Source of the DNA: an uncultured Pirellulaceae bacterium
GTDB lineage: Bacteria > Planctomycetota > Planctomycetia > Pirellulales > Pirellulaceae
Direction of reading: 5' to 3'
Assembly (NCBI GenBank): GCA_938010615.1
Contig: CALLUY010000009.1
Span: 1-64,000, forward strand
DNA length: 64,000 nucleotides
Shown here: positions 1-64,000 of the stretch, piece after piece
Layout of the letters: the number at the start of each line of letters is the position of its first letter
How positions within the stretch are numbered: position 1 is the stretch's first letter
The notes under the pieces: generated by a model
What the model saw: only the letters and a program-made list of their open reading frames with translations
Databases searched by the model: none
Told to the model about the DNA's origin: nothing
Made by a program: the position numbers and the translations under genes

Positions 1-496
1 CGAAGGGATTCAAGCGATTAGCCGGTGATAAGCGCAGCGCCATCACCGGATTCGGTCGAAAGCAAACATGATCCCGAAGGGATCACAGCGGGCGTTTGCT
101 GCGATCCCTTCAGGATCGAATCGTACATTCCTTGTGGTTCCAGAGGTGGTCGCTACGCTCGACCTCCGGCTAATGGCTGAAATTCCTTCGGAATAAAAAT
201 GTGTGCAACTTCAAAGAGCCTGAGCGAGGTGCAGCAGGTACCTCGCTTACGCGTTTTGAAGCCGCAGTGTTTAGTGCTGAAGGCACGGCATGCATTAGCC
301 ATGGACGCAAGTCCATGGAACCGTTGATGCATTAATCGGCAGTCCTGAAAGGACGGCAGGAAAATTGCGGTACCGCAGAGCTTGGCTCCTACCGTGCCTT
401 CGGCACTCTGCGGCGATTCATTAACCTTAACCACGGACTTGCGTCCATGGCTAATACATGTCGTCACTTCGTGACTGAAAGTGTGCAACTTCAAAA
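1..496 (-). repeat. Composite hairpin-rich dispersed element, two tandem modules, truncated by the window edge
   Basis: Non-coding block of short stem-loops. Read on the minus strand, module ends carry TTTTGAAGTTGCACAC (496-481) and again TTTGAAGTTGCACAC (215-201), so two modules lie in tandem. Inside are mini-hairpins such as ATTCCGAAGGAAT, GATCCCGAAGGGATC, GTGCCGAAGGCAC and ATGGACGCAAGTCCAT, most with CGAAG- or GCAA-type loops. The 1-215 part matches the elements at 30013-30177 and 55113-55494 nearly word for word. Open frames that cross it come from the repeat, not from a gene. Seen in sequence; function unknown. Confidence 0.8.
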
Positions 497-579
497 CTTA
501 CGCGTCGGGTTACGATTTTCACGGACAAACCAAAACCATGCAATTTTGTAATCCGCTTCGGGCTGATCCTGCCACCACG

Positions 580-2253
580 CTACGTAAACATATATCCGTC
601 GCCAAATGGATACGGAGCTGAAGTTTGCTCCGCCGGATCGTGGACCAGCAGCGTGCGATAGAGCAACTGACCGTCACGATGTCCCTCGACCAGAAAACGG
701 CTTGGCTTTTTGATGCTGTCGACTGGAAGCGAGAGTTTGAATCCTGCCTCAGCGGCCCGAGGATAATTTGGCATTCCAGCCTCAAGATCACCGCGATGAA
801 CTTTTTCCGCTTCGATGCGATCTCCATTTTCGCACACTACCGTCAGCTCAACCGGTTGGCCGTCGATCAAAATCCAGCCAACCAAAACCATCGTCTTGCG
901 AATCATGTTCAATGAATCGATGCGACCCCGAATTTTGAATCTGGAAAAAGGTTCGCCGATAGCTTCTTCTGGTTTCACAAGTCCGCTCATCCAAGAGGAC
1001 ACCGACTTCATCGTACGCTCAAGAGCTCTAATGGTATCGAAAAGAGAATCATCATCGTGAGCCGCGTTGGGCCAGAATTCGCCGTGCGTGATAATGCCTT
1101 CTTCAAGTGCCGCCATGCAGAATGCAGATCGCAACTGATCAGGCGTTAAGAATTCGTGTTCTTCGAAGCTAATTGCCAACCGCGTCGGATGCCCAATCAA
1201 GCGACAGGTAGCGCCGAACTCTTCAGCCGCGTCATTGAATTCATCCTGAAGCTGTGAACCAGTGTGCTTTAGCTCCGAAGGCAGGCAGCGATTGAGTGCG
1301 ACATCTAAAGCCGCTTCGACGGCTTCTAAGGTCAGTCCGCCGGGACGATCGGCCGTCTTCATCGTGCTACGCCACGCCCGGCCAACTACTTCTTCGCGTC
1401 CCAGTACTGCCGAAAAGGCAAGCGGACCACCAAGTTTCTCGCCGGTGACAATCAGATCGGGTTGGATCGAATAATGCTGCTGAGCTCCGCCGATCTCGAG
1501 TCGAAACGCGGTCTCGGATTCGTCCAGAATCAATAGTGTGCCGTGCGATTCCAACAGAATCGACAGCTCTCGAAAATATTCTGCCGGTGGAGAATGGAAT
1601 GCCGGCGGCCCCAGCACGACCGCGGCGACTTGTTCGGGATTCGTTTTCAAAAGCCATTGGACGACTTTGAGGTCGTCAAGCGGAATCGTCTTGACGTTCG
1701 CTTCTTCGAAATGGGAACGCGTAAATCGAAAACGTTGATCCTCGGAGAATAGAGGCCTGTCCGAATGGAGCTCGTGGACGGCAATCATCGGTCTGCCCGT
1801 AAGCGTACGCGCCATCTCGGTGGCCGAGTACATCGCTTCACTTCGTCCGCGTGTAAAACCGACCAAAAAATTCTCTCCAAACACCTCCACAAGCTGGTTG
1901 GCTATCTTGAGTTCGCGAGGGTCCGTTAGAGGTCCATCGCAGGATGCTGGCTGGTCCAGCTGATGTGATGGCGTGTTGATCGCCCACCGTTTGATCGCTT
2001 CTACGATCGCTGGATGGCGGTGCCCAAGAAGGTTTGAATCAGAGCTGCCAGTCCAATCGATGAACTGGTTGCCCATAATGTCCCAGATTCGACAGCCAGC
2101 AGCCCGATCTGAAAACTTGGGCAGCACCATATTTCCAAAGATCGGCTGTTGGAGGTGCGGGTCGAAGCGGTGGTAGATCAAACGAGAGCGGGCTTGCTCT
2201 GTTTTTCGGGCGTGTTCTTCGAGGAGTTTCAGGTTGATCGATTCAGCTGGCAT
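580..2253 (-). CDS. Class III (glutamate-1-semialdehyde aminomutase-like) aminotransferase with extra C-terminal domain
   Basis: PLP-dependent fold-type I enzyme of the class III aminotransferase/GSA aminomutase group. The core spans about residues 35-430 (numbered from an upstream TTG two codons before the chosen start): DIMGNQFIDWTGS near the N-terminus, LLILDESETAFRL with the PLP-ring aspartate near residue 247, and the Schiff-base lysine in VTGEKLGGPL near residue 275. At 557 residues it is over 100 longer than hemL-type enzymes; residues about 440-559 form a separate beta-rich-looking domain. The ATG at 2253 is preferred over the upstream TTG. It stands alone, and may modify an amino or keto sugar or another cell-surface substrate, but the substrate cannot be read from the sequence. 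Confidence 0.8.
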   Translation of the reverse strand: MPAESINLKLLEEHARKTEQARSRLIYHRFDPHLQQPIFGNMVLPKFSDRAAGCRIWDIMGNQFIDWTGSSDSNLLGHRHPAIVEAIKRWAINTPSHQLDQPASCDGPLTDPRELKIANQLVEVFGENFLVGFTRGRSEAMYSATEMARTLTGRPMIAVHELHSDRPLFSEDQRFRFTRSHFEEANVKTIPLDDLKVVQWLLKTNPEQVAAVVLGPPAFHSPPAEYFRELSILLESHGTLLILDESETAFRLEIGGAQQHYSIQPDLIVTGEKLGGPLAFSAVLGREEVVGRAWRSTMKTADRPGGLTLEAVEAALDVALNRCLPSELKHTGSQLQDEFNDAAEEFGATCRLIGHPTRLAISFEEHEFLTPDQLRSAFCMAALEEGIITHGEFWPNAAHDDDSLFDTIRALERTMKSVSSWMSGLVKPEEAIGEPFSRFKIRGRIDSLNMIRKTMVLVGWILIDGQPVELTVVCENGDRIEAEKVHRGDLEAGMPNYPRAAEAGFKLSLPVDSIKKPSRFLVEGHRDGQLLYRTLLVHDPAEQTSAPYPFGDGYMFT

Positions 2254-2439
2254 TCTCAATAGGATACCTGCTGTGACAGCGATGTAAATTCGAGTTGGGC
2301 CATCAAACGAGGCCCCAAGTCCTCTACTTCCTCAAGTCTTACACGCAAGCACGATTGATATTGCAAGAAGTTGGCGGTTTGCTACTTTCCCGCTAAAGCT
2401 CGCGAAATCTCGTGCGGGTCAATCCTTGGAAGGGCTGTG

Positions 2440-3372
2440 ATGTTTTCTAATCGAAACCTTGTTTGCGTAATGGCGTTTTGTGTAATTGGCATGTCATTTA
2501 CCGGTTGTCGCAACCGATGCAGTCAGCCATGCGGGTCTCCCTATCAGCAACCGTACGCAAACCAATATGGATACAATGCTGCTGGCAACTATGGCCAAGC
2601 ATACAACGGAGTTGCAGGACGTTCGCCCGTGATCCCTCCGCCAGGAACGGGAACGCTAAACATTCCCTCGATCGCCCGAAACAATCCCTACGGCTTGAAT
2701 CCGAACCGCGGATTGCTGAACACTGGCCAAGCAGCTCCGACGCCAGCGAACCGTGCGGGCCAATTCAATCAGCAGAATGGATGGCGAGCGACCGGACAAG
2801 GAACCACAAACCCTAACGCAAACACCAACAACCCGAACCAATTTGGAACGGGCACGACGCTTGGCAGAAATCAAAATTCAGCGACGGGAACCACGAACCC
2901 CAATGTCGCACCACCGAATGCGAGCTCCGTATTGGTGCAAGATACTCAATCGAGATCAGATCGAGGATACGGCGATTCTTACGTGCGATCTCCTGACTAC
3001 TCGACAACCTCAGTCAACGAAACGTATGATCGAACGCGGTTGCCGGCAACAGATGCTTCCGCAGTTCGTGCTCCATCGCAGTATTACGCTCGCGCCAGCG
3101 GAGCACAGGTGGCTCAGCTTCCACGGCAAGGATTCGTTGCTGGGCAGCAACAACCTTACTACTCTGGAACATTTCAAAACAATCAAGCGTTCAATGTTCC
3201 GCAAAGCGGCCTGGTCCAAGGTGGCGTTCAACCGGGCGCCGTGTTCGCGGCGAACAATGTGAACCGAACGGCAATGGTTCAGGATCAGTCGACAGCAACT
3301 TACGATCCCTATGGGAATACTCGTTCGGCTGATTGGCGAAATCGTGATTCTACCAGCGGCACTTTTCAGTAG
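2440..3372 (+). CDS. Asn/Gln/Gly-rich secreted lipoprotein, function unknown
   Basis: 310-residue protein beginning MFSNRNLVCVMAFCVIG, a hydrophobic signal segment ending in the lipobox-like MSFTGC, then a second Cys pair in CRNRCSQPC. The rest is low-complexity, rich in Asn, Gln, Gly, Tyr, Thr and Pro, with no recognisable fold. The ATG at 2440 has a good ribosome site (GGAAGG about 7 nt upstream); an in-frame ATG further 5' would add a non-signal extension and is less likely. Probably an envelope lipoprotein of a planctomycete-specific type. I do not recognise a family. Confidence 0.75.
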   Translation: MFSNRNLVCVMAFCVIGMSFTGCRNRCSQPCGSPYQQPYANQYGYNAAGNYGQAYNGVAGRSPVIPPPGTGTLNIPSIARNNPYGLNPNRGLLNTGQAAPTPANRAGQFNQQNGWRATGQGTTNPNANTNNPNQFGTGTTLGRNQNSATGTTNPNVAPPNASSVLVQDTQSRSDRGYGDSYVRSPDYSTTSVNETYDRTRLPATDASAVRAPSQYYARASGAQVAQLPRQGFVAGQQQPYYSGTFQNNQAFNVPQSGLVQGGVQPGAVFAANNVNRTAMVQDQSTATYDPYGNTRSADWRNRDSTSGTFQ

Positions 3373-3379
3373 CAGCTGA

Positions 3380-4204
3380 TCAACCGTCCAGCAGTTCAAT
3401 TGCGATGCCGCAATTCGGGCAGCAACTGTTGCCGAAAAAAGTCTCCAGCCAACGCGCGATTTTTGCGTTACCAGTTTCCCTAGCCAGCTTGATCAACCAA
3501 GCGACTTCTGATTCTTCGGGAAAAATCGTTCGAGGAACCACTGGCTTTTGCTCGCCATCCAAATCGATAACGCGATTGATCGGAACGAGGTAGCTTGGCG
3601 AACGGTCAGGATTGACATTCAGATAGTCGTGTTCCAGAAGCTGGGGATCGTAGTTGACAAGGTAACCCTGACTGATCAGTTCTTCATCGCAACCGGGGCA
3701 CTGCACTTGGTCCTCTTCGTTGCCGTGTCGGATTCTTGTGCCGGTTACATCCCAACCGTTGAAAATCGCTAGGCTTCCAAATAGCCTCCGTTTCGAATCG
3801 GAGTCTTTACCGCAGTCGGCACGAATCAGTTGCTCGCAGAAATCCCCAGCAATTTTTAACGATTCGAACCAGGTTGAGCGTTCCGTTTCCGTCAGTTCTC
3901 CGTTGGGTTTACCTTCGATCGAAACCCACGACACTAAATCCACAATCCAGCACTGCAGCGAGTGCGGAAGTGATTCGCAAGCATTAACCAGAATCGGAAC
4001 CGTGACAAAGGTCGCGGGATAAGTTGACTGCTGGTGGAAGATTGAATCGTTGATCGTGTCCAGCGCCTTATTGAGACGTTTGATTGCCGCTTCCGATCGG
4101 TCTGGTTCGCCCGTCAGAATTTTTAGTGATTCGACCAGACGATTGTCACTCCAGCAATATTTCAATTCTTTCCAACGAGGGGATTCTAGTGAGGTTAATT
4201 CCAT
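3380..4204 (-). CDS. Hypothetical protein with two zinc-ribbon CPxC knuckles
   Basis: 274 residues, no signal peptide. One knuckle, VQCPGCDEEL, sits near residue 170, and a second, CCPNCGIAIELL, lies at the extreme C-terminus; together they could bind one zinc ion. The N-terminal half is helical and acidic, with no family I recognise. It is convergent with the lipoprotein gene at 2440-3372 (7 bp apart), and no operon partner is evident. The ATG at 4204 is the only plausible start. Likely a cytoplasmic conserved planctomycete protein. Confidence 0.7.
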   Translation of the reverse strand: MELTSLESPRWKELKYCWSDNRLVESLKILTGEPDRSEAAIKRLNKALDTINDSIFHQQSTYPATFVTVPILVNACESLPHSLQCWIVDLVSWVSIEGKPNGELTETERSTWFESLKIAGDFCEQLIRADCGKDSDSKRRLFGSLAIFNGWDVTGTRIRHGNEEDQVQCPGCDEELISQGYLVNYDPQLLEHDYLNVNPDRSPSYLVPINRVIDLDGEQKPVVPRTIFPEESEVAWLIKLARETGNAKIARWLETFFGNSCCPNCGIAIELLDG

Positions 4205-4310
4205 CGGGTCTCATTCTTTCAGTGACAACAGTCAGCATTGTACAAGAACACGAGCCGCTAGAAATTGCTAAGATCAGCGGGAAGCGATTTTGTTGTATTG
4301 GAATTATAAA

Positions 4311-5234
4311 ATGAAAACAAACCTCACCAAATTCATTGGGACATTCATTGTAGCGATCGCGCTTTCAATTTGTTTTGCGCCTCTGTCGCATGCCGAAGAT
4401 CCGCTGCCGAAGCTGATTCTTGATGCTGATACTGCGAATGAGATTGATGATCAGTACGCGATCATTCGTATGCTCAGGCAGAACAAGTTCGATGTCATCG
4501 GGCTCACATCGGCTCAGTGGTTGCACTATCTTGGAGATCAAGAATCGGTTCAGGCCAGTCAAGTCTTGAATGAGAAGTTGATCGAGCTAATGGGCGTCAC
4601 CAACGTGCCCACATTCATGGGCGCCGAACGGCCGATGGGAAAACCCTGGGGTGGTGATGAGGCGAAAGATTCGGCGGCCGCTCAATTCATCATCAAGTCA
4701 GCACGTGAGCTACCCGAAGGTGATCAACTGTACGTCGTTTCCATTGGGGCAACGACCAATCTTGCGTCTGCGATCAAGCTGGCTCCTGAAATCGCGCCGC
4801 GAATAAAGGCGTACCTGATGGGGTTTCAATATGACTTTGAAACCAGGGCATGGAACAAGTCAGAATTCAATGTGCGGCGAGATTTAAATGCAGCGGACTT
4901 TCTTCTAAACCAGAAGGATCTTGAGCTTCACGTGATGTCGGCAACGACTTCGAAAGTGTTTACGTTCGCTCAGCAGGATTCGTACGACAAGCAATCGAAA
5001 ATGGGACCGCTGGGCCAGCAGCTAACAGATCGATGGAACGCGCGTTTCCCCACGTCAAAGACTTGGGTTATGTGGGATCTGGCGCTGGTCGAAGCGATGA
5101 TCGATCCGGCATTGGCCAGCGAAGAAGAGGTGCTCACGCCGCCAGAGAATACTCAACGGAAAGTCTGGATGTACAAGACGATCGAAGTTGAGAAGATGCG
5201 TGAAGACTTTTGGAAAACAGCGCTGGGCGAATGA
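4311..5234 (+). CDS. Secreted nucleoside hydrolase-like protein (IunH superfamily)
   Basis: 307 residues from the ATG at 4311. A signal peptide ends about residue 26 (SICFAPLSHAED). The N-terminal motif LILDADTANEIDDQYAI is the DADxxNExDDQ variant of the calcium-binding Asp cluster of inosine-uridine hydrolases, two residues longer than the classic DxDxGxDD. Family members hydrolyse N-ribosides; the variant subfamily is less well characterised. Export suggests periplasmic nucleoside scavenging. The gene is convergent with capG, with 18 bp between stop codons. An upstream in-frame ATG (4290) adds only seven residues and is less convincing. Confidence 0.8.
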   Translation: MKTNLTKFIGTFIVAIALSICFAPLSHAEDPLPKLILDADTANEIDDQYAIIRMLRQNKFDVIGLTSAQWLHYLGDQESVQASQVLNEKLIELMGVTNVPTFMGAERPMGKPWGGDEAKDSAAAQFIIKSARELPEGDQLYVVSIGATTNLASAIKLAPEIAPRIKAYLMGFQYDFETRAWNKSEFNVRRDLNAADFLLNQKDLELHVMSATTSKVFTFAQQDSYDKQSKMGPLGQQLTDRWNARFPTSKTWVMWDLALVEAMIDPALASEEEVLTPPENTQRKVWMYKTIEVEKMREDFWKTALGE

Positions 5235-5252
5235 GATTAGGTGGACCTCGTC

Positions 5253-6395
5253 TTACGACGGGACGTCGATGCCTTGCCAGCGATGGGCAAGTTTCGCGGT
5301 GCCCAGAATGAGCTGAAGGACGCGCTGCGACGTGTTTGGCACCTGATAATCTACCGGGACAGGAGCAATGTTTCCGCCTGCGAACTGGTCTGTGACAGCT
5401 TGCACACAATCAAGAATGCGATCGGGATTGGTGCCGGTCAGCGTAATGCTGCCGGTGTCCATCGCTTCGGGACGCTCAAGAGCGTTACGAATGGTAACCG
5501 CCGGGAAACACAGCATCGAAGACTCTTCGCTAATCGTACCGCTATCGGATACGACGCAGAAGGATTCCTTTTGCAGTTTGTTGTAGTCACAGAATCCAAA
5601 CGGCTTCATGAACCGAACTTTTGCTTCGTCAACTTTTAAGCCGTATTGATCCAGACGTTTTTGAGTTCGAGGATGAGTCGACACGATGACTGGTATGCTG
5701 AACTTGTCAGACAACATCGTCAGCGCGTTTACAAGGTCCGTAAGTGGCGCTTCGTAGTCCACGTTTTCTTCGCGATGCATACTGACTAGGATATACTTGC
5801 CCGATTCGACGCTCAGATCAGCCAGCGCGTTTGATGCGTCAATCTTCGCAGCGTAATAGTCGAGCACTTCTTTCATCGGAGAGCCAGTGACGTAAATTCG
5901 TCGGTGCGAAATTCCCTCGCTGAGTAAATGTCGCCGCGCGTGTTCGGTGTAGACGAGGTTGAAATCGCTGACGTGGTCGATGATTCGCCGATTCGTCTCC
6001 TCGGGAACATTCAAATCGAAGCAGCGATTTCCGGCTTCCATGTGATAGAGCGGAATCTTCAGACGCCTAGCCATGATTCCAGCCAGAGCACTATTGGTGT
6101 CGCCAAGAATCACCACGGCGTCGGGTTTTTCCTGACGCAAGATTTTTTCGCTTTCGATCAGTGTTCCACCAAGCACATTACCAAGCGACGAAGTATCAAC
6201 GCCCATGAAGTGATCAGGTTTACGAATCTCCAGATCGTCAAAGAAGATCTGATTGAGTTCATAATCGTAATTCTGACCGGTGTGTGCGATCTGGTGATCA
6301 GTGTACTGATCAAGTGCAGCCATGGTTCGGCTGAGGCGGATGATCTCCGGGCGCGTGCCGAGGATCGTTATTACTTTGAGTCGTGAAGAATTCAT
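5253..6395 (-). CDS. capG: UDP-N-acetylglucosamine 2-epimerase family, CapG/WbjD-like (UDP-L-FucNAc synthesis)
   Basis: 380 residues, the usual length of non-hydrolysing UDP-GlcNAc 2-epimerases. Family landmarks are ITILGTRPEIIRLSRTM at the N-terminus, VVILGDTNSALAG, the HMEAGNR loop, ILVSMHREENVD, and SDSGTISEES. Because it directly follows CapE- and CapF-like genes, the most economical role is the third step of UDP-L-FucNAc biosynthesis, C2 epimerisation of UDP-L-PneNAc to UDP-L-FucNAc, rather than ManNAc formation. Its ATG overlaps the capF stop by 4 bp (ATGA), showing translational coupling. It is the last gene of the long polysaccharide operon. Confidence 0.88.
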   Translation of the reverse strand: MNSSRLKVITILGTRPEIIRLSRTMAALDQYTDHQIAHTGQNYDYELNQIFFDDLEIRKPDHFMGVDTSSLGNVLGGTLIESEKILRQEKPDAVVILGDTNSALAGIMARRLKIPLYHMEAGNRCFDLNVPEETNRRIIDHVSDFNLVYTEHARRHLLSEGISHRRIYVTGSPMKEVLDYYAAKIDASNALADLSVESGKYILVSMHREENVDYEAPLTDLVNALTMLSDKFSIPVIVSTHPRTQKRLDQYGLKVDEAKVRFMKPFGFCDYNKLQKESFCVVSDSGTISEESSMLCFPAVTIRNALERPEAMDTGSITLTGTNPDRILDCVQAVTDQFAGGNIAPVPVDYQVPNTSQRVLQLILGTAKLAHRWQGIDVPS

Positions 6396-7540
6396 GCTTT
6401 GGCAGACTGAGTCGTGGGTGTGTCGACGATCATTTGATAAGTGTCCGTATTTTCTGGGTCAAAGTGTTCTCCGGCCCAGAAAATCGTTAATAGCGGAGTG
6501 TCACCAATGTTGGTGATGTTGTGGGCGTGTAGGGTCGGAATATCGATGGCTTGAGGACGGTCGCCGCTAACTTCATAAGTTACGACCTCATCGGTAAGGA
6601 CTCGACGCATGCGAATTTTTGCTTTGCCCTGGACAACCAAAAACCGTTCAACTTTGCGAAAATGAAAGTGTTCACCACGCGTGATTCCAGGATGGCTTGT
6701 CGACAGAAACACTTGTCCATGCCCATCCGCACGGGCGGCTTCGAATAAGCTGCCACGCTGGTCCTGGTGCAAAGTCAGACCGATCGAGCGTTTGTCGTAC
6801 GGAATGTAAGAACGAAAAGTGTTAAACAATTGTAAATCAATCGTCTCATTCGTTTCCGGAATGACGCCGTCGCTGTAGCGTTTGCTAATGCGTTGAAGGC
6901 GTTCCAGCATCTCAGAAGCTTGCATGTCGCAACCATGCGGGCGGAGTTCGCCGACGGTTCCTTCTTCGATCGAATCCCAAATGATCTGGGCGACATCATG
7001 AGTGTGCAATAAGCTGACCCTGCCGTCACCGGTGACCTCAGCAGTTTCGCCATTGGCGAGTTGGTGTGCGAATGTGGAAACGGCTGAGTTGTAAAAGGGT
7101 TTGCCGTGTTCACCAAAAACATGTGGCAGAACGAGATTCAAAAAGCGTGCTTCTTCGCTGCTGGCCCACGCGGCAAATGTTTCTCCTGCGATTCGTTTCG
7201 AGTACCCGTATCGACTGGGGCCATCAATATGAGTTGAATTGCTATAGATGATGTGTGGTCGGCAATCGAGTTGCTGACAGATTTCTACAAGTCGCTGAGC
7301 CAACGCAATATTGGTCTGCACGATATCTTCTTCGTCGCCGCGATTCATGCCCGCAAGGTGTACGATCACGTCAGCTTTCTCAATGGCGTCGCTAAGATAA
7401 GCGTCGTCGCTGAATTGCTGACGGTTGCACGGAATTACGTTGACTTGGTCGGCCAGCGTGAGAAGCCAGGCTCTCAAATGCCAACCAATCAAGCCATCGC
7501 TTCCGGTGACAAGAATGTTTCGTTGTGGATTGTTCGTCAT
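6392..7540 (-). CDS. capF: CapF-like bifunctional reductase: SDR domain plus C-terminal cupin
   Basis: 382 residues from the ATG at 7540. An N-terminal Rossmann SDR domain has NILVTGSDGLIGWHL and the YxxxK pair in YGYSKRI; the C-terminal cupin has GITRGEHFHFRKVERFLVV with metal-binding histidines. This two-domain order is the hallmark of CapF/WbjC/FnlB, which act after CapE: the cupin epimerises C3 and the SDR part reduces C4 to give UDP-L-PneNAc. Flanked by CapE and CapG homologues in the same direction. The longer open frame from 7588 adds residues ahead of the Rossmann strand and is not favoured. Confidence 0.9.
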   Translation of the reverse strand: MTNNPQRNILVTGSDGLIGWHLRAWLLTLADQVNVIPCNRQQFSDDAYLSDAIEKADVIVHLAGMNRGDEEDIVQTNIALAQRLVEICQQLDCRPHIIYSNSTHIDGPSRYGYSKRIAGETFAAWASSEEARFLNLVLPHVFGEHGKPFYNSAVSTFAHQLANGETAEVTGDGRVSLLHTHDVAQIIWDSIEEGTVGELRPHGCDMQASEMLERLQRISKRYSDGVIPETNETIDLQLFNTFRSYIPYDKRSIGLTLHQDQRGSLFEAARADGHGQVFLSTSHPGITRGEHFHFRKVERFLVVQGKAKIRMRRVLTDEVVTYEVSGDRPQAIDIPTLHAHNITNIGDTPLLTIFWAGEHFDPENTDTYQMIVDTPTTQSAKA

Positions 7541-7639
7541 GAGTTTTCGTGTTTGGCTGATGTCAGGCAGTTTATCGCCCGGCATCATTGGTCACTTAAA
7601 AGGCGCCGCGAAAAGCGTGGCGGCCGTTTTCAGTTCGTC

Positions 7640-8689
7640 CTAATTAGTAGGCAATCCCAATTCTTCGAGATCGCTTTGGATTTCTGGGAGTGAAAGCAGA
7701 AGGTCCTTCATTCCCTGGAGTGTTAGCTGTTCCGTGTTGTGTGAGTCGTAGTCGTGAGCCATCGGTTCCCCTTGGGCTCCTTCGGTAAAGAATCGCTTGT
7801 AGTTCAAATCGCGTTCATCCATCGAGATTCGCATGAAGTCTCCCATGTCTTCACTGCGTTGCATTTCTGCCACGCTGGCAAGGGCCTCGAACATTTTTTC
7901 GCCGTGGCGAATTCCGATCGTTTCAATCTTTGTATCCGATTGAAAAATTTCGACCATCGCCTGAGCCAACATTCCGATCGTACAGGCGGGCGCTTTCTTG
8001 ATGAAAATGTCACCTTGCCGTGCGTGATTAAAAGCGAACTCAACAAGTGCCACTGAATCTCGTAGTGGCAACATGAATCGGGACATTGTCGGTTCGGTGA
8101 TCGTGATCGGATTACCTTCGCGGATCTGTCGTACGAATAACGGAATCACGCTTCCACGAGAGTACATTACGTTTCCGTAGCGAACGCTGCTGATCGTTGT
8201 GTCGTGTTCACCCAGTCGACGGGCGATCGATTGGGCGACTTTCTCCATGACGGCTTTGGTCATTCCCATCGCGTTGACTGGATAGACAGCCTTGTCCGTT
8301 CCCAGCACCACGACGCTTTCGACTTTGTTTGAAACCGCAGATTCAAGAACGTTGTTGGAACCAATAATGTTCGTTTCAACGGCTTGCATTGGGAAAAATT
8401 CACAAGAAGGCACTTGTTTGAGTGCGGCTGCGTGGAACACCATGTTGACGCCCTCCATCGCGCCATCGACACTTGCTCGATTCCGCACATCGCCGATGTA
8501 AAACTTCAGGCGAGATTCAGCCATGCGAACGCGCATGTCTTCCTGCTTCCACTCGTCGCGGCTGAAAATGCGAATCTGCTTGTAACCTTGGGCAAGCAAA
8601 TGTAAGACCATTGTTTTGCCGAAAGAGCCAGTACCGCCGGTGATCAAAACCGTTTTGTCGGAAGGGTCGAAATTTGATTTGTCTGACAT
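7640..8689 (-). CDS. capE: CapE-like UDP-GlcNAc 4,6-dehydratase/5-epimerase
   Basis: 349-residue SDR enzyme without membrane segments, as in CapE/WbjB/FnlA. Motifs: VLITGGTGSFGKTM for NAD(P) binding, GDVRNRASVDGAM, FHAAALKQVPSCEFFPMQAV, which carries the substrate-binding KQVP typical of this family, and a late HGEKMFEALA. It converts UDP-GlcNAc to the 4-keto-6-deoxy-L-arabino sugar that CapF uses. The ATG is at 8689; 99 bp separate it from capF and 85 bp from the upstream glycosyltransferase. First of three FucNAc genes in pathway order E-F-G. Confidence 0.9.
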   Translation of the reverse strand: MSDKSNFDPSDKTVLITGGTGSFGKTMVLHLLAQGYKQIRIFSRDEWKQEDMRVRMAESRLKFYIGDVRNRASVDGAMEGVNMVFHAAALKQVPSCEFFPMQAVETNIIGSNNVLESAVSNKVESVVVLGTDKAVYPVNAMGMTKAVMEKVAQSIARRLGEHDTTISSVRYGNVMYSRGSVIPLFVRQIREGNPITITEPTMSRFMLPLRDSVALVEFAFNHARQGDIFIKKAPACTIGMLAQAMVEIFQSDTKIETIGIRHGEKMFEALASVAEMQRSEDMGDFMRISMDERDLNYKRFFTEGAQGEPMAHDYDSHNTEQLTLQGMKDLLLSLPEIQSDLEELGLPTN

Positions 8690-8774
8690 GGTTGAAGGTG
8701 GTTTTCGTTGGTGAGGTTTTGCCGGATTCCCGACGTTTCAGTAAAGTTGACTTGTTTCGGTTGCGGTTGTCCAT

Positions 8775-10067
8775 TCAGTCCGTTGAGTGAGCATGCAACG
8801 GTGTTTGTTTTTTTACGGCGGTTTCCGCGTTTGATGTCGTTGCCTGCGATGATGGCCAAGGCGATTCGCCCTGGATCAGCCGAAGCCAACACTCGAGAAG
8901 CACCGCTTGACCAAAGTGAGATCTGCCCACTTCTTGGATTGACTCGCGGTCGTAACCTTCGTTCTTCCAAGTTTCGAACTGATCCGAAATGGAAGCAGCG
9001 ACACTTTCGGCAGTTGCTGGCTGGCTACAGACGACGCCCAATTGGTTGACTTCAACCAACGACGCCAGTGACGAATCGTCTTCGACCAAACATAGCAACT
9101 TGCAACCGGCTTCCAGGTAGCTCATCGTTTTGCTTGGGTAAGCACAGTGGATCACGGTCGGAGCCAGCGAAACGACGCCAAGGTGCGATCGATGGATGAC
9201 TTTCATTGCCGATTCGATTGGAAGGTAAGGATTGAAGAAAACGGAACGGTCCAGCAGCGATCCCGCCTGCTCCTTCAATGAGTCCACGCTGACGCCAGCA
9301 CCAATAAACCAGAACTCAATCTCACGGTTGTTTTCGAGGACCTTGGCTGCATCAACGATCGTTTCTAGGCTCTGGAATCGCCCAATGTTTCCAGCGAACA
9401 ACACGCGGAACGTGTCGCTAGGATTCTCAAACGCCTCCGGGACTTCGGCGGACTCATCGACCTCATTAATAATGAAGTTGTTGATGACGTGAACGTTGTC
9501 ACCGGAAAGTCCTCGCTTCTGTAACGATTTGAGCATGTCATCCGACAGCACCACCACGGCTTTTGCTTTCTCGCAATTTCGCCTGTCGACCCACGCGGCA
9601 AATCGCAGCGGCAGCGAGCGCTTAAGCATACCGCTGGTCTGAGCAATTTCTGGGTACAGGTCCATGCAGTGGTAGATGTATTCTGTTTTGCGAAACAAGC
9701 ACACGAACCTCGCAACCGCCGCCATCAACGTTGGTGGAAAAGTAGTCACCGTCATCAAATCGTAGGCTCTTCCGCGCAACACGGAATGCATGATGACGCG
9801 GAGTGCGAACCAAACAAAATTGATTGCCCTGACAAGCGGTTTCGATTTACTTTCCTTCAGCAACGGAACGCGGATCACCGTCATGCCGTCGACTTGTTCT
9901 CGCTTCGGAAGGGCGGGCCCGTCGTAGACGTTGTTGTACCCTGGCTGACAAGAAAAAATCGTGACATCGTGGCCTTCGGCTGCGAACCGCTGTCCCATGA
10001 TGTATAGCATGTGCGCGTAGCCGGGCGTGTCGGGGCGAATGTATCGATGGACAAGCAACAGTTTCAT
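8775..10067 (-). CDS. Glycosyltransferase family 4 (WbuB/FucNAc-transferase-like)
   Basis: 430 residues of GT-B type. The N-terminus LLLVHRYIRPDTPGYAHML with a GHDVTIFS acceptor-domain loop, a central VLFAGNIGRFQSLETIV opening the nucleotide-sugar domain, and a C-terminal PSKTMSYLEAGCKLLCLVE (E-x7-E region) fit GT4. WbuB-type enzymes in FucNAc clusters have this architecture, and its position immediately before capE makes L-FucNAc transfer the best guess. The ATG overlaps the stop of the upstream fusion gene by 4 bp. It should act on the cytoplasmic face of the inner membrane on undecaprenyl-PP-linked acceptors. Confidence 0.82.
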   Translation of the reverse strand: MKLLLVHRYIRPDTPGYAHMLYIMGQRFAAEGHDVTIFSCQPGYNNVYDGPALPKREQVDGMTVIRVPLLKESKSKPLVRAINFVWFALRVIMHSVLRGRAYDLMTVTTFPPTLMAAVARFVCLFRKTEYIYHCMDLYPEIAQTSGMLKRSLPLRFAAWVDRRNCEKAKAVVVLSDDMLKSLQKRGLSGDNVHVINNFIINEVDESAEVPEAFENPSDTFRVLFAGNIGRFQSLETIVDAAKVLENNREIEFWFIGAGVSVDSLKEQAGSLLDRSVFFNPYLPIESAMKVIHRSHLGVVSLAPTVIHCAYPSKTMSYLEAGCKLLCLVEDDSSLASLVEVNQLGVVCSQPATAESVAASISDQFETWKNEGYDRESIQEVGRSHFGQAVLLECWLRLIQGESPWPSSQATTSNAETAVKKQTPLHAHSTD

Positions 10068-11419
10068 TTTTGCACTCCCATCGGTTTGGCTGGTTCGATT
10101 GGAGATGCTGCCGGCGTAGCCTGGTTAGCGGAATCAGAATCGATGGTTGCCGATGCTGTTTCACCGCCAACGGGATCTCCAAAGCCACCGCCAAGAACCG
10201 TTCGCAGAGCAATTTTGATGTCGAACAGAATTCCACGGAACGCAACGTAACGATGGTCGTGGATCGCGAGCTTTCGTGGTTGGCTCATGTCAACTCCAGC
10301 CACTTGTCCGTAGCCAGTGATGCCAGGTAGAACCTCAAAGACACCGTATCGTTCACGTTCTTGAACCAGCTCAGATTGATTCTCAAGGCAAGGACGTGGG
10401 CCAATCAGATTCAGCTCCCGTTTCAAAACGTTCCACGCTTGAGGAAGTTCATCCATCTTTGATTTTCGCAAAAAGGAACCAACTTTCGTGACATAGCTTT
10501 TGCCAACTTCATGCGTTCCCGCATTCGGTGTCCCAGTGAACATCGTACGGAACTTGCAAAGCTGAAACGGACGTTGATTCTTTCCGACTCGACGTTGGAT
10601 GAACAGAACGCCACCTTTGGAGGTCGTTGCGACAGCGATCGCTGCGATCAGGCAAGGAACACCAGTGATCGTCGGGACCGCAATCACAAAAATGAAATTC
10701 ATCAGTGCTTTGAAGATGCCGTACACCGAAAATGTCCCGATCGGATCTGAAAGGCAGACTTCTTCGAGCGGATCGGATGACTCGATGACTGCGGTCATGC
10801 CTTCGGCGACGCGTTTCGCTGAGACGATTGGAACAAGCGACCGGACGAGCCAGAGTGCAAGTTTTCCAAGTCCCATCGGAAGGTTTTGCAGAAGCTTGAT
10901 CTTTCCTCGCGTTCCGTTTCCGTAGACAGGGCAGAGCCTCGCTTGAGTAACACGAAACGCAGAATTAGAAAGCTGTTCCAGATTCTGTTCTGCAATTGCT
11001 TTGCTCGTGCCGTAGTGGCCGCCTTTGTCAGTGAGTGCTTTGGTGGTGGTGGCGAAGATGAATTTGCCAATTCCATTGGCTTTGGCAGCACGAGCAAGCT
11101 TCAACGTGAGCTCAACGTTGTCTTGCTTGAAAGCTTCCAGATCGCCACCTTGGTCGTTGTTTCGTGCAGCGAGGTGAATGACCGCGTCGGCTCCTAAAAC
11201 GATAGAATCCATTTCGTCATAGTTACCTACCGTCACCGATTCGGGCAACGAAGGTTCGAGCGTTTTCGCATTTCGAGAGAGCACGCGGACTTGGTAACCA
11301 CGGTCGAATAGGTGTTGCACCAACTGCCGGCCCACAACGCCGCCGACTCCAGTGACGACGATCACCGAATCGTTGAACGATCTATTTGTGGTTTGGTTTT
11401 TCAATTTATTCATAGCCAT
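10064..11419 (-). CDS. Fusion: NAD-dependent sugar epimerase/dehydratase domain plus monotopic phosphoglycosyl transferase
   Basis: About 451 residues. The N-terminal half is an extended-SDR domain: VIVVTGVGGVVGRQLVQHLF (GxxGxxG) and YGTSKAIAEQNL (YxxxK). Then come a hydrophobic anchor (FIFVIAVPTITGVPCLIAAI) and a bacterial sugar transferase domain with FIQRRVGKNQRPFQLCKFRT, SKMDELPQAWNVLKRE and NLIGPRP. The PGT domain puts a sugar-1-phosphate on undecaprenyl phosphate; the fused SDR may shape that donor in cis. Start codons at 11419 and 11413 are both possible; both overlap the preceding sulfotransferase stop. No frameshift separates the halves. Confidence 0.85.
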   Translation of the reverse strand: MAMNKLKNQTTNRSFNDSVIVVTGVGGVVGRQLVQHLFDRGYQVRVLSRNAKTLEPSLPESVTVGNYDEMDSIVLGADAVIHLAARNNDQGGDLEAFKQDNVELTLKLARAAKANGIGKFIFATTTKALTDKGGHYGTSKAIAEQNLEQLSNSAFRVTQARLCPVYGNGTRGKIKLLQNLPMGLGKLALWLVRSLVPIVSAKRVAEGMTAVIESSDPLEEVCLSDPIGTFSVYGIFKALMNFIFVIAVPTITGVPCLIAAIAVATTSKGGVLFIQRRVGKNQRPFQLCKFRTMFTGTPNAGTHEVGKSYVTKVGSFLRKSKMDELPQAWNVLKRELNLIGPRPCLENQSELVQERERYGVFEVLPGITGYGQVAGVDMSQPRKLAIHDHRYVAFRGILFDIKIALRTVLGGGFGDPVGGETASATIDSDSANQATPAASPIEPAKPMGVQK

Positions 11420-12326
11420 GCTCGGCATTCTTGGAGGCGACAATCGCACGGACTGCTTCCTCATGTTCGCCCAGCAATGAAGCTCTGCTTCCCGGCACGC
11501 GGTGACGAACCTTGCCGACCCACTTTTCAATCAGCTCTTCCGGCGCATCGACGCCAAGATACTCAAAGACGCGTTCAAGTTCGGTTCGCGGTTCACTAGT
11601 GACTTTTTCGTAACGAACTCTTAGCAGTGGCGATTCAAAGTTCTCACTGTTCAAGAACCTATCCGTGAGCTCCATGTGGCGAACCCACTGATGAGCCGAA
11701 ACTTCGTGGATCGGTCGAGTCTCAGCAAGTTCGTTCATTCCTTTGAACTTCGGACCCCAAACGCGTACGCTTCTTTTTCCCGGTCGCAACAGGCCACCGT
11801 GATTCCATAACGCACGCGCGACGTAGAACGGAATGTCTGATGGAGGAATCGACATGATCCGAAGATACTCGCGATAGGGCGGAGAAGACTCGGATCGTTT
11901 TACCGTTGAAGGCACGACATCCATTCCGTGGCGTACCAAATAGATGTAAGTTGCTTCCGGGAAAACGGCAGAAACGAAATCTGGCCGAAGGCAATTGTGA
12001 CATGTTTTATCGACAACGATTCGGCAGCCAGATTTGTTGCTGAGCTTAATAGACGAATCACGAATGTATCGAGCCGTCTTTTCGGTCAGCAAACTGACGG
12101 GGATCTCATCGGTCGCAAAGTCACGATTGCCATACCGCCACATGTAAGTCATCTCGTTGTACGGCCACGTCGTAATCTCCGGGTGGCCACAAATCATGTC
12201 GCGGTACATTTGCGTACCAGATCGCGGTGCTCCAAACAAAATCACCGGCTGAATCTCACCTCGTGAGATCGCATCGTCGTAATTGAAACGACTTGGGTGT
12301 TCTGATTTTGTTTGAATTTCAGACAT
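11406..12326 (-). CDS. PAPS-dependent sulfotransferase (carbohydrate type)
   Basis: 306 residues from the ATG at 12326. The 5'-phosphosulfate loop is VILFGAPRSGTQMYRDMI near residue 30; a 3'-phosphate site is likely around YIYLVRHGMDVVPS. Overall shape and a conserved WPYNEMTYMWRYGNRDF block are shared with the paralogue at 13074-13964, so the two probably arose by duplication. Expected role: sulfation of a hydroxyl of the exopolysaccharide or its lipid-linked unit. The frame stays open far upstream (to 12710), but that part lies over the upstream transferase gene and is not native. Overlaps its upstream neighbour by 8 bp. Confidence 0.85.
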   Translation of the reverse strand: MSEIQTKSEHPSRFNYDDAISRGEIQPVILFGAPRSGTQMYRDMICGHPEITTWPYNEMTYMWRYGNRDFATDEIPVSLLTEKTARYIRDSSIKLSNKSGCRIVVDKTCHNCLRPDFVSAVFPEATYIYLVRHGMDVVPSTVKRSESSPPYREYLRIMSIPPSDIPFYVARALWNHGGLLRPGKRSVRVWGPKFKGMNELAETRPIHEVSAHQWVRHMELTDRFLNSENFESPLLRVRYEKVTSEPRTELERVFEYLGVDAPEELIEKWVGKVRHRVPGSRASLLGEHEEAVRAIVASKNAEHGYE

Positions 12327-13074
12327 CAGTTTCGTAGTTGTCGAGAAGTTGTATTGCTGCGTGCGGATTTTTAGACCGGTTAAAGTGTGCTGGCTTGATT
12401 GGCTTTGAAGGAGCGGATTCGACGGTGTTTGGATTGACGGTTCCGGGATAGCCAAAAAAGGTTTGCCAAATAAACTGCAGATCCGACAGCAGGCTCCAGT
12501 TTTGAATGTACTGGCGATTGATCGCAACTTTGCGAGGCCACAGGACTTCGTCGTTGTAGCGTTCTGGATCAGAGGCCACTGCAAGAATCTTTTCTTCTTT
12601 TCGATACGTGAGCGACGCCGGCCCCGTGATGCCCGGGCGAACGGATAGCACAATTCGGTCTTCACCTTGCAGGACGTCTGTGTAGCCCGCCACATCCGGT
12701 CGCGGTCCAACCAGACTCATGTGACCGACCAGCACGTTGACCAGTTGGGGAAGCTCATCAATTTTTAGTTTTCGCAACCACTTCCCCGTCCGTGTGATGC
12801 GTACGTCGTTTCCAGCCGTGTTGGTTGTCGTGACACCAGGGACTTCTCGCATCGAACGCAGTTTGTACATTGGAAATGTTTTTCCGTGTCGTCCAATCCG
12901 CGGATGAACAAAGAGACCGTTCTTGCCTGTGCTGATCGTCGCCAACACCCAGCCAACGACGATGATGGGCCAGATGAATAGGAGGCCAACAAATGATACA
13001 ACCATGTCCAGCGTGCGTTTAATAAAACGTTGCCGCAGGGAGAGAGGATTCTGATTGTTTGACGTGGCTGACAC
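12319..13074 (-). CDS. Monotopic phosphoglycosyl transferase (PglC/WcaJ-like initiating sugar transferase)
   Basis: 251 residues, the compact PglC-type length. One re-entrant hydrophobic helix (MVVSFVGLLFIWPIIVVGW) is followed by the catalytic domain: HPRIGRHGKTFPMYKLRS, the Asp-Glu dyad in LKIDELPQLVNVLVG, SLVGPRP and VRPGITGPASL. It should start glycan assembly by moving a hexose-1-phosphate, perhaps a diNAcBac-like sugar, to undecaprenyl phosphate. The start is GTG, sharing a base with the upstream TAG (TAGTG). Second PGT of this operon besides the fusion at 10064-11419. Confidence 0.88.
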   Translation of the reverse strand: MSATSNNQNPLSLRQRFIKRTLDMVVSFVGLLFIWPIIVVGWVLATISTGKNGLFVHPRIGRHGKTFPMYKLRSMREVPGVTTTNTAGNDVRITRTGKWLRKLKIDELPQLVNVLVGHMSLVGPRPDVAGYTDVLQGEDRIVLSVRPGITGPASLTYRKEEKILAVASDPERYNDEVLWPRKVAINRQYIQNWSLLSDLQFIWQTFFGYPGTVNPNTVESAPSKPIKPAHFNRSKNPHAAIQLLDNYETDV

Positions 13075-13964
13075 TATGCGACTGCCTCCAAGTAGCCCAA
13101 CTCTTCGAGGACATCACCGGCTTTGTCTTGGATCGATCGAACTTCCGAATCGGACAGCTGACGTTCCCACTTGCCGACACTTTTGACAGACACTCGCGAG
13201 GTCAACTTTTCGATGTCAGAACCGTCGACGTTCACGCCAACGAATTCGCAGATCTTCGTCAAATATTTAGCTGGGTCGGCAGTCACTTCTTCGTAGCGAA
13301 CCGTCATCACCTTAGACTGATCCAGTCGTGAAAGCTGTTCAATCGCTTTGGAGACACAAGTTTTCCATTGTATGGCGCAGCCGACGGGCAGTCCGTTTTC
13401 CGAAAACGCTTTTTGCATGCCTGTAAATTTCGGACCCCAAGTAGAAACTCGTTTCTTGCCAGAAGTGAGTCGATAAACATGCGTTCCAAGGTAGCGAGTC
13501 GCGTAGTAGGGCACATCGGTCAGCGGCACGTAACGAGCTTTCTTCATAAGGTAACCGACGTCCAGTCCAGCTTTCCATCGAATCGACGCCGAAGCGGCGA
13601 CGTCACGTCCGTCGCGAATGATGTGGACAAATTTCGCGTTGGGTAGCACCGCTTGCACGAATTCACAACGTAGCGTGTTGGCGCAGGTCTTTTCGATAAT
13701 CGTTTTGCCAAGATGCTTTTTAGCAAAGCTCGCAAATTGCTTTCGAATGAATCGGATTGTCTTTTCGGTCGCCATGTCGCGAGTAAATTCTTCCGTTTCG
13801 AAATCACGGTTGCCGTGCCGCCACACGTAGTTGATTTCATCGCATGGCCAAGTCGCAAACGGTTCCAGTGACGCCAACAAGTCGCGCAGCATATTGGTGC
13901 CACTGCGGGCGGCGCCAATGATGACCAGCGGTGCTGGGAAGTCTATTTTTTGGGAATCGTTCAT
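13074..13964 (-). CDS. PAPS-dependent sulfotransferase, second copy
   Basis: 296 residues from the ATG at 13964, with the PAPS loop VIIGAARSGTNMLRDLL at the N-terminus. Like the protein at 11406-12326 it has a WPCDEINYVWRHGNRDFETEEF block and a KFVHIIRDGRDVAAS 3'-phosphate-binding segment. A sulfotransferase acting on a distinct sugar position of the same glycan is the natural reading. Its stop overlaps the following transferase start by one base. An upstream in-frame start at 14021 would enter the aminotransferase gene and is not preferred. Confidence 0.85.
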   Translation of the reverse strand: MNDSQKIDFPAPLVIIGAARSGTNMLRDLLASLEPFATWPCDEINYVWRHGNRDFETEEFTRDMATEKTIRFIRKQFASFAKKHLGKTIIEKTCANTLRCEFVQAVLPNAKFVHIIRDGRDVAASASIRWKAGLDVGYLMKKARYVPLTDVPYYATRYLGTHVYRLTSGKKRVSTWGPKFTGMQKAFSENGLPVGCAIQWKTCVSKAIEQLSRLDQSKVMTVRYEEVTADPAKYLTKICEFVGVNVDGSDIEKLTSRVSVKSVGKWERQLSDSEVRSIQDKAGDVLEELGYLEAVA

Positions 13965-13987
13965 GTTGCTTGCAAACGGATGCAAAT

Positions 13988-15139
13988 CTATTTCTTGTAG
14001 GTGGCTCGGATGATGCCGCAAATTCGAGAAACGTCGGCGTCGCTCATGGACGTACCGCTAGGAAGGCACACGCCCTGACGGTGAATGGATTCGGCAACTT
14101 CACCGCCGGCGACTCGACAATGCGAAAATACTTTTTGCAAATGCATCGGGAACCAAACCGGTCGAGCCTCAATGTTGTCGGCTTCCAAGGCATCGATGAC
14201 GCCTTGTGGCCCTGTTCCGAAAACTTTGTCGTCAATCAGTGCAGCTGTGAGCCAACGGTTTCCTTTGCCGTAGTCGGCTTCAGGCATAAAGGTAATGCCG
14301 GGCACGTCGTTGAGTTTCTTGACGTACAGGTCGTAGATCGCACGTTTTCGCGCGACGCGTTCCTCAAGAACTTCAAACTGAGCCAAACCGAGTGCCGCAA
14401 GGATATTGCTGAGCCGATAGTTGTAGCCGACTTCATGGTGTTCGTATTGCAGGCCCGGTTGTCTTGCTTGCGTTGCAAGATGTCGAGCGTAGTCGACCAG
14501 TTTGCCATCGTCGCTGGCAACAACGCCACCGCCAGAAGTCGTAATGATCTTGTTTCCATTGAACGAAAACGCGGCTGCGGTCGCGCCTTTTCCGGTATGA
14601 CGATCCTTGTAACGGGTGCCCATCGTTTCGGCACAATCGCAGACAACCGGAATGCCGTGCGGCTGACAGATCTCCAAGATGCGATCAAGATCGCAAGCCT
14701 GCCCGTAGTTGTCGGTCGGCAGCACGGCCGCTGGTTTGACACCTTTCTTGAGCAGCTCTTTGATTTCCGCTTCCAGCAAGTTCGGATCCATGTTCCACGT
14801 TTCTCGATCGCAGTCAATGAACGCAAGGTCCGCACCAAGATAAGTCGCTCCACAAACGCTGCCGATAAAAGTCATCGTGGAAGCAATGACCAAGTCACCA
14901 GCTTTGATTCCAATGCTGCGGAGCATCAAGTGAATTGCTGAAGTGCCATTGGCCACCGCGACACAATGTTCAAATCCAGTTTTCTCGCGAAAGAGTTCTT
15001 CGAATTGAGTCAACTGTGGTCCGACGGGCGCGATGTAGTTGGAGTCAAATGCCTGTTTGATATATTCCATCTCGCGCCCTGACATATGCGGAGCGGAAAG
15101 AAAGATCCGCTTCGATTTGTTTTCCGTTAGAGAGGTCAT
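13988..15139 (-). CDS. DegT/DnrJ/EryC1/StrS-family sugar aminotransferase
   Basis: 383-residue PLP enzyme. RIFLSAPHMSGREMEYIKQA opens the family fold; the cofactor lysine is in FSFNGNKIITTSGGGVV; VAVANGTSAIHLMLRSIG and CDCAETMGTRYKDRHTG are further family landmarks. Members aminate 4-keto sugar nucleotides. Together with the membrane 4,6-dehydratase at 24019-25974 it could make UDP-4-amino-4,6-dideoxy-HexNAc (PglF plus PglE logic); a PglD-like acetyltransferase is not seen in the operon. The ATG at 15139 is chosen over an N-terminal extension that overlaps the flippase gene. Confidence 0.88.
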   Translation of the reverse strand: MTSLTENKSKRIFLSAPHMSGREMEYIKQAFDSNYIAPVGPQLTQFEELFREKTGFEHCVAVANGTSAIHLMLRSIGIKAGDLVIASTMTFIGSVCGATYLGADLAFIDCDRETWNMDPNLLEAEIKELLKKGVKPAAVLPTDNYGQACDLDRILEICQPHGIPVVCDCAETMGTRYKDRHTGKGATAAAFSFNGNKIITTSGGGVVASDDGKLVDYARHLATQARQPGLQYEHHEVGYNYRLSNILAALGLAQFEVLEERVARKRAIYDLYVKKLNDVPGITFMPEADYGKGNRWLTAALIDDKVFGTGPQGVIDALEADNIEARPVWFPMHLQKVFSHCRVAGGEVAESIHRQGVCLPSGTSMSDADVSRICGIIRATYKK

Positions 15140-15155
15140 GGCAATGGTGTCGAGG

Positions 15156-16460
15156 TTATTGGGGATGGTGAGCAATGGTCTCTTCTTCGCTAAATGTCTT
15201 GGTGCCACTTCGGTCGAGAAAACTGTAAGTGTGGACCAAGGTGATGAACAACCCAACTGCAAAGCCAATCGAAACAGATGTCGCGGCGCCCACGACGCCG
15301 TACTGTTTTACGAACAGAAGGGCAGAAATGGATGTTGTCAAAAATATAACGATGTCAAATAACGTGTAGGTGAAATAAGAACCGCAAGCTTGCGTCGCTC
15401 TTCCTGCAGTACGTTGTACTCCTGCAAAACAACTCGCCAACAGTAACAGGAAAAACAGGAGTGTCTCATTGTAGTTGGCGCCAAGGAGCCGCGCCATCAC
15501 TGGTGGAACGACGATTGTTCCGCCAATGATAGCGATGACTCCAACCACGAAACTGGCCAGAATCATTTTGTTCAGCAAACGCCAAAATGGTGTCTTGTCT
15601 TCCTTTCGAAAGAGCGAGGAAAGGACCGAGACACCTGCGTGGCCGACGGCACCAATCAGCATTTGGATCGAGAACGCGAGCTGGGAGAGTACGCCGTAGA
15701 CGCCCAGAGCCGCAGTTCCAAACCAAGCTTCAATACAAAATTTTGGAGTGTTGAGCGCGAGTGATGAAACCAGAGCATCGAAGCCGAGCGGTAAGGAACG
15801 TTTTGCGATTCTGGTAACTGAAGAAACATCGGCAAGCGATGCGATTACGCTTGATAGGGTTAGGGAATATTTTGGCTCGTTCAATTTCCAAGAACCGGGC
15901 AAGTCGACAAGAAGCGCCCAAGTTAAGGAAATAGCCGCCATTGTCATCGCCGCGATTCCTGCGTTGCCTTGTGCTAGCGGAATGATGATCGCCATCACGC
16001 AAAGGCAAATGATCCCTTTGAAGGTAAGCGACGATCCGATTCGATCACTGAACTGCAACCGTTGATAGCCGCCGAAGCTCAAGTTGCTGATCGATTCGCC
16101 AATTCTATATGCGATCAATCCGGCAAACACAGCGAAGTTCGAACTGAAGAACCAAAGCGAAACACAAACCGCGGTAACGGCTGCCAAGACGAGGCACCAA
16201 ATCCGCAATCCAAGATAGCTTCGAAACTGTTCATTAAACTGATGGTCCGTCGAACGGGAAACACGTAAGTTGAGATCGAAGAACAAAAAGATCGGAGCCG
16301 TTGTTGCCAATGCCAACGTGTAGCGTCCAGCTTCCAAGTCGCTTCCAAACTTGACCAGCATCGCCAGAACCACCCATTGCGAAAACGCATAGAGCACTTG
16401 TCCGCGAAAGAGTTTTTGCACTTGGTGCAGAAAAGATTTTTGCTGTGGAGATTCAGTCAT
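15156..16460 (-). CDS. Wzx-like polysaccharide flippase (MOP superfamily)
   Basis: 434 residues with about 12 hydrophobic segments spread evenly from residue 20 to 425, no soluble domain, and the charged connecting loops typical of Wzx/oligosaccharide flippases. Expected role: moving undecaprenyl-PP-linked repeat units across the inner membrane for the Wzy-like polymerase at 22544-24022. The ATG at 16460 is preferred over TTG at 16463. It lies 45 bp from the upstream sulfotransferase and 16 bp from the aminotransferase, in the same operon. Confidence 0.85.
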   Translation of the reverse strand: MTESPQQKSFLHQVQKLFRGQVLYAFSQWVVLAMLVKFGSDLEAGRYTLALATTAPIFLFFDLNLRVSRSTDHQFNEQFRSYLGLRIWCLVLAAVTAVCVSLWFFSSNFAVFAGLIAYRIGESISNLSFGGYQRLQFSDRIGSSLTFKGIICLCVMAIIIPLAQGNAGIAAMTMAAISLTWALLVDLPGSWKLNEPKYSLTLSSVIASLADVSSVTRIAKRSLPLGFDALVSSLALNTPKFCIEAWFGTAALGVYGVLSQLAFSIQMLIGAVGHAGVSVLSSLFRKEDKTPFWRLLNKMILASFVVGVIAIIGGTIVVPPVMARLLGANYNETLLFFLLLLASCFAGVQRTAGRATQACGSYFTYTLFDIVIFLTTSISALLFVKQYGVVGAATSVSIGFAVGLFITLVHTYSFLDRSGTKTFSEEETIAHHPQ

Positions 16461-16507
16461 CAAGCTATGTTAATCAAACAGCTTTGTTGGATTCAGACAT
16501 TCTTTGT

Positions 16508-17260
16508 TTATGTGGCAATGCTGTTTGCAATTGACTCGATGTACTCCAAATCGGATTCTGAAAACGTGCTCTGGTCCGAGACGCTTCCTCCGATGCTGCC
16601 GAAGCTGCTGTCGAATCTTTCAGGATCGCGGATGCCCTGTTTCTCGCTCTTTTTCATGTTCTTAAGGTTGGCCAATTCAACAGCGCCGCCAACGAAAGGC
16701 ATCAACTCGTCATAGCCCATTTCGCTCAGGACTCTTGTGACCTCTTCAACAGTCCTGTCTCGCATCGAGTTATATCGCAGTTCAACCGTCGAAGATGGTT
16801 TCCAAGCAAGGTAATGTTTTCTCCACGCTGGCATTCCAAGCTTGGGATTCCGGATCAAGCTAGAAAGACTTTCAACATTGTGGCCTCGATGAGCACTGTA
16901 ATAGCGAAAGCACGATTTCATCACACCTTCCGGTTCTCGCCAGAGGTGAAGAATCTGCTTTGGTCGAAACGGTTTGATTTCCCCGGCCAATCGGTGCGTC
17001 TTTATCAGCCGTGGACGGTAGTAGTCGGCTCCACCGCTGCCGAGGTCGGAGAAACCAAGTACCGGCATCACTTTTTCAAGATCCAACATCGATGTGTTTT
17101 CGCTGGTTCCATTTTTCAAGTTAAGGCAATTGGCAAAAATAGTTCGGAACCAAGTGCTGCCCGATCTAGGAAACGACGCCAACACGATGTCGTCTGACCC
17201 CATCGCGTAGCAACCTGTAAAATGTCGGACTGCCTGTTTGACTTTATGCACGATTTGCAT
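16508..17260 (-). CDS. Sulfotransferase, third member, sulfotransfer_1-like
   Basis: 250 residues. The PAPS loop is IVLASFPRSGSTWFRTIF, a cytosolic-type pattern unlike the two RSGT-containing paralogues in this operon. LIKTHRL and ILHLWREPEGVMKS fit the core beta-strand and 3'-phosphate regions; a C-terminal KQGIRDPERFD segment may play the cap role. The ATG at 17260 is preferred over GTG at 17269; a GAAAG lies a suitable distance upstream. Presence of a third, divergent sulfotransferase suggests more than one sulfated position on the glycan. Confidence 0.82.
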   Translation of the reverse strand: MQIVHKVKQAVRHFTGCYAMGSDDIVLASFPRSGSTWFRTIFANCLNLKNGTSENTSMLDLEKVMPVLGFSDLGSGGADYYRPRLIKTHRLAGEIKPFRPKQILHLWREPEGVMKSCFRYYSAHRGHNVESLSSLIRNPKLGMPAWRKHYLAWKPSSTVELRYNSMRDRTVEEVTRVLSEMGYDELMPFVGGAVELANLKNMKKSEKQGIRDPERFDSSFGSIGGSVSDQSTFSESDLEYIESIANSIAT

Positions 17261-17272
17261 TGCAACCACTTT

Positions 17273-18196
17273 CTATTTCATCAACTCAAGACGAGACTTG
17301 ATCGTCATAGCGAGCCACTTCGAAAACTCGCGTGCCGATGCCGAATTTAGATGACTCCCGTCATACGTTTTGAATTTCGCTGGATCAACGTCGATCCAAA
17401 TGCCACCCAAGTCCGAAAACGTCTTCTTAAACTCGGTATATTCAAAGCCACTTTTTTCGTCTTCAACGGCTGACATTGAATCAGAAACGGGTGGTCGAAA
17501 AGCGACGACCCGAACTCCTTGTCCAATTAACGTCTGAAGATATTCGCATGCCGATTTGACTCGAGCTGGATCAGCGGCGTTGCCGTCGAAGCGGACGTTG
17601 AAAAATCGGAGAGCGTAGTCCTCGTTAGGTTTTTGATGAGACGATTCGATCCAACCGTTTGGATAGTAGGTTTCTTGAAGTGGATTTTTTCGACGCGAGG
17701 CAACTCGCATCATCTCTGCCAATTTCGCAGGTTCGAACCGTTGCTCGATAGCAGCGAACCAGGCGGGAGTAGAAAATCTCGATTTCTTCGCGGCTTTGAA
17801 ATCTTTCAACTTTTGATTGAAGCCGTTCGTCGTCACCGCGTTTGCGGTAAATCCGTTTGGTGTAATTCCCAATACTAGGATCTTCTGTTTGTCTCCGTCG
17901 CCAAGCCGCTCGGCAGCCATAGAGTAGTACTCTTCATTGGCCGGCGTTCCTCGGAACCCGAAGTTCAGAGCTTTCCCCAATCCTGCATTTTCGAATTCTT
18001 CTACGTTTACTCCGTGAAGGATTCGTGAATCTCCTGCGGCGACAATGTCAAACTCTGCTGGACCGCTGAACTTATTCTGCCAAAACGTGGATTCTGGAAT
18101 TCCATGCTTGTCTCGCGGTCTCAAAATTGCGATTGCGACCAACAGGCTCAAGGCGAGCACTGCGACTGTCAGGATTCTTACTTTTTCAGTGGACAT
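17273..18196 (-). CDS. Membrane-anchored SGNH-hydrolase-like protein, O-acetylation partner
   Basis: 307 residues with one N-terminal transmembrane helix (about residues 8-26) and an extracytoplasmic domain. FDIVAAGDSRILHG matches SGNH block I, and YDGSHLNSASAREFSKWL supplies the Asp-x-x-His of block V. Such proteins (AlgJ/AlgX-, PatB- or DltD-like) take an acyl group handed over by an MBOAT protein. The ATG at 18196 overlaps the MBOAT stop by one base (TGATG), so the pair is translationally coupled. Likely transfers acetyl groups to the exopolysaccharide in the periplasm. Exact substrate not readable. Confidence 0.78.
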   Translation of the reverse strand: MSTEKVRILTVAVLALSLLVAIAILRPRDKHGIPESTFWQNKFSGPAEFDIVAAGDSRILHGVNVEEFENAGLGKALNFGFRGTPANEEYYSMAAERLGDGDKQKILVLGITPNGFTANAVTTNGFNQKLKDFKAAKKSRFSTPAWFAAIEQRFEPAKLAEMMRVASRRKNPLQETYYPNGWIESSHQKPNEDYALRFFNVRFDGNAADPARVKSACEYLQTLIGQGVRVVAFRPPVSDSMSAVEDEKSGFEYTEFKKTFSDLGGIWIDVDPAKFKTYDGSHLNSASAREFSKWLAMTIKSRLELMK

Positions 18197-19614
18197 CAAA
18201 ATTGAAAGTAGACAAACGTTGCGCCGGGCCCGCGGAATAAAATGGTCATCACAATGACGACCGCCAGAGTTACAACACGAACATTCTCAAACCACGGTTT
18301 CTGAAAAACGGACCACGTGTTAATTCCAAGAGCGAAAAATGCTTCTCGTGAGACCGCTGCCCCAAGCCACAGGAACTGAAACATGCCGATCTTTTGCAGG
18401 ACGTAGTCGGTGTTCAGTTGAGTCACGTTGAACAATTGAGCGACGATTGCGTTCGCTTGGCCAAAGTTTTCGGCGCGGAAATATACCCAAGCAATGCACG
18501 TCAGGAAAACAGTGATTCCAATCGCGACCAGGTTGCCAATCGGTCCAAATTTTTCCAGCATCTTAGGCCACTTGGTCCAACGTTCGACGCTCAAGTACAA
18601 CGCGTGCAAGGCGCCCCAAGCGATGAACGTCCAAGCTGCACCATGCCACAAGCCGCTAACTAGCATGGTCACCCACATGTTGAAATGGGCTTTGTAGGGA
18701 GTGACGCGGCTACCGCCGAGAGGGACGTAAACGTAATCTCGAAACCACGTTGAAAGCGAAATATGCCAACGTGACCAAAAGTCTCTGAAGCCACGAGCAA
18801 CGTAGGGATGATTGAAGTTCTCAGGAAAATCAAATCCCATCCACTTGCCGAGCCCTCGGGCGATGTCACTGTAGCCGCTGAAATCACAATAGATTTGAAA
18901 TGCCCACATGAGGACAACGCACCACCAGTAGGTGGTCGACGACGCAACCGCGGTTGAACCGAAAGCTGTCGCAACGACAGGAGCAAAAGAATCAGCAATG
19001 ACCATCTTTTTGAAATAGCCATGTACGATCCAGCGAAATCCGATCCAGATATCACCTTGGTTTAACTCCTGAGGTGACTCGAGTGCCGGAATCAGATCTT
19101 TGGCTCGAACAATCGGGCCGGCAACCAGTTGAGGGAACATCGAAAGGTATGCGAAGAAATGGCCGATGTTGCGAGTCGGCTTCATTTCGCCTTTGTAGAC
19201 GTCGATCGTGTAGCTCATTGACTGGAATGTATAGAAGCTGATTCCAACTGGCAGGATCAATTCGGCGGCTGGAATGTTCAACGGCGATGATAGTAGCTCG
19301 CTTCCGCCATTGAGGTTCGCAATGAAGAAGTCGAGGTACTTGAAGATCGCCAGAGAGCCGATGTTGCAAAACAACGACAAGCACAGGAAGAACTTCTTCG
19401 CTTTGGAATACCGTTCGATACCGAGTGCGCAAAAATAATCCACCAGTCCACTGGCGATGATCAGGAATAGAAATCGCCAATCCCACCAGCCGTAGAAAAT
19501 GAACGATGCGCAAACGATGAAGATCGATCGCGTGCCGACGAAACGTCGAACGAATGGCCAAATTCCAAAGAAAATGGCAGCAAAGATAAGAAAAACGAGT
19601 GAATTGAAAAGCAT
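18196..19614 (-). CDS. MBOAT-family O-acyltransferase (AlgI-like)
   Basis: 472 residues with about ten membrane segments. The conserved MBOAT region reads FWSRWHISLSTWFRDYVYVPLGG followed by the catalytic-histidine motif VSGLWHGAAWTFIAWG. AlgI-type proteins carry acetyl groups across the inner membrane for O-acetylation of polysaccharide. The partner SGNH protein follows with a one-base stop/start overlap. The ATG at 19614 begins directly with a hydrophobic helix (MLFNSLVFLIFAAIFFGIW). Same operon as the polymerase and sulfotransferases. Confidence 0.9.
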   Translation of the reverse strand: MLFNSLVFLIFAAIFFGIWPFVRRFVGTRSIFIVCASFIFYGWWDWRFLFLIIASGLVDYFCALGIERYSKAKKFFLCLSLFCNIGSLAIFKYLDFFIANLNGGSELLSSPLNIPAAELILPVGISFYTFQSMSYTIDVYKGEMKPTRNIGHFFAYLSMFPQLVAGPIVRAKDLIPALESPQELNQGDIWIGFRWIVHGYFKKMVIADSFAPVVATAFGSTAVASSTTYWWCVVLMWAFQIYCDFSGYSDIARGLGKWMGFDFPENFNHPYVARGFRDFWSRWHISLSTWFRDYVYVPLGGSRVTPYKAHFNMWVTMLVSGLWHGAAWTFIAWGALHALYLSVERWTKWPKMLEKFGPIGNLVAIGITVFLTCIAWVYFRAENFGQANAIVAQLFNVTQLNTDYVLQKIGMFQFLWLGAAVSREAFFALGINTWSVFQKPWFENVRVVTLAVVIVMTILFRGPGATFVYFQF

Positions 19615-19650
19615 CGCTAAGAGACCCAGTCGGGTCGATGTTCATTCCTG

Positions 19651-20400
19651 CTAGTTCAATTCATAGCAAACGAGCCGGGCAGGCACTTGCGGATGCCGCG
19701 GATGAAGCCAATCTTTTGTTTGGCGAAAATCTCGATTGAATGGCGGCTTCGAAAGGTTGACTCCCGATCCGACCAAGTGCCTTGTGTAAGGACCGGCTGT
19801 TTCGAGATCAAGGTTTGGTTCAAAGTCTTCGGCGGGCACGTCTTCGAAAACGATGACCTTTGCGGGACCCATTTTCTCAACCTGTTTGAGCACATCCAGA
19901 ATCATGTTGTTTGGCAAGTGCTGTAAAACTTGTCTGATGATCACGACATCGGCTTGGGGGAGTTCAGCGGACGTTGCGTCGAGCTGGACGAAATTTACGT
20001 TTTCAAGATCCGCGTAGCGTTGCTTGTTCTTCCCGATGATCACACTGGATACATCTCCAGCGGTGTATTGATTCGCAAGGCTTGCAATCTTGCTGCCAAA
20101 GCTGAAATCACCACAGCCAATCTCCAGCGCGGTGTGGCCATCAAGGAACTTACTGTCGGCGATGTATTTTACCGATTCGTCAAGCCACAGACCGAAGGAA
20201 CCATCACCGGAAGGACTCGTACTGTCAGTGCCTTCCTGCCACACAAGATCTGTATAGACTTTGTCAAACCTTGCTTGATTGTTATCCATGCTCTTGTAAG
20301 CATCGATATGCGGTCGCAACCTGAACTGCCGAAACTTGTGGATTGCGGAAGTTGGCACGAGTGATTTTATCGTTGACTTGACGGTCGCGACGAAGCTCAT
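19651..20400 (-). CDS. Class I SAM-dependent methyltransferase
   Basis: 249 residues. Motif I is TALEIGCGDFSFGSKIA, and VVIIRQVLQHLPNNMILDVL is the post-motif block with the catalytic-domain strand; KVIVFEDVPAEDF follows. No membrane segment. In this operon it may O-methylate a sugar or modify the nucleotide-sugar precursor, but the acceptor is unknown. The ATG at 20400 is chosen over a TTG twelve bases upstream. It sits between a GT4 gene and the MBOAT gene, 36 bp from the latter. Confidence 0.85.
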   Translation of the reverse strand: MSFVATVKSTIKSLVPTSAIHKFRQFRLRPHIDAYKSMDNNQARFDKVYTDLVWQEGTDSTSPSGDGSFGLWLDESVKYIADSKFLDGHTALEIGCGDFSFGSKIASLANQYTAGDVSSVIIGKNKQRYADLENVNFVQLDATSAELPQADVVIIRQVLQHLPNNMILDVLKQVEKMGPAKVIVFEDVPAEDFEPNLDLETAGPYTRHLVGSGVNLSKPPFNRDFRQTKDWLHPRHPQVPARLVCYELN

Positions 20401-20421
20401 GGTGAGGCTCAAATTAAGGGT

Positions 20422-21507
20422 TCAGTTCAGTATGTTTTGAAAAATGTGACGATAGATTTCGGCAGCGTTTTCCCACGTAAATTGGGCAGCGTGCAACTTG
20501 CCAGCGTGTGACATCGATTCAGCTTTCTTGCGCGAACCGATTGCGGTTTTCAAATGTTCGGCAGCTTCATCGGCGTTGTCCATCTCAAAGTACAACGAAT
20601 CCGAACCGCCGACTTCTCGCAAAACGGGAATGTCGGTGGCAACAACCGGTGTTCCAAAAACAGCAGCTTCAAGGACAGGTAGGCCGAAGCCTTCGATTCG
20701 CGAAGGAAAGAAAAGTGCAGATGTGTTTCTGTATTCATCATTTAGTTCTTCAACACTCAATTTCCCCGTGTGGACGATGTTAGATTCGTTTGCCGAAGTG
20801 CCTTTGCCGACAATTCGAAATTCAACATCGCTCAGAATCGACGCAACCTTCTCGAGAGTTCGAATTCCTTTGTGTGGTTTTGAGCCACTGGTCACTGCCA
20901 AAACCGTCGGCGTGCCGGAGTATTGCCATGGTTTCTCGGCGGCTGCTTTTTGTTTCGTGACGTCGATCCCGTTAGGGGCTCCGAAAACTTTCGGTTTCTG
21001 TCCTCCAATGGCTCTTTGCAATTCGTCAACGTTGGAGTCAGAGACGGTGACAATGGCCGCTGCCTTTTTGGCGACTCGCATTGAGTTTTTCCAGCGTGCG
21101 GTAAACGCCAGTCGCCTTTTCAAATTCGAATCGTACTCTTTACGCGGTTCCGAATAGTGCAGTGGAATCAGATCGTGAATCGTAATGATTTCTTTGGCTT
21201 TGCACGAACCGCCGACTCCCTGATTGAGAGGCGACCATACGATTTCGCCGGCCAATGGGATCGAACGGAGTTCTCTTGTCGCAAAGAAGCGATTCATAAC
21301 GCCTGGCGAATCGCTGCCGGTCTCTCGGAATTCGAACCGACCGTCAAGAAAAGAGTTCAGCCACCTTTTACACGCAGTTGAACCGTAAATCCGCAGATCG
21401 ATCTCTTCGAAATGGGAAAACTGCGGCAGCAATCCTTCAAGAAACACCTGCGCGCCACCGGCTCGTCCGGGAACAAACCCGCAAAGGTTACAGTGGAGTG
21501 GAATCAT
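20422..21507 (-). CDS. Glycosyltransferase family 4 (GT-B)
   Basis: 361 residues. Donor-domain features are TVLAVTSGSKPHKGIRTLEK and the EGFGLPVLEAAVFGTPVVAT block with the E-x7-E signature; FVPGRAGGAQVFLEGLL is the Gly-rich N-terminal acceptor loop, and TIHDLIPLHYSE matches mannosyl/fucosyl GT4 enzymes. The ATG at 21507 overlaps the previous gene by 4 bp (ATGA). Builds one linkage of the lipid-linked repeat unit on the cytoplasmic face of the membrane. Sugar specificity cannot be read from sequence. Confidence 0.88.
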   Translation of the reverse strand: MIPLHCNLCGFVPGRAGGAQVFLEGLLPQFSHFEEIDLRIYGSTACKRWLNSFLDGRFEFRETGSDSPGVMNRFFATRELRSIPLAGEIVWSPLNQGVGGSCKAKEIITIHDLIPLHYSEPRKEYDSNLKRRLAFTARWKNSMRVAKKAAAIVTVSDSNVDELQRAIGGQKPKVFGAPNGIDVTKQKAAAEKPWQYSGTPTVLAVTSGSKPHKGIRTLEKVASILSDVEFRIVGKGTSANESNIVHTGKLSVEELNDEYRNTSALFFPSRIEGFGLPVLEAAVFGTPVVATDIPVLREVGGSDSLYFEMDNADEAAEHLKTAIGSRKKAESMSHAGKLHAAQFTWENAAEIYRHIFQNILN

Positions 21508-22544
21508 CTGGAGAGTATCTTTCCAAACGTTCGGCGAGCACGATCGACTGCTCGAATCCAAGTGCGACGACATTGAATCGCGACGACGCTCTGTTCAACG
21601 TCAACGGAATTTTTCAACGCTTGACCATCCACTCCAGCGGCCAGATCAAACGTGTCGGCTTCATTCAGCAACCGAACTTCATTGACGTTTCCAAATGCGG
21701 TGCCACGGTTTGGTTCGGTAAGTTGAACCTGATTGATGATCTTCAGCGATTCGGGGTCAACGACGTTCAGCCAGCCGCAGCTTTTCACACGCTCTGCTCG
21801 TCCTGCACTATCCGACATTCCTGCGTAGATTAGTTTTCCATCGCAGCTCATGCCTTTGGTGTGTTTGTCGAGTTTCTTTCTCCCGGTTTCGCGAAGCGTT
21901 CGCAAGTCAATTTTTACGATCGCTCGTGCGGAGGAGGCGTTCAAAAACAGATCGTGTCCGATGACTCCGATGTTGTGGCAGCACCAATCTTTCAGCGAAA
22001 ATCTTCCTAGCTCTTTCAGCGAAGAGCCATCATCTTCGAGCACCACAATTTGACTTTCCAGCTTACGGAAATTGTGGAGCATCACTGCGACAACGCCGTC
22101 GACAGGATAGACAGAGTTGATATGGTTCACATCGGTATCGAAATCATTAATGTGGATCCGATCAAGGAGTCCTTGCTGGGGATCCCAGCGATCAATCGAA
22201 TTGGCCCTTGAATTTGAGACCAGAAATCCACGAACGCCATGCCGCGTGATTTGATGAATGTCTCCAGCTTCCTCATAGAGCGGCAGTTGCTCGCCAGCGG
22301 TAACGCTTTCCCCATCGAAATTCCAAACGCGGATTTCTCGGGGTAGGATATCCTTCCGGCCAGGTCCGCCGCGATACGCGTAAATTGTCGATGAATTGCA
22401 GTCCGCCGCAACGTCAACGGTGACGCCGTAGTGGTATCCGTCGTCGATCAACTGCGAATGAGAGATTTCAAACTTCTCATCGAGGACGACAAAATAGAGT
22501 CCGCCATGGGTGGCGATCACAAAACGTTTCTTGGTTGGTTTCAT
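21504..22544 (-). CDS. Predicted beta-propeller protein of unknown function in the polysaccharide operon
   Basis: 346 residues without signal peptide or membrane helix. Repeating strand-rich blocks (VIATHGGLYFVVLD, IRVWNFDGESV, ANSIDRWDPQQG, AIVKIDLRTLRE, GWLNVVDPESLKI) spaced about 40-55 residues apart suggest a six- or seven-bladed propeller. It is coupled on both sides: TGATG with the polymerase and ATGA with the next GT4. That position argues for a role in the glycan pathway, perhaps as a scaffold or a lyase-like enzyme. I know no family for it, and the propeller call is from pattern only. Confidence 0.7.
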   Translation of the reverse strand: MKPTKKRFVIATHGGLYFVVLDEKFEISHSQLIDDGYHYGVTVDVAADCNSSTIYAYRGGPGRKDILPREIRVWNFDGESVTAGEQLPLYEEAGDIHQITRHGVRGFLVSNSRANSIDRWDPQQGLLDRIHINDFDTDVNHINSVYPVDGVVAVMLHNFRKLESQIVVLEDDGSSLKELGRFSLKDWCCHNIGVIGHDLFLNASSARAIVKIDLRTLRETGRKKLDKHTKGMSCDGKLIYAGMSDSAGRAERVKSCGWLNVVDPESLKIINQVQLTEPNRGTAFGNVNEVRLLNEADTFDLAAGVDGQALKNSVDVEQSVVAIQCRRTWIRAVDRARRTFGKILSR

Positions 22545-24022
22545 CAGCTCGAGACGGGACTGCGAAGAGTTCCTATGGGACTTGGGTTTTCGACGGGAGC
22601 ATAGACGCGGGCTGAAACCGAGACAACGTAGACGACCGCGCTCACCGTCACGAGATCCACCATTGGCATAATGAAAGCGGGACCGACAGAGTGCGTTGCT
22701 GCCTTAAAGGCACAGGGGAACACGACGAAGATGTAGATTGGTACTAATAGGACTTCGTCCATGACGAGGTTTCTACACCATTGGTAGCTGACCTTGAGGA
22801 GGATCCCCAACAGCAAGCTTCCGAGGATGACGCCGGGAACATGAAAGTTCCAGTACAGTTCCGCGGCAGATCCTGGCGGAACTCCTGAGACATTTAGCTT
22901 ATAGATTTGCTGCCCAATAATCGGACCGGAGTGAATCAACGGTTTGCTGGGCAAGATTTCTCGCGGAATCGGCGCGAGGAACCAAACAGCAATTGTCTTG
23001 CCATGTTGGAACTCAAGTTTTTCCGGGATGCTGTGCACAACGTGCGAGGTCACCGCAATGTCGGGACCGTGTCGATTCAGCAGCAGGTGACCAAATCGCT
23101 TTGCCATCCCTTCGTTACTATCGGCACCTGAGTTTCGCACAAGGGTGACAAAGACCAGTAGCCCAAGAAGCAATGCGACTATCGACATCAATTTGAACGT
23201 CAGGATTTTCTGATGCATATAGTACAGGCAACCAAAGAAACAAATGATCACCCACACGATTCCTGCGCGAGAACTGGAATAGAAAGGGAATGCGATTGAG
23301 ACCAAAATCAGGCCTCCCAGAATCATCATTCGAAACAAATTACCAGCGCTGGTTTTCGAAAGTTGATATCGACTCCAATGCGCCGCCAGTAGCAACAGCG
23401 CGATGTTGCCAAGTTTCGCAAAGTGACGAAGCCATCCGTGTTGGCTGAATCCTTCATCAGCACCAACGTCCAGCGTTCTGATCGAACCACGTTTCGAAGA
23501 AAGTCCACCGCTGAGTCCACCGTTGAATACAAAGTAAGCAGCGAACGCGGCAAGGCTAAGTAATCCGCAGACTGCACAGATGAGGATTAGCCGGTTCGGG
23601 CAGCTGACGCGAGGGATTTGAATGGCTCTCTGTTTGGCGGGAAAACCAAAGAATCCAATGGCCATAAAAATCACAAACATCACGATCAATGCCGACGGCC
23701 AAATGAAATATTCGACCGGCTCGTTCAACAAGATGTTTTCGGCGACGAATTCATCGCTGGGCAGGCCGAAAGACATACAGATTGACGGAAATGTGCAGCC
23801 GTAGATGACCGCAAGAATCAATGCTGACCACGGGCAGAACCAGTCGTACTCACGTGACACAAACACCGGTACCAAACTGGTCAACAAAATGGTGGTGCCG
23901 GCGGCGACGAAGAAGAACTTCATGTCGATCGACATCGCCATCACCCAGAATGCACTCGTCAAAACTCCCAGCAACGCGATCACGCCACGTTGCAAGTTTG
24001 TGACTTTTACGAAGCGATTCAC
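22544..24022 (-). CDS. Wzy-like O-antigen/exopolysaccharide polymerase
   Basis: 492 residues with about 11-12 membrane segments and a longer periplasmic region before residue 400 (about 310-390, including KTIAVWFLAPIPREILPSKPL). This layout and size fit Wzy/oligosaccharide repeat-unit polymerases; sequence conservation in this family is low, so the call rests on topology and operon position. The start is a GTG overlapping the upstream stop (GTGA). Works with the Wzx-like protein at 15156-16460 to polymerise exported units in the periplasm. Confidence 0.8.
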   Translation of the reverse strand: MNRFVKVTNLQRGVIALLGVLTSAFWVMAMSIDMKFFFVAAGTTILLTSLVPVFVSREYDWFCPWSALILAVIYGCTFPSICMSFGLPSDEFVAENILLNEPVEYFIWPSALIVMFVIFMAIGFFGFPAKQRAIQIPRVSCPNRLILICAVCGLLSLAAFAAYFVFNGGLSGGLSSKRGSIRTLDVGADEGFSQHGWLRHFAKLGNIALLLLAAHWSRYQLSKTSAGNLFRMMILGGLILVSIAFPFYSSSRAGIVWVIICFFGCLYYMHQKILTFKLMSIVALLLGLLVFVTLVRNSGADSNEGMAKRFGHLLLNRHGPDIAVTSHVVHSIPEKLEFQHGKTIAVWFLAPIPREILPSKPLIHSGPIIGQQIYKLNVSGVPPGSAAELYWNFHVPGVILGSLLLGILLKVSYQWCRNLVMDEVLLVPIYIFVVFPCAFKAATHSVGPAFIMPMVDLVTVSAVVYVVSVSARVYAPVENPSPIGTLRSPVSS

Positions 24023-25974
24023 TGTACTTTTTCCGCAGTGTTAGACTTTTTGTGACGAGGCGGCGCGACTTCCGCACCGGCGCCGTATTCGGGCACGAAC
24101 TTTTTGATCAGCTTCAGGATCTCTTCCGTGTCTGCGTAAGCTGACTCGATCAGAGTTTGGACTTGGTGTTCAACTTCTTCAAACCGAAACGGGCGGCTGA
24201 AGGAAGACAGGATCTGATCGTGAGACGTCGGTGTCGACTTTTCATCGCCGTAGTACAACTCTTCATAGAGCTTTTCGCCGGCACGCATGCCTTTCTCGAC
24301 GATCTCGATCGAATCCGTAGAGTGCCCGGCCAAACGAATTAGATCGTTTGCGAGGTCGAGGATCTTCACTGGCTGTCCCATCTCAAGGACGAAGATCTCT
24401 CCCCCATTACCCATCGAAGCGGCCTGAATGACAAGCTGTGATGCTTCGGGAATCGTCATGAAGAAGCGAGTCATCCGTTTGTCGGTGATCGTGATCGGTC
24501 CGCCGCGGCGGATTTGTTCTTGAAAGAGAGGTACGACGCTGCCGGCGGAGCCCAGCACGTTTCCAAATCGAGTCGAAATGAAAGCTGTCTTTGAGTGTTC
24601 GCCGATCGATTGGCAATAACGTTCCGCCATCTGCTTCGTGCAGCCCATGACGCTAGTTGGATTCACGGACTTGTCAGTGGAAACCATCACGAAGCGTTCG
24701 ACACCAAATTCGTGAGAGTGGTCGGCGATGATCTTGGTTCCCTTAATGTTGTTGATAATGCTTTCGCCTACATTCTCTTCGACCAGCGGAACGTGCTTGT
24801 GAGCCGCCGCATGGAAAACGAGATCCGGCTTCAGGGTCTCGAAAATCTCGCGAATTCGCGGAGCATCGGTGATGTTGGCGATTCGTGGCACATACTTAAT
24901 ATGCGGCGCGGTGTCGTTGAGCTCCCGTTCGATATGGTAGATGCGGTTTTCGCCGCGTCCCAACAAGATAATTTGGCGTGGTTGGAATTTGGAAAGCTGA
25001 CGACATAGCTCCGAGCCGATCGAACCGCCGGCTCCGGTGACCAAAATCGTCTTTCGGTCGACGATCTTCTCGATCGCTCCAAGATCCAGATTGACTGGCT
25101 TACGACGCAGTAAGTCATTGTAAGAAACTTCCCGGATCGGAACCGAGTCAGCTCCTTGAAGATGATCTTTCAGAGGAGGCAGGATCCTAATTTTGAATCC
25201 ACGGTCTGAGGCCGAGTCCAAAAGCTCTCTTAGTTGGCGACCGTGCAGCGTTCCGGTAATGACGAACAGAGTCTTAGCACGATGTAGCTTGACCAAACCG
25301 GAAAGACTTTCCAATGCTCCAACGACACGGATGTCGCTGAACCGACGGCCCACTTGTTTATGTTCCTTTGATACCATTCCAACAATTCGTACGCCCATTT
25401 TTTTCTGACCGTTGATCAGGTGAGCCAACTTTGCGGTGTCAAAATCGCTTCCAATAATCAGGGCACGTTCCCTGACGTTATTGCGATCCATCGGAGCAAT
25501 TCGCTCGTCCCAAACTCGCCAACAAGAACGCAGCCCACCAAGAACGACGATCGTCAAGACGAGATCATTGAGCAGCACAATCCGTGGAATTCGGTTTTGC
25601 CAGTTTTGCAAAACGAAGTAATCGCAAGCAACAATCACAAGGGTCGCCACCGTGGCACTTCGTAGCAGCGAAATGAAGTCAGAAAAGTTGACATGTCGCC
25701 ACCAACCGTGAAAGCTACCCAAAGAGTAAAAGATGAGCAGTTTTGCCGAAACAACGAATGGCAAATTCTGCCAGTAAACCGCCTGATACCCCTCTGGAAT
25801 TTCCAGCGTGAATCTCATCAGGTACGCAACCCAATAGAGTGCCGCGAAAACGAAAAGATGGGCGGCAATTAGCAGAGGCAATCGGAACCGAACGAGACTG
25901 TCTCGGAATTTCCAGTGAATGGCCGCGTGTCCTTCTGAATCGCTGGGATTCGGTTCGTTGTTGAGATCGGACAT
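24019..25974 (-). CDS. Membrane-bound nucleotide-sugar 4,6-dehydratase (CapD/WbpM/PglF family)
   Basis: 651 residues with the full WbpM/PglF layout: about four N-terminal transmembrane helices (residues 30-150), a CoA-binding-like Rossmann domain (ERALIIGSDFDTAKLAHLI), then an SDR dehydratase domain with ILVTGAGGSIGSELCRQ and FHAAAHKHVPLVEENV, and a distal GEKLYEELYY. It converts UDP-GlcNAc to a 4-keto-6-deoxy sugar, feeding the aminotransferase at 13988-15139. First gene of the operon; ATG at 25974, overlap of 4 bp with the polymerase start. Confidence 0.92.
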   Translation of the reverse strand: MSDLNNEPNPSDSEGHAAIHWKFRDSLVRFRLPLLIAAHLFVFAALYWVAYLMRFTLEIPEGYQAVYWQNLPFVVSAKLLIFYSLGSFHGWWRHVNFSDFISLLRSATVATLVIVACDYFVLQNWQNRIPRIVLLNDLVLTIVVLGGLRSCWRVWDERIAPMDRNNVRERALIIGSDFDTAKLAHLINGQKKMGVRIVGMVSKEHKQVGRRFSDIRVVGALESLSGLVKLHRAKTLFVITGTLHGRQLRELLDSASDRGFKIRILPPLKDHLQGADSVPIREVSYNDLLRRKPVNLDLGAIEKIVDRKTILVTGAGGSIGSELCRQLSKFQPRQIILLGRGENRIYHIERELNDTAPHIKYVPRIANITDAPRIREIFETLKPDLVFHAAAHKHVPLVEENVGESIINNIKGTKIIADHSHEFGVERFVMVSTDKSVNPTSVMGCTKQMAERYCQSIGEHSKTAFISTRFGNVLGSAGSVVPLFQEQIRRGGPITITDKRMTRFFMTIPEASQLVIQAASMGNGGEIFVLEMGQPVKILDLANDLIRLAGHSTDSIEIVEKGMRAGEKLYEELYYGDEKSTPTSHDQILSSFSRPFRFEEVEHQVQTLIESAYADTEEILKLIKKFVPEYGAGAEVAPPRHKKSNTAEKVQ

Positions 25975-26110
25975 AAAAAAGCAGCCTGTAGGGGCAATTG
26001 GTGGTGGGTATCAGTCAACTCAAGGCGGACTCCGTCCCCTTCGGTGACGCCCAACACAAAGGCGTCCTTCAACTTGAGTTAAGAAATGTACGAATTGGGG
26101 TCCAATTAGG
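25975..26110 (-). promoter_or_regulatory. Leader region of the exopolysaccharide operon with an inverted repeat
   Basis: The operon start codon at 25974 is preceded by a region containing an inverted repeat: AACTCAAG at 26017-26024 and CTTGAGTT at 26073-26080, extendable by GGAC/GTCC across a small bulge. If transcribed, it would form a stem about 43-106 nt before the ATG. It could act as an attenuator, a protein-binding leader or a transcript stabiliser. No known riboswitch motif was recognised and the promoter itself is not clear. Confidence 0.35.
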
Positions 26111-26350
26111 AACCCTATAAGGCTTTCAATTAGATCGCCAGCCGAACACGCATAACTATAGTTGCGACTGCCACACTCCCACTCCAAAACCCTGTTTACG
26201 TAGAACTTACAGGAAATACAGACTTCTTAACCGGGAAAGCTTCGCTCTCAAGCGGAGGCATGATTGCCCATCAAGAAGGTGCTGACCCCGAAATAAATTG
26301 TCCCCGTGCCACACGATAAACAGGACTCTTGGTTTACCAAAGTGTCCGTC
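26111..26350. other. Intergenic stretch between the DnaJ-like gene and the polysaccharide operon
   Basis: About 240 bp without a credible ORF. The most notable piece is GACCCCGAAATAAATTG at 26284-26300, continuing through TCCCCGTGCC, which resembles the kind of short repeat that flanks REP-associated transposases in other genomes, though only one copy is visible here. No terminator with a T-tract was found for the DnaJ-like gene. The operon promoter may lie within this stretch. Confidence 0.4.
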
Positions 26351-27034
26351 CTACTTGGCCAGCAACCAAACGCTGTAAATGACGACACAGGTGATGATTA
26401 AGGTCCCGAAATTTAACAACCAAGAAGCTTTCTTCAGGCTACTGAGGGCAACAACTTGTGCGATCACGCAAACGATCGCGACGATCGACATCTTGAAGGC
26501 CACCATCCCAGTAACGTCCCAGCGATCGATGAAAAATTTTGCGATTTGGTTGGCTTCGTCATTTCCACTTCTTAGGTGCAAATACGTCAGGAAGATGTCC
26601 AACGCATTGACCAGAACGAAATAAGTCGTCTGGTCTTGGAGTGGTAATTTCCCCGTCAGCAAATGCTTTACAGTGCTGGCTCCGTTGGTAGACCCTGCAG
26701 GCTTCCTCCTATTTTCCGTCGTGGGCCTCGCTGTTTGAGGAGGCCTTTCGGGCGATGCAAAGGGATTAGGTTGGGGTCTCTGACGGGCCGGCTTGGGTAA
26801 GGGACTAACGCTGGCACTTAGCTCAGCTTCCTTGCGGCGAACCAGTTCTTCGTAAGCCGCTGTTAGCTCCTGAAACTTCTGGCGATCGCCTCCCAAATCA
26901 GGGTGATGTTGACGAGCCTTCTTTCTGAATGCTGCATGAATCTCGTCCAAGCTGGCCGACGGTGGTACTTCAAGAATTGTCGAAGGGTCATCGTACATCG
27001 AGCAGTCGTTCAGCATTCGCGTTAAATCATCCAT
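26351..27034 (-). CDS. DnaJ-domain protein with C-terminal membrane helices
   Basis: 227 residues from the ATG at 27034. The J domain is at the N-terminus (STILEVPPSASLDEIHAAF, then the HPD signature in ARQHHPDLGGD), followed by a Pro/Arg-rich linker and three hydrophobic segments near the C-terminus (LVNALDIFLTYLHL, MVAFKMSIVAIVCVIAQVVA, FGTLIITCVVIYSVWLL). Likely a membrane-anchored DnaK cochaperone. A start at 27064 is possible, but an ACGGGA ribosome site favours 27034. Divergent from the VWA gene with about 130 bp between them. Confidence 0.85.
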   Translation of the reverse strand: MDDLTRMLNDCSMYDDPSTILEVPPSASLDEIHAAFRKKARQHHPDLGGDRQKFQELTAAYEELVRRKEAELSASVSPLPKPARQRPQPNPFASPERPPQTARPTTENRRKPAGSTNGASTVKHLLTGKLPLQDQTTYFVLVNALDIFLTYLHLRSGNDEANQIAKFFIDRWDVTGMVAFKMSIVAIVCVIAQVVALSSLKKASWLLNFGTLIITCVVIYSVWLLAK

Positions 27035-27162
27035 TCCCGTAAGAGACCATCTTAGTCTTACCAATCAAATAAGTCACAAGCGATACTTAACATTTGTGTC
27101 ATCTTGTTACTGCGGAGAATTCAACGAAAATGATCGGAGCCCCCTGAACGCAATAACAAACA

Positions 27163-29952
27163 ATGAACAACCGACCTGACATTCGAACGATCTACGAATT
27201 GCAACCGGTGCTACCCATTACGGAATGGTGGCACTGGCTGATAACCGTGGTTGTTGTTGGATTGCTGATAGGTTGGATCTTTTGGCTGTATCGCCGCGAC
27301 ACGGTCAAGTTAAGTCGTTCAATTACGTGGTCGTTGACTGCGATGCGGTTCTGCGTTGTTGCTGCCCTGGTTTTATATTTTCTTGGTCCAGAAAAGCGAA
27401 CAGAGACCCGTTCGGTTAAAGATTCACGGGTCGCTGTGTTGGTCGATACCAGCTTGAGTATGGGGCTAAGCGATGACCAGGATGTAGGCTCAAGGAATGC
27501 AAATTCGATCGGTCCAGAAACTCGAATCGACAAAGTGGTCCGTTGGATCAAAACTCAGCAGCCAGTTCAGCGACTGCAACGGCAGCATGAAGTTAACGTT
27601 TATCGGTTTGATGATCTGAATCGTCCCGAAGTCGTCTCGAGTTTTTCAAAGATCGAAGAAACGAAGAGTGACGATGTTTCTTTAGTTTCAAATCCAGGCG
27701 TGGCAGCGAATGCAAATCGCTTGTTAGCGACGGCAATGAAGTTTGGCATCGGTGGCATCGTATTCGCGATTGTTGGGCTCATTTGCATTCTCTTCAGTGC
27801 GCTCGTTTCGCTTCGGAAGTCCAATGGATTTCACGCGGCGCCGTTGGCGATCGGAATGCACGCCGCCGTGGCCGCGCTTCTTTTGTTGGCGGTGTGCGAT
27901 TTGTGGGTGCCAAACTTTGACCTCGCAACATCGGTTGGTTGGAAAGCGGCTAACCCCAACGATTTGATCGTCAATTCTGCAGACGGCAACCTTGAAGAAG
28001 ACCCGGTCAACGATGTGCGTGCGAAAGACATCGACTGGGGTAGTCGGCTCGCTGCCCGTGGAGGAGCAACTCGTTTGGGAGCCGCCATCGAGTTCATCGT
28101 CAATCGAGAACGTTCTGGGCCGATTGCCGGCATCGTTGTGGTCACCGATGGGCAAAGCAACACTGGAACTTCGCCGGAAGCCGCGATGATTGCAGCGTCC
28201 AACGCGGGAATTCCTTTGTATCCGATTGGCATTGGTTCGACTCGTGTTGCTCGAAACGTACAAGTCGCCGACGTACAAGCGCCGCCTCGAGTTTTTCCTG
28301 GCGATCGATTCAAAGTGAAATCGTTAATCACGACGTTTGGGTTGGAGGGAACTTCGGCCCGTGTGAAACTGTTTTCCGTCGATGCAAAGAACACGGAAAT
28401 CGAAATCGAAGAAGCGGAAGAAACCGTCCGACTCGGCGCCGATGGAGAACCCTTGCCGGTCTCGTTCGATGTTCAGCGAGCAGAGAAAGGCAAACGTCGC
28501 TACACCGTTCGCGTTTTGCCGATCGACCAAGAACGTGAAATTCGAGACAATCAACGTAGCGTCGTGGTTAGCATCGTCGAACGAAAGACGAATGTTCTTT
28601 TGATGGCCGGTGGGCCAACGCGAGAGTTTCGATTCTTGCGAAATCAACTCTATCGCGACAAAAGCATCACGACTCATGTGTGGCTGCAGTCTTCGAAACC
28701 GGGCGCCGATCAGGAGTCGGATGTTTTGCTTGACGGATTTCCAGCCACGCGGGAAGAGATGTACTTCTTCGATTGTGTGATTGCGTTCGATCCCGATTGG
28801 CGAGAGCTTTCGCCGAATCAGACGGCGCTGCTGGAGCGTTGGGTTGCTGAACAAGCTGGCGGACTGATCCTGATCGCCGGACCCGTGAACACACCCGAGT
28901 GGACTCGTAAGCCACGTGGGGACGAAGCGATTGATGTGATGCGAAAGCTCTATCCAGTTTCGTTTTACTCGCAAGGAAGCGCGATTCGAAAGCTGGGACG
29001 GTTTGGTGGCGGCGAAGCTTTTCCACTGCAGTTCACTCGCGAGGGCAGGGCGGCTGAGTTTCTTTGGATTGGTGATACTTCCAGCGAAAGCTTAAGTTCG
29101 TGGGATAGCTTCGAGGGCGTTTTTGGATACTACGCCGTAAACGAATCTAAAGCCGGAGCCGACGTGCTGGCGAACTTTGCCGATCCGAACACTTTGATCG
29201 GGGAGCGACTCCCGATTTACTTCGCCAGCCAGTTTTATGGAGCGGGTCGTTCGTTCTTTCAAGCCAGCGGCGAGATGTGGCGAGTGCGGCGGATGGATGT
29301 CGACTACTTCGAAGAGTATTACAACAAGTTGATCCGCTGGGCGAGTCAGGGACGATTGCTACGCGATTCACGCCGTGGCGTCTTGCTTGCCGATCGGCAA
29401 CGTTGTTGGATGGGTGACACGATTTCGCTCCAGGCGATTTTGCGCGACGCCCAAGACGAGCCGTTAATGCTGACCGAAATCGAAGCCACGATTTTGCGGC
29501 CGGACGACACGACGGACAAAGTCGTGCTGCGGTCCAATCCGGCTGCCGTTCGCCCGGGAACTTATTCAGGACAGTTCATTGCTGGCGTCGAAGGAGACTT
29601 TCGTGTCACGCTTCCCATTCCCGACAGCCCGGATTTGGAAGTTCTTTCAACCACGATTGCTGCCAGTATTCCGGATCTGGAGAAGGAACGTCCGCAAAGG
29701 AACGATGCTTTGCTGTCGAAACTGGCAGATAAAACCAACGGTCATTACTATGTCGGGCTCGAGGAATTCTCCGTTGCTGCAACGGAAGAAACATCTCCCG
29801 AGAGCCAGATTATGTCTCGAGATCAGGAATCTTTTCTGTCGGGATCGTTCGATCGCGTGTTCAAGCGAAAGCTGATGATGTGGCTAATGGGCTTGGTGGT
29901 TTTAGCGTTAGCGATGGAATGGACCGTGCGACGGCTTCATCGTTTGGCGTAG
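27163..29952 (+). CDS. Large membrane protein with von Willebrand factor A domain
   Basis: 929 residues. Two N-terminal helices (about residues 24-43 and 56-75), a VWA-type MIDAS DTSLS at residues 95-99, two further helices near residues 190-250 inserted in the VWA domain, then IVVVTDGQSNTGTSP closing it. The large C-terminal part resembles planctomycete glutamine amidotransferase-like/BatA-associated proteins (FDCVIAFDPDWRELS, LILIAGPVN), and a final helix MWLMGLVVLALAMEW anchors it. Probably envelope-associated, with unknown partner. ATG at 27163. Similar VWA proteins often sit with AAA ATPases, but none is adjacent here. Confidence 0.82.
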   Translation: MNNRPDIRTIYELQPVLPITEWWHWLITVVVVGLLIGWIFWLYRRDTVKLSRSITWSLTAMRFCVVAALVLYFLGPEKRTETRSVKDSRVAVLVDTSLSMGLSDDQDVGSRNANSIGPETRIDKVVRWIKTQQPVQRLQRQHEVNVYRFDDLNRPEVVSSFSKIEETKSDDVSLVSNPGVAANANRLLATAMKFGIGGIVFAIVGLICILFSALVSLRKSNGFHAAPLAIGMHAAVAALLLLAVCDLWVPNFDLATSVGWKAANPNDLIVNSADGNLEEDPVNDVRAKDIDWGSRLAARGGATRLGAAIEFIVNRERSGPIAGIVVVTDGQSNTGTSPEAAMIAASNAGIPLYPIGIGSTRVARNVQVADVQAPPRVFPGDRFKVKSLITTFGLEGTSARVKLFSVDAKNTEIEIEEAEETVRLGADGEPLPVSFDVQRAEKGKRRYTVRVLPIDQEREIRDNQRSVVVSIVERKTNVLLMAGGPTREFRFLRNQLYRDKSITTHVWLQSSKPGADQESDVLLDGFPATREEMYFFDCVIAFDPDWRELSPNQTALLERWVAEQAGGLILIAGPVNTPEWTRKPRGDEAIDVMRKLYPVSFYSQGSAIRKLGRFGGGEAFPLQFTREGRAAEFLWIGDTSSESLSSWDSFEGVFGYYAVNESKAGADVLANFADPNTLIGERLPIYFASQFYGAGRSFFQASGEMWRVRRMDVDYFEEYYNKLIRWASQGRLLRDSRRGVLLADRQRCWMGDTISLQAILRDAQDEPLMLTEIEATILRPDDTTDKVVLRSNPAAVRPGTYSGQFIAGVEGDFRVTLPIPDSPDLEVLSTTIAASIPDLEKERPQRNDALLSKLADKTNGHYYVGLEEFSVAATEETSPESQIMSRDQESFLSGSFDRVFKRKLMMWLMGLVVLALAMEWTVRRLHRLA

Positions 29953-29966
29953 AATAACTTGCTTTT

Positions 29967-30697
29967 ATGAAAGTCATTTCGTGGATGATGTTTTGGAAGA
30001 TCTGGAAGGATCAGTTGCAGACATTTTTATTCCGAAGGAATTTCAGCCATTAGCCGGAGGTCGAGCGTAGCGACCACCTCCGGAACCCTAAGGATACACG
30101 ATTCGATCCTGAAGGGATCGCAGCAACCGCCCGCTGTGATCCCTTCGGGGTGGGCTCGAAATAGTGCAACTTCAAAACTTGGGCGTTTGGCTGGAGGATC
30201 AAGCACGTTCGCTCTGAGGCATCAAATGCCAGAACCAGTTTCGCAATTCGAGACATGATGATCGGAACGGCTTTGCTTGCTCTCGTGCTGGCGATCGGTA
30301 GAGCTTGGCTTCCCGGCAATTTACCGACGTGGTCCAGCGTCCTTGATGCAAGCGGACTCAACCGGATGGAAAACGTCACGATTTTTTTGATCTTCAGCGT
30401 GGTAAGTTTGATCGTGACACTGCCCTGCATCTGGATTGCCTTGGCGGCTCGCAAACATGTGTTGCCTATGGCCGTTGGTTGGTTTTTTTATCGGGAACGA
30501 TTGGCTTTCTGGAAATTTCGCTGATGATCGCAGTGACTCGAGTCAGTTGGAATACTGGCGGCAAAGTTTGCTTCTATCTTTGTTTGGGCCACATGGCGAT
30601 GGCTACGGCAATGCTGATTGTGCTCGGTTGCCTTCGTCAATTCGGGTACAGCATGACAAGGCGACATCGCAAAACTGTTTTATTCCGCTGGCGATGA
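29967..30697 (+). pseudogene. Membrane-protein gene remnant, interrupted by a repeat element and frameshifted
   Basis: A short open frame starts at 29967 (MKVISWMMFWKIWKD) and runs into the repeat at 30013-30177. The same frame reopens after it (GWRIKHVRSEASNARTSFA, then TM-rich GTALLALVLAIGRAWL) and ends at 30524. Hydrophobic coding sense continues in the -1 frame (SGTIGFLEISLMIAV) to 30697. The frame change falls at a run of seven T at 30483-30489; one added T would restore a single reading frame. This looks like an inactivated planctomycete membrane protein gene; ribosomal or transcriptional slippage is a less likely alternative. Confidence 0.55.
30013..30177 (+). repeat. Composite hairpin element, second copy
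   Basis: Begins with AGTTGCAGACATTTTTATTCC and ends with GTGCAACTTCAAAA (30164-30177). The interior repeats the ATTCCGAAGGAAT hairpin, the GGAGGTCGAGCGTAGCGACC hairpin and the CGATCCTGAAGGGATCG and TGATCCCTTCGGG blocks seen at 1-215 in the opposite orientation. Its left end lacks the first few bases of the consensus. It lies inside a probable former reading frame, which suggests insertion. Confidence 0.75.
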
Positions 30698-30787
30698 TTT
30701 GAGTCGCTCTTAATTTCGCAAGTTTTCGCGAACCAATCTCCTGTTGGCAAGTCCATCTTTCAACAACACCGAAAAGCAAGAATAGAC

Positions 30788-30892
30788 ATGAACTTATCAA
30801 TCATCACTGAAACTCAATTGGCACGCTGCGAATGCATGGTCGTCTGTCAGCGTGAGCGTTGCTTTATGGAGAAACGCTCAATGCGGTTGTAG
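30788..30892 (+). CDS. Possible 34-residue cysteine-containing small protein
   Basis: ATG-to-TAG frame of 34 codons with four cysteines in a CxCxxxCxxxxC spacing (RCECMVVCQRERC). It is followed 30 bp later by a strong terminator at 30923-30952, consistent with a short transcript. No clear ribosome site or family match; it might equally be a non-coding RNA or chance. Offered as a weak candidate only. Confidence 0.2.
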   Translation: MNLSIITETQLARCECMVVCQRERCFMEKRSMRL

Positions 30893-30922
30893 CTTCGGCA
30901 TGAATTGATTTTCGGATCAATC

Positions 30923-30952
30923 AGCCCGGCGTTACGACGCCGGGCTTTTTTT
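30923..30952 (+). terminator. Rho-independent terminator
   Basis: Perfect 10-bp stem AGCCCGGCGT (30923-30932) and ACGCCGGGCT (30937-30946) with loop TACG and seven T residues. Oriented for plus-strand transcripts; it lies just upstream of the tRNA-like cluster and would end whatever is transcribed over 30700-30920. Confidence 0.9.
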
Positions 30953-30967
30953 ATGCCGGACACATTT

Positions 30968-31039
30968 GGATCAGTAGCTGAGACGGTATAGCGTTTGGTT
31001 GAAGGCCAGAAGACGAGGGTTCGAGCACCTCCTGATCCA
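30968..31039 (+). tRNA. tRNA-Phe-like (anticodon GAA), atypical
   Basis: Cloverleaf: acceptor GGATCAG/CTGATCC (7 bp, perfect), T8-A9, D-arm GCTG/TAGC with GG in the loop, anticodon stem TTTGG/CCAGA, loop TTGAAGG giving GAA, and T-loop TTCGAGC. Odd points are a G-A mismatch closing the T-stem next to the loop, a four-base variable region, and G rather than A at positions 37-38. No CCA is encoded. It may be an accessory or degenerate tRNA rather than the main tRNA-Phe. Confidence 0.6.
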
Positions 31040-31061
31040 CTTAAAGATTCAATTTTCACAC

Positions 31062-31132
31062 GCCTCATTCGTCTAGTGGCAGGACGGCAGGTTTTCAATC
31101 TGCAAACGGGAGTTCGATTCTCCCATGAGGTG
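31062..31132 (+). tRNA. tRNA-Glu (anticodon TTC)
   Basis: Clean cloverleaf: acceptor GCCTCAT/ATGAGGT (G1-T72 wobble), D-arm GTC/GAC with the TAGTGG loop typical of Glu tRNAs, anticodon stem GCAGG/TCTGC, loop TTTTCAA giving TTC, T-stem GGGAG/CTCCC with loop TTCGATT, discriminator G. CCA not encoded. The most canonical member of the local tRNA group. Confidence 0.9.
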
Positions 31133-31152
31133 CTCTTTATAGGAAAGAAACC

Positions 31153-31380
31153 ATGAACAACGACAAACAATATTCAATTCGATTGGCCAACGGCAACGAG
31201 CAGATGATCGAAACAGCTGCTGAAATGGCTCAATGGATGGCCGACCAGGAAGCGATGACTCGCCCACGCCGCAAAAAGTCAACGCAGCGTCCGAAACGCA
31301 AAGCAGTTCGAAAGGTTCGCTGTTATTCAGGGGACTCACCGTTGGCGCGGTACGCAAACCGGAATAGCGACGAGACTTAA
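31153..31380 (+). CDS. Small basic protein between tRNA genes, unknown function
   Basis: 75 codons with a good ribosome site (GGAAAG about eight bases before the ATG). The N-terminal half looks amphipathic and acidic (IETAAEMAQWMADQEA); a strongly basic middle follows (RPRRKKSTQRPKRKAVRKV), suggestive of nucleic-acid contact. The frame runs into the tRNA at 31344-31417, and its TAA stop is formed by anticodon-loop bases 31378-31380. Either the protein and tRNA share sequence, or the last 12 codons are fortuitous. No family recognised. Confidence 0.5.
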   Translation: MNNDKQYSIRLANGNEQMIETAAEMAQWMADQEAMTRPRRKKSTQRPKRKAVRKVRCYSGDSPLARYANRNSDET

Positions 31381-31417
31381 AATCTCGTGACTGTGGGTTC
31401 GAATCCCACTCGCGCTT
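31344..31417 (+). tRNA. tRNA with anticodon TAA (Leu codon UUA) but class I fold
   Basis: Acceptor GGCGCGG/TCGCGCT with two wobble ends, D-arm CGC/GCG with GG in the loop, anticodon stem CGAGA/TCTCG (perfect), loop CTTAAAA giving TAA, variable region only TGACT, T-stem GTGGG/CCCAC (perfect) with TTCGAAT, discriminator T. Bacterial tRNA-Leu normally carries a long variable arm; this one has five bases, so charging with leucine is doubtful. The helices are intact, so it is not obviously decayed. Confidence 0.7.
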
Positions 31418-31445
31418 TATGCAGATCGATTGGTGAGTTCAAAAT

Positions 31446-31515
31446 GGCGCTTGGTCTGGATGGTTAGGTGACTGCCTGCAAAGCAGTTCAAGCGGGTTCG
31501 ATTCCCGCCGGCGTC
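31446..31515 (+). tRNA. tRNA-Cys (anticodon GCA), shortened acceptor
   Basis: Anticodon stem ACTGC/GCAGT with loop CTGCAAA (GCA), T-stem GCGGG/CCCGC with TTCGATT, and D-arm GTCT/AGGT with GG in the loop. The acceptor pairs only six positions cleanly (GGCGCT with GGCGTC, including wobbles), leaving an unpaired C at 31509. CCA not encoded. It abuts the stop codon of the convergent DUF1552 gene. Confidence 0.75.
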
Positions 31516-31516
31516 T

Positions 31517-32830
31517 CTAAAACGTGATTGGACCATCCTTGGGCAGACTTGGCAGGCCAAAGGTTTCGATATTGTGCCCCATCGCGTTGGCGATCGCGAG
31601 CCAAACTCGGTCTGTCGAGACGCGATCGACTTTCGTGTATTTTCCCATCTCGAAGCCGAACCCTCCGCCGACCATCACGAACGGAAGGTTGTTCAACGTG
31701 TGTGAGTTTCCGTGACCGAGTTCGTTGGTCCAAAGCACGAGCGTGTTGTCGATCATCGGCTGATCGGTTCCCGGTTCCTTCGTTTCGGAAAGTTGTTTGA
31801 CCAGATAGGCGACCTGTTCCGCGAACCACGTATTGATTCGTGTCAGCTTTTCCTGGGCCGCTTTGTCTTTGTCTGGCAAATGCGAAAGCGAGTGGTGCCC
31901 TTCTTTCACGTCAAGCCAGTTCATTCTGGCGTTGGACACCGATTTGTTGAACTGGAAAGTAGCGATACGATTCAGGTCGTTTTCGAAGCTGTTGACCAAC
32001 AAATCCATTTGCATCTTCGCCAATTCAGGCATGTTGTCGTTCGTGTTGGCAACATCAAGCGAAAGTTCAACAGGAGCAACATTGAGTTCCGTCGTGTCGG
32101 CAGCCAGATCGTTCCGCATTTGATGCACTCGATGAGCGTTCTTTCCGAGACGCTGCTGATCGTCCGGGTGAAACCCATCGGCGCTTCGTTTGAAGTCTTT
32201 CTCAATCAGGTTCAAAACCCGCAACAGGTTTTCACGTTCCTCGATTTTGCCGTAGAGTTTCGAATACATCGCATACGGGTCGTCGATCGGTGCGATCGGT
32301 TCGTTGGGACCGGCGAACACCATCCGTGTCCACGGATTTGCTTCGTTGGGAACTTGAACCCCAAATTCGAGCGAACCAAAACGTGTTCGTGTTGCGTCGT
32401 TGGATTGCAGGAAGTTCTTGATTTCCTGGTCGATCGAAATTCCCTTTGACCATCCAGCTGGCGAATCTGAACCGCCCACGATGTTGCCGGGGAAAAGTTC
32501 GTTCGATGTCAACAGAGCGCTGATGCCGCGCATGTGGCTGTCGCCATCGCCGCGAATTTTGTTGCAGATCCCGTGAACGACGAGCGTCTTGTCACGAAAT
32601 GGCTCCAGCGGTTTGAGGACGGAGTTCATTTCGAATTCCGGGCCTTCGGTTTTTGGCCAGAACCCATCGGCAACCATTCCGTTGGGAGAAAACATGATCA
32701 CAAGACGCTTCTTCTGGCGCGGATCGATGATCGCTGGCGAACTGGCGTTGCTGATGCCAGGAATGAAGTGAGCAAACGCCCCTGCTGAAAGAGCGCCGGT
32801 TGTTAATCTTAGAAAATCTCTGCGTTGCAT
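31517..32830 (-). CDS. DUF1552 protein, Tat-exported
   Basis: 437 residues from the ATG at 32830, which starts a twin-arginine signal (MQRRDFLRLTTGALSAGAFA). The mature part carries DUF1552 features such as KRLVIMFSPNGMVADGFWP near the N-terminus, LVVHGICNKI, and TLVLWTNELGHGNSHTLNNL near the end; the family is related to sulfatase/alkaline phosphatase-like DUF1501 proteins. In Planctomycetota it is nearly always paired with a DUF1592-type cytochrome, as here (19 bp downstream of it). Function unknown; probably periplasmic. The upstream open frame to 32881 has no signal and is not used. Confidence 0.9.
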   Translation of the reverse strand: MQRRDFLRLTTGALSAGAFAHFIPGISNASSPAIIDPRQKKRLVIMFSPNGMVADGFWPKTEGPEFEMNSVLKPLEPFRDKTLVVHGICNKIRGDGDSHMRGISALLTSNELFPGNIVGGSDSPAGWSKGISIDQEIKNFLQSNDATRTRFGSLEFGVQVPNEANPWTRMVFAGPNEPIAPIDDPYAMYSKLYGKIEERENLLRVLNLIEKDFKRSADGFHPDDQQRLGKNAHRVHQMRNDLAADTTELNVAPVELSLDVANTNDNMPELAKMQMDLLVNSFENDLNRIATFQFNKSVSNARMNWLDVKEGHHSLSHLPDKDKAAQEKLTRINTWFAEQVAYLVKQLSETKEPGTDQPMIDNTLVLWTNELGHGNSHTLNNLPFVMVGGGFGFEMGKYTKVDRVSTDRVWLAIANAMGHNIETFGLPSLPKDGPITF

Positions 32831-32849
32831 CTTGCTGGGCCTTTGTAAA

Positions 32850-35141
32850 CTAGTTTTTGACAACGACGTCTGCCATTTCAATCAGCAAATCATGGATCCT
32901 GAATTTGTTATCGACGAACTTGCGATGTAACTTGTCCAGTTGGTCGTCACCGTAAGCGAAGACTGACTGGTTGGTATAAAACTGAAAAAGTCGTTGGATG
33001 AAATTTCGCTGTGCGTCTTCACTGCTGGCCAAAAAGTCAGCCAGGTCTTTTGTGCTGTTGAACGCGACTTGTGAACCACCTCGCGTTTTGTAAGTTGACT
33101 TTGCGTCAATCGGCTTATCTTTGTCTTTGTCTCGGAACCTTCCAACAGCATCGAAGCTTTCGAGGCTGAAGCCAAGCGGGTTGATAATTTTGTGACAAGC
33201 CATGCAGGCGACTTCTTTTGTCTGATGAGCGACGCGTTCGCGAGTCGTCATCTTCGGATTGAATTCCTCGGTCAGCGGCGAAACGGCAGCCGCGGGTTGT
33301 TTTAGTGTCCGTCCCAGAAGTCGTCGCGAAACAAAAACGCCGCGATGGATCGGGGAAGTCTCGTTGTGATAGGAAAATCCTGACAGCAAGAACGGGTGAG
33401 TCAGCACGCCGAATCGATCGGCATTTTTATCCGCAACAGGCTGGAACGATTCGCCCTCGATGTCCCCAAGATTGTAAAACTCGGCCAGTCGTGCGTTGGT
33501 GAAAAAAGCATCTGATTGAAAAAGCTTGCGGTAGTCGGCTTCTTTTTCGAAAACGAGATCGCTGAGAAAGAGGTCGATGCTTTGCTTTAAATCTGCCTTC
33601 AACCTGTCGTCGAATCCTGGGAAACGATCCGAGTCCTTTGTTGCTTCAGCTGCTTCGTCGAACTGCAGCCAGTCATGGAAGAATCCCTGCAGCTTCTGCC
33701 GTCCCAGCGGAGAATAGAGCAAACGCCATGATTGCTTGTTGAGCGGCTTGTCGTCCTTGAGTTCGTCGCGACTGGCGATTTCGAACAGCTTTTTATCCGG
33801 AGAAGCGTCGCAAAAGAAAAGTGACAGCCGTCGGGCACGTTCGAAACTTTCTGACCGCGACTCGAATCCCGGATACAGAAACCGGGGAGACTTGAGTGCC
33901 AGCATGATCACCAGTTTTGCTGATTCGGTAAGCGACAGGTCATCCTCAAAATGTTGGTCGACGAAAAATTGCGTTTCTTCCACTGACAATTTCTTGCAAA
34001 ACGCCAGCTCGACGAATCGACGGCAAAACGCTTTTACTTTCTCGCCGCGGTCGTCGGCAGTTGGCTTGGTTTTGGCCAAACGCCAAATCCGAGGAACCAC
34101 CCAGTTGGCGGCTTCCATAGCGATGTTGGTTGTTGCGTTGTCCCAACCTTCGGTAACCTGAACTCCACGACGGAATCCGGTGCTTGAGTCGTCCGGCGGG
34201 AAAGAGGTTTTCATGACGGCGACTTCCGCTGTGCCAGATGGCAACAGAGCCCGCTGCGGAATGATGGATTCAACTCCGTGCGGCGGCTTCCAAAGCAGCT
34301 CCATCGTTGCGCTGTCATCTTTGAACGTGAACATGTCGACTTGCAGCGTGTAGACACGTCCTGCGAGCAAGTGCACGTTAGCGCGATGTTCCAAATCGTC
34401 ACTTGAGCGAACCCATTGGTCGATGAGTGGTTTTTCTGTGTCGTTGACGAACAGCTTAAAACCGTTGCGACTTTTAACAATGATCTCGTAATTGCCTGAT
34501 TCCGGAGCAAGCAGCCCGCCAAGCCAATAGGCAGAGAACCCGATTCCGATTTCGTTGTCGAGCTTCTGTTCTTTAACGCCCTCGTACTTGCGATCCTTTC
34601 GGAAATGCGGAACCTTTTCAGGAAAGTCGAGCGTCGCGGTTGTTTCTTCCTTTAGTTTGCGCGACTTCTTGGCGTGACTGGCCGCGTAGTACTTGGCGGA
34701 AAGACCGCGTTTCTCGTTGTTGATCCACAGCTCGTGATTGAACGCTTGAATGATGCTCGAAATTGACTCACGATGTTGCCTGACGGTCAGGTGGCTCAGT
34801 TCGCGTCGAGCCTTATTCAGTTTTCGATAGGCTTCGGGAGAGTAGAACTTTCGGTGGATGAATGCCGCGACAGCCATCGCGTCTTCACCGATACACAGAT
34901 CCGGGTCTTCTTCCGGCATCGTGTCTGAAATGACTTCTGCCAAATCCTCCACATTGAGGTCGCCCGTCAGGACCTCATCGTAGTGATCCTCGTTGCCGCC
35001 GCCATTGTCACCGTGGCAGCTGGCACACTGTTGGGAGTAAATTTGCTGCCCCTTGCTTGAAACAGCTTGGGCATTGATTTGAGCAGCTGGGACAAGTGCC
35101 CAAGCCAGAAACAAACAAATTGATACTCGGTAGCGATTCAT
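32850..35141 (-). CDS. Planctomycete cytochrome-like protein: haem motif, PA14 and DUF1592/1588/1585 domains
   Basis: 763 residues with a signal peptide ending about residue 25. Domains in order: cytochrome c-like with CASCHGD (haem CxxCH) near residue 40; a DUF1587/PA14-like region with YWLGGLLAPESGNYEIIVK about 210-310; DUF1595/DUF1592 with GFFHDWLQFDEA about 490; DUF1588 with GVLTHPFLLSGFSYHNETSP and a second haem motif CMACHKI about 650; and DUF1585 at the C-terminus. ATG at 35141 preferred over TTG at 35144. The family belongs to planctomycete c-type cytochrome systems of unresolved role, always close to DUF1552. Confidence 0.92.
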   Translation of the reverse strand: MNRYRVSICLFLAWALVPAAQINAQAVSSKGQQIYSQQCASCHGDNGGGNEDHYDEVLTGDLNVEDLAEVISDTMPEEDPDLCIGEDAMAVAAFIHRKFYSPEAYRKLNKARRELSHLTVRQHRESISSIIQAFNHELWINNEKRGLSAKYYAASHAKKSRKLKEETTATLDFPEKVPHFRKDRKYEGVKEQKLDNEIGIGFSAYWLGGLLAPESGNYEIIVKSRNGFKLFVNDTEKPLIDQWVRSSDDLEHRANVHLLAGRVYTLQVDMFTFKDDSATMELLWKPPHGVESIIPQRALLPSGTAEVAVMKTSFPPDDSSTGFRRGVQVTEGWDNATTNIAMEAANWVVPRIWRLAKTKPTADDRGEKVKAFCRRFVELAFCKKLSVEETQFFVDQHFEDDLSLTESAKLVIMLALKSPRFLYPGFESRSESFERARRLSLFFCDASPDKKLFEIASRDELKDDKPLNKQSWRLLYSPLGRQKLQGFFHDWLQFDEAAEATKDSDRFPGFDDRLKADLKQSIDLFLSDLVFEKEADYRKLFQSDAFFTNARLAEFYNLGDIEGESFQPVADKNADRFGVLTHPFLLSGFSYHNETSPIHRGVFVSRRLLGRTLKQPAAAVSPLTEEFNPKMTTRERVAHQTKEVACMACHKIINPLGFSLESFDAVGRFRDKDKDKPIDAKSTYKTRGGSQVAFNSTKDLADFLASSEDAQRNFIQRLFQFYTNQSVFAYGDDQLDKLHRKFVDNKFRIHDLLIEMADVVVKN

Positions 35142-36127
35142 CAATGGTGATCGTAAGACATGTTGATAGGAGGCAACTGCTCGTTCGGCAATTTACTCTA
35201 CTTCACTAACCTCTCAAATCGCTACTTGTGGTGGACATTCCGGGCAATTGACGGCTTTCTGGGATCTGGGGCAATGGCTCGATATGATCTGCATTGTCAT
35301 CTGCGGCAGTGGATCGCGAAATCTCAAACGGAAGCGTCAACGAGGTGCTATTGCTTACCTGACGCTTCGGGTTGGCGGCCCGTTGTTCCGCCAGATGAGA
35401 CATTCAGTACATTCGAAGGAACAGGATTCTTCGTTTCGAAGGATGCTGTTTTCGGGATTACTGCTCCGATCGGTGATTTGCCTTAAAAATTTTTCGAAAC
35501 AAGCGCGAACCAAAATCCGCCCCTCTATTTTGCCTCATCTACCAAACGAGGTGTTGGAATCGGGTTGATGCGTCAAACAATGCGGATTGTTGCAGCTGTG
35601 GTTTCCGGAATCTCTGTCGCTAGCCCTGCGATTGTAAAATCGCCTTAAAGAAATGGGCTCCGATTAAACGAAAGATAGTGCAGGTGAATGAAGTAACTTT
35701 CGTGCCGTTTACACCGGCATTCAATTTGTCAACGAAAGTTACCTTTGATCCTATAGGGGGGAATTTCGATAGCGAACGTTTTATGCGTTCGTTGAAGTCG
35801 CATTATGTGATCGACCCAGGTTGCATGGAGTGATTCGAGTTTCTCTCCGGACGATGTCCTCGTCGCCGTCTGAAAGGATTGGTGGTTTGAGTTTGAACCG
35901 TGGCCTCGGAGCGAATTCAATGAAGCCAGAAAAATCAGACATAGCTGATGTCGTGACGGGAGTTGACGTACGGAAACGTCCTCGACCTTAAAGCGAATAT
36001 TTAGTCTGTCCTGACCCAGATGGGAACTTTCCCTACGGGGCAGACAGTTACGTGAGCGAAAGTTTCATATGAAGCCAGCAACTTGTGTAGCGAAAGACGA
36101 TTTAAAAGTGTTTATGGAGAGCCTGCG
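35142..36127. other. Long intergenic region upstream of the HTH regulator, with nested inverted repeat
   Basis: No reading frame here looks coding: the overlapping frames at 35160-35568 lack ribosome sites and family features. At 35693-35742 an 11-bp perfect inverted repeat (GTAACTTTCGT and ACGAAAGTTAC) encloses a second hairpin TGCCG/CGGCA (35703-35719). Closer to the gene, AACTTTC near 36022 faces GAAAGTT near 36058. The 5' leader or a small RNA could lie here; no promoter was identified with confidence. Confidence 0.4.
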
Positions 36128-36700
36128 ATGAAGGTGTTCACAACTGGACAGGTCGCCAAGATCTGTAAAGTGGCCCCACGCACGGTCAGCAAGTGGTTCG
36201 ATTCTGGACGCCTTAAGGGCTACCGGATCCCCGGATCACAAGACCGTCGTATTCCACGCGAATACCTGATCAAGTTCCTCAAAGAGCATGGTATGCCTTT
36301 GGGTGATCTAGAAGATGAAGCGATGGCAAAAATTTTGATTGTCGCTCAAGATCAGGTATTGATTGAAAATTTGAAGAGGGAACTTCCTCCTGAAAAGAGT
36401 TTCAAGGTAGCGGTTGCTGCCAGCGGATTTGAAGCTGGTATTCAAGCGGAAAGCTTCCACCCTGACTGCATCATTACTGACTTCTCAATTGGAAAAGTCG
36501 AAGCGATGCAGATCTGTCAGAACCTCCGGAAAAATCCCGATTTTTCTGAGACCATTCTGATTGCTCTGCTTCCTGATGATGGTCAACCAGTTTCGTTCGA
36601 TCGTTCTGCGATCAACGAGACGTTTAAGAAGCCATTCGACGCAAGCTTGCTTGCAGAACGACTTCGCACGCTGATCGGCTCGGTCAAAGAATTGGTTTAA
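36128..36700 (+). CDS. Excisionase/MerR-type HTH protein with receiver-like C-terminal domain
   Basis: 190 residues from the ATG at 36128, with GGAG eight bases upstream; an earlier start at 36083 lacks that site. The N-terminal winged HTH reads FTTGQVAKICKVAPRTVSKW and GRLKGYRIPGSQDRRIPREY, as in excisionase/MerR-type domains. The second half (KILIVAQDQVLIENL, HPDCIITDFSIG, TFKKPFDASLLAERLR) has receiver topology, with D at the phospho-acceptor-like strand and K in the KPF position, but the acidic pocket after strand one is reduced. Likely a transcriptional regulator controlled by a partner other than a classical kinase. A terminator follows. Confidence 0.82.
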   Translation: MKVFTTGQVAKICKVAPRTVSKWFDSGRLKGYRIPGSQDRRIPREYLIKFLKEHGMPLGDLEDEAMAKILIVAQDQVLIENLKRELPPEKSFKVAVAASGFEAGIQAESFHPDCIITDFSIGKVEAMQICQNLRKNPDFSETILIALLPDDGQPVSFDRSAINETFKKPFDASLLAERLRTLIGSVKELV

Positions 36701-36794
36701 GCACCGATTTGGGGACTGGTCTAGACCACCAGAAAGCTTCGCCGCTACTTCCTAAACCAACCGAACAGTAAAGATTCGCCGTCTTTCGCTCAAG

Positions 36795-36826
36795 CCACCT
36801 GTTGAGACCTCAGCAGGTGGTTTTTT
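36795..36826 (+). terminator. Rho-independent terminator after the HTH regulator
   Basis: Stem CCACCTG (36795-36801) and CAGGTGG (36814-36820), loop about 12 bases that can add a few weak pairs, then six T residues. Confidence 0.88.
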
Positions 36827-36989
36827 CGTGCGCTTTTTTGGCTGTTGAGCCCGCTACACACGAAGCTGATCAGGGCCGTCTGCGCGTAACAAAATATGCT
36901 ATCGGTGCTGTAATTTATTCCAATTTTGTCCATTGCAAGGCAAAAATAACCCGTTTCTTTCGCCTCACCGACATTCTCGCTAAGCATTA

Positions 36990-37017
36990 CAACGCTATTA
37001 CGGCGAAATCCTATAAT
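36990..37017 (+). promoter_or_regulatory. Sigma-70-type promoter candidate for the TolC-like gene
   Basis: Perfect -10 hexamer TATAAT at 37012-37017, about 38 bp before the start codon. The -35 side is weak: ACAACG at a 17-bp spacing is the best match. Transcription would start near 37024. Confidence 0.5.
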
Positions 37018-37054
37018 ACATATTGTGCTGCCTGTACGGTCGGAGCTTTCCGAG

Positions 37055-39478
37055 ATGCGTTTTACAATTCCAACGACGATCGCCATTTTGCTAGGGATCT
37101 CCGTGTCCGTAGGAGACTGCTGTCAGATCACGTCGCTGCCGCCAATGAGCGACGACAAAGTTGAGACGATTGTGCCCGCGGTACCGCCGCTGATCCAAAG
37201 TATGCCGGCAGCTAACGTCAACGCGCCAAAAGGTGTTGGCGAATTCAATCACATCTTCCATCGTGCACTTAAGCAGTTCCCACAAGATCGTGTCGCCAAA
37301 CGGCCTGCAACGCTTCAAGAGACTACGACTACTATTGAGAGTCCACGTTTTCAGTCGCTGCCAGCGATCCGCGCTACCGAAGCGACGCCAGAAATTAGAA
37401 CCGTCCTAGAAAACGCATCGGAAGTTTCACAACAGTTTAAGAACGCATCAACGACCTTGTCGTTGCCGCCTCAAGCCGAAGAAGCATCCTCTTTCGAGTT
37501 GTTGGAAACGAATGAGGCGTTAGACGTTGTCGAAAACGCAGCCCAGCAAACTCAGACTCAGGCGGAAAACTCGCCATCTGGTTTTCGGGCTCTACCATCG
37601 AACCAACCGCCTACCGTTCGCGAAGGTTTTGGAGCGTTCGTTCCTTTGTCGGAATCAACTCCAAACCCGGCAATCCAACAAGTTGATCCTTTCATGACAG
37701 TTCCTGTGATCGCGAAGCCGTCAACGATGGCAGTGCCCGCAGTGCCAGCAGCAACTATGTTCCAACAGTACGCACCGGCGAGTGATAGCTCGGATTCACT
37801 GACTTGGTGGAAGCAGGTTGTCTTGCAGCCGCTCGACGGAAACCGTGCGACTGAATCCGTTGATTCACACTTGCTCGTTTACCGAACCTTGCAAAACAGT
37901 CCACGCATCCAAGCGGTCTCGCAGAATCCGCTTATCCGCGAATTGCAAATCGTCGAAGCTGACGCCGAATTCGACGTACAGCAATACGTTCGTAGCCAAT
38001 TCGAAGATCGTGTCGATCCAGTAGGAAACTCATTGACAGTCGGCACCGGCGAAAGTTTCCTCAAAGACAATATTTGGTCAGCCGATATGGGATTGCGAAA
38101 GAAATCTCGAAATGGTGCCAACTGGGAATTGAATCAACGGCTCGGATTCCAAAACAGCAATTCAAACTTCTTCGTTCCGCAAGACCAAGGAACGGCAACG
38201 CTGGCGTTGAACGTGACGCAGCCTTTGCTTCGTGGACGAGGCAACTACTACAACCAATCACAAATCCTGATTGCCCAAGCAACCAACAACGCGGCGTGGC
38301 AGACTTTTCACGGCGAATTGCAGGACGAGCTGCTGGGAGTTGTTTCATCGTATTGGGATTTGTATCTCAATCGTAGCGTTTACTTGCAAAAGAAACGCAA
38401 TGTCGAACGTGGTCAGAAGGTTCTCAGCCGACTAGAAGGTCGTGCAGGACTTGACTCACTACCAAGCCAAATCGCCAGAGCTCGTTCTTCGGTACAAACG
38501 CGACGTACCGAACTGGCTAACGCGTTGCGAGACGTTCGCAACGCCGAAACGGAAGTTCGACGCCGTATCGCGGATAACAGTTGGATGAACGGTGGCGGCG
38601 CCGAGTTGATTCCGGGCGAGCTTCCGACAACGGAAACGTTTCAGCTTCCGTTAGAGCAAGTCGTTTACGCGGCTTTGGAGCATCGTCCAGAAGTTCAAGA
38701 AGCGATGAGCCGAGCTCGTATTGCGGCGGTACAGCGTGATGTGAGCGCCAATGAGATCATGCCTGAGCTGTCGTTGTTGATGGGCTCTTACGTAAGTTCG
38801 CTTCGTGGAGACACGGGCATTGGGAATGCGTTTCAGGATCAATTCGGTCAGGTGAAACCAGGCTACAGCGTTGGAGTCAATTTTGAACTGCCGTACGGAA
38901 ACCGAGCTGCTCGCAGTCGGTTGGCTCAACGACAGCTTCAAGTCAAGAAGATCAAACATGAAGTTGACGAAGTGATGCAAAGCGTGATCGCTGAGTCTCA
39001 AGTCGCACTTCGTCGAGTGGCCTCGGCATCGGAGACTTTAGTTGCTGCGACCGAAGCGATTCGTGCGGCTCATGCGGATCGCAACCAGTTCGAGAAACGC
39101 TGGGAGTCATTTGCACTCGTTGAGGGTGACCTTGCCGATGGTCAAAACCCAACGACGGTACTCGATCAGTTGCTTGATTCGCAGGATCGTTTGGCTTCTG
39201 CGGAACTGGTCTACGTTCAGGCTGAACGCGAACTGAAGGTCTCTGAAGTTGCTCTTCAACGTGCCATGGGTACGCTTTTGATGCGGCAAAGCGTGTCGAC
39301 GACTCGTGGTTTTGACGGGGACACGCCTCGAATGGATATTTTCAAAGACGGCAACGGATTGATCCCTGATTCTGTGGTTATGCCAACAAACGTAATCATG
39401 CCCCAGCAAAACCAGTTCGCTACGCCGACAACCGCGGAGATGAACGTTCAGGGCGCCAATTTCAGCTGGGAACAATAG
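37055..39478 (+). CDS. TolC-like outer membrane efflux protein with long N-terminal extension
   Basis: 807 residues. A signal-like segment (FTIPTTIAILLGISVSVGD) is followed by about 230 residues of Pro/Gln/Thr-rich linker, then a region with the helical-hairpin signature of outer membrane efflux proteins: GTATLALNVTQPLLRGRG, long coiled coils (SQIARARSSVQTRRTELANA), a second repeat around VGVNFELPYGNRAARSRLA, and a coiled C-terminus. Typical TolC proteins have about 450-500 residues, so the extension is unusual. No adaptor or pump gene is adjacent, so the substrate cannot be guessed. The ATG at 37055 has GGAG upstream. Confidence 0.85.
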   Translation: MRFTIPTTIAILLGISVSVGDCCQITSLPPMSDDKVETIVPAVPPLIQSMPAANVNAPKGVGEFNHIFHRALKQFPQDRVAKRPATLQETTTTIESPRFQSLPAIRATEATPEIRTVLENASEVSQQFKNASTTLSLPPQAEEASSFELLETNEALDVVENAAQQTQTQAENSPSGFRALPSNQPPTVREGFGAFVPLSESTPNPAIQQVDPFMTVPVIAKPSTMAVPAVPAATMFQQYAPASDSSDSLTWWKQVVLQPLDGNRATESVDSHLLVYRTLQNSPRIQAVSQNPLIRELQIVEADAEFDVQQYVRSQFEDRVDPVGNSLTVGTGESFLKDNIWSADMGLRKKSRNGANWELNQRLGFQNSNSNFFVPQDQGTATLALNVTQPLLRGRGNYYNQSQILIAQATNNAAWQTFHGELQDELLGVVSSYWDLYLNRSVYLQKKRNVERGQKVLSRLEGRAGLDSLPSQIARARSSVQTRRTELANALRDVRNAETEVRRRIADNSWMNGGGAELIPGELPTTETFQLPLEQVVYAALEHRPEVQEAMSRARIAAVQRDVSANEIMPELSLLMGSYVSSLRGDTGIGNAFQDQFGQVKPGYSVGVNFELPYGNRAARSRLAQRQLQVKKIKHEVDEVMQSVIAESQVALRRVASASETLVAATEAIRAAHADRNQFEKRWESFALVEGDLADGQNPTTVLDQLLDSQDRLASAELVYVQAERELKVSEVALQRAMGTLLMRQSVSTTRGFDGDTPRMDIFKDGNGLIPDSVVMPTNVIMPQQNQFATPTTAEMNVQGANFSWEQ

Positions 39479-39647
39479 ATCGGCTTCGGTTTCAGAAAAA
39501 ATCGAAAAAAACGCGATCCAAACCAACCCGAATGTGAAATGCATGGGTTTAAGACGGCGTAACGGCCATTCAGGGGCGGATTTGCTACAATCCTGCCCGC
39601 TCGACCGACCGACCGTCCGGAACGCCGGAAACTTATCAGGAGTGAAG

Positions 39648-40376
39648 ATGCTTTTTCGAAATATTACATTTGCCGCCATCGCGGCTCTGGCGTGTCTATT
39701 TTTGGCTAACGACGCAATGGCTCAGCGTGGTGGCTGGGGCGGCGGCGGACGACTTGAGCTTTTGAATAACCGTGACGTTCAAAAAGAGCTCGACTTGGTC
39801 GACGATCAGCTTGAGGACATTGAGGACATGATGTCCGCACAGCGGGATGTCATGCGAAACGCATTTTCTGGGATGCGTGAAAAATTTCAGGGCGTTTCCC
39901 GCGAAGAGCGAGATGAGCTGATGGCAAGCATTCGCAGCACCATCCAGGAGAAAATGAAGGAAGTGGACGAAAAAGTCAGCGGAGTTCTGGTGCCCCATCA
40001 GTTAGCTCGACTGGACCAACTCGTATTTCAGAACTCAATGCGACGCGGTGGAGCAACGGCTGCCTTCGAGAACGCGGCGGTGCGTGACAAGCTGAAGCTG
40101 ACTGACGAAGAAATTGTGAAGCTGAAAGAGAAGGAAGAGGAAGTCAAAAAGGATCTCGAAGAGAAGATCAAAAAGCTTCGCGCTGAGGCTCAAGACGAAA
40201 TCCTTTCGGTTCTTTCGGCTGAAAAGCAGGCGAGCGTCAAGGAGATGATCGGCGAATCGTTCGAGATGACTGGTGGTCGTGGAGATCGTGGCCGTGGTCG
40301 ACGTGGCGGAGATCGTGGCCGTGGCGGAGATCGCGAACGTGCCGGAGATCGTGGTGTGCGAGGCGGCGGGTCCTAG
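39648..40376 (+). CDS. Secreted Spy/CpxP-like helical protein with Gly/Arg-rich tail
   Basis: 242 residues. Signal peptide ends at AMAQ (about residue 24). The middle is helical and charged (EDIEDMMSAQRDVMRNAF, ELMASIRSTIQEKMKEVDE), reminiscent of Spy/CpxP or of planctomycete LTXXQ-type proteins, with LVPHQLARLDQLVFQNSM. The tail is a GDRGRGRRGGDRGRGG repeat. The ATG at 39648 has AGGAG seven bases upstream. A terminator follows at 40400-40431. Probably a periplasmic protein, perhaps RNA- or polyanion-binding through the tail; function inferred only. Confidence 0.75.
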   Translation: MLFRNITFAAIAALACLFLANDAMAQRGGWGGGGRLELLNNRDVQKELDLVDDQLEDIEDMMSAQRDVMRNAFSGMREKFQGVSREERDELMASIRSTIQEKMKEVDEKVSGVLVPHQLARLDQLVFQNSMRRGGATAAFENAAVRDKLKLTDEEIVKLKEKEEEVKKDLEEKIKKLRAEAQDEILSVLSAEKQASVKEMIGESFEMTGGRGDRGRGRRGGDRGRGGDRERAGDRGVRGGGS

Positions 40377-40399
40377 TCGTTGGCCACTCTGAAATTCAA

Positions 40400-40431
40400 A
40401 GCCGTTGCGAGAATCGCAGCGGCTTTTTTTT
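40400..40431 (+). terminator. Rho-independent terminator
   Basis: Stem AGCCGTTGCG (40400-40409) with CGCAGCGGCT (40415-40424), one G-T pair, 5-base loop, T tract 40424-40431. Confidence 0.9.
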
Positions 40432-40476
40432 GTATATTGGCGTAGCGTTATTTCTTATATCTTGGATTGCTTGTCA

Positions 40477-40530
40477 AATTAGCACGTCTCTCCGAGACGT
40501 CGAAAATCGCCTCGGAGAGACGAGCTACGT
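40477..40530 (+). repeat. Hairpin repeat, diverged relative of the CTCTCCGAG family
   Basis: TAGCACGTCTCTCCGAGACG faces CGCCTCGGAGAGACGAGCTA, the same arms as the copies at 47547, 60174 and 41513 but with a different short loop. It lies between the terminator and the ankyrin gene. Confidence 0.6.
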
Positions 40531-40564
40531 AAATGCCAACCCTAATTCTAAGCTGTTGCGAGCA

Positions 40565-41479
40565 ATGAACAACGAACGAGACTATATCGACGCGATCACT
40601 AGCGGCGACGCAGCTGGCTTAGCCAAACTTCTCGCATCCCAAGAGGACGTCGGATCTTTAACTGCGACGATAACCGATCCCCGACCGACCAATCACGCAA
40701 TCGGCCATGGTATGACGCTTCTGCAACTCGCATCGATCAGAACGAGGAAGAGCGGCGATCCAGCAGCTGTACTTCTTGATCACGGTGCCGAAGTTGATTT
40801 GCATTCGGCCTGTGGATTGGGAATGATCGATCGAATCGAAGAACTTTTGACGGAACGTCCCCTAGGAGTCAACGATCAGGTCGATACTTACTTTCCAATT
40901 CAATTAGCGATTACCGCTGGTCGTTCAGACGTCGTGCAGTGTTTGGCAAACCACGGCGACGATGTTAATCGTGACTTGAAAAAAGTCGCGTACTTTGGAT
41001 GGGAAGACGATGCTTGTGACCAACGTTACACGCCGTGGAGACCAATTCACATGGCATCGCTTTGGGCGCTGGACTCTAACCGGCTGCAAGTTGCACAAGC
41101 AATGGTTTCCGCTGGTGCTGACTTGAATGCGATCTCCCCGCTGGACGGATTTCGGCCGATTCATTTGGTGGCGATGCCTAACCGCGTTGAGATGATCAGG
41201 TTTTTAGTCGGCCAAGGCGTTGATGTAGACAGTCGCACAGAAGCGTGTGCGGTGATTGATTTGCCCAACGAAAATGGTCCGATAACCGGTTATGGAAACA
41301 CGGCGTTGATGGTTGCGGCAGCGGAAGGTTTTCCTGAAGCAACGGCTTGTTTACTTGAGTTGGGTGCTGACCCCAAAGCGGTCAACGACCAAGGGCAAAC
41401 GGCGATCGACTTTGCCAACTTGAAGTTTTGGGATGGCCAGCCTTACGAGAAAGTAATTGATTTACTCAACAACGCATAA
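40565..41479 (+). CDS. Ankyrin-repeat protein
   Basis: 304 residues from the ATG at 40565. At least five ankyrin repeats are visible: GMTLLQLASIRTRKSGDPAA, FPIQLAITAGRSDVVQCL, RPIHMASLWALDSNRLQVAQ, RPIHLVAMPNRVEMIRFLVG and NTALMVAAAEGFPEATACLL, ending in GADPKAVNDQGQTAIDFA. An upstream in-frame start (40430) would read through a terminator and a repeat hairpin and is disfavoured. No signal peptide in this form. Ankyrin proteins bind partner proteins; the target is unknown. Confidence 0.82.
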   Translation: MNNERDYIDAITSGDAAGLAKLLASQEDVGSLTATITDPRPTNHAIGHGMTLLQLASIRTRKSGDPAAVLLDHGAEVDLHSACGLGMIDRIEELLTERPLGVNDQVDTYFPIQLAITAGRSDVVQCLANHGDDVNRDLKKVAYFGWEDDACDQRYTPWRPIHMASLWALDSNRLQVAQAMVSAGADLNAISPLDGFRPIHLVAMPNRVEMIRFLVGQGVDVDSRTEACAVIDLPNENGPITGYGNTALMVAAAEGFPEATACLLELGADPKAVNDQGQTAIDFANLKFWDGQPYEKVIDLLNNA

Positions 41480-41480
41480 C

Positions 41481-41720
41481 GTAAAAATGCCGCTGCAAAT
41501 TTCGCAGCGACGTTAAGTAGCACGACTCTCCGAGTCTCCGAGTCGTTTGGAAGGGCAAAACACGACTCAGAGAGGCTGTGAATTTTTGCATCCTGTGTTT
41601 GTAGTACCGCCTTTAGGCGGAATCTAGCTTGAGCGAAGTGGAGGAATTCCGGTTAAAACCGGTACTACGAACGGCGCGAATGCCTTAGTGAAGCACACGC
41701 CAAATAATTTCACAGCCTCA
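41481..41720. repeat. Convergent intergenic region with terminator-like hairpins and two repeat types
   Basis: Three structures lie between the ankyrin gene and the convergent ABC permease. First, CGCTGC/GCAGCG at 41491-41509, followed on the minus strand by a short T-run, a likely terminator for the permease operon. Second, a reversed copy of the CTCTCCGAG hairpin family at about 41513-41582, with an extra partial arm. Third, an inverted pair GTAGTACCG/CGGTACTAC enclosing CCGCCTTTAGGCGG and CCGGTTAAAACCGG hairpins (about 41601-41669), similar in style to the composite elements elsewhere. Confidence 0.6.
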
Positions 41721-41756
41721 GAGAATCGAGCTACTATCCGCGCCTAAAAACAGGCC

Positions 41757-44624
41757 CTATCGAGAATCACTCTCCCTAACAGTCAACACGTAGTCCCGTT
41801 GTGGATTATCTTGCAGAAAGAAGAAATTCACATTAGGACCATACTGGCTAGGATTCACAAACGTATACCCGTAGAGAAATTCGGCGTCGTTATTTTTTGA
41901 CGTGCCAGTCAACACTGGCTCTAATTTGAAGTTACCAGCGAATGGTAAAAGAAAAGGCGTATTTGAAGGAATTGCCTTCGAGGCATCGAACACTTCCGGC
42001 CAGCCTCTTTCGGTGTAAGTCGTCATGTGAGGAAGATAGGCGGCTCGGTTTAAGCCATTAGGGAAGTATCCAAAATCAACTTGGAACGTGCCGCCAGATA
42101 CTTTCGGAACTTGATTTAGGATCGTTCCACTTTTACCGTCTAGCGCCAGTTCGTCCAATGTCTCAGGGTAGGAATCGTGCTCCAACCTCCACACCTGAAG
42201 TGCAACGCGAATCGTGGCGTAGCTTAGAGCATGATCGATCGCTTGCATTTCACTTGGATTCACATCAGGCATCAATTGCTGATAAAGATAAGCTTGCGAA
42301 GTTGGTGCGCCCGAAGGGTCCCAAAAACTCTGAGAACTTTGCATGTCGTTTCGGACGGCTTGATCTAAACGTGCAAACTCACTCAAGCTAATGCGCTCGC
42401 TTCGGAGTTGCTCCCAATACATGGGGCCGCGAAACAGAACTCCAGTAAAAAAATTCTGCTCATTTGAATTCTCCTGATACTTTCGTCGAATATTAAAATA
42501 GGCTTCGTATTGGATTCGTTTTGATTTCCGATCAAAAATTTCAGAACGCAGGCGTTTAAGTTTCGCGATACCACTACGAAGCGTTTCATCGGTCTGCCCT
42601 TCCATCTCCGACCATTGGCAAAACTTCATCACTTTCTCAGCCGCCTGCACCGCGGCATTTGGACTTAGACGCCACGCCGCTCGCACCTCTGCTGCCAAAG
42701 AATCACGATATTTCAAAACGTCGTTTTTGCGTTTCAAATGCTGTGACTGAAAATCGAGAAGTTCCGCAACGGTTCGATATTGTGATTGCTGTTCACTGAG
42801 CGACGTTGGCGTTATCCAATGGTAGACCAGGTCATACGAAAGTGCTTCTTCCATCTTGGCGAGCACTTCATTGTTAACGCGAACATGTTCGTCGACAGCT
42901 TGATTGGACCGGTTTTCAGCGTAGCCTCGTTTCTCAAGCGGCAACTTGGCATATTCATCCGTGAGCACCTTGTGATCCAAGGCCGCGACTGCTTCTTTCA
43001 TCAGGAATACCGAATGAAATCGCTCCTTGTTCGAATTTAGAAACTGGTCATGAGACTCAAACGCTTCCTGATACTCAGCCGCAATCGAATTTCGAGGAAT
43101 CGTAACTCGTTGCAAAACGTAGCCAACACTACAGGCAACAAACACGGACGAAGCCAAAACAATTGGCAGTGCCATCGAGCGAATTGGCTTCCGCTGAGAA
43201 ATCCAACGAGGAGCATACCACCAGCTGGCGATCAAACAGGTTACGATCAGCGGAACGGTGAAAAGAAAAAGCGGCTCCCAAGTCTTCAGAATTGTGTCGA
43301 ACCATCCTGACAAGACAAAGCAAGCTGCAACAGTAAAAATGAATGCCAAAACTCCAGATCGACAAAGAATCGAAATCAATTGCCCCACTGAGAACGCGGT
43401 CAGGAAAATCAAAACGCCATTCGATACGTTCGTATTGAAAAACATCTGCCGTGGCAAAATCGGTAATTCCCGAATGGCCTCACCAGCCTGTGTCGTGTAA
43501 AGCGAAGCAACAACCCATTGGAACGAGCAAATGACAACCGGCAGTGATACACATAGCAACGCCAATCGCGACAACCAAACCTTCCTCGGAAAGTCAGCGT
43601 ACGTTTGAAAGAACAGAAAGCTCTTATCAGTTTGGTCTCCACGAAAAATCAATAGGCCAGAAAACGCACCTGCAAAAATTGCAATCGCCAGCAAGGACCT
43701 GTAGGTAGAGAAAACATATCCAAAACTATCGGTATATTGCTGCGACACCGCGATCAAGGTTGCGATAAAACTGGCAGCGACAATACAAATGCTGAGAAGC
43801 AACATCGACCCCCAGTTCAATCGAACACTCTGCCACACCAAAGACTTCATTGAGTACGAAGCAGATTGTTTCTTTGAAACCGAAGCAACCGCCAGCTGTT
43901 TTTTCGACGCCACTTCGCTACGCGTATCGGACTCATGTCGCCCGCGTAGCCAAACGGAACTCAACCGCCAAACGGCTCCGCAAAGGAGCAACACCAACGA
44001 AATGTGGCCAGCCACGATCCCCCAAAAAATCTGGCCGTTACTTTCTTGAACGCCGAAAAGAAATTCCAAAGCGATCAGAGAGCCAACAGAGATCACAACC
44101 CACCCAATCATCGAAAGAGCTGCCGCTGAGATCACAGCATTCAATGAAGTCTTGAACCATAGTGAACACAGAGCACTCCACAGAAACGTCTGCACCGGAA
44201 TAAACGCCAACGCGGCAACCCTTTGCCAACGAACATCTTCCAATAAAAACTCGCCGCGGCGGATCCAAAATGCCGCAACGACCAACCCCAACGAAACGGC
44301 AACGAATATTACAAACACCAGTAATGCTTCCGTCAGCTTCGCTCGGGATACGGCGCTACTTTTGACGGGCAAACCAGCAAGGAAAAGATCCGTGCCCTGT
44401 TCCCTTTCCGGCACAAAAAGCAAAATGCCTGTTGCCAATCCGATCATGCTGCTGCCTATCCAAAACAGCGTCAAGTAGCCAATATCCTGCTCGTTGGCCG
44501 GCCCTGTCGTTTTGCCTGCCATTAACATTAGCAGACCAAACAGAAACAACGCTCCAAGCGAAATCCAAACGGGCAACAGCGTACGACGCTCCTTCCATCG
44601 CAGAACTTCATTTGCAGTGCTCAT
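41757..44624 (-). CDS. Large ABC-2-type transporter permease
   Basis: 955 residues. About twelve hydrophobic segments occupy residues 15-500 (e.g. VWISLGALFLFGLLMLMAG, WIGSSMIGLATGILLFV), followed by an extracytoplasmic or peripheral region of about 450 residues. ABC-2 permeases of YtrC/YtrD type are shorter, so this is a planctomycete variant with a large C-terminal domain. Start codon overlaps the ATPase stop by 4 bp. The pair with GntR regulator resembles the ytr operon layout, which responds to cell-envelope stress in Firmicutes; that role is not shown here. Confidence 0.82.
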   Translation of the reverse strand: MSTANEVLRWKERRTLLPVWISLGALFLFGLLMLMAGKTTGPANEQDIGYLTLFWIGSSMIGLATGILLFVPEREQGTDLFLAGLPVKSSAVSRAKLTEALLVFVIFVAVSLGLVVAAFWIRRGEFLLEDVRWQRVAALAFIPVQTFLWSALCSLWFKTSLNAVISAAALSMIGWVVISVGSLIALEFLFGVQESNGQIFWGIVAGHISLVLLLCGAVWRLSSVWLRGRHESDTRSEVASKKQLAVASVSKKQSASYSMKSLVWQSVRLNWGSMLLLSICIVAASFIATLIAVSQQYTDSFGYVFSTYRSLLAIAIFAGAFSGLLIFRGDQTDKSFLFFQTYADFPRKVWLSRLALLCVSLPVVICSFQWVVASLYTTQAGEAIRELPILPRQMFFNTNVSNGVLIFLTAFSVGQLISILCRSGVLAFIFTVAACFVLSGWFDTILKTWEPLFLFTVPLIVTCLIASWWYAPRWISQRKPIRSMALPIVLASSVFVACSVGYVLQRVTIPRNSIAAEYQEAFESHDQFLNSNKERFHSVFLMKEAVAALDHKVLTDEYAKLPLEKRGYAENRSNQAVDEHVRVNNEVLAKMEEALSYDLVYHWITPTSLSEQQSQYRTVAELLDFQSQHLKRKNDVLKYRDSLAAEVRAAWRLSPNAAVQAAEKVMKFCQWSEMEGQTDETLRSGIAKLKRLRSEIFDRKSKRIQYEAYFNIRRKYQENSNEQNFFTGVLFRGPMYWEQLRSERISLSEFARLDQAVRNDMQSSQSFWDPSGAPTSQAYLYQQLMPDVNPSEMQAIDHALSYATIRVALQVWRLEHDSYPETLDELALDGKSGTILNQVPKVSGGTFQVDFGYFPNGLNRAAYLPHMTTYTERGWPEVFDASKAIPSNTPFLLPFAGNFKLEPVLTGTSKNNDAEFLYGYTFVNPSQYGPNVNFFFLQDNPQRDYVLTVRESDSR

Positions 44625-45577
44625 GATGTCGCCTCCTCGTCAACTGAGACCGATTTCGGCTTAGCATCGGAATTGGAACGCGGCTGTTCCCGTTTCCCAG
44701 ATTTCAAATACGCGATAAAGATCTCTTCGAGCGATGGTGTGTGAACATCGACCTGCAGCACGCCCTCCATGTCTCTCAACGCCCATAAAGCATTGGGGTC
44801 CGGGGTACGAACCGTTAGTTGCTGGCGTCGCTGGCCGATGCCCTCGTGGGTAAGTAAAAATGAATCACATGGCGGCAATCGGAGGTTTGGATTCTCCAAG
44901 GTCACCACCCACTGTTCGATCTCCGCTTTGAGCACATCCAGTTTTTCGCAAACGCGGATCTGGCCTTCGTTCATGATCGCAACGTAATCCGCAACACGTT
45001 CGACTTCCGGAATTTGGTGACTGGAAAGGAATACGGTGCGACCTTCGGAAGCCACATCGACCATGCTCTCGAGAAACTTTCGACGCACCAACGTATCCAA
45101 GCCCGAAGTCGGCTCATCGAGGATCAAAAGTTCGGGACGATGGGACATTGCCAACGCAAGCGCCACTTTCGCTTTGCCGCCTTTGGACAACGTTTTGATT
45201 TTGACATGCATCGGCAACTCGAACTCACCGGCCAACCGCTCGAACTCCTGAACGTAGCCATCGGGGTAGAAGCCGCCGGCAAACCACGCGATCTCGTCAA
45301 CCTTCATCCAATCGTAGAGCTTCGGAGCGTCCGGCACGTATCCGATTGCACGCCGAATCGCGATGGCTTCCTTGCGCGGATCCATCCCGACCACACGAAT
45401 CGAGCCCGAACTTGGAGCCTCGAGCCCTAGCATTGTTTTGATCGTCGTCGTTTTTCCCGCGCCGTTTTCTCCAAGCAACGCAAACACAACGCCGGACGGA
45501 ATTTTGAACGACACGCCGTCCATCGCTTTAACCGACCGATAATTCTTCGAAACGTTATTGAGTTCAACCATGGTCAT
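44621..45577 (-). CDS. ABC transporter ATP-binding protein
   Basis: 318 residues. Walker A GENGAGKTTTIKTMLG, signature LSKGGKAKVALALAMS, Walker B ELLILDEPTSGLD, and a switch histidine in VFLSSHQIPEVERVAD are all intact. The C-terminal 90 residues are an extra regulatory domain ending in a basic tail. ATG at 45577 is 4 bp past the GntR stop; two codons later, another ATG also could serve. Drives the permease encoded immediately downstream. Confidence 0.93.
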   Translation of the reverse strand: MTMVELNNVSKNYRSVKAMDGVSFKIPSGVVFALLGENGAGKTTTIKTMLGLEAPSSGSIRVVGMDPRKEAIAIRRAIGYVPDAPKLYDWMKVDEIAWFAGGFYPDGYVQEFERLAGEFELPMHVKIKTLSKGGKAKVALALAMSHRPELLILDEPTSGLDTLVRRKFLESMVDVASEGRTVFLSSHQIPEVERVADYVAIMNEGQIRVCEKLDVLKAEIEQWVVTLENPNLRLPPCDSFLLTHEGIGQRRQQLTVRTPDPNALWALRDMEGVLQVDVHTPSLEEIFIAYLKSGKREQPRSNSDAKPKSVSVDEEATS

Positions 45578-45581
45578 GACG

Positions 45582-45995
45582 TTAGCTCTCTTTTCTGGTT
45601 CGATTTTTGTTTGCCAACTTCTTTGATGCGGCAAGCGAGTCAGCAAATAGCGATTTGATATCGTCCTCGGTAAGTTGACTCTGCCTCGCTTCCTGTAGCA
45701 CCGAAAGAATTCGTTCACCAATCATTTTCTTTCGCGTCGACTTACATTTCGCAGCGGCGCCCTTGGTCACAACAAGGCCTTCCCCTCGAACGGTTTCCAG
45801 AACTCCCTGATCCTGCAATTGTCGATAAGCTCGAGCGACCGTGTTTGGATTGACAGCGAGCTCTCGCGACAGGTTCCGCACCGAAGGGACGAGTTCCCCC
45901 GTCTCGATTCCGCGATTCGCAACCGCAAACACGATTTGCCGAGCAATTTGCTCGTAAACCGGAACGCCGTTGGAAGTATTGATATTGAAAAACAC
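45582..45995 (-). CDS. GntR-family repressor, YtrA-like
   Basis: 137 residues, the short form of GntR with no ligand domain. Winged HTH: YEQIARQIVFAVANRGIETG, ELVPSVRNLSRELAVNPNTVARAY, then LETVRGEGLVV. The C-terminus is a short helical dimerisation tail, as in YtrA. The GTG at 45995 has GGAG upstream. It begins the operon with the ABC genes and very likely controls them through the palindrome at 46029-46050. Confidence 0.9.
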   Translation of the reverse strand: MFFNINTSNGVPVYEQIARQIVFAVANRGIETGELVPSVRNLSRELAVNPNTVARAYRQLQDQGVLETVRGEGLVVTKGAAAKCKSTRKKMIGERILSVLQEARQSQLTEDDIKSLFADSLAASKKLANKNRTRKES

Positions 45996-46028
45996 GTCAG
46001 AAACTCCTGACTTTGGTCAACTGCACTG

Positions 46029-46050
46029 CTGTACTGTCTCGATAGTACAG
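46029..46050. promoter_or_regulatory. Candidate GntR operator palindrome
   Basis: CTGTACT (46029-46035) and AGTACAG (46044-46050) form a 7-bp inverted repeat with an 8-bp spacer, 34-55 bp ahead of the GntR start codon. Position and symmetry fit autoregulation of the GntR-ABC operon. Confidence 0.6.
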
Positions 46051-46178
46051 TGATGACATCGGCGTGTCAAGAATGTTCACGAGATTTTTGAAAGATGCGA
46101 AAATCCGTGGGTCAACGACCGGAAACGGCTGCGCCATACGATCCACAACGCCAGACAACGCAATCAAACACCGTGGCG

Positions 46179-46225
46179 AAAAAAAAAGAGCCACAAACTC
46201 CCGCACATCCGCGAGACTTTGTGGC
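46179..46225 (-). terminator. Rho-independent terminator of the fasciclin gene
   Basis: Read on the minus strand: GCCACAAA (46225-46218) pairs with TTTGTGGC (46197-46190), with additional inner pairs, then a run of T residues (46188-46179). Confidence 0.85.
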
Positions 46226-46256
46226 CGACAAATTTCATCAATTGAAAGCTGGAACG

Positions 46257-47432
46257 TTACTTCGTCATCCCTTGGCCAAGTCGACTTCGCAGGCTGTCGA
46301 TACCTCGACGTAAAGCCCACGCTTTGTCAGTATCGTTGATCGTTTGGGCTGCTTCGGTCATGGTGCTGGCGGCAACCGTGGTGACGAAATTCTCCATGCC
46401 GGAAATGCCCGCACTTTTCACGTCTTGCATCGCAGCGGTGTAGATTTGGCAACACCCAGCGTAGTCGCCGCTGTTAAAAGCAGGGACGCCGCGGTCAATG
46501 GCCGATTGAAGGACAGCCATCGCATCGGATGACGACATCGCCGACGGAGGAAGCAACACGTTGTCGATGATGTGGATCACGCCGTTGGAAGTGTCAACAT
46601 TCTTGCTGACAACCATCGAATCATTCACTTTCAAACCACCTGCAGAAAATCCAATCTTCACCGATCGACCCAGCAACGTGTTCGCAGACCCAGCCTTCAC
46701 TGCTTCGTCGTCGTAAACTCGACCGGCGATGACGTGGTACTTCAAAATGTCGACCAGCTTCTGCTTGTTCTCTGGAAGCAACAACGACTCAACCGTACCC
46801 GCTGGAAGTTTGGCAAACGCTTCGTCAGTCGGAGCAAAAACTGTGAACGGACCTTTGCCGCCAAGCACGCCAACCAAACCCGCTGCGTCCGCTGCCGCGA
46901 CCAGCGTATTGAAGACTCCTGCACCAACGGCCGTTTCCGGAATGTTTTTCGAGGCAGGAATCATCACCGTATCGATCACGTGGATGACACCGTTGCGGCA
47001 CATGATATCGGTGGCCACCAAGTTAGATGTGTTGATTGAGGGAGCATCTCCACGAAGATTCAAATTCAAACGCTGCCCCTGGAGCGAGTTCGCTGAATTT
47101 AAACCGTATGCGGTGGAGGCCGTTACGCGCCCCGGCACAACGTGATACGTCAGAATCGCTTTTAGCTTGTCAACGTTTCCGGGTTCGAGCAAAGACTGCA
47201 ACACGGTCGGATCAAGCTTCTCGAAAGCTTCATCGGTTGGAGCGAAAACGGTTAACTGATCGTTCCCGCTAAGTGCATCAACTAACCCCGCTGCCTTCAC
47301 GGCCGCAACGAGCGTGTTGAAATTGCCCGCGCCGACTGCCGTTTCGACAATCGATTTTTGCTGGGCGCTGGCGACGTGGCAATTTGCGAAAACTGCGAAA
47401 ACAAGACTGGCTGCTATGACGAGGCGTTTCAT
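46257..47432 (-). CDS. Secreted protein with two fasciclin (FAS1) domains
   Basis: 391 residues. Signal peptide (VIAASLVFAVFANCHVASA). Two FAS1 domains follow: NFNTLVAAVKAAGLVDAL to GVIHVIDTVMIPA, and VFNTLVAAADAAGLVGVL to GVIHIIDNVLLPP, each with the TVFAPTDEAF core. A helical C-terminal extension of about 85 residues contains VPAFNSGDYAGCCQIYTA. FAS1 domains mediate adhesion. The ATG at 47432 has GGAT eight bases upstream; the longer frame from 47492 lacks a signal. Confidence 0.92.
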   Translation of the reverse strand: MKRLVIAASLVFAVFANCHVASAQQKSIVETAVGAGNFNTLVAAVKAAGLVDALSGNDQLTVFAPTDEAFEKLDPTVLQSLLEPGNVDKLKAILTYHVVPGRVTASTAYGLNSANSLQGQRLNLNLRGDAPSINTSNLVATDIMCRNGVIHVIDTVMIPASKNIPETAVGAGVFNTLVAAADAAGLVGVLGGKGPFTVFAPTDEAFAKLPAGTVESLLLPENKQKLVDILKYHVIAGRVYDDEAVKAGSANTLLGRSVKIGFSAGGLKVNDSMVVSKNVDTSNGVIHIIDNVLLPPSAMSSSDAMAVLQSAIDRGVPAFNSGDYAGCCQIYTAAMQDVKSAGISGMENFVTTVAASTMTEAAQTINDTDKAWALRRGIDSLRSRLGQGMTK

Positions 47433-47546
47433 CGAGATCCTTTGAACAAAATGATTGGTCAAAGTCGAACCGCAATCCAACGGCATAGGCAACGAGTCGC
47501 AAACCTGATCTGTGTTGTTTCAAGATGCAATCCGAGTAGAAGGCAT

Positions 47547-47628
47547 TTCAAAACCCGGATCGCAAATAGTAGCTCAACTCTCCGAGTCGTGTTTTGCCGT
47601 CCCAAACGACTCGGAGAGTCGAGCTACT
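47547..47628 (+). repeat. 22-bp near-perfect hairpin repeat, copy A
   Basis: Arms 47569-47590 and 47606-47627 pair over 22 bp with a single mismatch; the loop is GTTTTGCCGTCCCAA. The flank TTCAAAACCCGGATCGC is shared with copy B at 60174-60256. No T-tract. Lies between two same-strand genes. Confidence 0.85.
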
Positions 47629-47650
47629 TTGGCTTTGAAAGCTCTGGTAA

Positions 47651-48547
47651 CTATCGGCTTCTGATCGTGCGAAATTCGGGAGTCGAGGAAACGCGTTCCA
47701 CAGATCTCGCAGCTTCAATCGCCCTCCCGCGTCGAAACGTCAGATCGGCAACTTGCTGAAAACTGCTCAGCACATCCGGCCGAATATCGAGTCGATCGCC
47801 CATCATTTGGACGCCCGGTCCGTTACGCAAAGTCGTTTCGTTGAGTCTTTGCACAAACTTCAGCGATTCGACGAAGTTATGATCCGCTGTCGGACCAACT
47901 AACGGCTGCAGTGTGCGAGCGATCGCTCCTGCTGCAAAATTGTCGACTTTGAGATACACATCCAGCTGACTGGTCGCTATCGGCATTCCACTACCGTCTG
48001 TGGAGTGTTCAGTTTGCAGAACTAAAACGCATTTCCCGGAAAGCTTCTTCCGTATGAGCGATCCTTCGTAGCTTCCAGTGCCGTAAAAGATGTGCTTGTT
48101 GCCATCACCGTAGACCAGCTCAAGATCGCTGAGCGTTCCGGCGCCGTCATCGGTTTGGGTTACAAACGGACCCGTTCGCGTGGTCTGCATTTTCGTGACT
48201 CCCATCAGCTTCCAAATCTCAACGATGACTTCCGGGTGTCGTACGAGAAATCGAAAGTAGTCGGGATCGCATTTGATCGCCATCTTTGGCAATCGCCGAT
48301 AGATGCTCGGCTTCGAGAGAACCGGCTCCAGCTTCGACTTGGTTTGCTCCGTGAGCATCTGAAAAGGAACCGCTTCGATTCCCTGTTGTTTGAACTCCCG
48401 TCCACTGCTGCCGGAAGTCAACTGTTGGGCATGAGCAATTTGTGCTGTCACCACAAGCACCGCCACAACCGTCAGCGCGCAAATCGGCTTGGCCGTACGA
48501 ATACGACGTGACGCCTGCGAAATTGCATGTAGCGACTTAAACAGCAT
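47651..48547 (-). CDS. Secreted conserved hypothetical protein
   Basis: 298 residues with signal segment ICALTVVAVLVVTAQIAHA after an Arg-rich N-terminus. The rest has one domain with DPDYFRFLVRHPEVIVEIWK, TQTDDGAGTLSDLELVYGDG, FVESLKFVQRLNE; it looks like a planctomycete-specific family, not one I can name. The C-terminal tail is Arg/Ser-rich. ATG at 48547. The 3' neighbour is separated by a repeat hairpin. Confidence 0.75.
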   Translation of the reverse strand: MLFKSLHAISQASRRIRTAKPICALTVVAVLVVTAQIAHAQQLTSGSSGREFKQQGIEAVPFQMLTEQTKSKLEPVLSKPSIYRRLPKMAIKCDPDYFRFLVRHPEVIVEIWKLMGVTKMQTTRTGPFVTQTDDGAGTLSDLELVYGDGNKHIFYGTGSYEGSLIRKKLSGKCVLVLQTEHSTDGSGMPIATSQLDVYLKVDNFAAGAIARTLQPLVGPTADHNFVESLKFVQRLNETTLRNGPGVQMMGDRLDIRPDVLSSFQQVADLTFRRGRAIEAARSVERVSSTPEFRTIRSR

Positions 48548-48898
48548 GAAAAGTTCGAAGTCCGCCCCTAAGTAGTGTGGTCCTGATTGGTCGAATCGGC
48601 GCGAAATGACGACGCTGGACAGTCAAAGCGATCAGTTTTTCACAATCTGTAATCACAACGAACCCACAGTTTTTCAAGCTCCCTCAGGCTATGCAGTTTC
48701 ACATCATGCTGGCAATCTTGCGTTGGCAAAAATCGTTCAAGTTTCCAACTAGATCGCTTGCTTTGCGCGGACAGAATTCACGGCACGAGAGCAGTTTTAG
48801 CCGATTCGGCGGGCCTGCGCGATCTGACAACCCTCCCTTAGAGAGCCCATTTGACGTAAAATGAAAACAGTCCTCTACCGAATCGTTAGACTTCAAAC
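48548..48898. other. Divergent intergenic region
   Basis: 351 bp between the starts of the hypothetical and protease genes. TTGACG at 48850-48855 could be a -35 element for the protease, but no good -10 follows at the right spacing. No ORF, repeat or tRNA was found. Confidence 0.35.
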
Positions 48899-50302
48899 AT
48901 GCCACTACGCAATCTCCTAATCATAGCTCTGACCATTGCGATCTCGCTGGTCTGCTATCGAACAGCATCTAAAAATCGTTACGCCAATCTATTTGCCGAA
49001 GCGATGGATGTCGTGGACGCCAAAGCGCTTCAGGAAGTTCCCCGCGAGCAACTATTCGATGCGGCGATGGACGGAATGTTTCTCAAGCTCGACAAACACT
49101 CTCGATACATTTCCGGCGACATGTTTCGCGACTTCGATGAAACGATCAGCCAGCAGTTTGGAGGCATGGGGATCTACGTCGACCGGCACGAACAGGAAAA
49201 TACGTTATTGATTCTAGCGGCAGTCCCCAACACACCCGCGTCGGAAGCAGGTCTCAAGAGCGGCGATCGTATCGTCGAAATTGACGGCGTTTCAACAAAT
49301 GATCTTTCTCGTGAGGATGGCGTTGAACTCATGCGAGGCGAAGTTGGCGTTTCTGCAAAATTGCGAATCGATCGCGAAGGTGAATTTTTCACCGTCGATG
49401 TCTCCCGTCGGATCATCGGTGTCGAAAGTGTCGTTGGTGATTATCGCAATCCCGACGGTAGCTGGATTTTCCAGCTCGAATCCAACCCGCGAATTGGCTA
49501 CCTCCGACTTCGACAATTTGGCGAACGAACTTCCGTGGAAGTCGCGTCTGCCCTGGAAGAAATCGAAGGCAAAGTTGACAGCGTCGTGATCGACCTCAGA
49601 CATAACTCAGGCGGACTGCTCACGAGTGCCATTTCGATCTGCGACATGTTTTTGGGCCCCGGATGTGAAATTGTGAGCACTCAAGGTCGCGACCGCGTTC
49701 GCCAAAGCGAACATTCGTCAACGGAACAACAATTGCTCAATGAGAATATTCCGGTCGTCGTTTTGATCAATCGGTATTCGGCCAGTGCAAGTGAGATTGT
49801 TGCCGGGTGTCTTCAGGATCACAATCGTGCGACGCTGATCGGAGAACAATCTTGGGGAAAGGGAACCGTTCAAAATATCATCCCGGTTCGCCCGAACGTT
49901 AGTGTGATGAAGCTGACGACGGCAAGCTATTGGCGGCCCAGCGGCAAGCCGATCGATCGAAACTATGGGGACTCGAAAAAGAATGGCGTTTGGGGAGTCC
50001 GTCCCGACAAAGCGTTTCTTGTATCAATGGGTGAGAATGACGTTTTGCGAAACCTTCAAAAGCGAAACTTGCGTCGCATTGAAACGCTCATTCCCCCGGA
50101 GCAGAAGGAGAACCTGATGCCACTTTTGCTCGAGCGTCCTCTCGTGGTCGTAGAACCCCGTGACGACCCTCACTCCGACGAACCGTTGACACCGGTGGAA
50201 AATGTCGAGGAAGATTCATCGAGTTTGCTCGAATGGCGGGATAAAGTGCTTGATCGAGCCATCGATTTCCTTGAACCGGTCGCCAATCGAATCGCCGCTT
50301 AA
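48899..50302 (+). CDS. S41 family C-terminal processing protease (CtpA-like)
   Basis: 467 residues. A signal anchor (LLIIALTIAISLVCY), a PDZ domain (GMGIYVDRHEQENTLLILAA to GDRIVEIDGVS), then the S41 protease fold: VVIDLRHNSGGLLTSAI, catalytic serine in INRYSASASEIVAG and lysine in GEQSWGKGTVQ. Cleaves exported proteins from their C-terminus. Length is typical. ATG at 48899. An acidic tail beyond the catalytic region (RDDPHSDEPLTPVENVEEDS) is not part of the fold. Followed by the lysine-rich protein gene. Confidence 0.93.
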   Translation: MPLRNLLIIALTIAISLVCYRTASKNRYANLFAEAMDVVDAKALQEVPREQLFDAAMDGMFLKLDKHSRYISGDMFRDFDETISQQFGGMGIYVDRHEQENTLLILAAVPNTPASEAGLKSGDRIVEIDGVSTNDLSREDGVELMRGEVGVSAKLRIDREGEFFTVDVSRRIIGVESVVGDYRNPDGSWIFQLESNPRIGYLRLRQFGERTSVEVASALEEIEGKVDSVVIDLRHNSGGLLTSAISICDMFLGPGCEIVSTQGRDRVRQSEHSSTEQQLLNENIPVVVLINRYSASASEIVAGCLQDHNRATLIGEQSWGKGTVQNIIPVRPNVSVMKLTTASYWRPSGKPIDRNYGDSKKNGVWGVRPDKAFLVSMGENDVLRNLQKRNLRRIETLIPPEQKENLMPLLLERPLVVVEPRDDPHSDEPLTPVENVEEDSSSLLEWRDKVLDRAIDFLEPVANRIAA

Positions 50303-50437
50303 TGCCCAAAGTGTGATTTGATTCCGCAAATTTCTGCATGACAATTGATTGAGAGTGCGTGTAAAATGCACGACCCGGCACAGGCTTTCCGTCTGTGAAC
50401 GAGTAGTCGTCAGTCATCCCGAACACCAACCAAGAAC

Positions 50438-52288
50438 ATGATTCGAAAAATATCGCTCGCTGCGGTTACGATTTCCGCCGCTCTAATTTCTCAAGTCGCT
50501 GCGGCTCAACTTTCAGAAACAGGTTGGGAACTGACTCCTCAAATCGGCGTTCAACAGTCTTGGCCAACATACGGGGCCCACCAGGGACAAGTGTTTCCGA
50601 CATACGGTTCGATGCCGTTGCAGACTTTTGGATTTGAGCAACCAATCCAAAATTTCGGTCAGCCTTTAAACGGATACTCGCAGCCGTTGATGGAATTCCC
50701 TCAGCCACTGGGGCAATACAATCCTCCAATTGGTAGTGCTGGCTCGAGTCAGGAAATCATCATCAGCGAGGAGCCTGTTGATGGACGAATCATTGGCGTC
50801 GTCAAAGCTGACGGCTCAATCGTTCCAATCGCTCAATCGGGCAGCGTGACCGCTCCAGCTCTTCCAATGAGTGACGCGAAGCCCGCCGACACGGAACCTT
50901 CTGACACGGAACCTTCTGACGCAAAAACGTCCGAGCAAACAGCGGACTCCGTCGTTGGAGACAACTTTGGCGAACCTATCATTCAACCTGACACGGAAGT
51001 CGTCGTCGAAGCATTCGCCGAAAAAGTCGAACTCCCGGACGCTGATTCGCAGGCTCCACTTTTGGATCCACCTCCCACTGCAAAGCAAATCGCCGACGCA
51101 GAAAAAAGAGCGTCGAAACTTAAGGATGCTGAAATCCGCGTCAAGCAAATGGATGCCGTCATCGATAACTTGAAAGCCGAAGAGGCCGAATTAAAACAGA
51201 AGATCGCAGCAGCGCAAAGCAAGATCGCCGAAAAAGCGATCCAGCTCAAAAAGGAAGCACTCGAGTCAGCAGAAAAGACCAAGAAGCTCAACGAGGAAGC
51301 GATCGCATCTGCCAAAGAAGCGTCGAAGGTCAAAGCCCAGCTTGCTGAATTAAAACTCAAGAACAAGCAGCTGCAACAGACGCTTGCATCAGCGACACAA
51401 CAATCAGGTCAAGCGGATGAAACCAAAAAGGAATTATCTGCACTTCGAAAGAAGTTGGTTGTCGCCAACCGTGAACTAGTCACACTTCGCCGTTCGGTAA
51501 GTGATTCGAAAGACGCCAACAAACGTCTGCGACAACGAGCCAATCGATTTTCCGAATCCGCCACATCGTTGGCCAAACAGTTGAAGGAGAAGTCAAAAAC
51601 GCCGGAACGTCATGAGGCCTACGAAAAACTTAAAGAGGACTACGAAAAACTTAACGCGACCCACGCCAAAACTCTGAAACAGCACAAAGAGTCGACTGAA
51701 AGTCTGACCAAATTGGAAACGAAGTTAAAGCGAATCGAAAAGAAACACGCCGCCGACATCGAAGCCGTGAAAGCGGAACTCGATGGACAAAAACAGAAAA
51801 ACGAGAAGCTGAAGGCAGAGTTTATCGAAGCTTTTGAAGCCGACAAAAAGAAGAAAGCCAAGAGGAAGAAAAAGGACACGAAAGAGTCGGAAAAGCCAAT
51901 GACTGAAGCCCAAGTGCGTGAAGCTTCAGAAAAGAAACGACGTGCCGAAGAAAAGGCAAAGAAAGCTGTCACCGAGGGCGAGGCCGAAAAGCCTGAGAAG
52001 GCAAAAAAGGACAAATCGAAGTCCAAAAAGAAACTCTCCGACGCCAAGGAAAAGAAGCTCCGCGATCGAGAAAAAGAGCTTCGCGCTGAGATGAAAAAGA
52101 AAATGGCTGAAGCGGAGAGTCGAATTCGTACCGTTGGCCAAAAGAAAGTGGACGCATTGATCAAGAAAGGAAAAAAGGAAGATTCTGACGAGGTCAAGAA
52201 TGCAAAGAAACACACTGAAGAGTCAATCAAGATCAGCGATCGAAAAATTCGCGCTCGGTATGAGCGGAAGATAAAGAGATTGAGATAA
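50438..52288 (+). CDS. Secreted lysine/glutamate-rich coiled-coil protein
   Basis: 616 residues. Signal peptide (ISLAAVTISAALISQVAAAQ), then a Pro/Gln/Phe-rich repeat (QPIQNFGQPLNGYSQPLMEF), a DTEPSDTEPSDAKTSE linker and a long coiled coil from about residue 200 to the end. The last 150 residues are over half Lys, Glu and Arg. Likely a periplasmic or surface rod, or a cell-wall organiser; no enzyme motif. ATG at 50438. A frame on the opposite strand (51640-52230) is a by-product of the Lys/Glu codons. Confidence 0.75.
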   Translation: MIRKISLAAVTISAALISQVAAAQLSETGWELTPQIGVQQSWPTYGAHQGQVFPTYGSMPLQTFGFEQPIQNFGQPLNGYSQPLMEFPQPLGQYNPPIGSAGSSQEIIISEEPVDGRIIGVVKADGSIVPIAQSGSVTAPALPMSDAKPADTEPSDTEPSDAKTSEQTADSVVGDNFGEPIIQPDTEVVVEAFAEKVELPDADSQAPLLDPPPTAKQIADAEKRASKLKDAEIRVKQMDAVIDNLKAEEAELKQKIAAAQSKIAEKAIQLKKEALESAEKTKKLNEEAIASAKEASKVKAQLAELKLKNKQLQQTLASATQQSGQADETKKELSALRKKLVVANRELVTLRRSVSDSKDANKRLRQRANRFSESATSLAKQLKEKSKTPERHEAYEKLKEDYEKLNATHAKTLKQHKESTESLTKLETKLKRIEKKHAADIEAVKAELDGQKQKNEKLKAEFIEAFEADKKKKAKRKKKDTKESEKPMTEAQVREASEKKRRAEEKAKKAVTEGEAEKPEKAKKDKSKSKKKLSDAKEKKLRDREKELRAEMKKKMAEAESRIRTVGQKKVDALIKKGKKEDSDEVKNAKKHTEESIKISDRKIRARYERKIKRLR

Positions 52289-52337
52289 AACTCGTCGCCC
52301 GCTTTCTAACTCCAACGAGATTCACGATAATGCCCGG

Positions 52338-53306
52338 ATGAAAATCGGGCACACAACCATCGAAGAAACCTTCGCGGAAGGTTTCGGCATGCGATACACA
52401 CGTTTGATCGTTACAGCGATTGATTCGTACTGGCTCGACGCCGGTCTGAGAGAATTCTGTGGCTACGGCAGTTCCGTCATTCTTTGCGATGCTGAAGTCG
52501 GTGTCGAAGTTGCCGAACTTGAATCATCGATCGATGGTCGCCCCGGCGCATCGGTTATGGCATTCGGATTCTCTGCAGATGCACTCGCCAAAGCGATTTC
52601 AAAACGAACCGGCCAGTGCCTGATGACTTGCCCGACGACTGCCGTCTTCGATGGAATGAAAGTCGCTGGTGAAAACCCATTTGAAACGGAGCCATTCGAA
52701 GATCCAAACGCAAAACCAATTCCGCTTGGAGACCATCTTCGTTTCTTTGGCGACGGCTACCAAAAAAGCAAAATCATTGGCGATCGTCGATTGTGGCGCA
52801 TCCCGGTCATGGATGGAGAATTCATCATCGAGGACACCACGTCATGCCGAAACGGAGTCGCTGGCGGCAATTTCCTGATTCAATCCATTGACCAGCCATC
52901 CGGACTCGCAGCCGCGCGGCGAGCGGTCGATGCAATCAACAAACTGCCGGACGTGATCTTGCCGTTCCCTGGAGGCGTCGTTCGTAGCGGCAGTAAAGTC
53001 GGATCGAAGTACAAAGCGCTACGAGCATCGACGTCGCATACTTTCTGCCCAACACTCCGCGGGCGAGTCGACACGAAAGTTCACCCGGACGCGAACTGCG
53101 TTTTGGAGATCGTGATCGATGGAGCCGATTTCGATTCTGTGGCGTCAGCCATCAAAGCCGGAATCATTGCAGCAACGGATCCGCAGCAAGCTGAAGAATC
53201 CATCGTCGCCATCAGCGCCGGCAATTACGGGGGCGACCTTGGCAAACATCATTTCCATCTTCATGAAGTAATGAACAAGGACGATGTAGGAATCGCCGAT
53301 GCCTGA
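52338..53306 (+). CDS. ftr: Formylmethanofuran-tetrahydromethanopterin N-formyltransferase
   Basis: 322 residues. Homologous to Ftr/FhcD along its length: KIGHTTIEETFAEGFGMRYTR, GCKVI-type core absent but CYGYGSS-equivalent FCGYGSSVILCDAEVG, PGASVMAFGFSADALAKA, GRRLWRIPVMDGEF-like block and VDAINKLPDVILPFPGGVVR. It moves the formyl group between methanofuran and tetrahydromethanopterin in the C1 pathway used by methylotrophs and Planctomycetota. Stands apart from other C1 genes here, as often in this phylum. ATG at 52338; overlaps the channel gene by 8 bp. Confidence 0.95.
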   Translation: MKIGHTTIEETFAEGFGMRYTRLIVTAIDSYWLDAGLREFCGYGSSVILCDAEVGVEVAELESSIDGRPGASVMAFGFSADALAKAISKRTGQCLMTCPTTAVFDGMKVAGENPFETEPFEDPNAKPIPLGDHLRFFGDGYQKSKIIGDRRLWRIPVMDGEFIIEDTTSCRNGVAGGNFLIQSIDQPSGLAAARRAVDAINKLPDVILPFPGGVVRSGSKVGSKYKALRASTSHTFCPTLRGRVDTKVHPDANCVLEIVIDGADFDSVASAIKAGIIAATDPQQAEESIVAISAGNYGGDLGKHHFHLHEVMNKDDVGIADA

Positions 53307-54843
53307 CCGCAGTGATCAAATTCCACGTTGGCGCCGTCGACTGCGCAGGCTTTTTGCCAATCCGTGGGTTGAGATCGCGGTTGGCATTTTGATTCTGATT
53401 TCCGTTTCTCTGACACTGCTTGAGTTCTGGTTTGACTATCGTTTGCGAGAGAATTCTGTCGAAGGCGGATTGCTGGATACCATCTTCGGCCCGGTGACGC
53501 AGGCCAAATTTTTAGCGACCGTTTGGCTTGGCGATTTAATCACCGCCATCTTCGTCGTCGAGCTCACGCTTCGCTATCTAGCCATCGGGAGTTGGCGTCG
53601 CTTCTTCGGCGAACATTGGCTCGATGTTATCGCGACGATCCCACTGTTTCGAATTTTCCGAACGGCTCGCGCTCTTCGATTGCTGCGTCTGTTCCGGCTG
53701 TTTCGTCTGATGGGAGTCCTTTCTAGGCTTTCAACACACTATCCGTATATCCTCCGTCGAGGAGCCTTGGATTTTTTGGTCATCTGCGGATTACTGGCCG
53801 TTTCGGTTGCCTTTGGAACGATCGCGATGATGCGAGCAGAGCGACCGGCGAACGTTGCTCAAAACCCCGTCGCCAATCTTGCTCCGGCAGCAGCACTGGC
53901 TGGTTCGAGTCCGACCAACGCAGAATTCAATTTCGAAAACTCGTTTTGGTTCAGCGTCTACACGCTGTTTGCGGGTGAGCCAATTCCTGCGACGCCGCGT
54001 TCTTTTTCAGGACGCATCATCTCCGTGTTCCTGATGTTTATGGGGATGACTATTTTTGCCATTTTTGCCGGGACGGTTTCCGCGTTCATGGTCGATCGTT
54101 TACGAATAGAAGGAAAAGTTGTGAATCTGAATGAACTGGATGATCACGTGGTCATTTGTGGCTGGACGGCGAAAACCGAAACCGTCATTCGCGAGTATCG
54201 AGCAACGAAAGCGACCAAGTCGACTCCAATCGTTGTGATTTCGGAAATCGAATCGGATCAGTTGCACGAACAGGTTGCCCGGTTGCCAAACGTTTGGTTG
54301 ATGCACGACGACTTCACGAAACTAACGGCTCTCAAACGCGCCGGCATCGAAACGGCGAAGACTTGCCTCGTTCTTTCTGATACTTCCGGTGGACGATCCG
54401 AACAGGACGCCGACGCGAGAACAATCCTCGCATCCCTGACTGCTGAGAAGATCAACCCTGACGTTTACACTTGTGCCGAATTGTTCAACCGCGATTACGC
54501 ATCGCACCTAGACATTGGAAACGTCAACGACTACGTCATTAGCGGCGAATACGGAGCTCACATGTTGGCACAAGCTTCACGAAGTCGCGGTTTGATGGAC
54601 GTTCTTGGTGAATTGCTAACCAGCAAACGCGGCAACGAGTTCCATCGGCAGCCGATTCCAAACAGTTGGGTCGGAACAGATTTCAATGACCAGTTTGCAA
54701 ATGCGAAACGCGACAACGACGTCGTTCTGCTGGCGGTGCATCCAGCAGCCGACAACTCCAGCCCTGTCGTCAATCCGACGGACTACGTTTTCGCAGAAGG
54801 TGACGAAGTCGTCGTCATCAGCCGAGGTAACGTGAAACTGTAG
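53299..54843 (+). CDS. Voltage-gated-type ion channel with RCK (TrkA-N) domain and atypical pore
   Basis: 514 residues. Six-helix channel layout: S1 WVEIAVGILILISVSLTLLE, an S4-like arginine ladder RTARALRLLRLFRLFRLMG, and a pore-lining S6 VFLMFMGMTIFAIFAGTVS. Where K+ channels have TVGYGD, this protein has SVYTLFAGEPIPATPRS, so selectivity is uncertain. The cytoplasmic RCK domain (DDHVVICGWTAKTETVI) and a TrkA-C-like end (YVFAEGDEVVVISRG) are intact. ATG at 53299 overlaps ftr. Its role could be ion homeostasis or sensing. Confidence 0.85.
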   Translation: MPDRSDQIPRWRRRLRRLFANPWVEIAVGILILISVSLTLLEFWFDYRLRENSVEGGLLDTIFGPVTQAKFLATVWLGDLITAIFVVELTLRYLAIGSWRRFFGEHWLDVIATIPLFRIFRTARALRLLRLFRLFRLMGVLSRLSTHYPYILRRGALDFLVICGLLAVSVAFGTIAMMRAERPANVAQNPVANLAPAAALAGSSPTNAEFNFENSFWFSVYTLFAGEPIPATPRSFSGRIISVFLMFMGMTIFAIFAGTVSAFMVDRLRIEGKVVNLNELDDHVVICGWTAKTETVIREYRATKATKSTPIVVISEIESDQLHEQVARLPNVWLMHDDFTKLTALKRAGIETAKTCLVLSDTSGGRSEQDADARTILASLTAEKINPDVYTCAELFNRDYASHLDIGNVNDYVISGEYGAHMLAQASRSRGLMDVLGELLTSKRGNEFHRQPIPNSWVGTDFNDQFANAKRDNDVVLLAVHPAADNSSPVVNPTDYVFAEGDEVVVISRGNVKL

Positions 54844-55112
54844 AATCGTACCCAATCAACTTCGAGAGCTCAAATTCAATGGTACGCCATGCTTGGGAAA
54901 CATCGTCATTTTCGCACTCATCTCATGCCGGTCCTCGTCCGCAACGGAGACTTTAAATCGCTGGCAAAGCGTTGCCACGATCAAAAATTTGTGGATGGTT
55001 TGCAACCAAAGCATCGAGTTGCCTGTTACCAAACACAACTCGTACATCACTCGCACTCTGAGGCTTTAAATTTTGCGAGGCGGGCCGCTTTGATGCAAAC
55101 TCGAAGCGCAAG
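54844..55112. other. Spacer before the repeat element
   Basis: An open frame from 54889 runs into the repeat (ending at 55200), but has no ribosome site or domain, and its last part is translated repeat. No terminator with a T-run was seen after the channel gene. Confidence 0.4.
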
Positions 55113-55494
55113 TTTTGAAGTTACACACATTTTTATTCCGAAGGAATTTCAGCCATTAGCCGCAATGCCGTTCAATGAAGCCAAAGTCTCGGTGGCATAG
55201 GCCTCTGGCCTGTGTTCTGCATGTCCACAAGCCAGAGGCTTATGCCACAACTGCAACTGCAACGACCCTACTGAAAGGTCAAAAAGAAGGTTTACATCAC
55301 CTTCATTGAACGGTATCGCCATTAGCCGGAGGTCGAGCGTAGCGACCACCTCCGGAACCCCGCGGATGCACGATTCGATCCCTTCGGAATTATGTTTGGT
55401 TTGCCATCGACCGAATCCTGTGATGGCGCTGCGCTTATCACCGGCTAATAGCTTGAATCCCTTCGGGATGGGCCGATATAGTGCAACTTCAAAA
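55113..55494 (+). repeat. Composite hairpin element, third copy, carrying a nested insertion
   Basis: Complete ends are visible: TTTTGAAGTTACACACA at 55113-55129 and GTGCAACTTCAAAA at 55481-55494, an inverted pair. The interior matches the copies at 1-215 and 30013-30177 (ATTCCGAAGGAAT, GGAGGTCGAGCGTAGCGACC, GGTGATAAGC-type hairpin) but is interrupted at GCCATTAGCCG by a 155-bp insertion. Confidence 0.8.
55163..55317. mobile_element. MITE-like nested insertion with terminal inverted repeats and 11-bp direct repeats
   Basis: 155 bp, flanked by identical GCCATTAGCCG copies at 55152-55162 and 55318-55328. Ends are CCGTTCAATGAAG (55168-55180) and its inverse CTTCATTGAACGG (55301-55313). An inner 18-bp hairpin pairs GTGGCATAGGCCTCTGGC (55192-55209) with GCCAGAGGCTTATGCCAC (55231-55248), one mismatch. 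No coding capacity. The other copies of the host element lack it, which supports insertion. Confidence 0.7.
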
Positions 55495-55570
55495 AGCGCC
55501 CTTCGGGCTAGTATTTGCGATCGTCAGCAATCATCGACTTCCGAATCTTGAAAACTAAGCAACATCTGCC

Positions 55571-56431
55571 ATGCGAAACTGGTACGACATTCAATCGATA
55601 ACGTACATCGTACTGTATGTTGGCTTCATCATTGCGCAGTGGCAATCTGGATTTTCTTGGCTGATGTACGCCGGTTGTCTGTTTTGCTCAATCGGCGTGC
55701 AAGTCGTGCACCACAACCACATTCACGTTGGCATTTGGCACAGCAAGCGTCTCAACAACATAACCAACTTGCTGATCAGCATTAGCACGGCAGTGCCCAG
55801 CGCGATGGTTTACGGAGGTCATCTTCGCAATCACCACGTCCATCAACACGGCCCCGAAGATGAAACGCGGACGTATCGATTCGGTGGCGACCACAATCAT
55901 CTGTTGGGTTACATGCTTCATCCGATTCAAGCGTACTGCGTGCTGATCCCAAAGTTCTATCGCGAATTCCGAAACGAATGGCCGAAGCGAACTCGATTTT
56001 CCCGAGATTTGCTTTTGCAAGTTTGCTTGATTGGTATTTTGTGGTTCGGGTTGTTGATCCTTGATTGGCGAAAGTTCATCTTGCTGGTGGCAATTCCACA
56101 AGCGTTCGGTTTGCACTGGCTGCTTGGATCCAACTATCTTCAACACGCCCATTGCGATGACGAATCGGAAGTCAACTACGCTCGCAACTTCACGGGAGCC
56201 GTTAATCTGTTCTGGATGAATATCGGATTCCATACGGCTCACCACGACCACCCGCGTGCTCATTGGTCCACGCTACGAAAGCTGCATCACAAAGAATGTC
56301 AGGCGACGGACCCACGATTGTGCTGTGACAGCTTTCTCGTTTACGTGGGACGGACATTTTTCCTGAGCCCATTTCTTCCTGTCTACCGAAGCGTAAGCTT
56401 GAAAGGGAGCAAAGTGCCATCCGACATTTGA
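55571..56431 (+). CDS. Fatty acid desaturase family protein
   Basis: 286 residues. Three histidine clusters: VHHNHIHVGIWH near residue 47, GGHLRNHHVHQHG near residue 80, and FHTAHHDHPRAHW near residue 220, giving the di-iron set of membrane desaturases/hydroxylases. Hydrophobic segments flank them (YIVLYVGFIIAQWQSGFSW, LLLQVCLIGILWFGLLIL). Introduces a double bond or hydroxyl into an acyl chain. First gene of a same-strand cluster with KASIII- and FMO-like genes. ATG at 55571. Substrate unknown. Confidence 0.87.
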   Translation: MRNWYDIQSITYIVLYVGFIIAQWQSGFSWLMYAGCLFCSIGVQVVHHNHIHVGIWHSKRLNNITNLLISISTAVPSAMVYGGHLRNHHVHQHGPEDETRTYRFGGDHNHLLGYMLHPIQAYCVLIPKFYREFRNEWPKRTRFSRDLLLQVCLIGILWFGLLILDWRKFILLVAIPQAFGLHWLLGSNYLQHAHCDDESEVNYARNFTGAVNLFWMNIGFHTAHHDHPRAHWSTLRKLHHKECQATDPRLCCDSFLVYVGRTFFLSPFLPVYRSVSLKGSKVPSDI

Positions 56432-56609
56432 TGACCAATCATGTACATTGTGTGAATAGTGAAAAGCCGGCCATAAGCTAAATCGTTGGAAAACAATTAG
56501 CTTTGCTCTCTTTCAGTCGCTTGGCATCCCATTTGCTTCATTGTGTTTACCTAGCAATACCCTACGTCAAACCAAAACAATTTTGAGTTGTCACAGTAAG
56601 AGGAACAAC
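56432..56609. other. Spacer inside the lipid cluster
   Basis: 178 bp between the desaturase and the next gene, with no ORF. It ends in AAGAGGAACAAC, which is the ribosome site of the GTG-started gene. A promoter could lie here, so the desaturase may not share a transcript with the three genes that follow. Confidence 0.4.
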
Positions 56610-57485
56610 GTGCGAAATTCGAAAACGATGCATCAATTTCCTTACATCAACAAGGAAGTCAACAAAGTATTCGCTGCCGAAAAATCACACTTGGACTACA
56701 CTCTGGTTCGTCCGCTAATTCTGGTTGCTTACTTCTTCACTCGCATCGTGATTTTTCCAATCAAGTTCATTTTCCATCGTGTTCCATACGGCTTCGAAGC
56801 GTACGTAATCGATTGGTGGATGTCATTCGGCATGAAGTATTTGGCGCGACACGATGCGGCGGAACTTATGTTGCGGCACGTGCAAATCGAGCCGCTGCTC
56901 TACCGGCATGTTCTGGCTGGACGCGACGACAAACCTCCGAAAGAAGTTCGCAAACTCAACGGCATCGATGGAGACTTCGCGGTCGACGACTTGAAAGAAG
57001 TCACCGACAACAACATGACGATCGGACATGACTTGCTGTCTTATGAACTTGTCGACCGATTCGACAAAGAGAAGTTCATGGAGAACCTTGACTGGATCCG
57101 TCAACAAAAAATTGAAGACCACGAACAGTACAGCAAGAAAGCGCTCGAGATCAACAAGAAGCACTCGTTTCAACTACTCGGCGTGACGAACATCGTCATG
57201 CTCGTTGTGTTTTCCATCACCGTATTCGGAGACCTACGAACGACGATGACGGCTTTAAATTCATTTGGGTCTGATTCGATTTTGCTTTGGTGTTTGAAGC
57301 AACTTTACGTTGATGATCGACAGGCACAAATCACGTTGGACTTCTTTATGCAGGAAGTCAACAACCGCGGCCACTATAACGGCAGCGTGTTCTTCTCCAA
57401 CCCGAATCAGTATCTCTACTATCACATCGTATTTGATGAAGTCGCCTACGACATGTTGATGAATCGCCCTCCTGTCACTGCGTGA
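56610..57485 (+). CDS. Uncharacterised protein of the lipid cluster, membrane-associated
   Basis: 291 residues from a GTG at 56610 with AGAGG six bases before it; an ATG at 56628 lacks such a site. One clear hydrophobic helix near residue 40 (ILVAYFFTRIVIFPIKFIF), another near residue 190 (NIVMLVVFSITVFGDL). Between them, a charged helical segment with a YGFEAYVIDWWMSFGMKYLA block and several His (IGHDLLSYELVD; RHDAAELMLRHVQIEP). I do not recognise the family. Position between desaturase and KASIII genes points to lipid or lipid-like product assembly. Confidence 0.7.
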   Translation: MRNSKTMHQFPYINKEVNKVFAAEKSHLDYTLVRPLILVAYFFTRIVIFPIKFIFHRVPYGFEAYVIDWWMSFGMKYLARHDAAELMLRHVQIEPLLYRHVLAGRDDKPPKEVRKLNGIDGDFAVDDLKEVTDNNMTIGHDLLSYELVDRFDKEKFMENLDWIRQQKIEDHEQYSKKALEINKKHSFQLLGVTNIVMLVVFSITVFGDLRTTMTALNSFGSDSILLWCLKQLYVDDRQAQITLDFFMQEVNNRGHYNGSVFFSNPNQYLYYHIVFDEVAYDMLMNRPPVTA

Positions 57486-57498
57486 CAACTTAAATCGA

Positions 57499-58593
57499 AT
57501 GAATTGTTTTATCACTCAAACAGGTTCGTTTTTGCCCGGATCGCCCGTTGCCAACGACGACATCAACCTGCATCTTGGCACGCTCGAAGGTGAAGCGGAG
57601 GTCAAGAAAACGGTCCTTCGAATGAACGGCATTACGAGTCGGCATTACGCACAAGACATCCATCAGCAGCCAACTTACGACGTCTATCAGCTCGCCTGCC
57701 ACGCGATTCAGGACTGCCTGACGAAGCGCGGCGACATTGCGAATCCAGTTTCTTTATTGGCTGCTGGAACAACTTACGCGCCGCTTGGCGGGCCGGGATT
57801 GGCTTCGATTTTGCACGCCCAGTTACAAGAACACCAATTGCTTCGGCAACCTGTCGAGAGTCTTTCTCACGCCGGCATTTGTACTTCAGCTGCAGCGGCG
57901 ATGGTGTCCGGAATCCGTTCCGTCGCATCCGGAGAACATGAATCAGCAATTTGCGTCGGCGCTGAACATCCGTCGAGTGCCCTAAAAGCCAGTGCCATCA
58001 ATCCGGTCGATGATCGTGACCAACATGCTGAACTTCGGAAATCGCAATGGTTCATGTCGGTTTTCCTCAGGTTCATGCTATCCGACGGTGCCGGAGCGTT
58101 TCTTCTGGAAAGCCAACCAAACCCAAACCTTGGTGGCATTTCATTCAAAGTTAACTGGACTCACTCGCGATCGTTCGCTCACGAAACACCGCTTTGCATG
58201 AAGCTCGAAAACCAAGGCGTTCGACTATCTCAGGACATTTCAATCCTGTCAAAGTATTTGATGCCGACGGCTCGGAAATTCACCGCCGAAGCAATGCAAC
58301 GCCATGGCGAAGATCTGATCGACTACAGGATGATCCTGCCGCATCTTTCTTCGTTTTTCTTCCGCAAGAAAACAGAACGCGTCATGCAAGAATTCACGAG
58401 CTCTCCGGATCCGGTTCCGTATTGGACGAACTTGGCGACTGCGGGCAACACTGGTTCGGCAAGCATCTTCATTATGCTGGATCATTACATTCGGGAAAAC
58501 GAAATCAATGACGGCGACAAGTTAATGTTGTTCATTCCTGAATCTGGAAGGTTCAACTACGTGATGATTAGCTTGACTGCGGTCGTCACATGA
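57499..58593 (+). CDS. KASIII-like 3-oxoacyl synthase (FabH/thiolase fold)
   Basis: 364 residues. The active-site cysteine is in SHAGICTSAAAAMVSGI; His in RMILPHLSSFFF; Asn in TAGNTGSASIFIML, together giving the Cys-His-Asn triad of KASIII-type enzymes. N-terminal NCFITQTGSFLPGSP and MLSDGAGAFLLES are typical of the fold. It condenses an acyl-CoA/ACP with a malonyl unit, or makes an ester/amide in some subfamilies. Coupled to the next gene by a 4-bp overlap. Not housekeeping FabH by context. Confidence 0.85.
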   Translation: MNCFITQTGSFLPGSPVANDDINLHLGTLEGEAEVKKTVLRMNGITSRHYAQDIHQQPTYDVYQLACHAIQDCLTKRGDIANPVSLLAAGTTYAPLGGPGLASILHAQLQEHQLLRQPVESLSHAGICTSAAAAMVSGIRSVASGEHESAICVGAEHPSSALKASAINPVDDRDQHAELRKSQWFMSVFLRFMLSDGAGAFLLESQPNPNLGGISFKVNWTHSRSFAHETPLCMKLENQGVRLSQDISILSKYLMPTARKFTAEAMQRHGEDLIDYRMILPHLSSFFFRKKTERVMQEFTSSPDPVPYWTNLATAGNTGSASIFIMLDHYIRENEINDGDKLMLFIPESGRFNYVMISLTAVVT

Positions 58594-60161
58594 AAAAGCG
58601 ACTGGCGATCGTTGGCGGTGGCAGCAGCGGATTGATCACGCTAAAAATGGCGCTTGATTTTCTTGCAGATTGGGAAATCGTCTGTTTTGAAAAATCGGAT
58701 TCAATTGTTGGGTGTTGGGGAAATCCGTATCCGGGATTCGTGTCAACGTCCACACGATACGCAACGCAGTTCGCTTGCTATCCAATCTGCGACGCGTCTG
58801 TCAATGAAGACGGTGGAACAAGCAGAGAGGAATTTTTTCGCGAAGACGAATACGGAGCCTATCTGACTTCTTTTGCCGAACACTTTGGATTGCGACAACA
58901 TATTCAGCTCAGCACTCAGGTTGAAAACATTCGCAAGGAATCCGATCAATGGAAGATGGATGTTGGTGGCAAAACCACCAGTTTCGATGCCGTTGTGATC
59001 TGTTCGGGTTTGGCAGCGACGCCTAAACCGGTTGACTGCAAATTGCCGCAGCTGTCTGCAACGGAATTGAATCATCCAGACGGGCTGGGTCACATTTCCG
59101 GCAAGAATATTGTGGTTATCGGCGGTGGTGAGTCAGCGGTCGACTATGCAAATCGACTGGCGAAACCGATGTTAAACAACCAAGTCTTGCTATCCTTGCG
59201 CTCGGGAGTTCGAGTCAGTCCACGCTACCATCCGGTCCGCGGTGTACCGTCCGACTTTCTGCGAAATCGTTTGATGCTGTCCGTCGATCCAGATATCAGA
59301 AACTGGCTCGGACAAATTTTCGTGAAGCTGCGAATCAAGCACGAACGACGGTTCCGCAAGCTGTTTCCACACAGACAGGACGTGAAAAACTCTGAAGCGG
59401 ATCATGAAATCAAACGGCGCAAAGCTTGGACGATGCGATTGACGGCCGCCGCCAAGGATGACTTGTTCAATATGTTTCACAACAAAAGCGACGACTTCCT
59501 CGAAGCGGTCGGTGCGGAACGAATCAGAATTGTCGGAACCGCGACGAATGCTTCGTGGAACGAATTCAACGGATTTGACTCGGCAAGTGATCGAGTCTCG
59601 TTTGAGCCAGAGCTTTTGGTTCCAGCAATCGGATACCGGTCGACTCTGGGAAAACTGACTGACGAACAGATCTCACTGAGAGACTTTTATCTCGGCTGCA
59701 TCCATTGCAGCGATGTCGGTATGTTTCTGGTGGGTTTTGCCAGACCAATCATCGGAAACATTCCGACGATCAGCGAAATGCAAGCTCACTACGTTTGCGG
59801 ACAGATCGCTGGGAAGTACGAACGGCCCAATGACATTGAACGGCTTCATGCAAACGATCAAAGAAAACGTAACGCCCGATTCGCAAAGCTCGATGGAGCT
59901 TCGGTTTATCCGGTCGAGATGTTTCCCTATTGCGATCGATTGGCGAAGTTGATGAAGTTAAAGACGGGTCCCGGTTTGCTGGAGTCTCCACTGGGTTGGT
60001 GGAAGTCGAAACTATCTCCAGCTTCGACGCTGCAGTACTTTAAAAAAAGCGGCGCCGAGTCCGATGCGAGACGCTATATGCCGGCTTCATTGGTGGCTTT
60101 CATTGTTTTCATGAAGCCAATTGACTGGGCGTGGAAGGCTTGGAAGACGATACGGAATTAG
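58590..60161 (+). CDS. FAD/NADPH-dependent monooxygenase-like flavoprotein (FMO type)
   Basis: 523 residues. First Rossmann motif LAIVGGGSSGLITLKMAL at the N-terminus for FAD; VGCWGNPYPGFVSTSTR matches the FMO substrate loop; second dinucleotide site NIVVIGGGESAVDYANRLA for NADPH. Near the end a hydrophobic, basic C-terminus could associate with membranes. Oxidises a nucleophilic substrate or a ketone (Baeyer-Villiger-like) in related enzymes. ATGA overlap with the KASIII gene ties the two. Product unknown. Confidence 0.85.
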   Translation: MKKRLAIVGGGSSGLITLKMALDFLADWEIVCFEKSDSIVGCWGNPYPGFVSTSTRYATQFACYPICDASVNEDGGTSREEFFREDEYGAYLTSFAEHFGLRQHIQLSTQVENIRKESDQWKMDVGGKTTSFDAVVICSGLAATPKPVDCKLPQLSATELNHPDGLGHISGKNIVVIGGGESAVDYANRLAKPMLNNQVLLSLRSGVRVSPRYHPVRGVPSDFLRNRLMLSVDPDIRNWLGQIFVKLRIKHERRFRKLFPHRQDVKNSEADHEIKRRKAWTMRLTAAAKDDLFNMFHNKSDDFLEAVGAERIRIVGTATNASWNEFNGFDSASDRVSFEPELLVPAIGYRSTLGKLTDEQISLRDFYLGCIHCSDVGMFLVGFARPIIGNIPTISEMQAHYVCGQIAGKYERPNDIERLHANDQRKRNARFAKLDGASVYPVEMFPYCDRLAKLMKLKTGPGLLESPLGWWKSKLSPASTLQYFKKSGAESDARRYMPASLVAFIVFMKPIDWAWKAWKTIRN

Positions 60162-60173
60162 ATTGGAGGGCAA

Positions 60174-60256
60174 TTCAAAACTCGGATCGCCGAAAGTAGA
60201 TCGACTCTCCGAGACGTGTTTTGCCGTTCCAAACGACTCGGAGAGTCGAGCTACTT
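60174..60256 (+). repeat. 22-bp hairpin repeat, copy B
   Basis: Same layout as copy A: flank TTCAAAACTCGGATCGC, arms around CTCTCCGAG, loop GTTTTGCCGTTCCAA. Lies between convergent FMO-like and adenylate-kinase-like genes. Confidence 0.85.
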
Positions 60257-60265
60257 AAGCGCAGC

Positions 60266-61471
60266 CTAACCGCGGCGGATTGAAGATCCTTCGAACCGAA
60301 TGTGAATTCGATACACGGATCGCTCCTTCAGATTGAGCTTCCCTGTTTGCAAGTCAACTGAATCAGGCGTCTTGCGAATCGTCTTATCGACGCAAGCATT
60401 GAAACCTCGCTCGGAGAAAATGTCGATCAACATCGCCAAAGCCAACGGATTCTCAAACATGCTGTCCTCCGTATTCACGATCGCCCGACCGGACAACGCA
60501 TGACGCGTGATGATCGGCATAAACTTGTCCTGAACACGTTCCACCACATCCACGAACAGCTCATTGTGCTCAAGCTCATAGCTATCGAGCCGCCGAACGA
60601 GCTCCTGACGAGCATGAACGGTGATCTCTTCTGCCAACGGAATCGGACCGAGCCGATCAAACGTTTTCGGATCAAGCTCCAAAGAACTCTGATACTGAAG
60701 CTCGCGAAGAATATTTGCTTCCACATCTTCAATCGCACCCGAAGCGCTGATGAAGTGATAGTGGTAAATTTCCTGCAACGACTGCAACGCATCCCAAGTC
60801 TTTTCCTTAAACACTTGGTATCGGCGACGAGCTTTTTCGGGATCCAAATCCGTCGATCGAAGCTCCTTTAATTTACCGACGCCCGTTTCCTTAACCTTTT
60901 GATTGTGGATTTCTATTTCTTTACCGCGTTGAAGCTGACGATTGACGCTCGTCTTCTCTCCAACAAACAAAACCATTGCGTGAATCGTAGGACGGCGGAA
61001 ATTGGTCGCCAACGGAGTATCCGCATACTCGCCATGCAACAGAACCACTTTATCAACCAGCATCTTCAAGCACTCGACCTGCACTTCTGTCCGCGGGAAG
61101 CCATCAAGAACTGCACCGTCACGATATTGCGGCTTAAGCAATTCCCTCAAGACGATCCCGATGACTTCTTTGTCACCAACCATGCGGCCATCGTCTTTGA
61201 TTTTCTTCGCTTCCGGCGTATTCAAAAGACTGCTGACGACGATGGGCGGGCACGTCAAACCTCGCGCCTGCAAAATGAATCGAGTGTGCGTGCCCTTACC
61301 AGCTCCGGGAGCTCCCCCGAGCAGAATCAGTTCTTTCGGAAAGGTAAGTTTCTCGTGCCCGAACTCTTCGTTCAGCTTCCGCCAAACGGTTTTAAAGATA
61401 ACTTCTGGATCCTTGATTTCCAAATCGGAAGGAACCGCACCAGAATCAGATTTATTGTCAGGAACCGACAT
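60266..61471 (-). CDS. Adenylate kinase-like P-loop protein with extra C-terminal domain
   Basis: 401 residues. The N-terminal part has the nucleoside monophosphate kinase P-loop LLGGAPGAGKGTHTRF, the substrate-binding DGFPRTEVQVE, and an Arg-rich lid-like segment KARRRYQVFKEKTWDAL. True adenylate kinases have about 215 residues; the rest is a separate domain (FMPIITRHALSGRAIVNTED, FSERGFNACVDKTI). Role may be nucleotide binding in regulation or metabolism. ATG at 61471 avoids overlap with the lptE-like gene; no clear ribosome site. Confidence 0.8.
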   Translation of the reverse strand: MSVPDNKSDSGAVPSDLEIKDPEVIFKTVWRKLNEEFGHEKLTFPKELILLGGAPGAGKGTHTRFILQARGLTCPPIVVSSLLNTPEAKKIKDDGRMVGDKEVIGIVLRELLKPQYRDGAVLDGFPRTEVQVECLKMLVDKVVLLHGEYADTPLATNFRRPTIHAMVLFVGEKTSVNRQLQRGKEIEIHNQKVKETGVGKLKELRSTDLDPEKARRRYQVFKEKTWDALQSLQEIYHYHFISASGAIEDVEANILRELQYQSSLELDPKTFDRLGPIPLAEEITVHARQELVRRLDSYELEHNELFVDVVERVQDKFMPIITRHALSGRAIVNTEDSMFENPLALAMLIDIFSERGFNACVDKTIRKTPDSVDLQTGKLNLKERSVYRIHIRFEGSSIRRG

Positions 61472-61514
61472 AGCCAAAAACGCCAACAGAGGACCAGTAA
61501 CTTCGGCTGACAAT

Positions 61515-62057
61515 TTACCAAGGCATTTCCATTTGCCCAACGACTTCTCTGGCAATTCGGTCAATTATTTCTTGCTGCGTTGTCGCCAGAGATTGGCCAC
61601 CTTCAGGAATGAGCTCCGCATCGAAATCTAGTCGCACCGTCTGACGTTGCATCAGAGGCGTTCCCGCACGGTCGAGCCATGAAATTTCAACGCGGTTTGC
61701 AACATCCAAGGATCGAGCTTCGTCCGTGATCGTCTCGCCGGTGACCGTTTTTGACTCGCGAAGCAAACGGCCCGTGATAAAGCTGTCGGCAAGCGCTGGT
61801 TCGGTGATCGTCAGAGGTGTCGACGAGATAATTTGTTTCGTGATTGCTTCGGTCAGTCGTTGACCAAGAAACTTTCGATGCGACTGAGACTCAATCATCG
61901 CAACGTGTACTGATCGAATATCACTTCGATAAAGGTACTGATTCCCCAAGTGATATCCACGACAACCAACGGAACTGATCACGATCCCGACCACGGCAGC
62001 GACAACCAGCGTTGCGCTACACATTCGAAATTCAGATTGAGTTCGTTGATGGCTCAT
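61515..62057 (-). CDS. lptE: LptE-like LPS-assembly lipoprotein
   Basis: 180 residues. Lipobox ISSVGC after a hydrophobic segment, then GYHLGNQYLYRSDIRSVHVAM, a SQSHRKFLGQRLTEAITKQI helix and a beta-rich DSFITGRLLRESKTV. These are the features of LptE, which plugs LptD in the outer membrane. No lptD is in the window. ATG at 62057, 6 bp from the BamD-like stop. Sequence similarity in this family is weak, so the name follows architecture. Confidence 0.82.
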   Translation of the reverse strand: MSHQRTQSEFRMCSATLVVAAVVGIVISSVGCRGYHLGNQYLYRSDIRSVHVAMIESQSHRKFLGQRLTEAITKQIISSTPLTITEPALADSFITGRLLRESKTVTGETITDEARSLDVANRVEISWLDRAGTPLMQRQTVRLDFDAELIPEGGQSLATTQQEIIDRIAREVVGQMEMPW

Positions 62058-62063
62058 GATTCT

Positions 62064-63332
62064 TTACCGAAAAATCGACTCGTTGTCGCCAGCGGCGATG
62101 ACTGGCTTGTCAGCCTCCGGATCCGGGAACATGTTGACCAACCACTCAGCGTGCTGACTTGGAACGGCAGGCAGGCTGGCGACCCGTTCAATTTTTTCAT
62201 CAATCGAAGAAGAGTAAATCGTATCGGGGTACTTTTCTGCGACGGACGCATAGCAAAGTTGAGCTGCTCGATTTTCACCACGTCGTTCGTGATAACGTCC
62301 TAACTCGAAACCGCGTTGAGCCAACTGATTGTTGACCAATGCCGCTTGCTGTTCGAGCACCTTAACGTTCTCCTGTGATTCCTTGGGGAACTGGCGAACG
62401 ATGGTTCTAATTAGCTGTTCAGATTTTTCCAACGGCGTCGCATCGTAGCTTGGACCGTTGTAAGACTTAAGCCTTGCTTCAAGTTCCAACATGTGTGAAT
62501 TAAACAAGTACTTGCTACCCGGGTAGTTGCGTCGCAGATCTTCGTAAGTATCCGCGGCCTCGTAGTAGCGACCAGACTTCAGGAATGCATTGGCCAGTTC
62601 AAAGGTGGCATCATCCGAAAGCTTGCCCGTCGGATCATCCAATCGAATATTGTGGAGGACTCGCCTCGCCTCGCCCGCAACATTGAACCGAGGTCGTTTC
62701 GGATCGTTGAGGGCAAGCATCGGTCCGTTTTCGGAAAGTTCAAGCCAATATTTTGAGATCACATAGCGACGTTCTTCGGCACGATCCAAGAAGGACGAAC
62801 CGGAATATTGGGCGATCAGTTTCTCGAACGCGCGATTGGCTTGCACGTAGCGGTCTGCAAAGAAGTACGATTCGCCTTCGAAGAAAGTTGCCTGTTCTTC
62901 CATCGCCGAATCAGGCCATTTGGCTGCTGCGACTCGATACTGGTTCGCCGCTTCAACAAACATAGTCTGCCAGGAACCACTTTTGCCGCCGCCTTGTTTC
63001 GCAGCGTTAGCTCGTTCGTAAAGCTGAGTCGCATTCGAGAAAGCGGCGTTTGCTGCTTCCTTGTCGACGCCCGTTCCAGATCGAATTTTTAGAGTCGTCG
63101 CAATCTGGCTGGGAGAAAGATCATCCAACAGCAAGCGGTTCCCGCTTCGCCGCCCTAGCGGATCAAGGGCTTCGTCAGCTAACAGGTCATCGTAGCCGTT
63201 CTTTTTGTTTTTCTTTGTCAGCCGATCAAGCAGGCTGCCGTTTTGGTGTCGGAAGCCGCTGCAGCCTGTCGTTGCTGACGTAAGAAACGCCAGCATCAGC
63301 AGGATAATCAACGATTGAATTGTGGGTCGCAT
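62064..63332 (-). CDS. BamD-like outer membrane assembly lipoprotein with TPR repeats
   Basis: 422 residues. Lipobox TSATTGC after a hydrophobic N-terminus. Tetratricopeptide-like repeats: WPDSAMEEQATFFEGESYFF, ADRYVQANRAFEKLIAQY, SGRYYEAADTYEDLRRNY, and GENRAAQLCYASVAEKYPDT. BamD/YfiO (about 245 residues) is shorter, so this could be a BamD paralogue or a YbgF/CpoB-like protein. ATG at 63332. Sits 6 bp before the lptE-like gene, consistent with an envelope-assembly operon. Confidence 0.82.
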   Translation of the reverse strand: MRPTIQSLIILLMLAFLTSATTGCSGFRHQNGSLLDRLTKKNKKNGYDDLLADEALDPLGRRSGNRLLLDDLSPSQIATTLKIRSGTGVDKEAANAAFSNATQLYERANAAKQGGGKSGSWQTMFVEAANQYRVAAAKWPDSAMEEQATFFEGESYFFADRYVQANRAFEKLIAQYSGSSFLDRAEERRYVISKYWLELSENGPMLALNDPKRPRFNVAGEARRVLHNIRLDDPTGKLSDDATFELANAFLKSGRYYEAADTYEDLRRNYPGSKYLFNSHMLELEARLKSYNGPSYDATPLEKSEQLIRTIVRQFPKESQENVKVLEQQAALVNNQLAQRGFELGRYHERRGENRAAQLCYASVAEKYPDTIYSSSIDEKIERVASLPAVPSQHAEWLVNMFPDPEADKPVIAAGDNESIFR

Positions 63333-63384
63333 ACGAGACTTCCTTGTCCGGTATCTGCTTGGTTGTAATGTGTTCGCGGGAAGA

Positions 63385-64000
63385 CTACAAGTTTTCGATG
63401 TACTTTTGCAGTCGAATCTGATGCCCTACGAGATGATTTAAATATTGGTTCATTAATTGTCTGGCTTCACGATATCCTTTTTGCTCAGCCAGTGGCGTTT
63501 CGTCTTTTGAACTGCTGTCACTTTTCGATTCAATGCTCTCGTTTTCCAACGTCACGTCAAATCGATCCAGCAACAACTGCAAGCAATCGCTGCCAAGAAT
63601 TTTGATTGCGGACTTGCCACGGCAACAATCGTTGCACAACAATCCACCATCGTTCAATCCAAAATGGACTCGATCGATTCGTGTCTTACTGATTCCGCAA
63701 GTCACGCATCGCGTCAGCATTGGGGCATGGCCTAACGCCTGCAGCAATCCGCACTCGAAAGTGAACACGGTTTCCGCAGGCTGACCTTGACCGTCAATCT
63801 GTTCGATTGCATCAAATGCCATATCGAAGACTTCCGGATGCGGATCGGCCTCATCGGTTAACGTGCGTAGCAGTTCAACAATGTAGTAGCCACAATAGAG
63901 CCTCTGCAGGTCTCGATTGGAGCTACGAAAACGACGATCGAGCTTTGCTTCGGTGAGCAAATCCATCGAATCGTTGGTTTTGTGGAGGAACACTATTCGA
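63385..64000 (-). CDS. recO: DNA repair protein RecO, 5'-truncated by the window edge
   Basis: The C-terminal 205 residues or so are present; the frame is still open at the window end, so the N-terminal OB fold lies beyond. RecO features: YYIVELLRTLTDEADPHPEV, TFECGLLQALGHAP, and a zinc-binding set CVTCG and CNDCC. It loads RecA in RecFOR repair. The apparent start at 63993 is only an internal Met. Last plus-side gene of the minus-strand group. Confidence 0.9.
   Translation of the reverse strand, partial: RIVFLHKTNDSMDLLTEAKLDRRFRSSNRDLQRLYCGYYIVELLRTLTDEADPHPEVFDMAFDAIEQIDGQGQPAETVFTFECGLLQALGHAPMLTRCVTCGISKTRIDRVHFGLNDGGLLCNDCCRGKSAIKILGSDCLQLLLDRFDVTLENESIESKSDSSSKDETPLAEQKGYREARQLMNQYLNHLVGHQIRLQKYIENL

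Follow-up and report, generated by a model that had tools for sequence, protein, structure and literature searches.

We found that a gene cluster in the window (the whole 64,000-nucleotide stretch analysed, from an uncultured Pirellulaceae bacterium) is a portable accessory module, whose core consists of a DUF6999 protein, a divergent StlD/DarB-type ketosynthase (KAS) and an FMO-like flavoenzyme. These three genes are linked and conserved in nine planctomycete modules and are retained or lost together; a cytochrome P450 and a desaturase are optional additions. With a probability of roughly 45%, we infer that the module produces an uncharacterised fatty-acid-derived metabolite, for which the KAS would join two thioesters, the oxidases would modify the product and DUF6999 would serve as a partner.

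Composition and distribution of the gene set

The four genes and the spacing described in an earlier note on this DNA were reproduced: all open reading frames (ORFs) lie on the + strand, the desaturase gene ends 178 bp before the GTG start of the DUF6999 gene, 13 bp separate the latter from the KAS gene, and the KAS and FMO genes overlap by 4 bp (Table 1). Pfam E-values were 1.5e-26 for FA_desaturase, 2.8e-8 for DUF6999, 3e-7 for ACP_syn_III_C and 7e-24 for the FMO-like family, and the protein that the note had left as an unknown is now placed in DUF6999. The neighbourhood of the KAS bore out its location outside a fab operon. An Rfam search gave no match at the cluster locus, and promoter and terminator scans there returned no more sites than in shuffled sequences.

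Table 1. Features of the cluster locus, in window coordinates.
Feature	Position	Strand	Description
Stretch present in window, missing at same place in G025	54849..60265		about 5.4 kb; from synteny and junction comparison
MITE-like interspersed repeat	55161..55320		19-nt terminal inverted repeats, inner palindrome; upstream of cluster
Desaturase ORF	55571..56431	+	286 aa; three histidine boxes; PF00487
DUF6999 ORF	56610 (GTG) or 56628 (ATG)..57485	+	about 286-292 aa; two hydrophobic segments; PF22523
KAS ORF	57499..58593	+	364 aa; C128/H282/N317; NF005293, StlD 5gk0, own clade
FMO-like ORF	58590..60161	+	523 aa; hydrophobic C-terminus; PF00743
Palindromic interspersed repeat, possible terminator	60194..60256		between FMO and ADK-like gene

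The search covered 60 relatives and a phylum-wide sample of 392 genomes, and also took in Rubripirellula obstinata. DUF6999 of the window's kind is rare, occurring in 3 of the 60 relatives and 7 of the 392 phylum genomes, one of these seven being a 41-residue remnant; KAS matches with E < 1e-140 among the 392 fell in six genomes, precisely those that have full-length DUF6999. Another two of the 392 carry only canonical StlD/DarB proteins (37-38% to the window KAS). A weak DUF6999 match in G013 was set aside for its three stops. Together with G015, G059 and R. obstinata, the six genomes yield nine modules, all of which combine DUF6999, KAS and FMO, with the FMO gene of G239 broken by an insertion. 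They span at least three families, and several come from same-genus kin, leaving about five holders when counted by genus. Since the three genes recur in nine genomes and several orders, with several short stop/start overlaps, their grouping is not due to chance. Gene order varies, from KAS-FMO-P450-DUF6999 (L016) to DUF6999-KAS-FMO-P450 (L020), and in both of these loci consecutive genes overlap briefly, P450 included.

Identity of the eight other modules to the window proteins is 62-82% for DUF6999, 57-71% for KAS and 49-55% for FMO. The DUF6999 and KAS trees share one topology, from which the FMO tree deviates only at weakly supported branches. Across the nine module neighbourhoods, the conserved set includes no acyl-activating enzyme, no regulator and no exporter, and no dedicated acyl carrier protein (ACP) recurs among ORFs of at least 90 aa.

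The two remaining oxidases are patchily distributed. A P450 gene adjoins the module in five of nine genomes (G015, G059, G263, G438 and R. obstinata), where the orthologues are 55-61% identical; the genomes of the four remaining holders, the window's assembly included, yielded no orthologue anywhere. The assembly that contains the window is 84% complete, so a P450 gene could have been missed there; in any case none is adjacent to the cluster. The desaturase scored 94 bits against PF00487 (cut-off 29.7), its three histidine boxes being visible. Of the nine modules, only those of the window and G015 have it alongside (61% identity), the latter having both P450 and desaturase. The earlier note's four-gene set is thereby reduced to a three-gene core found in nine of nine genomes: co-occurrence elsewhere, set beforehand as the test of the grouping, was observed for three of the four genes and not for the desaturase, which is an optional neighbour. 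It is even conceivable, if unlikely, that the desaturase is an unrelated gene upstream of the module in two congeneric genomes with no role in the pathway, as the 178-bp gap and its presence in just two of nine genomes would allow; however, it lies on the same strand and adjoins DUF6999 in both, although the two modules sit at different genomic places.

Mobility of the module

Comparison with the closed congeneric genome G025 revealed a site at which the module is absent: the potassium-channel and ADK-like genes that border the window's cluster are convergent there, their 3' ends only about a dozen bases apart. The order FTR, channel, ADK, LptE and TPR is common to G025 and the window flanks, and the module of G015 is placed among unrelated neighbours. 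The difference between window and G025 reflects either a gain in the former or a loss in the latter, neither direction being proven. Loss as a unit is seen in G408, whose flanks are as in G296 and where a single deletion starts at DUF6999 residue 42 and ends shortly past FMO, leaving a scar (L018, 8800-8972; compared with L014) in which 41 DUF6999 residues are fused to sequence past FMO. In G239, the FMO gene is split by an IS4/5-family element (L015, 5191-7790), a natural disruption.

Interspersed repeats on both sides of the cluster fit an insertion, yet they are common in the genome: the MITE-like repeat upstream has more than 40 genomic copies at 82-98%, and the palindromic repeat downstream has eight exact-pattern copies, while the window contains further, degenerate ones at 40486, 41524 and 47576. 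A second repeat follows the MITE-like one at about 55318-55495. The flanking ADK-like gene (60266-61564, - strand) encodes a protein of 432 aa that combines an adenylate-kinase-like domain with a long additional C-terminal part and is present in 19 of 28 congeneric genomes. On the other side, at 52338-54843, a gene for formylmethanofuran-tetrahydromethanopterin formyltransferase, of the C1 pathway, overlaps a gene for an ion channel that has RCK/TrkA-N domains.

This sporadic, freely lost module would be ill-suited to membrane housekeeping, which bears on whether the KAS could be a FabH-like starter enzyme in a set for membrane fatty-acid remodelling, of which the desaturase would be the typical member. 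The KASIII C-terminal domain of the KAS and the adjoining membrane desaturase in two genomes are in keeping with such a role, but the desaturase is missing in seven of nine modules and the KAS is nearer to StlD than to FabH, making this reading very doubtful.

The ketosynthase, its partners and the predicted product

The KAS belongs to the KASIII family, as had been proposed, but is not a generic member: its features point to a divergent StlD/DarB-type enzyme in a separate clade, whose chemistry may have changed. Against the StlD/DarB model NF005293 it scored 264.7 bits in two stretches, not reaching the curated cut-off of 450, whereas canonical planctomycete StlD/DarB examples scored 515-576 bits. 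The nearest solved structure is Photorhabdus StlD (5gk0), with which the Cys-His-Asn triad (C128, H282, N317), invariant in ten homologues, is aligned; the motifs LRxMLSDGAGA and LPHxSS are also common to the KAS and StlD/DarB. About 25 residues are missing from the planctomycete KAS relative to StlD/DarB, and a very long branch (3.5 changes per column, support 100/100) sets its clade apart. Given this branch and the missing residues, the enzymes of the clade may plausibly use another substrate or form another product.

Both DarB and StlD form cyclohexane-1,3-diones by condensing two thioesters derived from fatty acids (PMC5515871). By analogy, the KAS would load an acyl chain on Cys128 and, as StlD/DarB do, join it to another fatty-acid-derived thioester drawn from primary fatty acid metabolism; the result would be a 2,5-dialkyl-cyclohexane-1,3-dione, or a beta-diketo intermediate if no ring is closed. 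Unless a DarA-type aromatase takes part, the known route would not convert this ring into a resorcinol; ring or chains may instead be oxidised by the flavoenzyme, acting with P450 and/or desaturase. An uncharacterised lipid-type product, as suggested in the earlier note, remains the likeliest output of the gene set.

These comparisons do not support assigning the module to standard dialkylresorcinol synthesis. Such an assignment would cast the KAS as DarB in a canonical dar cluster, with an unlinked or unrecognised aromatase making the resorcinol and the other enzymes decorating it, which is consistent with StlD/DarB being the nearest relatives of the KAS. In addition, R. obstinata LF1 was listed with a resorcinol cluster in a 2016 antiSMASH survey (PMC4982196); as the module KAS is the only StlD/DarB-family gene in that genome, the label probably refers to the DUF6999-KAS-FMO module. 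However, the KAS falls far under the family cut-off, lacks a segment and forms its own clade; no aromatase was recognised in any module, no ACP recurs in the set among ORFs of at least 90 aa, and a probe chosen by position in G341, matching no curated family, found no DarA candidate homologue in the nine genomes. We therefore regard a dar pathway as improbable, and the published label in R. obstinata as probably inaccurate, as these data suggest.

Loss of the missing KAS segment could, alternatively, have removed the ring-closing step, leaving an open-chain product: a head-to-head condensation, OleA-like in that both reactions are acyl condensations of the thiolase superfamily, would give a beta-keto acid or long-chain ketone for oxidation by the flavoenzyme and P450 or desaturase. 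All homology detected is to StlD/DarB and none to OleA, and OleBCD-type genes do not recur in the nine neighbourhoods, so that such a product seems rather unlikely.

The FMO-like protein scored 84.6 bits against PF00743, and an alignment of eight homologues displayed two Rossmann-type dinucleotide-binding motifs, GGGSSG close to the N-terminus and GGGES(A) farther along; in the same number of aligned sequences, read by eye, the FMO/BVMO fingerprint FxGxxxHxxxW or FxGxxxHxxxY/F was missing at its expected place. The hydrophobic C-terminal stretch is kept in the FMO-like enzymes.

Homology of the planctomycete proteins to DUF6999 is modest, at 20-35 bits: PF22523 scores were 33.6 bits for the window, 34.8 for G015 and 28.4 for G059, all above the gathering cut-off of 27, and 20.7 for G263, below it. 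Seven residues (H85, E89, H135, D136, H166, H267 and E272) are invariant across ten DUF6999 homologues, and these His, Glu and Asp side chains would fit a metal site. DUF6999 may be an obligatory membrane partner of the KAS, possibly itself a metal-dependent oxidase. Structure predictions of DUF6999 and of KAS from three-sequence alignments reached a pLDDT of just 39, too low to serve for a fold search, and talin matches in a PDB search with DUF6999 were attributable to chance. Among the papers searched, none dealt with DUF6999, or with a KASIII alongside an iron-containing redox enzyme.

A bolder proposal, tentative and somewhat on the unlikely side, is that DUF6999 is an unrecognised membrane metal oxidase, with four invariant His plus Glu/Asp, whose substrate is the nascent product made by a ketosynthase of a new subfamily. 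KAS and DUF6999 would then define a class of lipid natural products that is new and spread across several phyla, the oxidase being interchangeable: a flavoenzyme, a P450, a desaturase or a heme-oxygenase-like protein.

Relatives outside the phylum and comparison with known systems

By coverage and identity, the best plasmid match to the KAS was in pTHAF3_a of Pseudoalteromonas sp. THAF3, in an operon encoding a membrane protein, a KAS (35%), a heme-oxygenase-like protein and DUF6999 (322 bits). Like the planctomycete module, this operon unites KAS and DUF6999; unlike it, a heme-oxygenase-like protein replaces the flavoenzyme/P450 and the KAS has no deletion. An hhalign comparison of the planctomycete DUF6999 with the Pseudoalteromonas protein, using shallow profiles, gave no support, and plasmid tblastn with the window DUF6999 found no match. 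Among 14 control genomes, DUF6999 occurred in Caulobacter vibrioides only, which was also one of three with an StlD/DarB-family match. DUF6999 appears tied to one particular kind of ketosynthase in two or more phyla, the cross-phylum evidence comprising one plasmid and two control-genome tallies, and so becomes testable. The cluster search proposed earlier succeeded in Planctomycetota, while the plasmid-borne StlD/DarB-type genes found for Bacteroidota were in other contexts, without DUF6999. Viral contigs yielded no relatives. The cultured type strain R. obstinata CECT 8602 carries the module, so the product can be sought there.

Like StlD/DarB of the Photorhabdus stilbene and the dialkylresorcinol, flexirubin and arcuflavin clusters, the KAS is a condensing enzyme of the KASIII family with a C/H/N triad and expected lipid precursors. 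It differs from these systems in scoring below the cut-off, in its separate clade, in having no recognised DarA and, among ORFs of at least 90 aa, no recurring ACP beside it, and in always occurring with DUF6999 and the FMO-like enzyme. A canonical StlD/DarB-type cluster with a large synthase, several ketosynthases and an ACP is present in the planctomycete G341 (L085, 1-12232), and its 342-aa protein of no curated family may be the aromatase.

A Streptomyces plasmid cluster (L026, 7721-16149) encodes an StlD/DarB-type KAS, two ACPs, a FAD_binding_3 oxygenase, an SCP2 protein, FabF, P450 and FabG. Such clusters share the StlD/DarB-type KAS, flavin oxygenase and P450 with the module, but their flavoenzyme is of the FAD_binding_3 type, they contain two ACPs, FabF and FabG, and they have no DUF6999. 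Within the planctomycetes, alkylresorcinol operons encode a type III PKS, a methyltransferase and a FAD oxidoreductase (PMC10896814); these are likewise operons for a lipid-derived metabolite with a FAD oxidoreductase in the same phylum, but the type III PKS is of another condensing-enzyme family and a methyltransferase is present. Set beside the known StlD/DarB-type loci, the module would be a variation: a lipid-derived natural-product locus whose ketosynthase is a divergent member of the StlD/DarB type and has DUF6999 as its partner.
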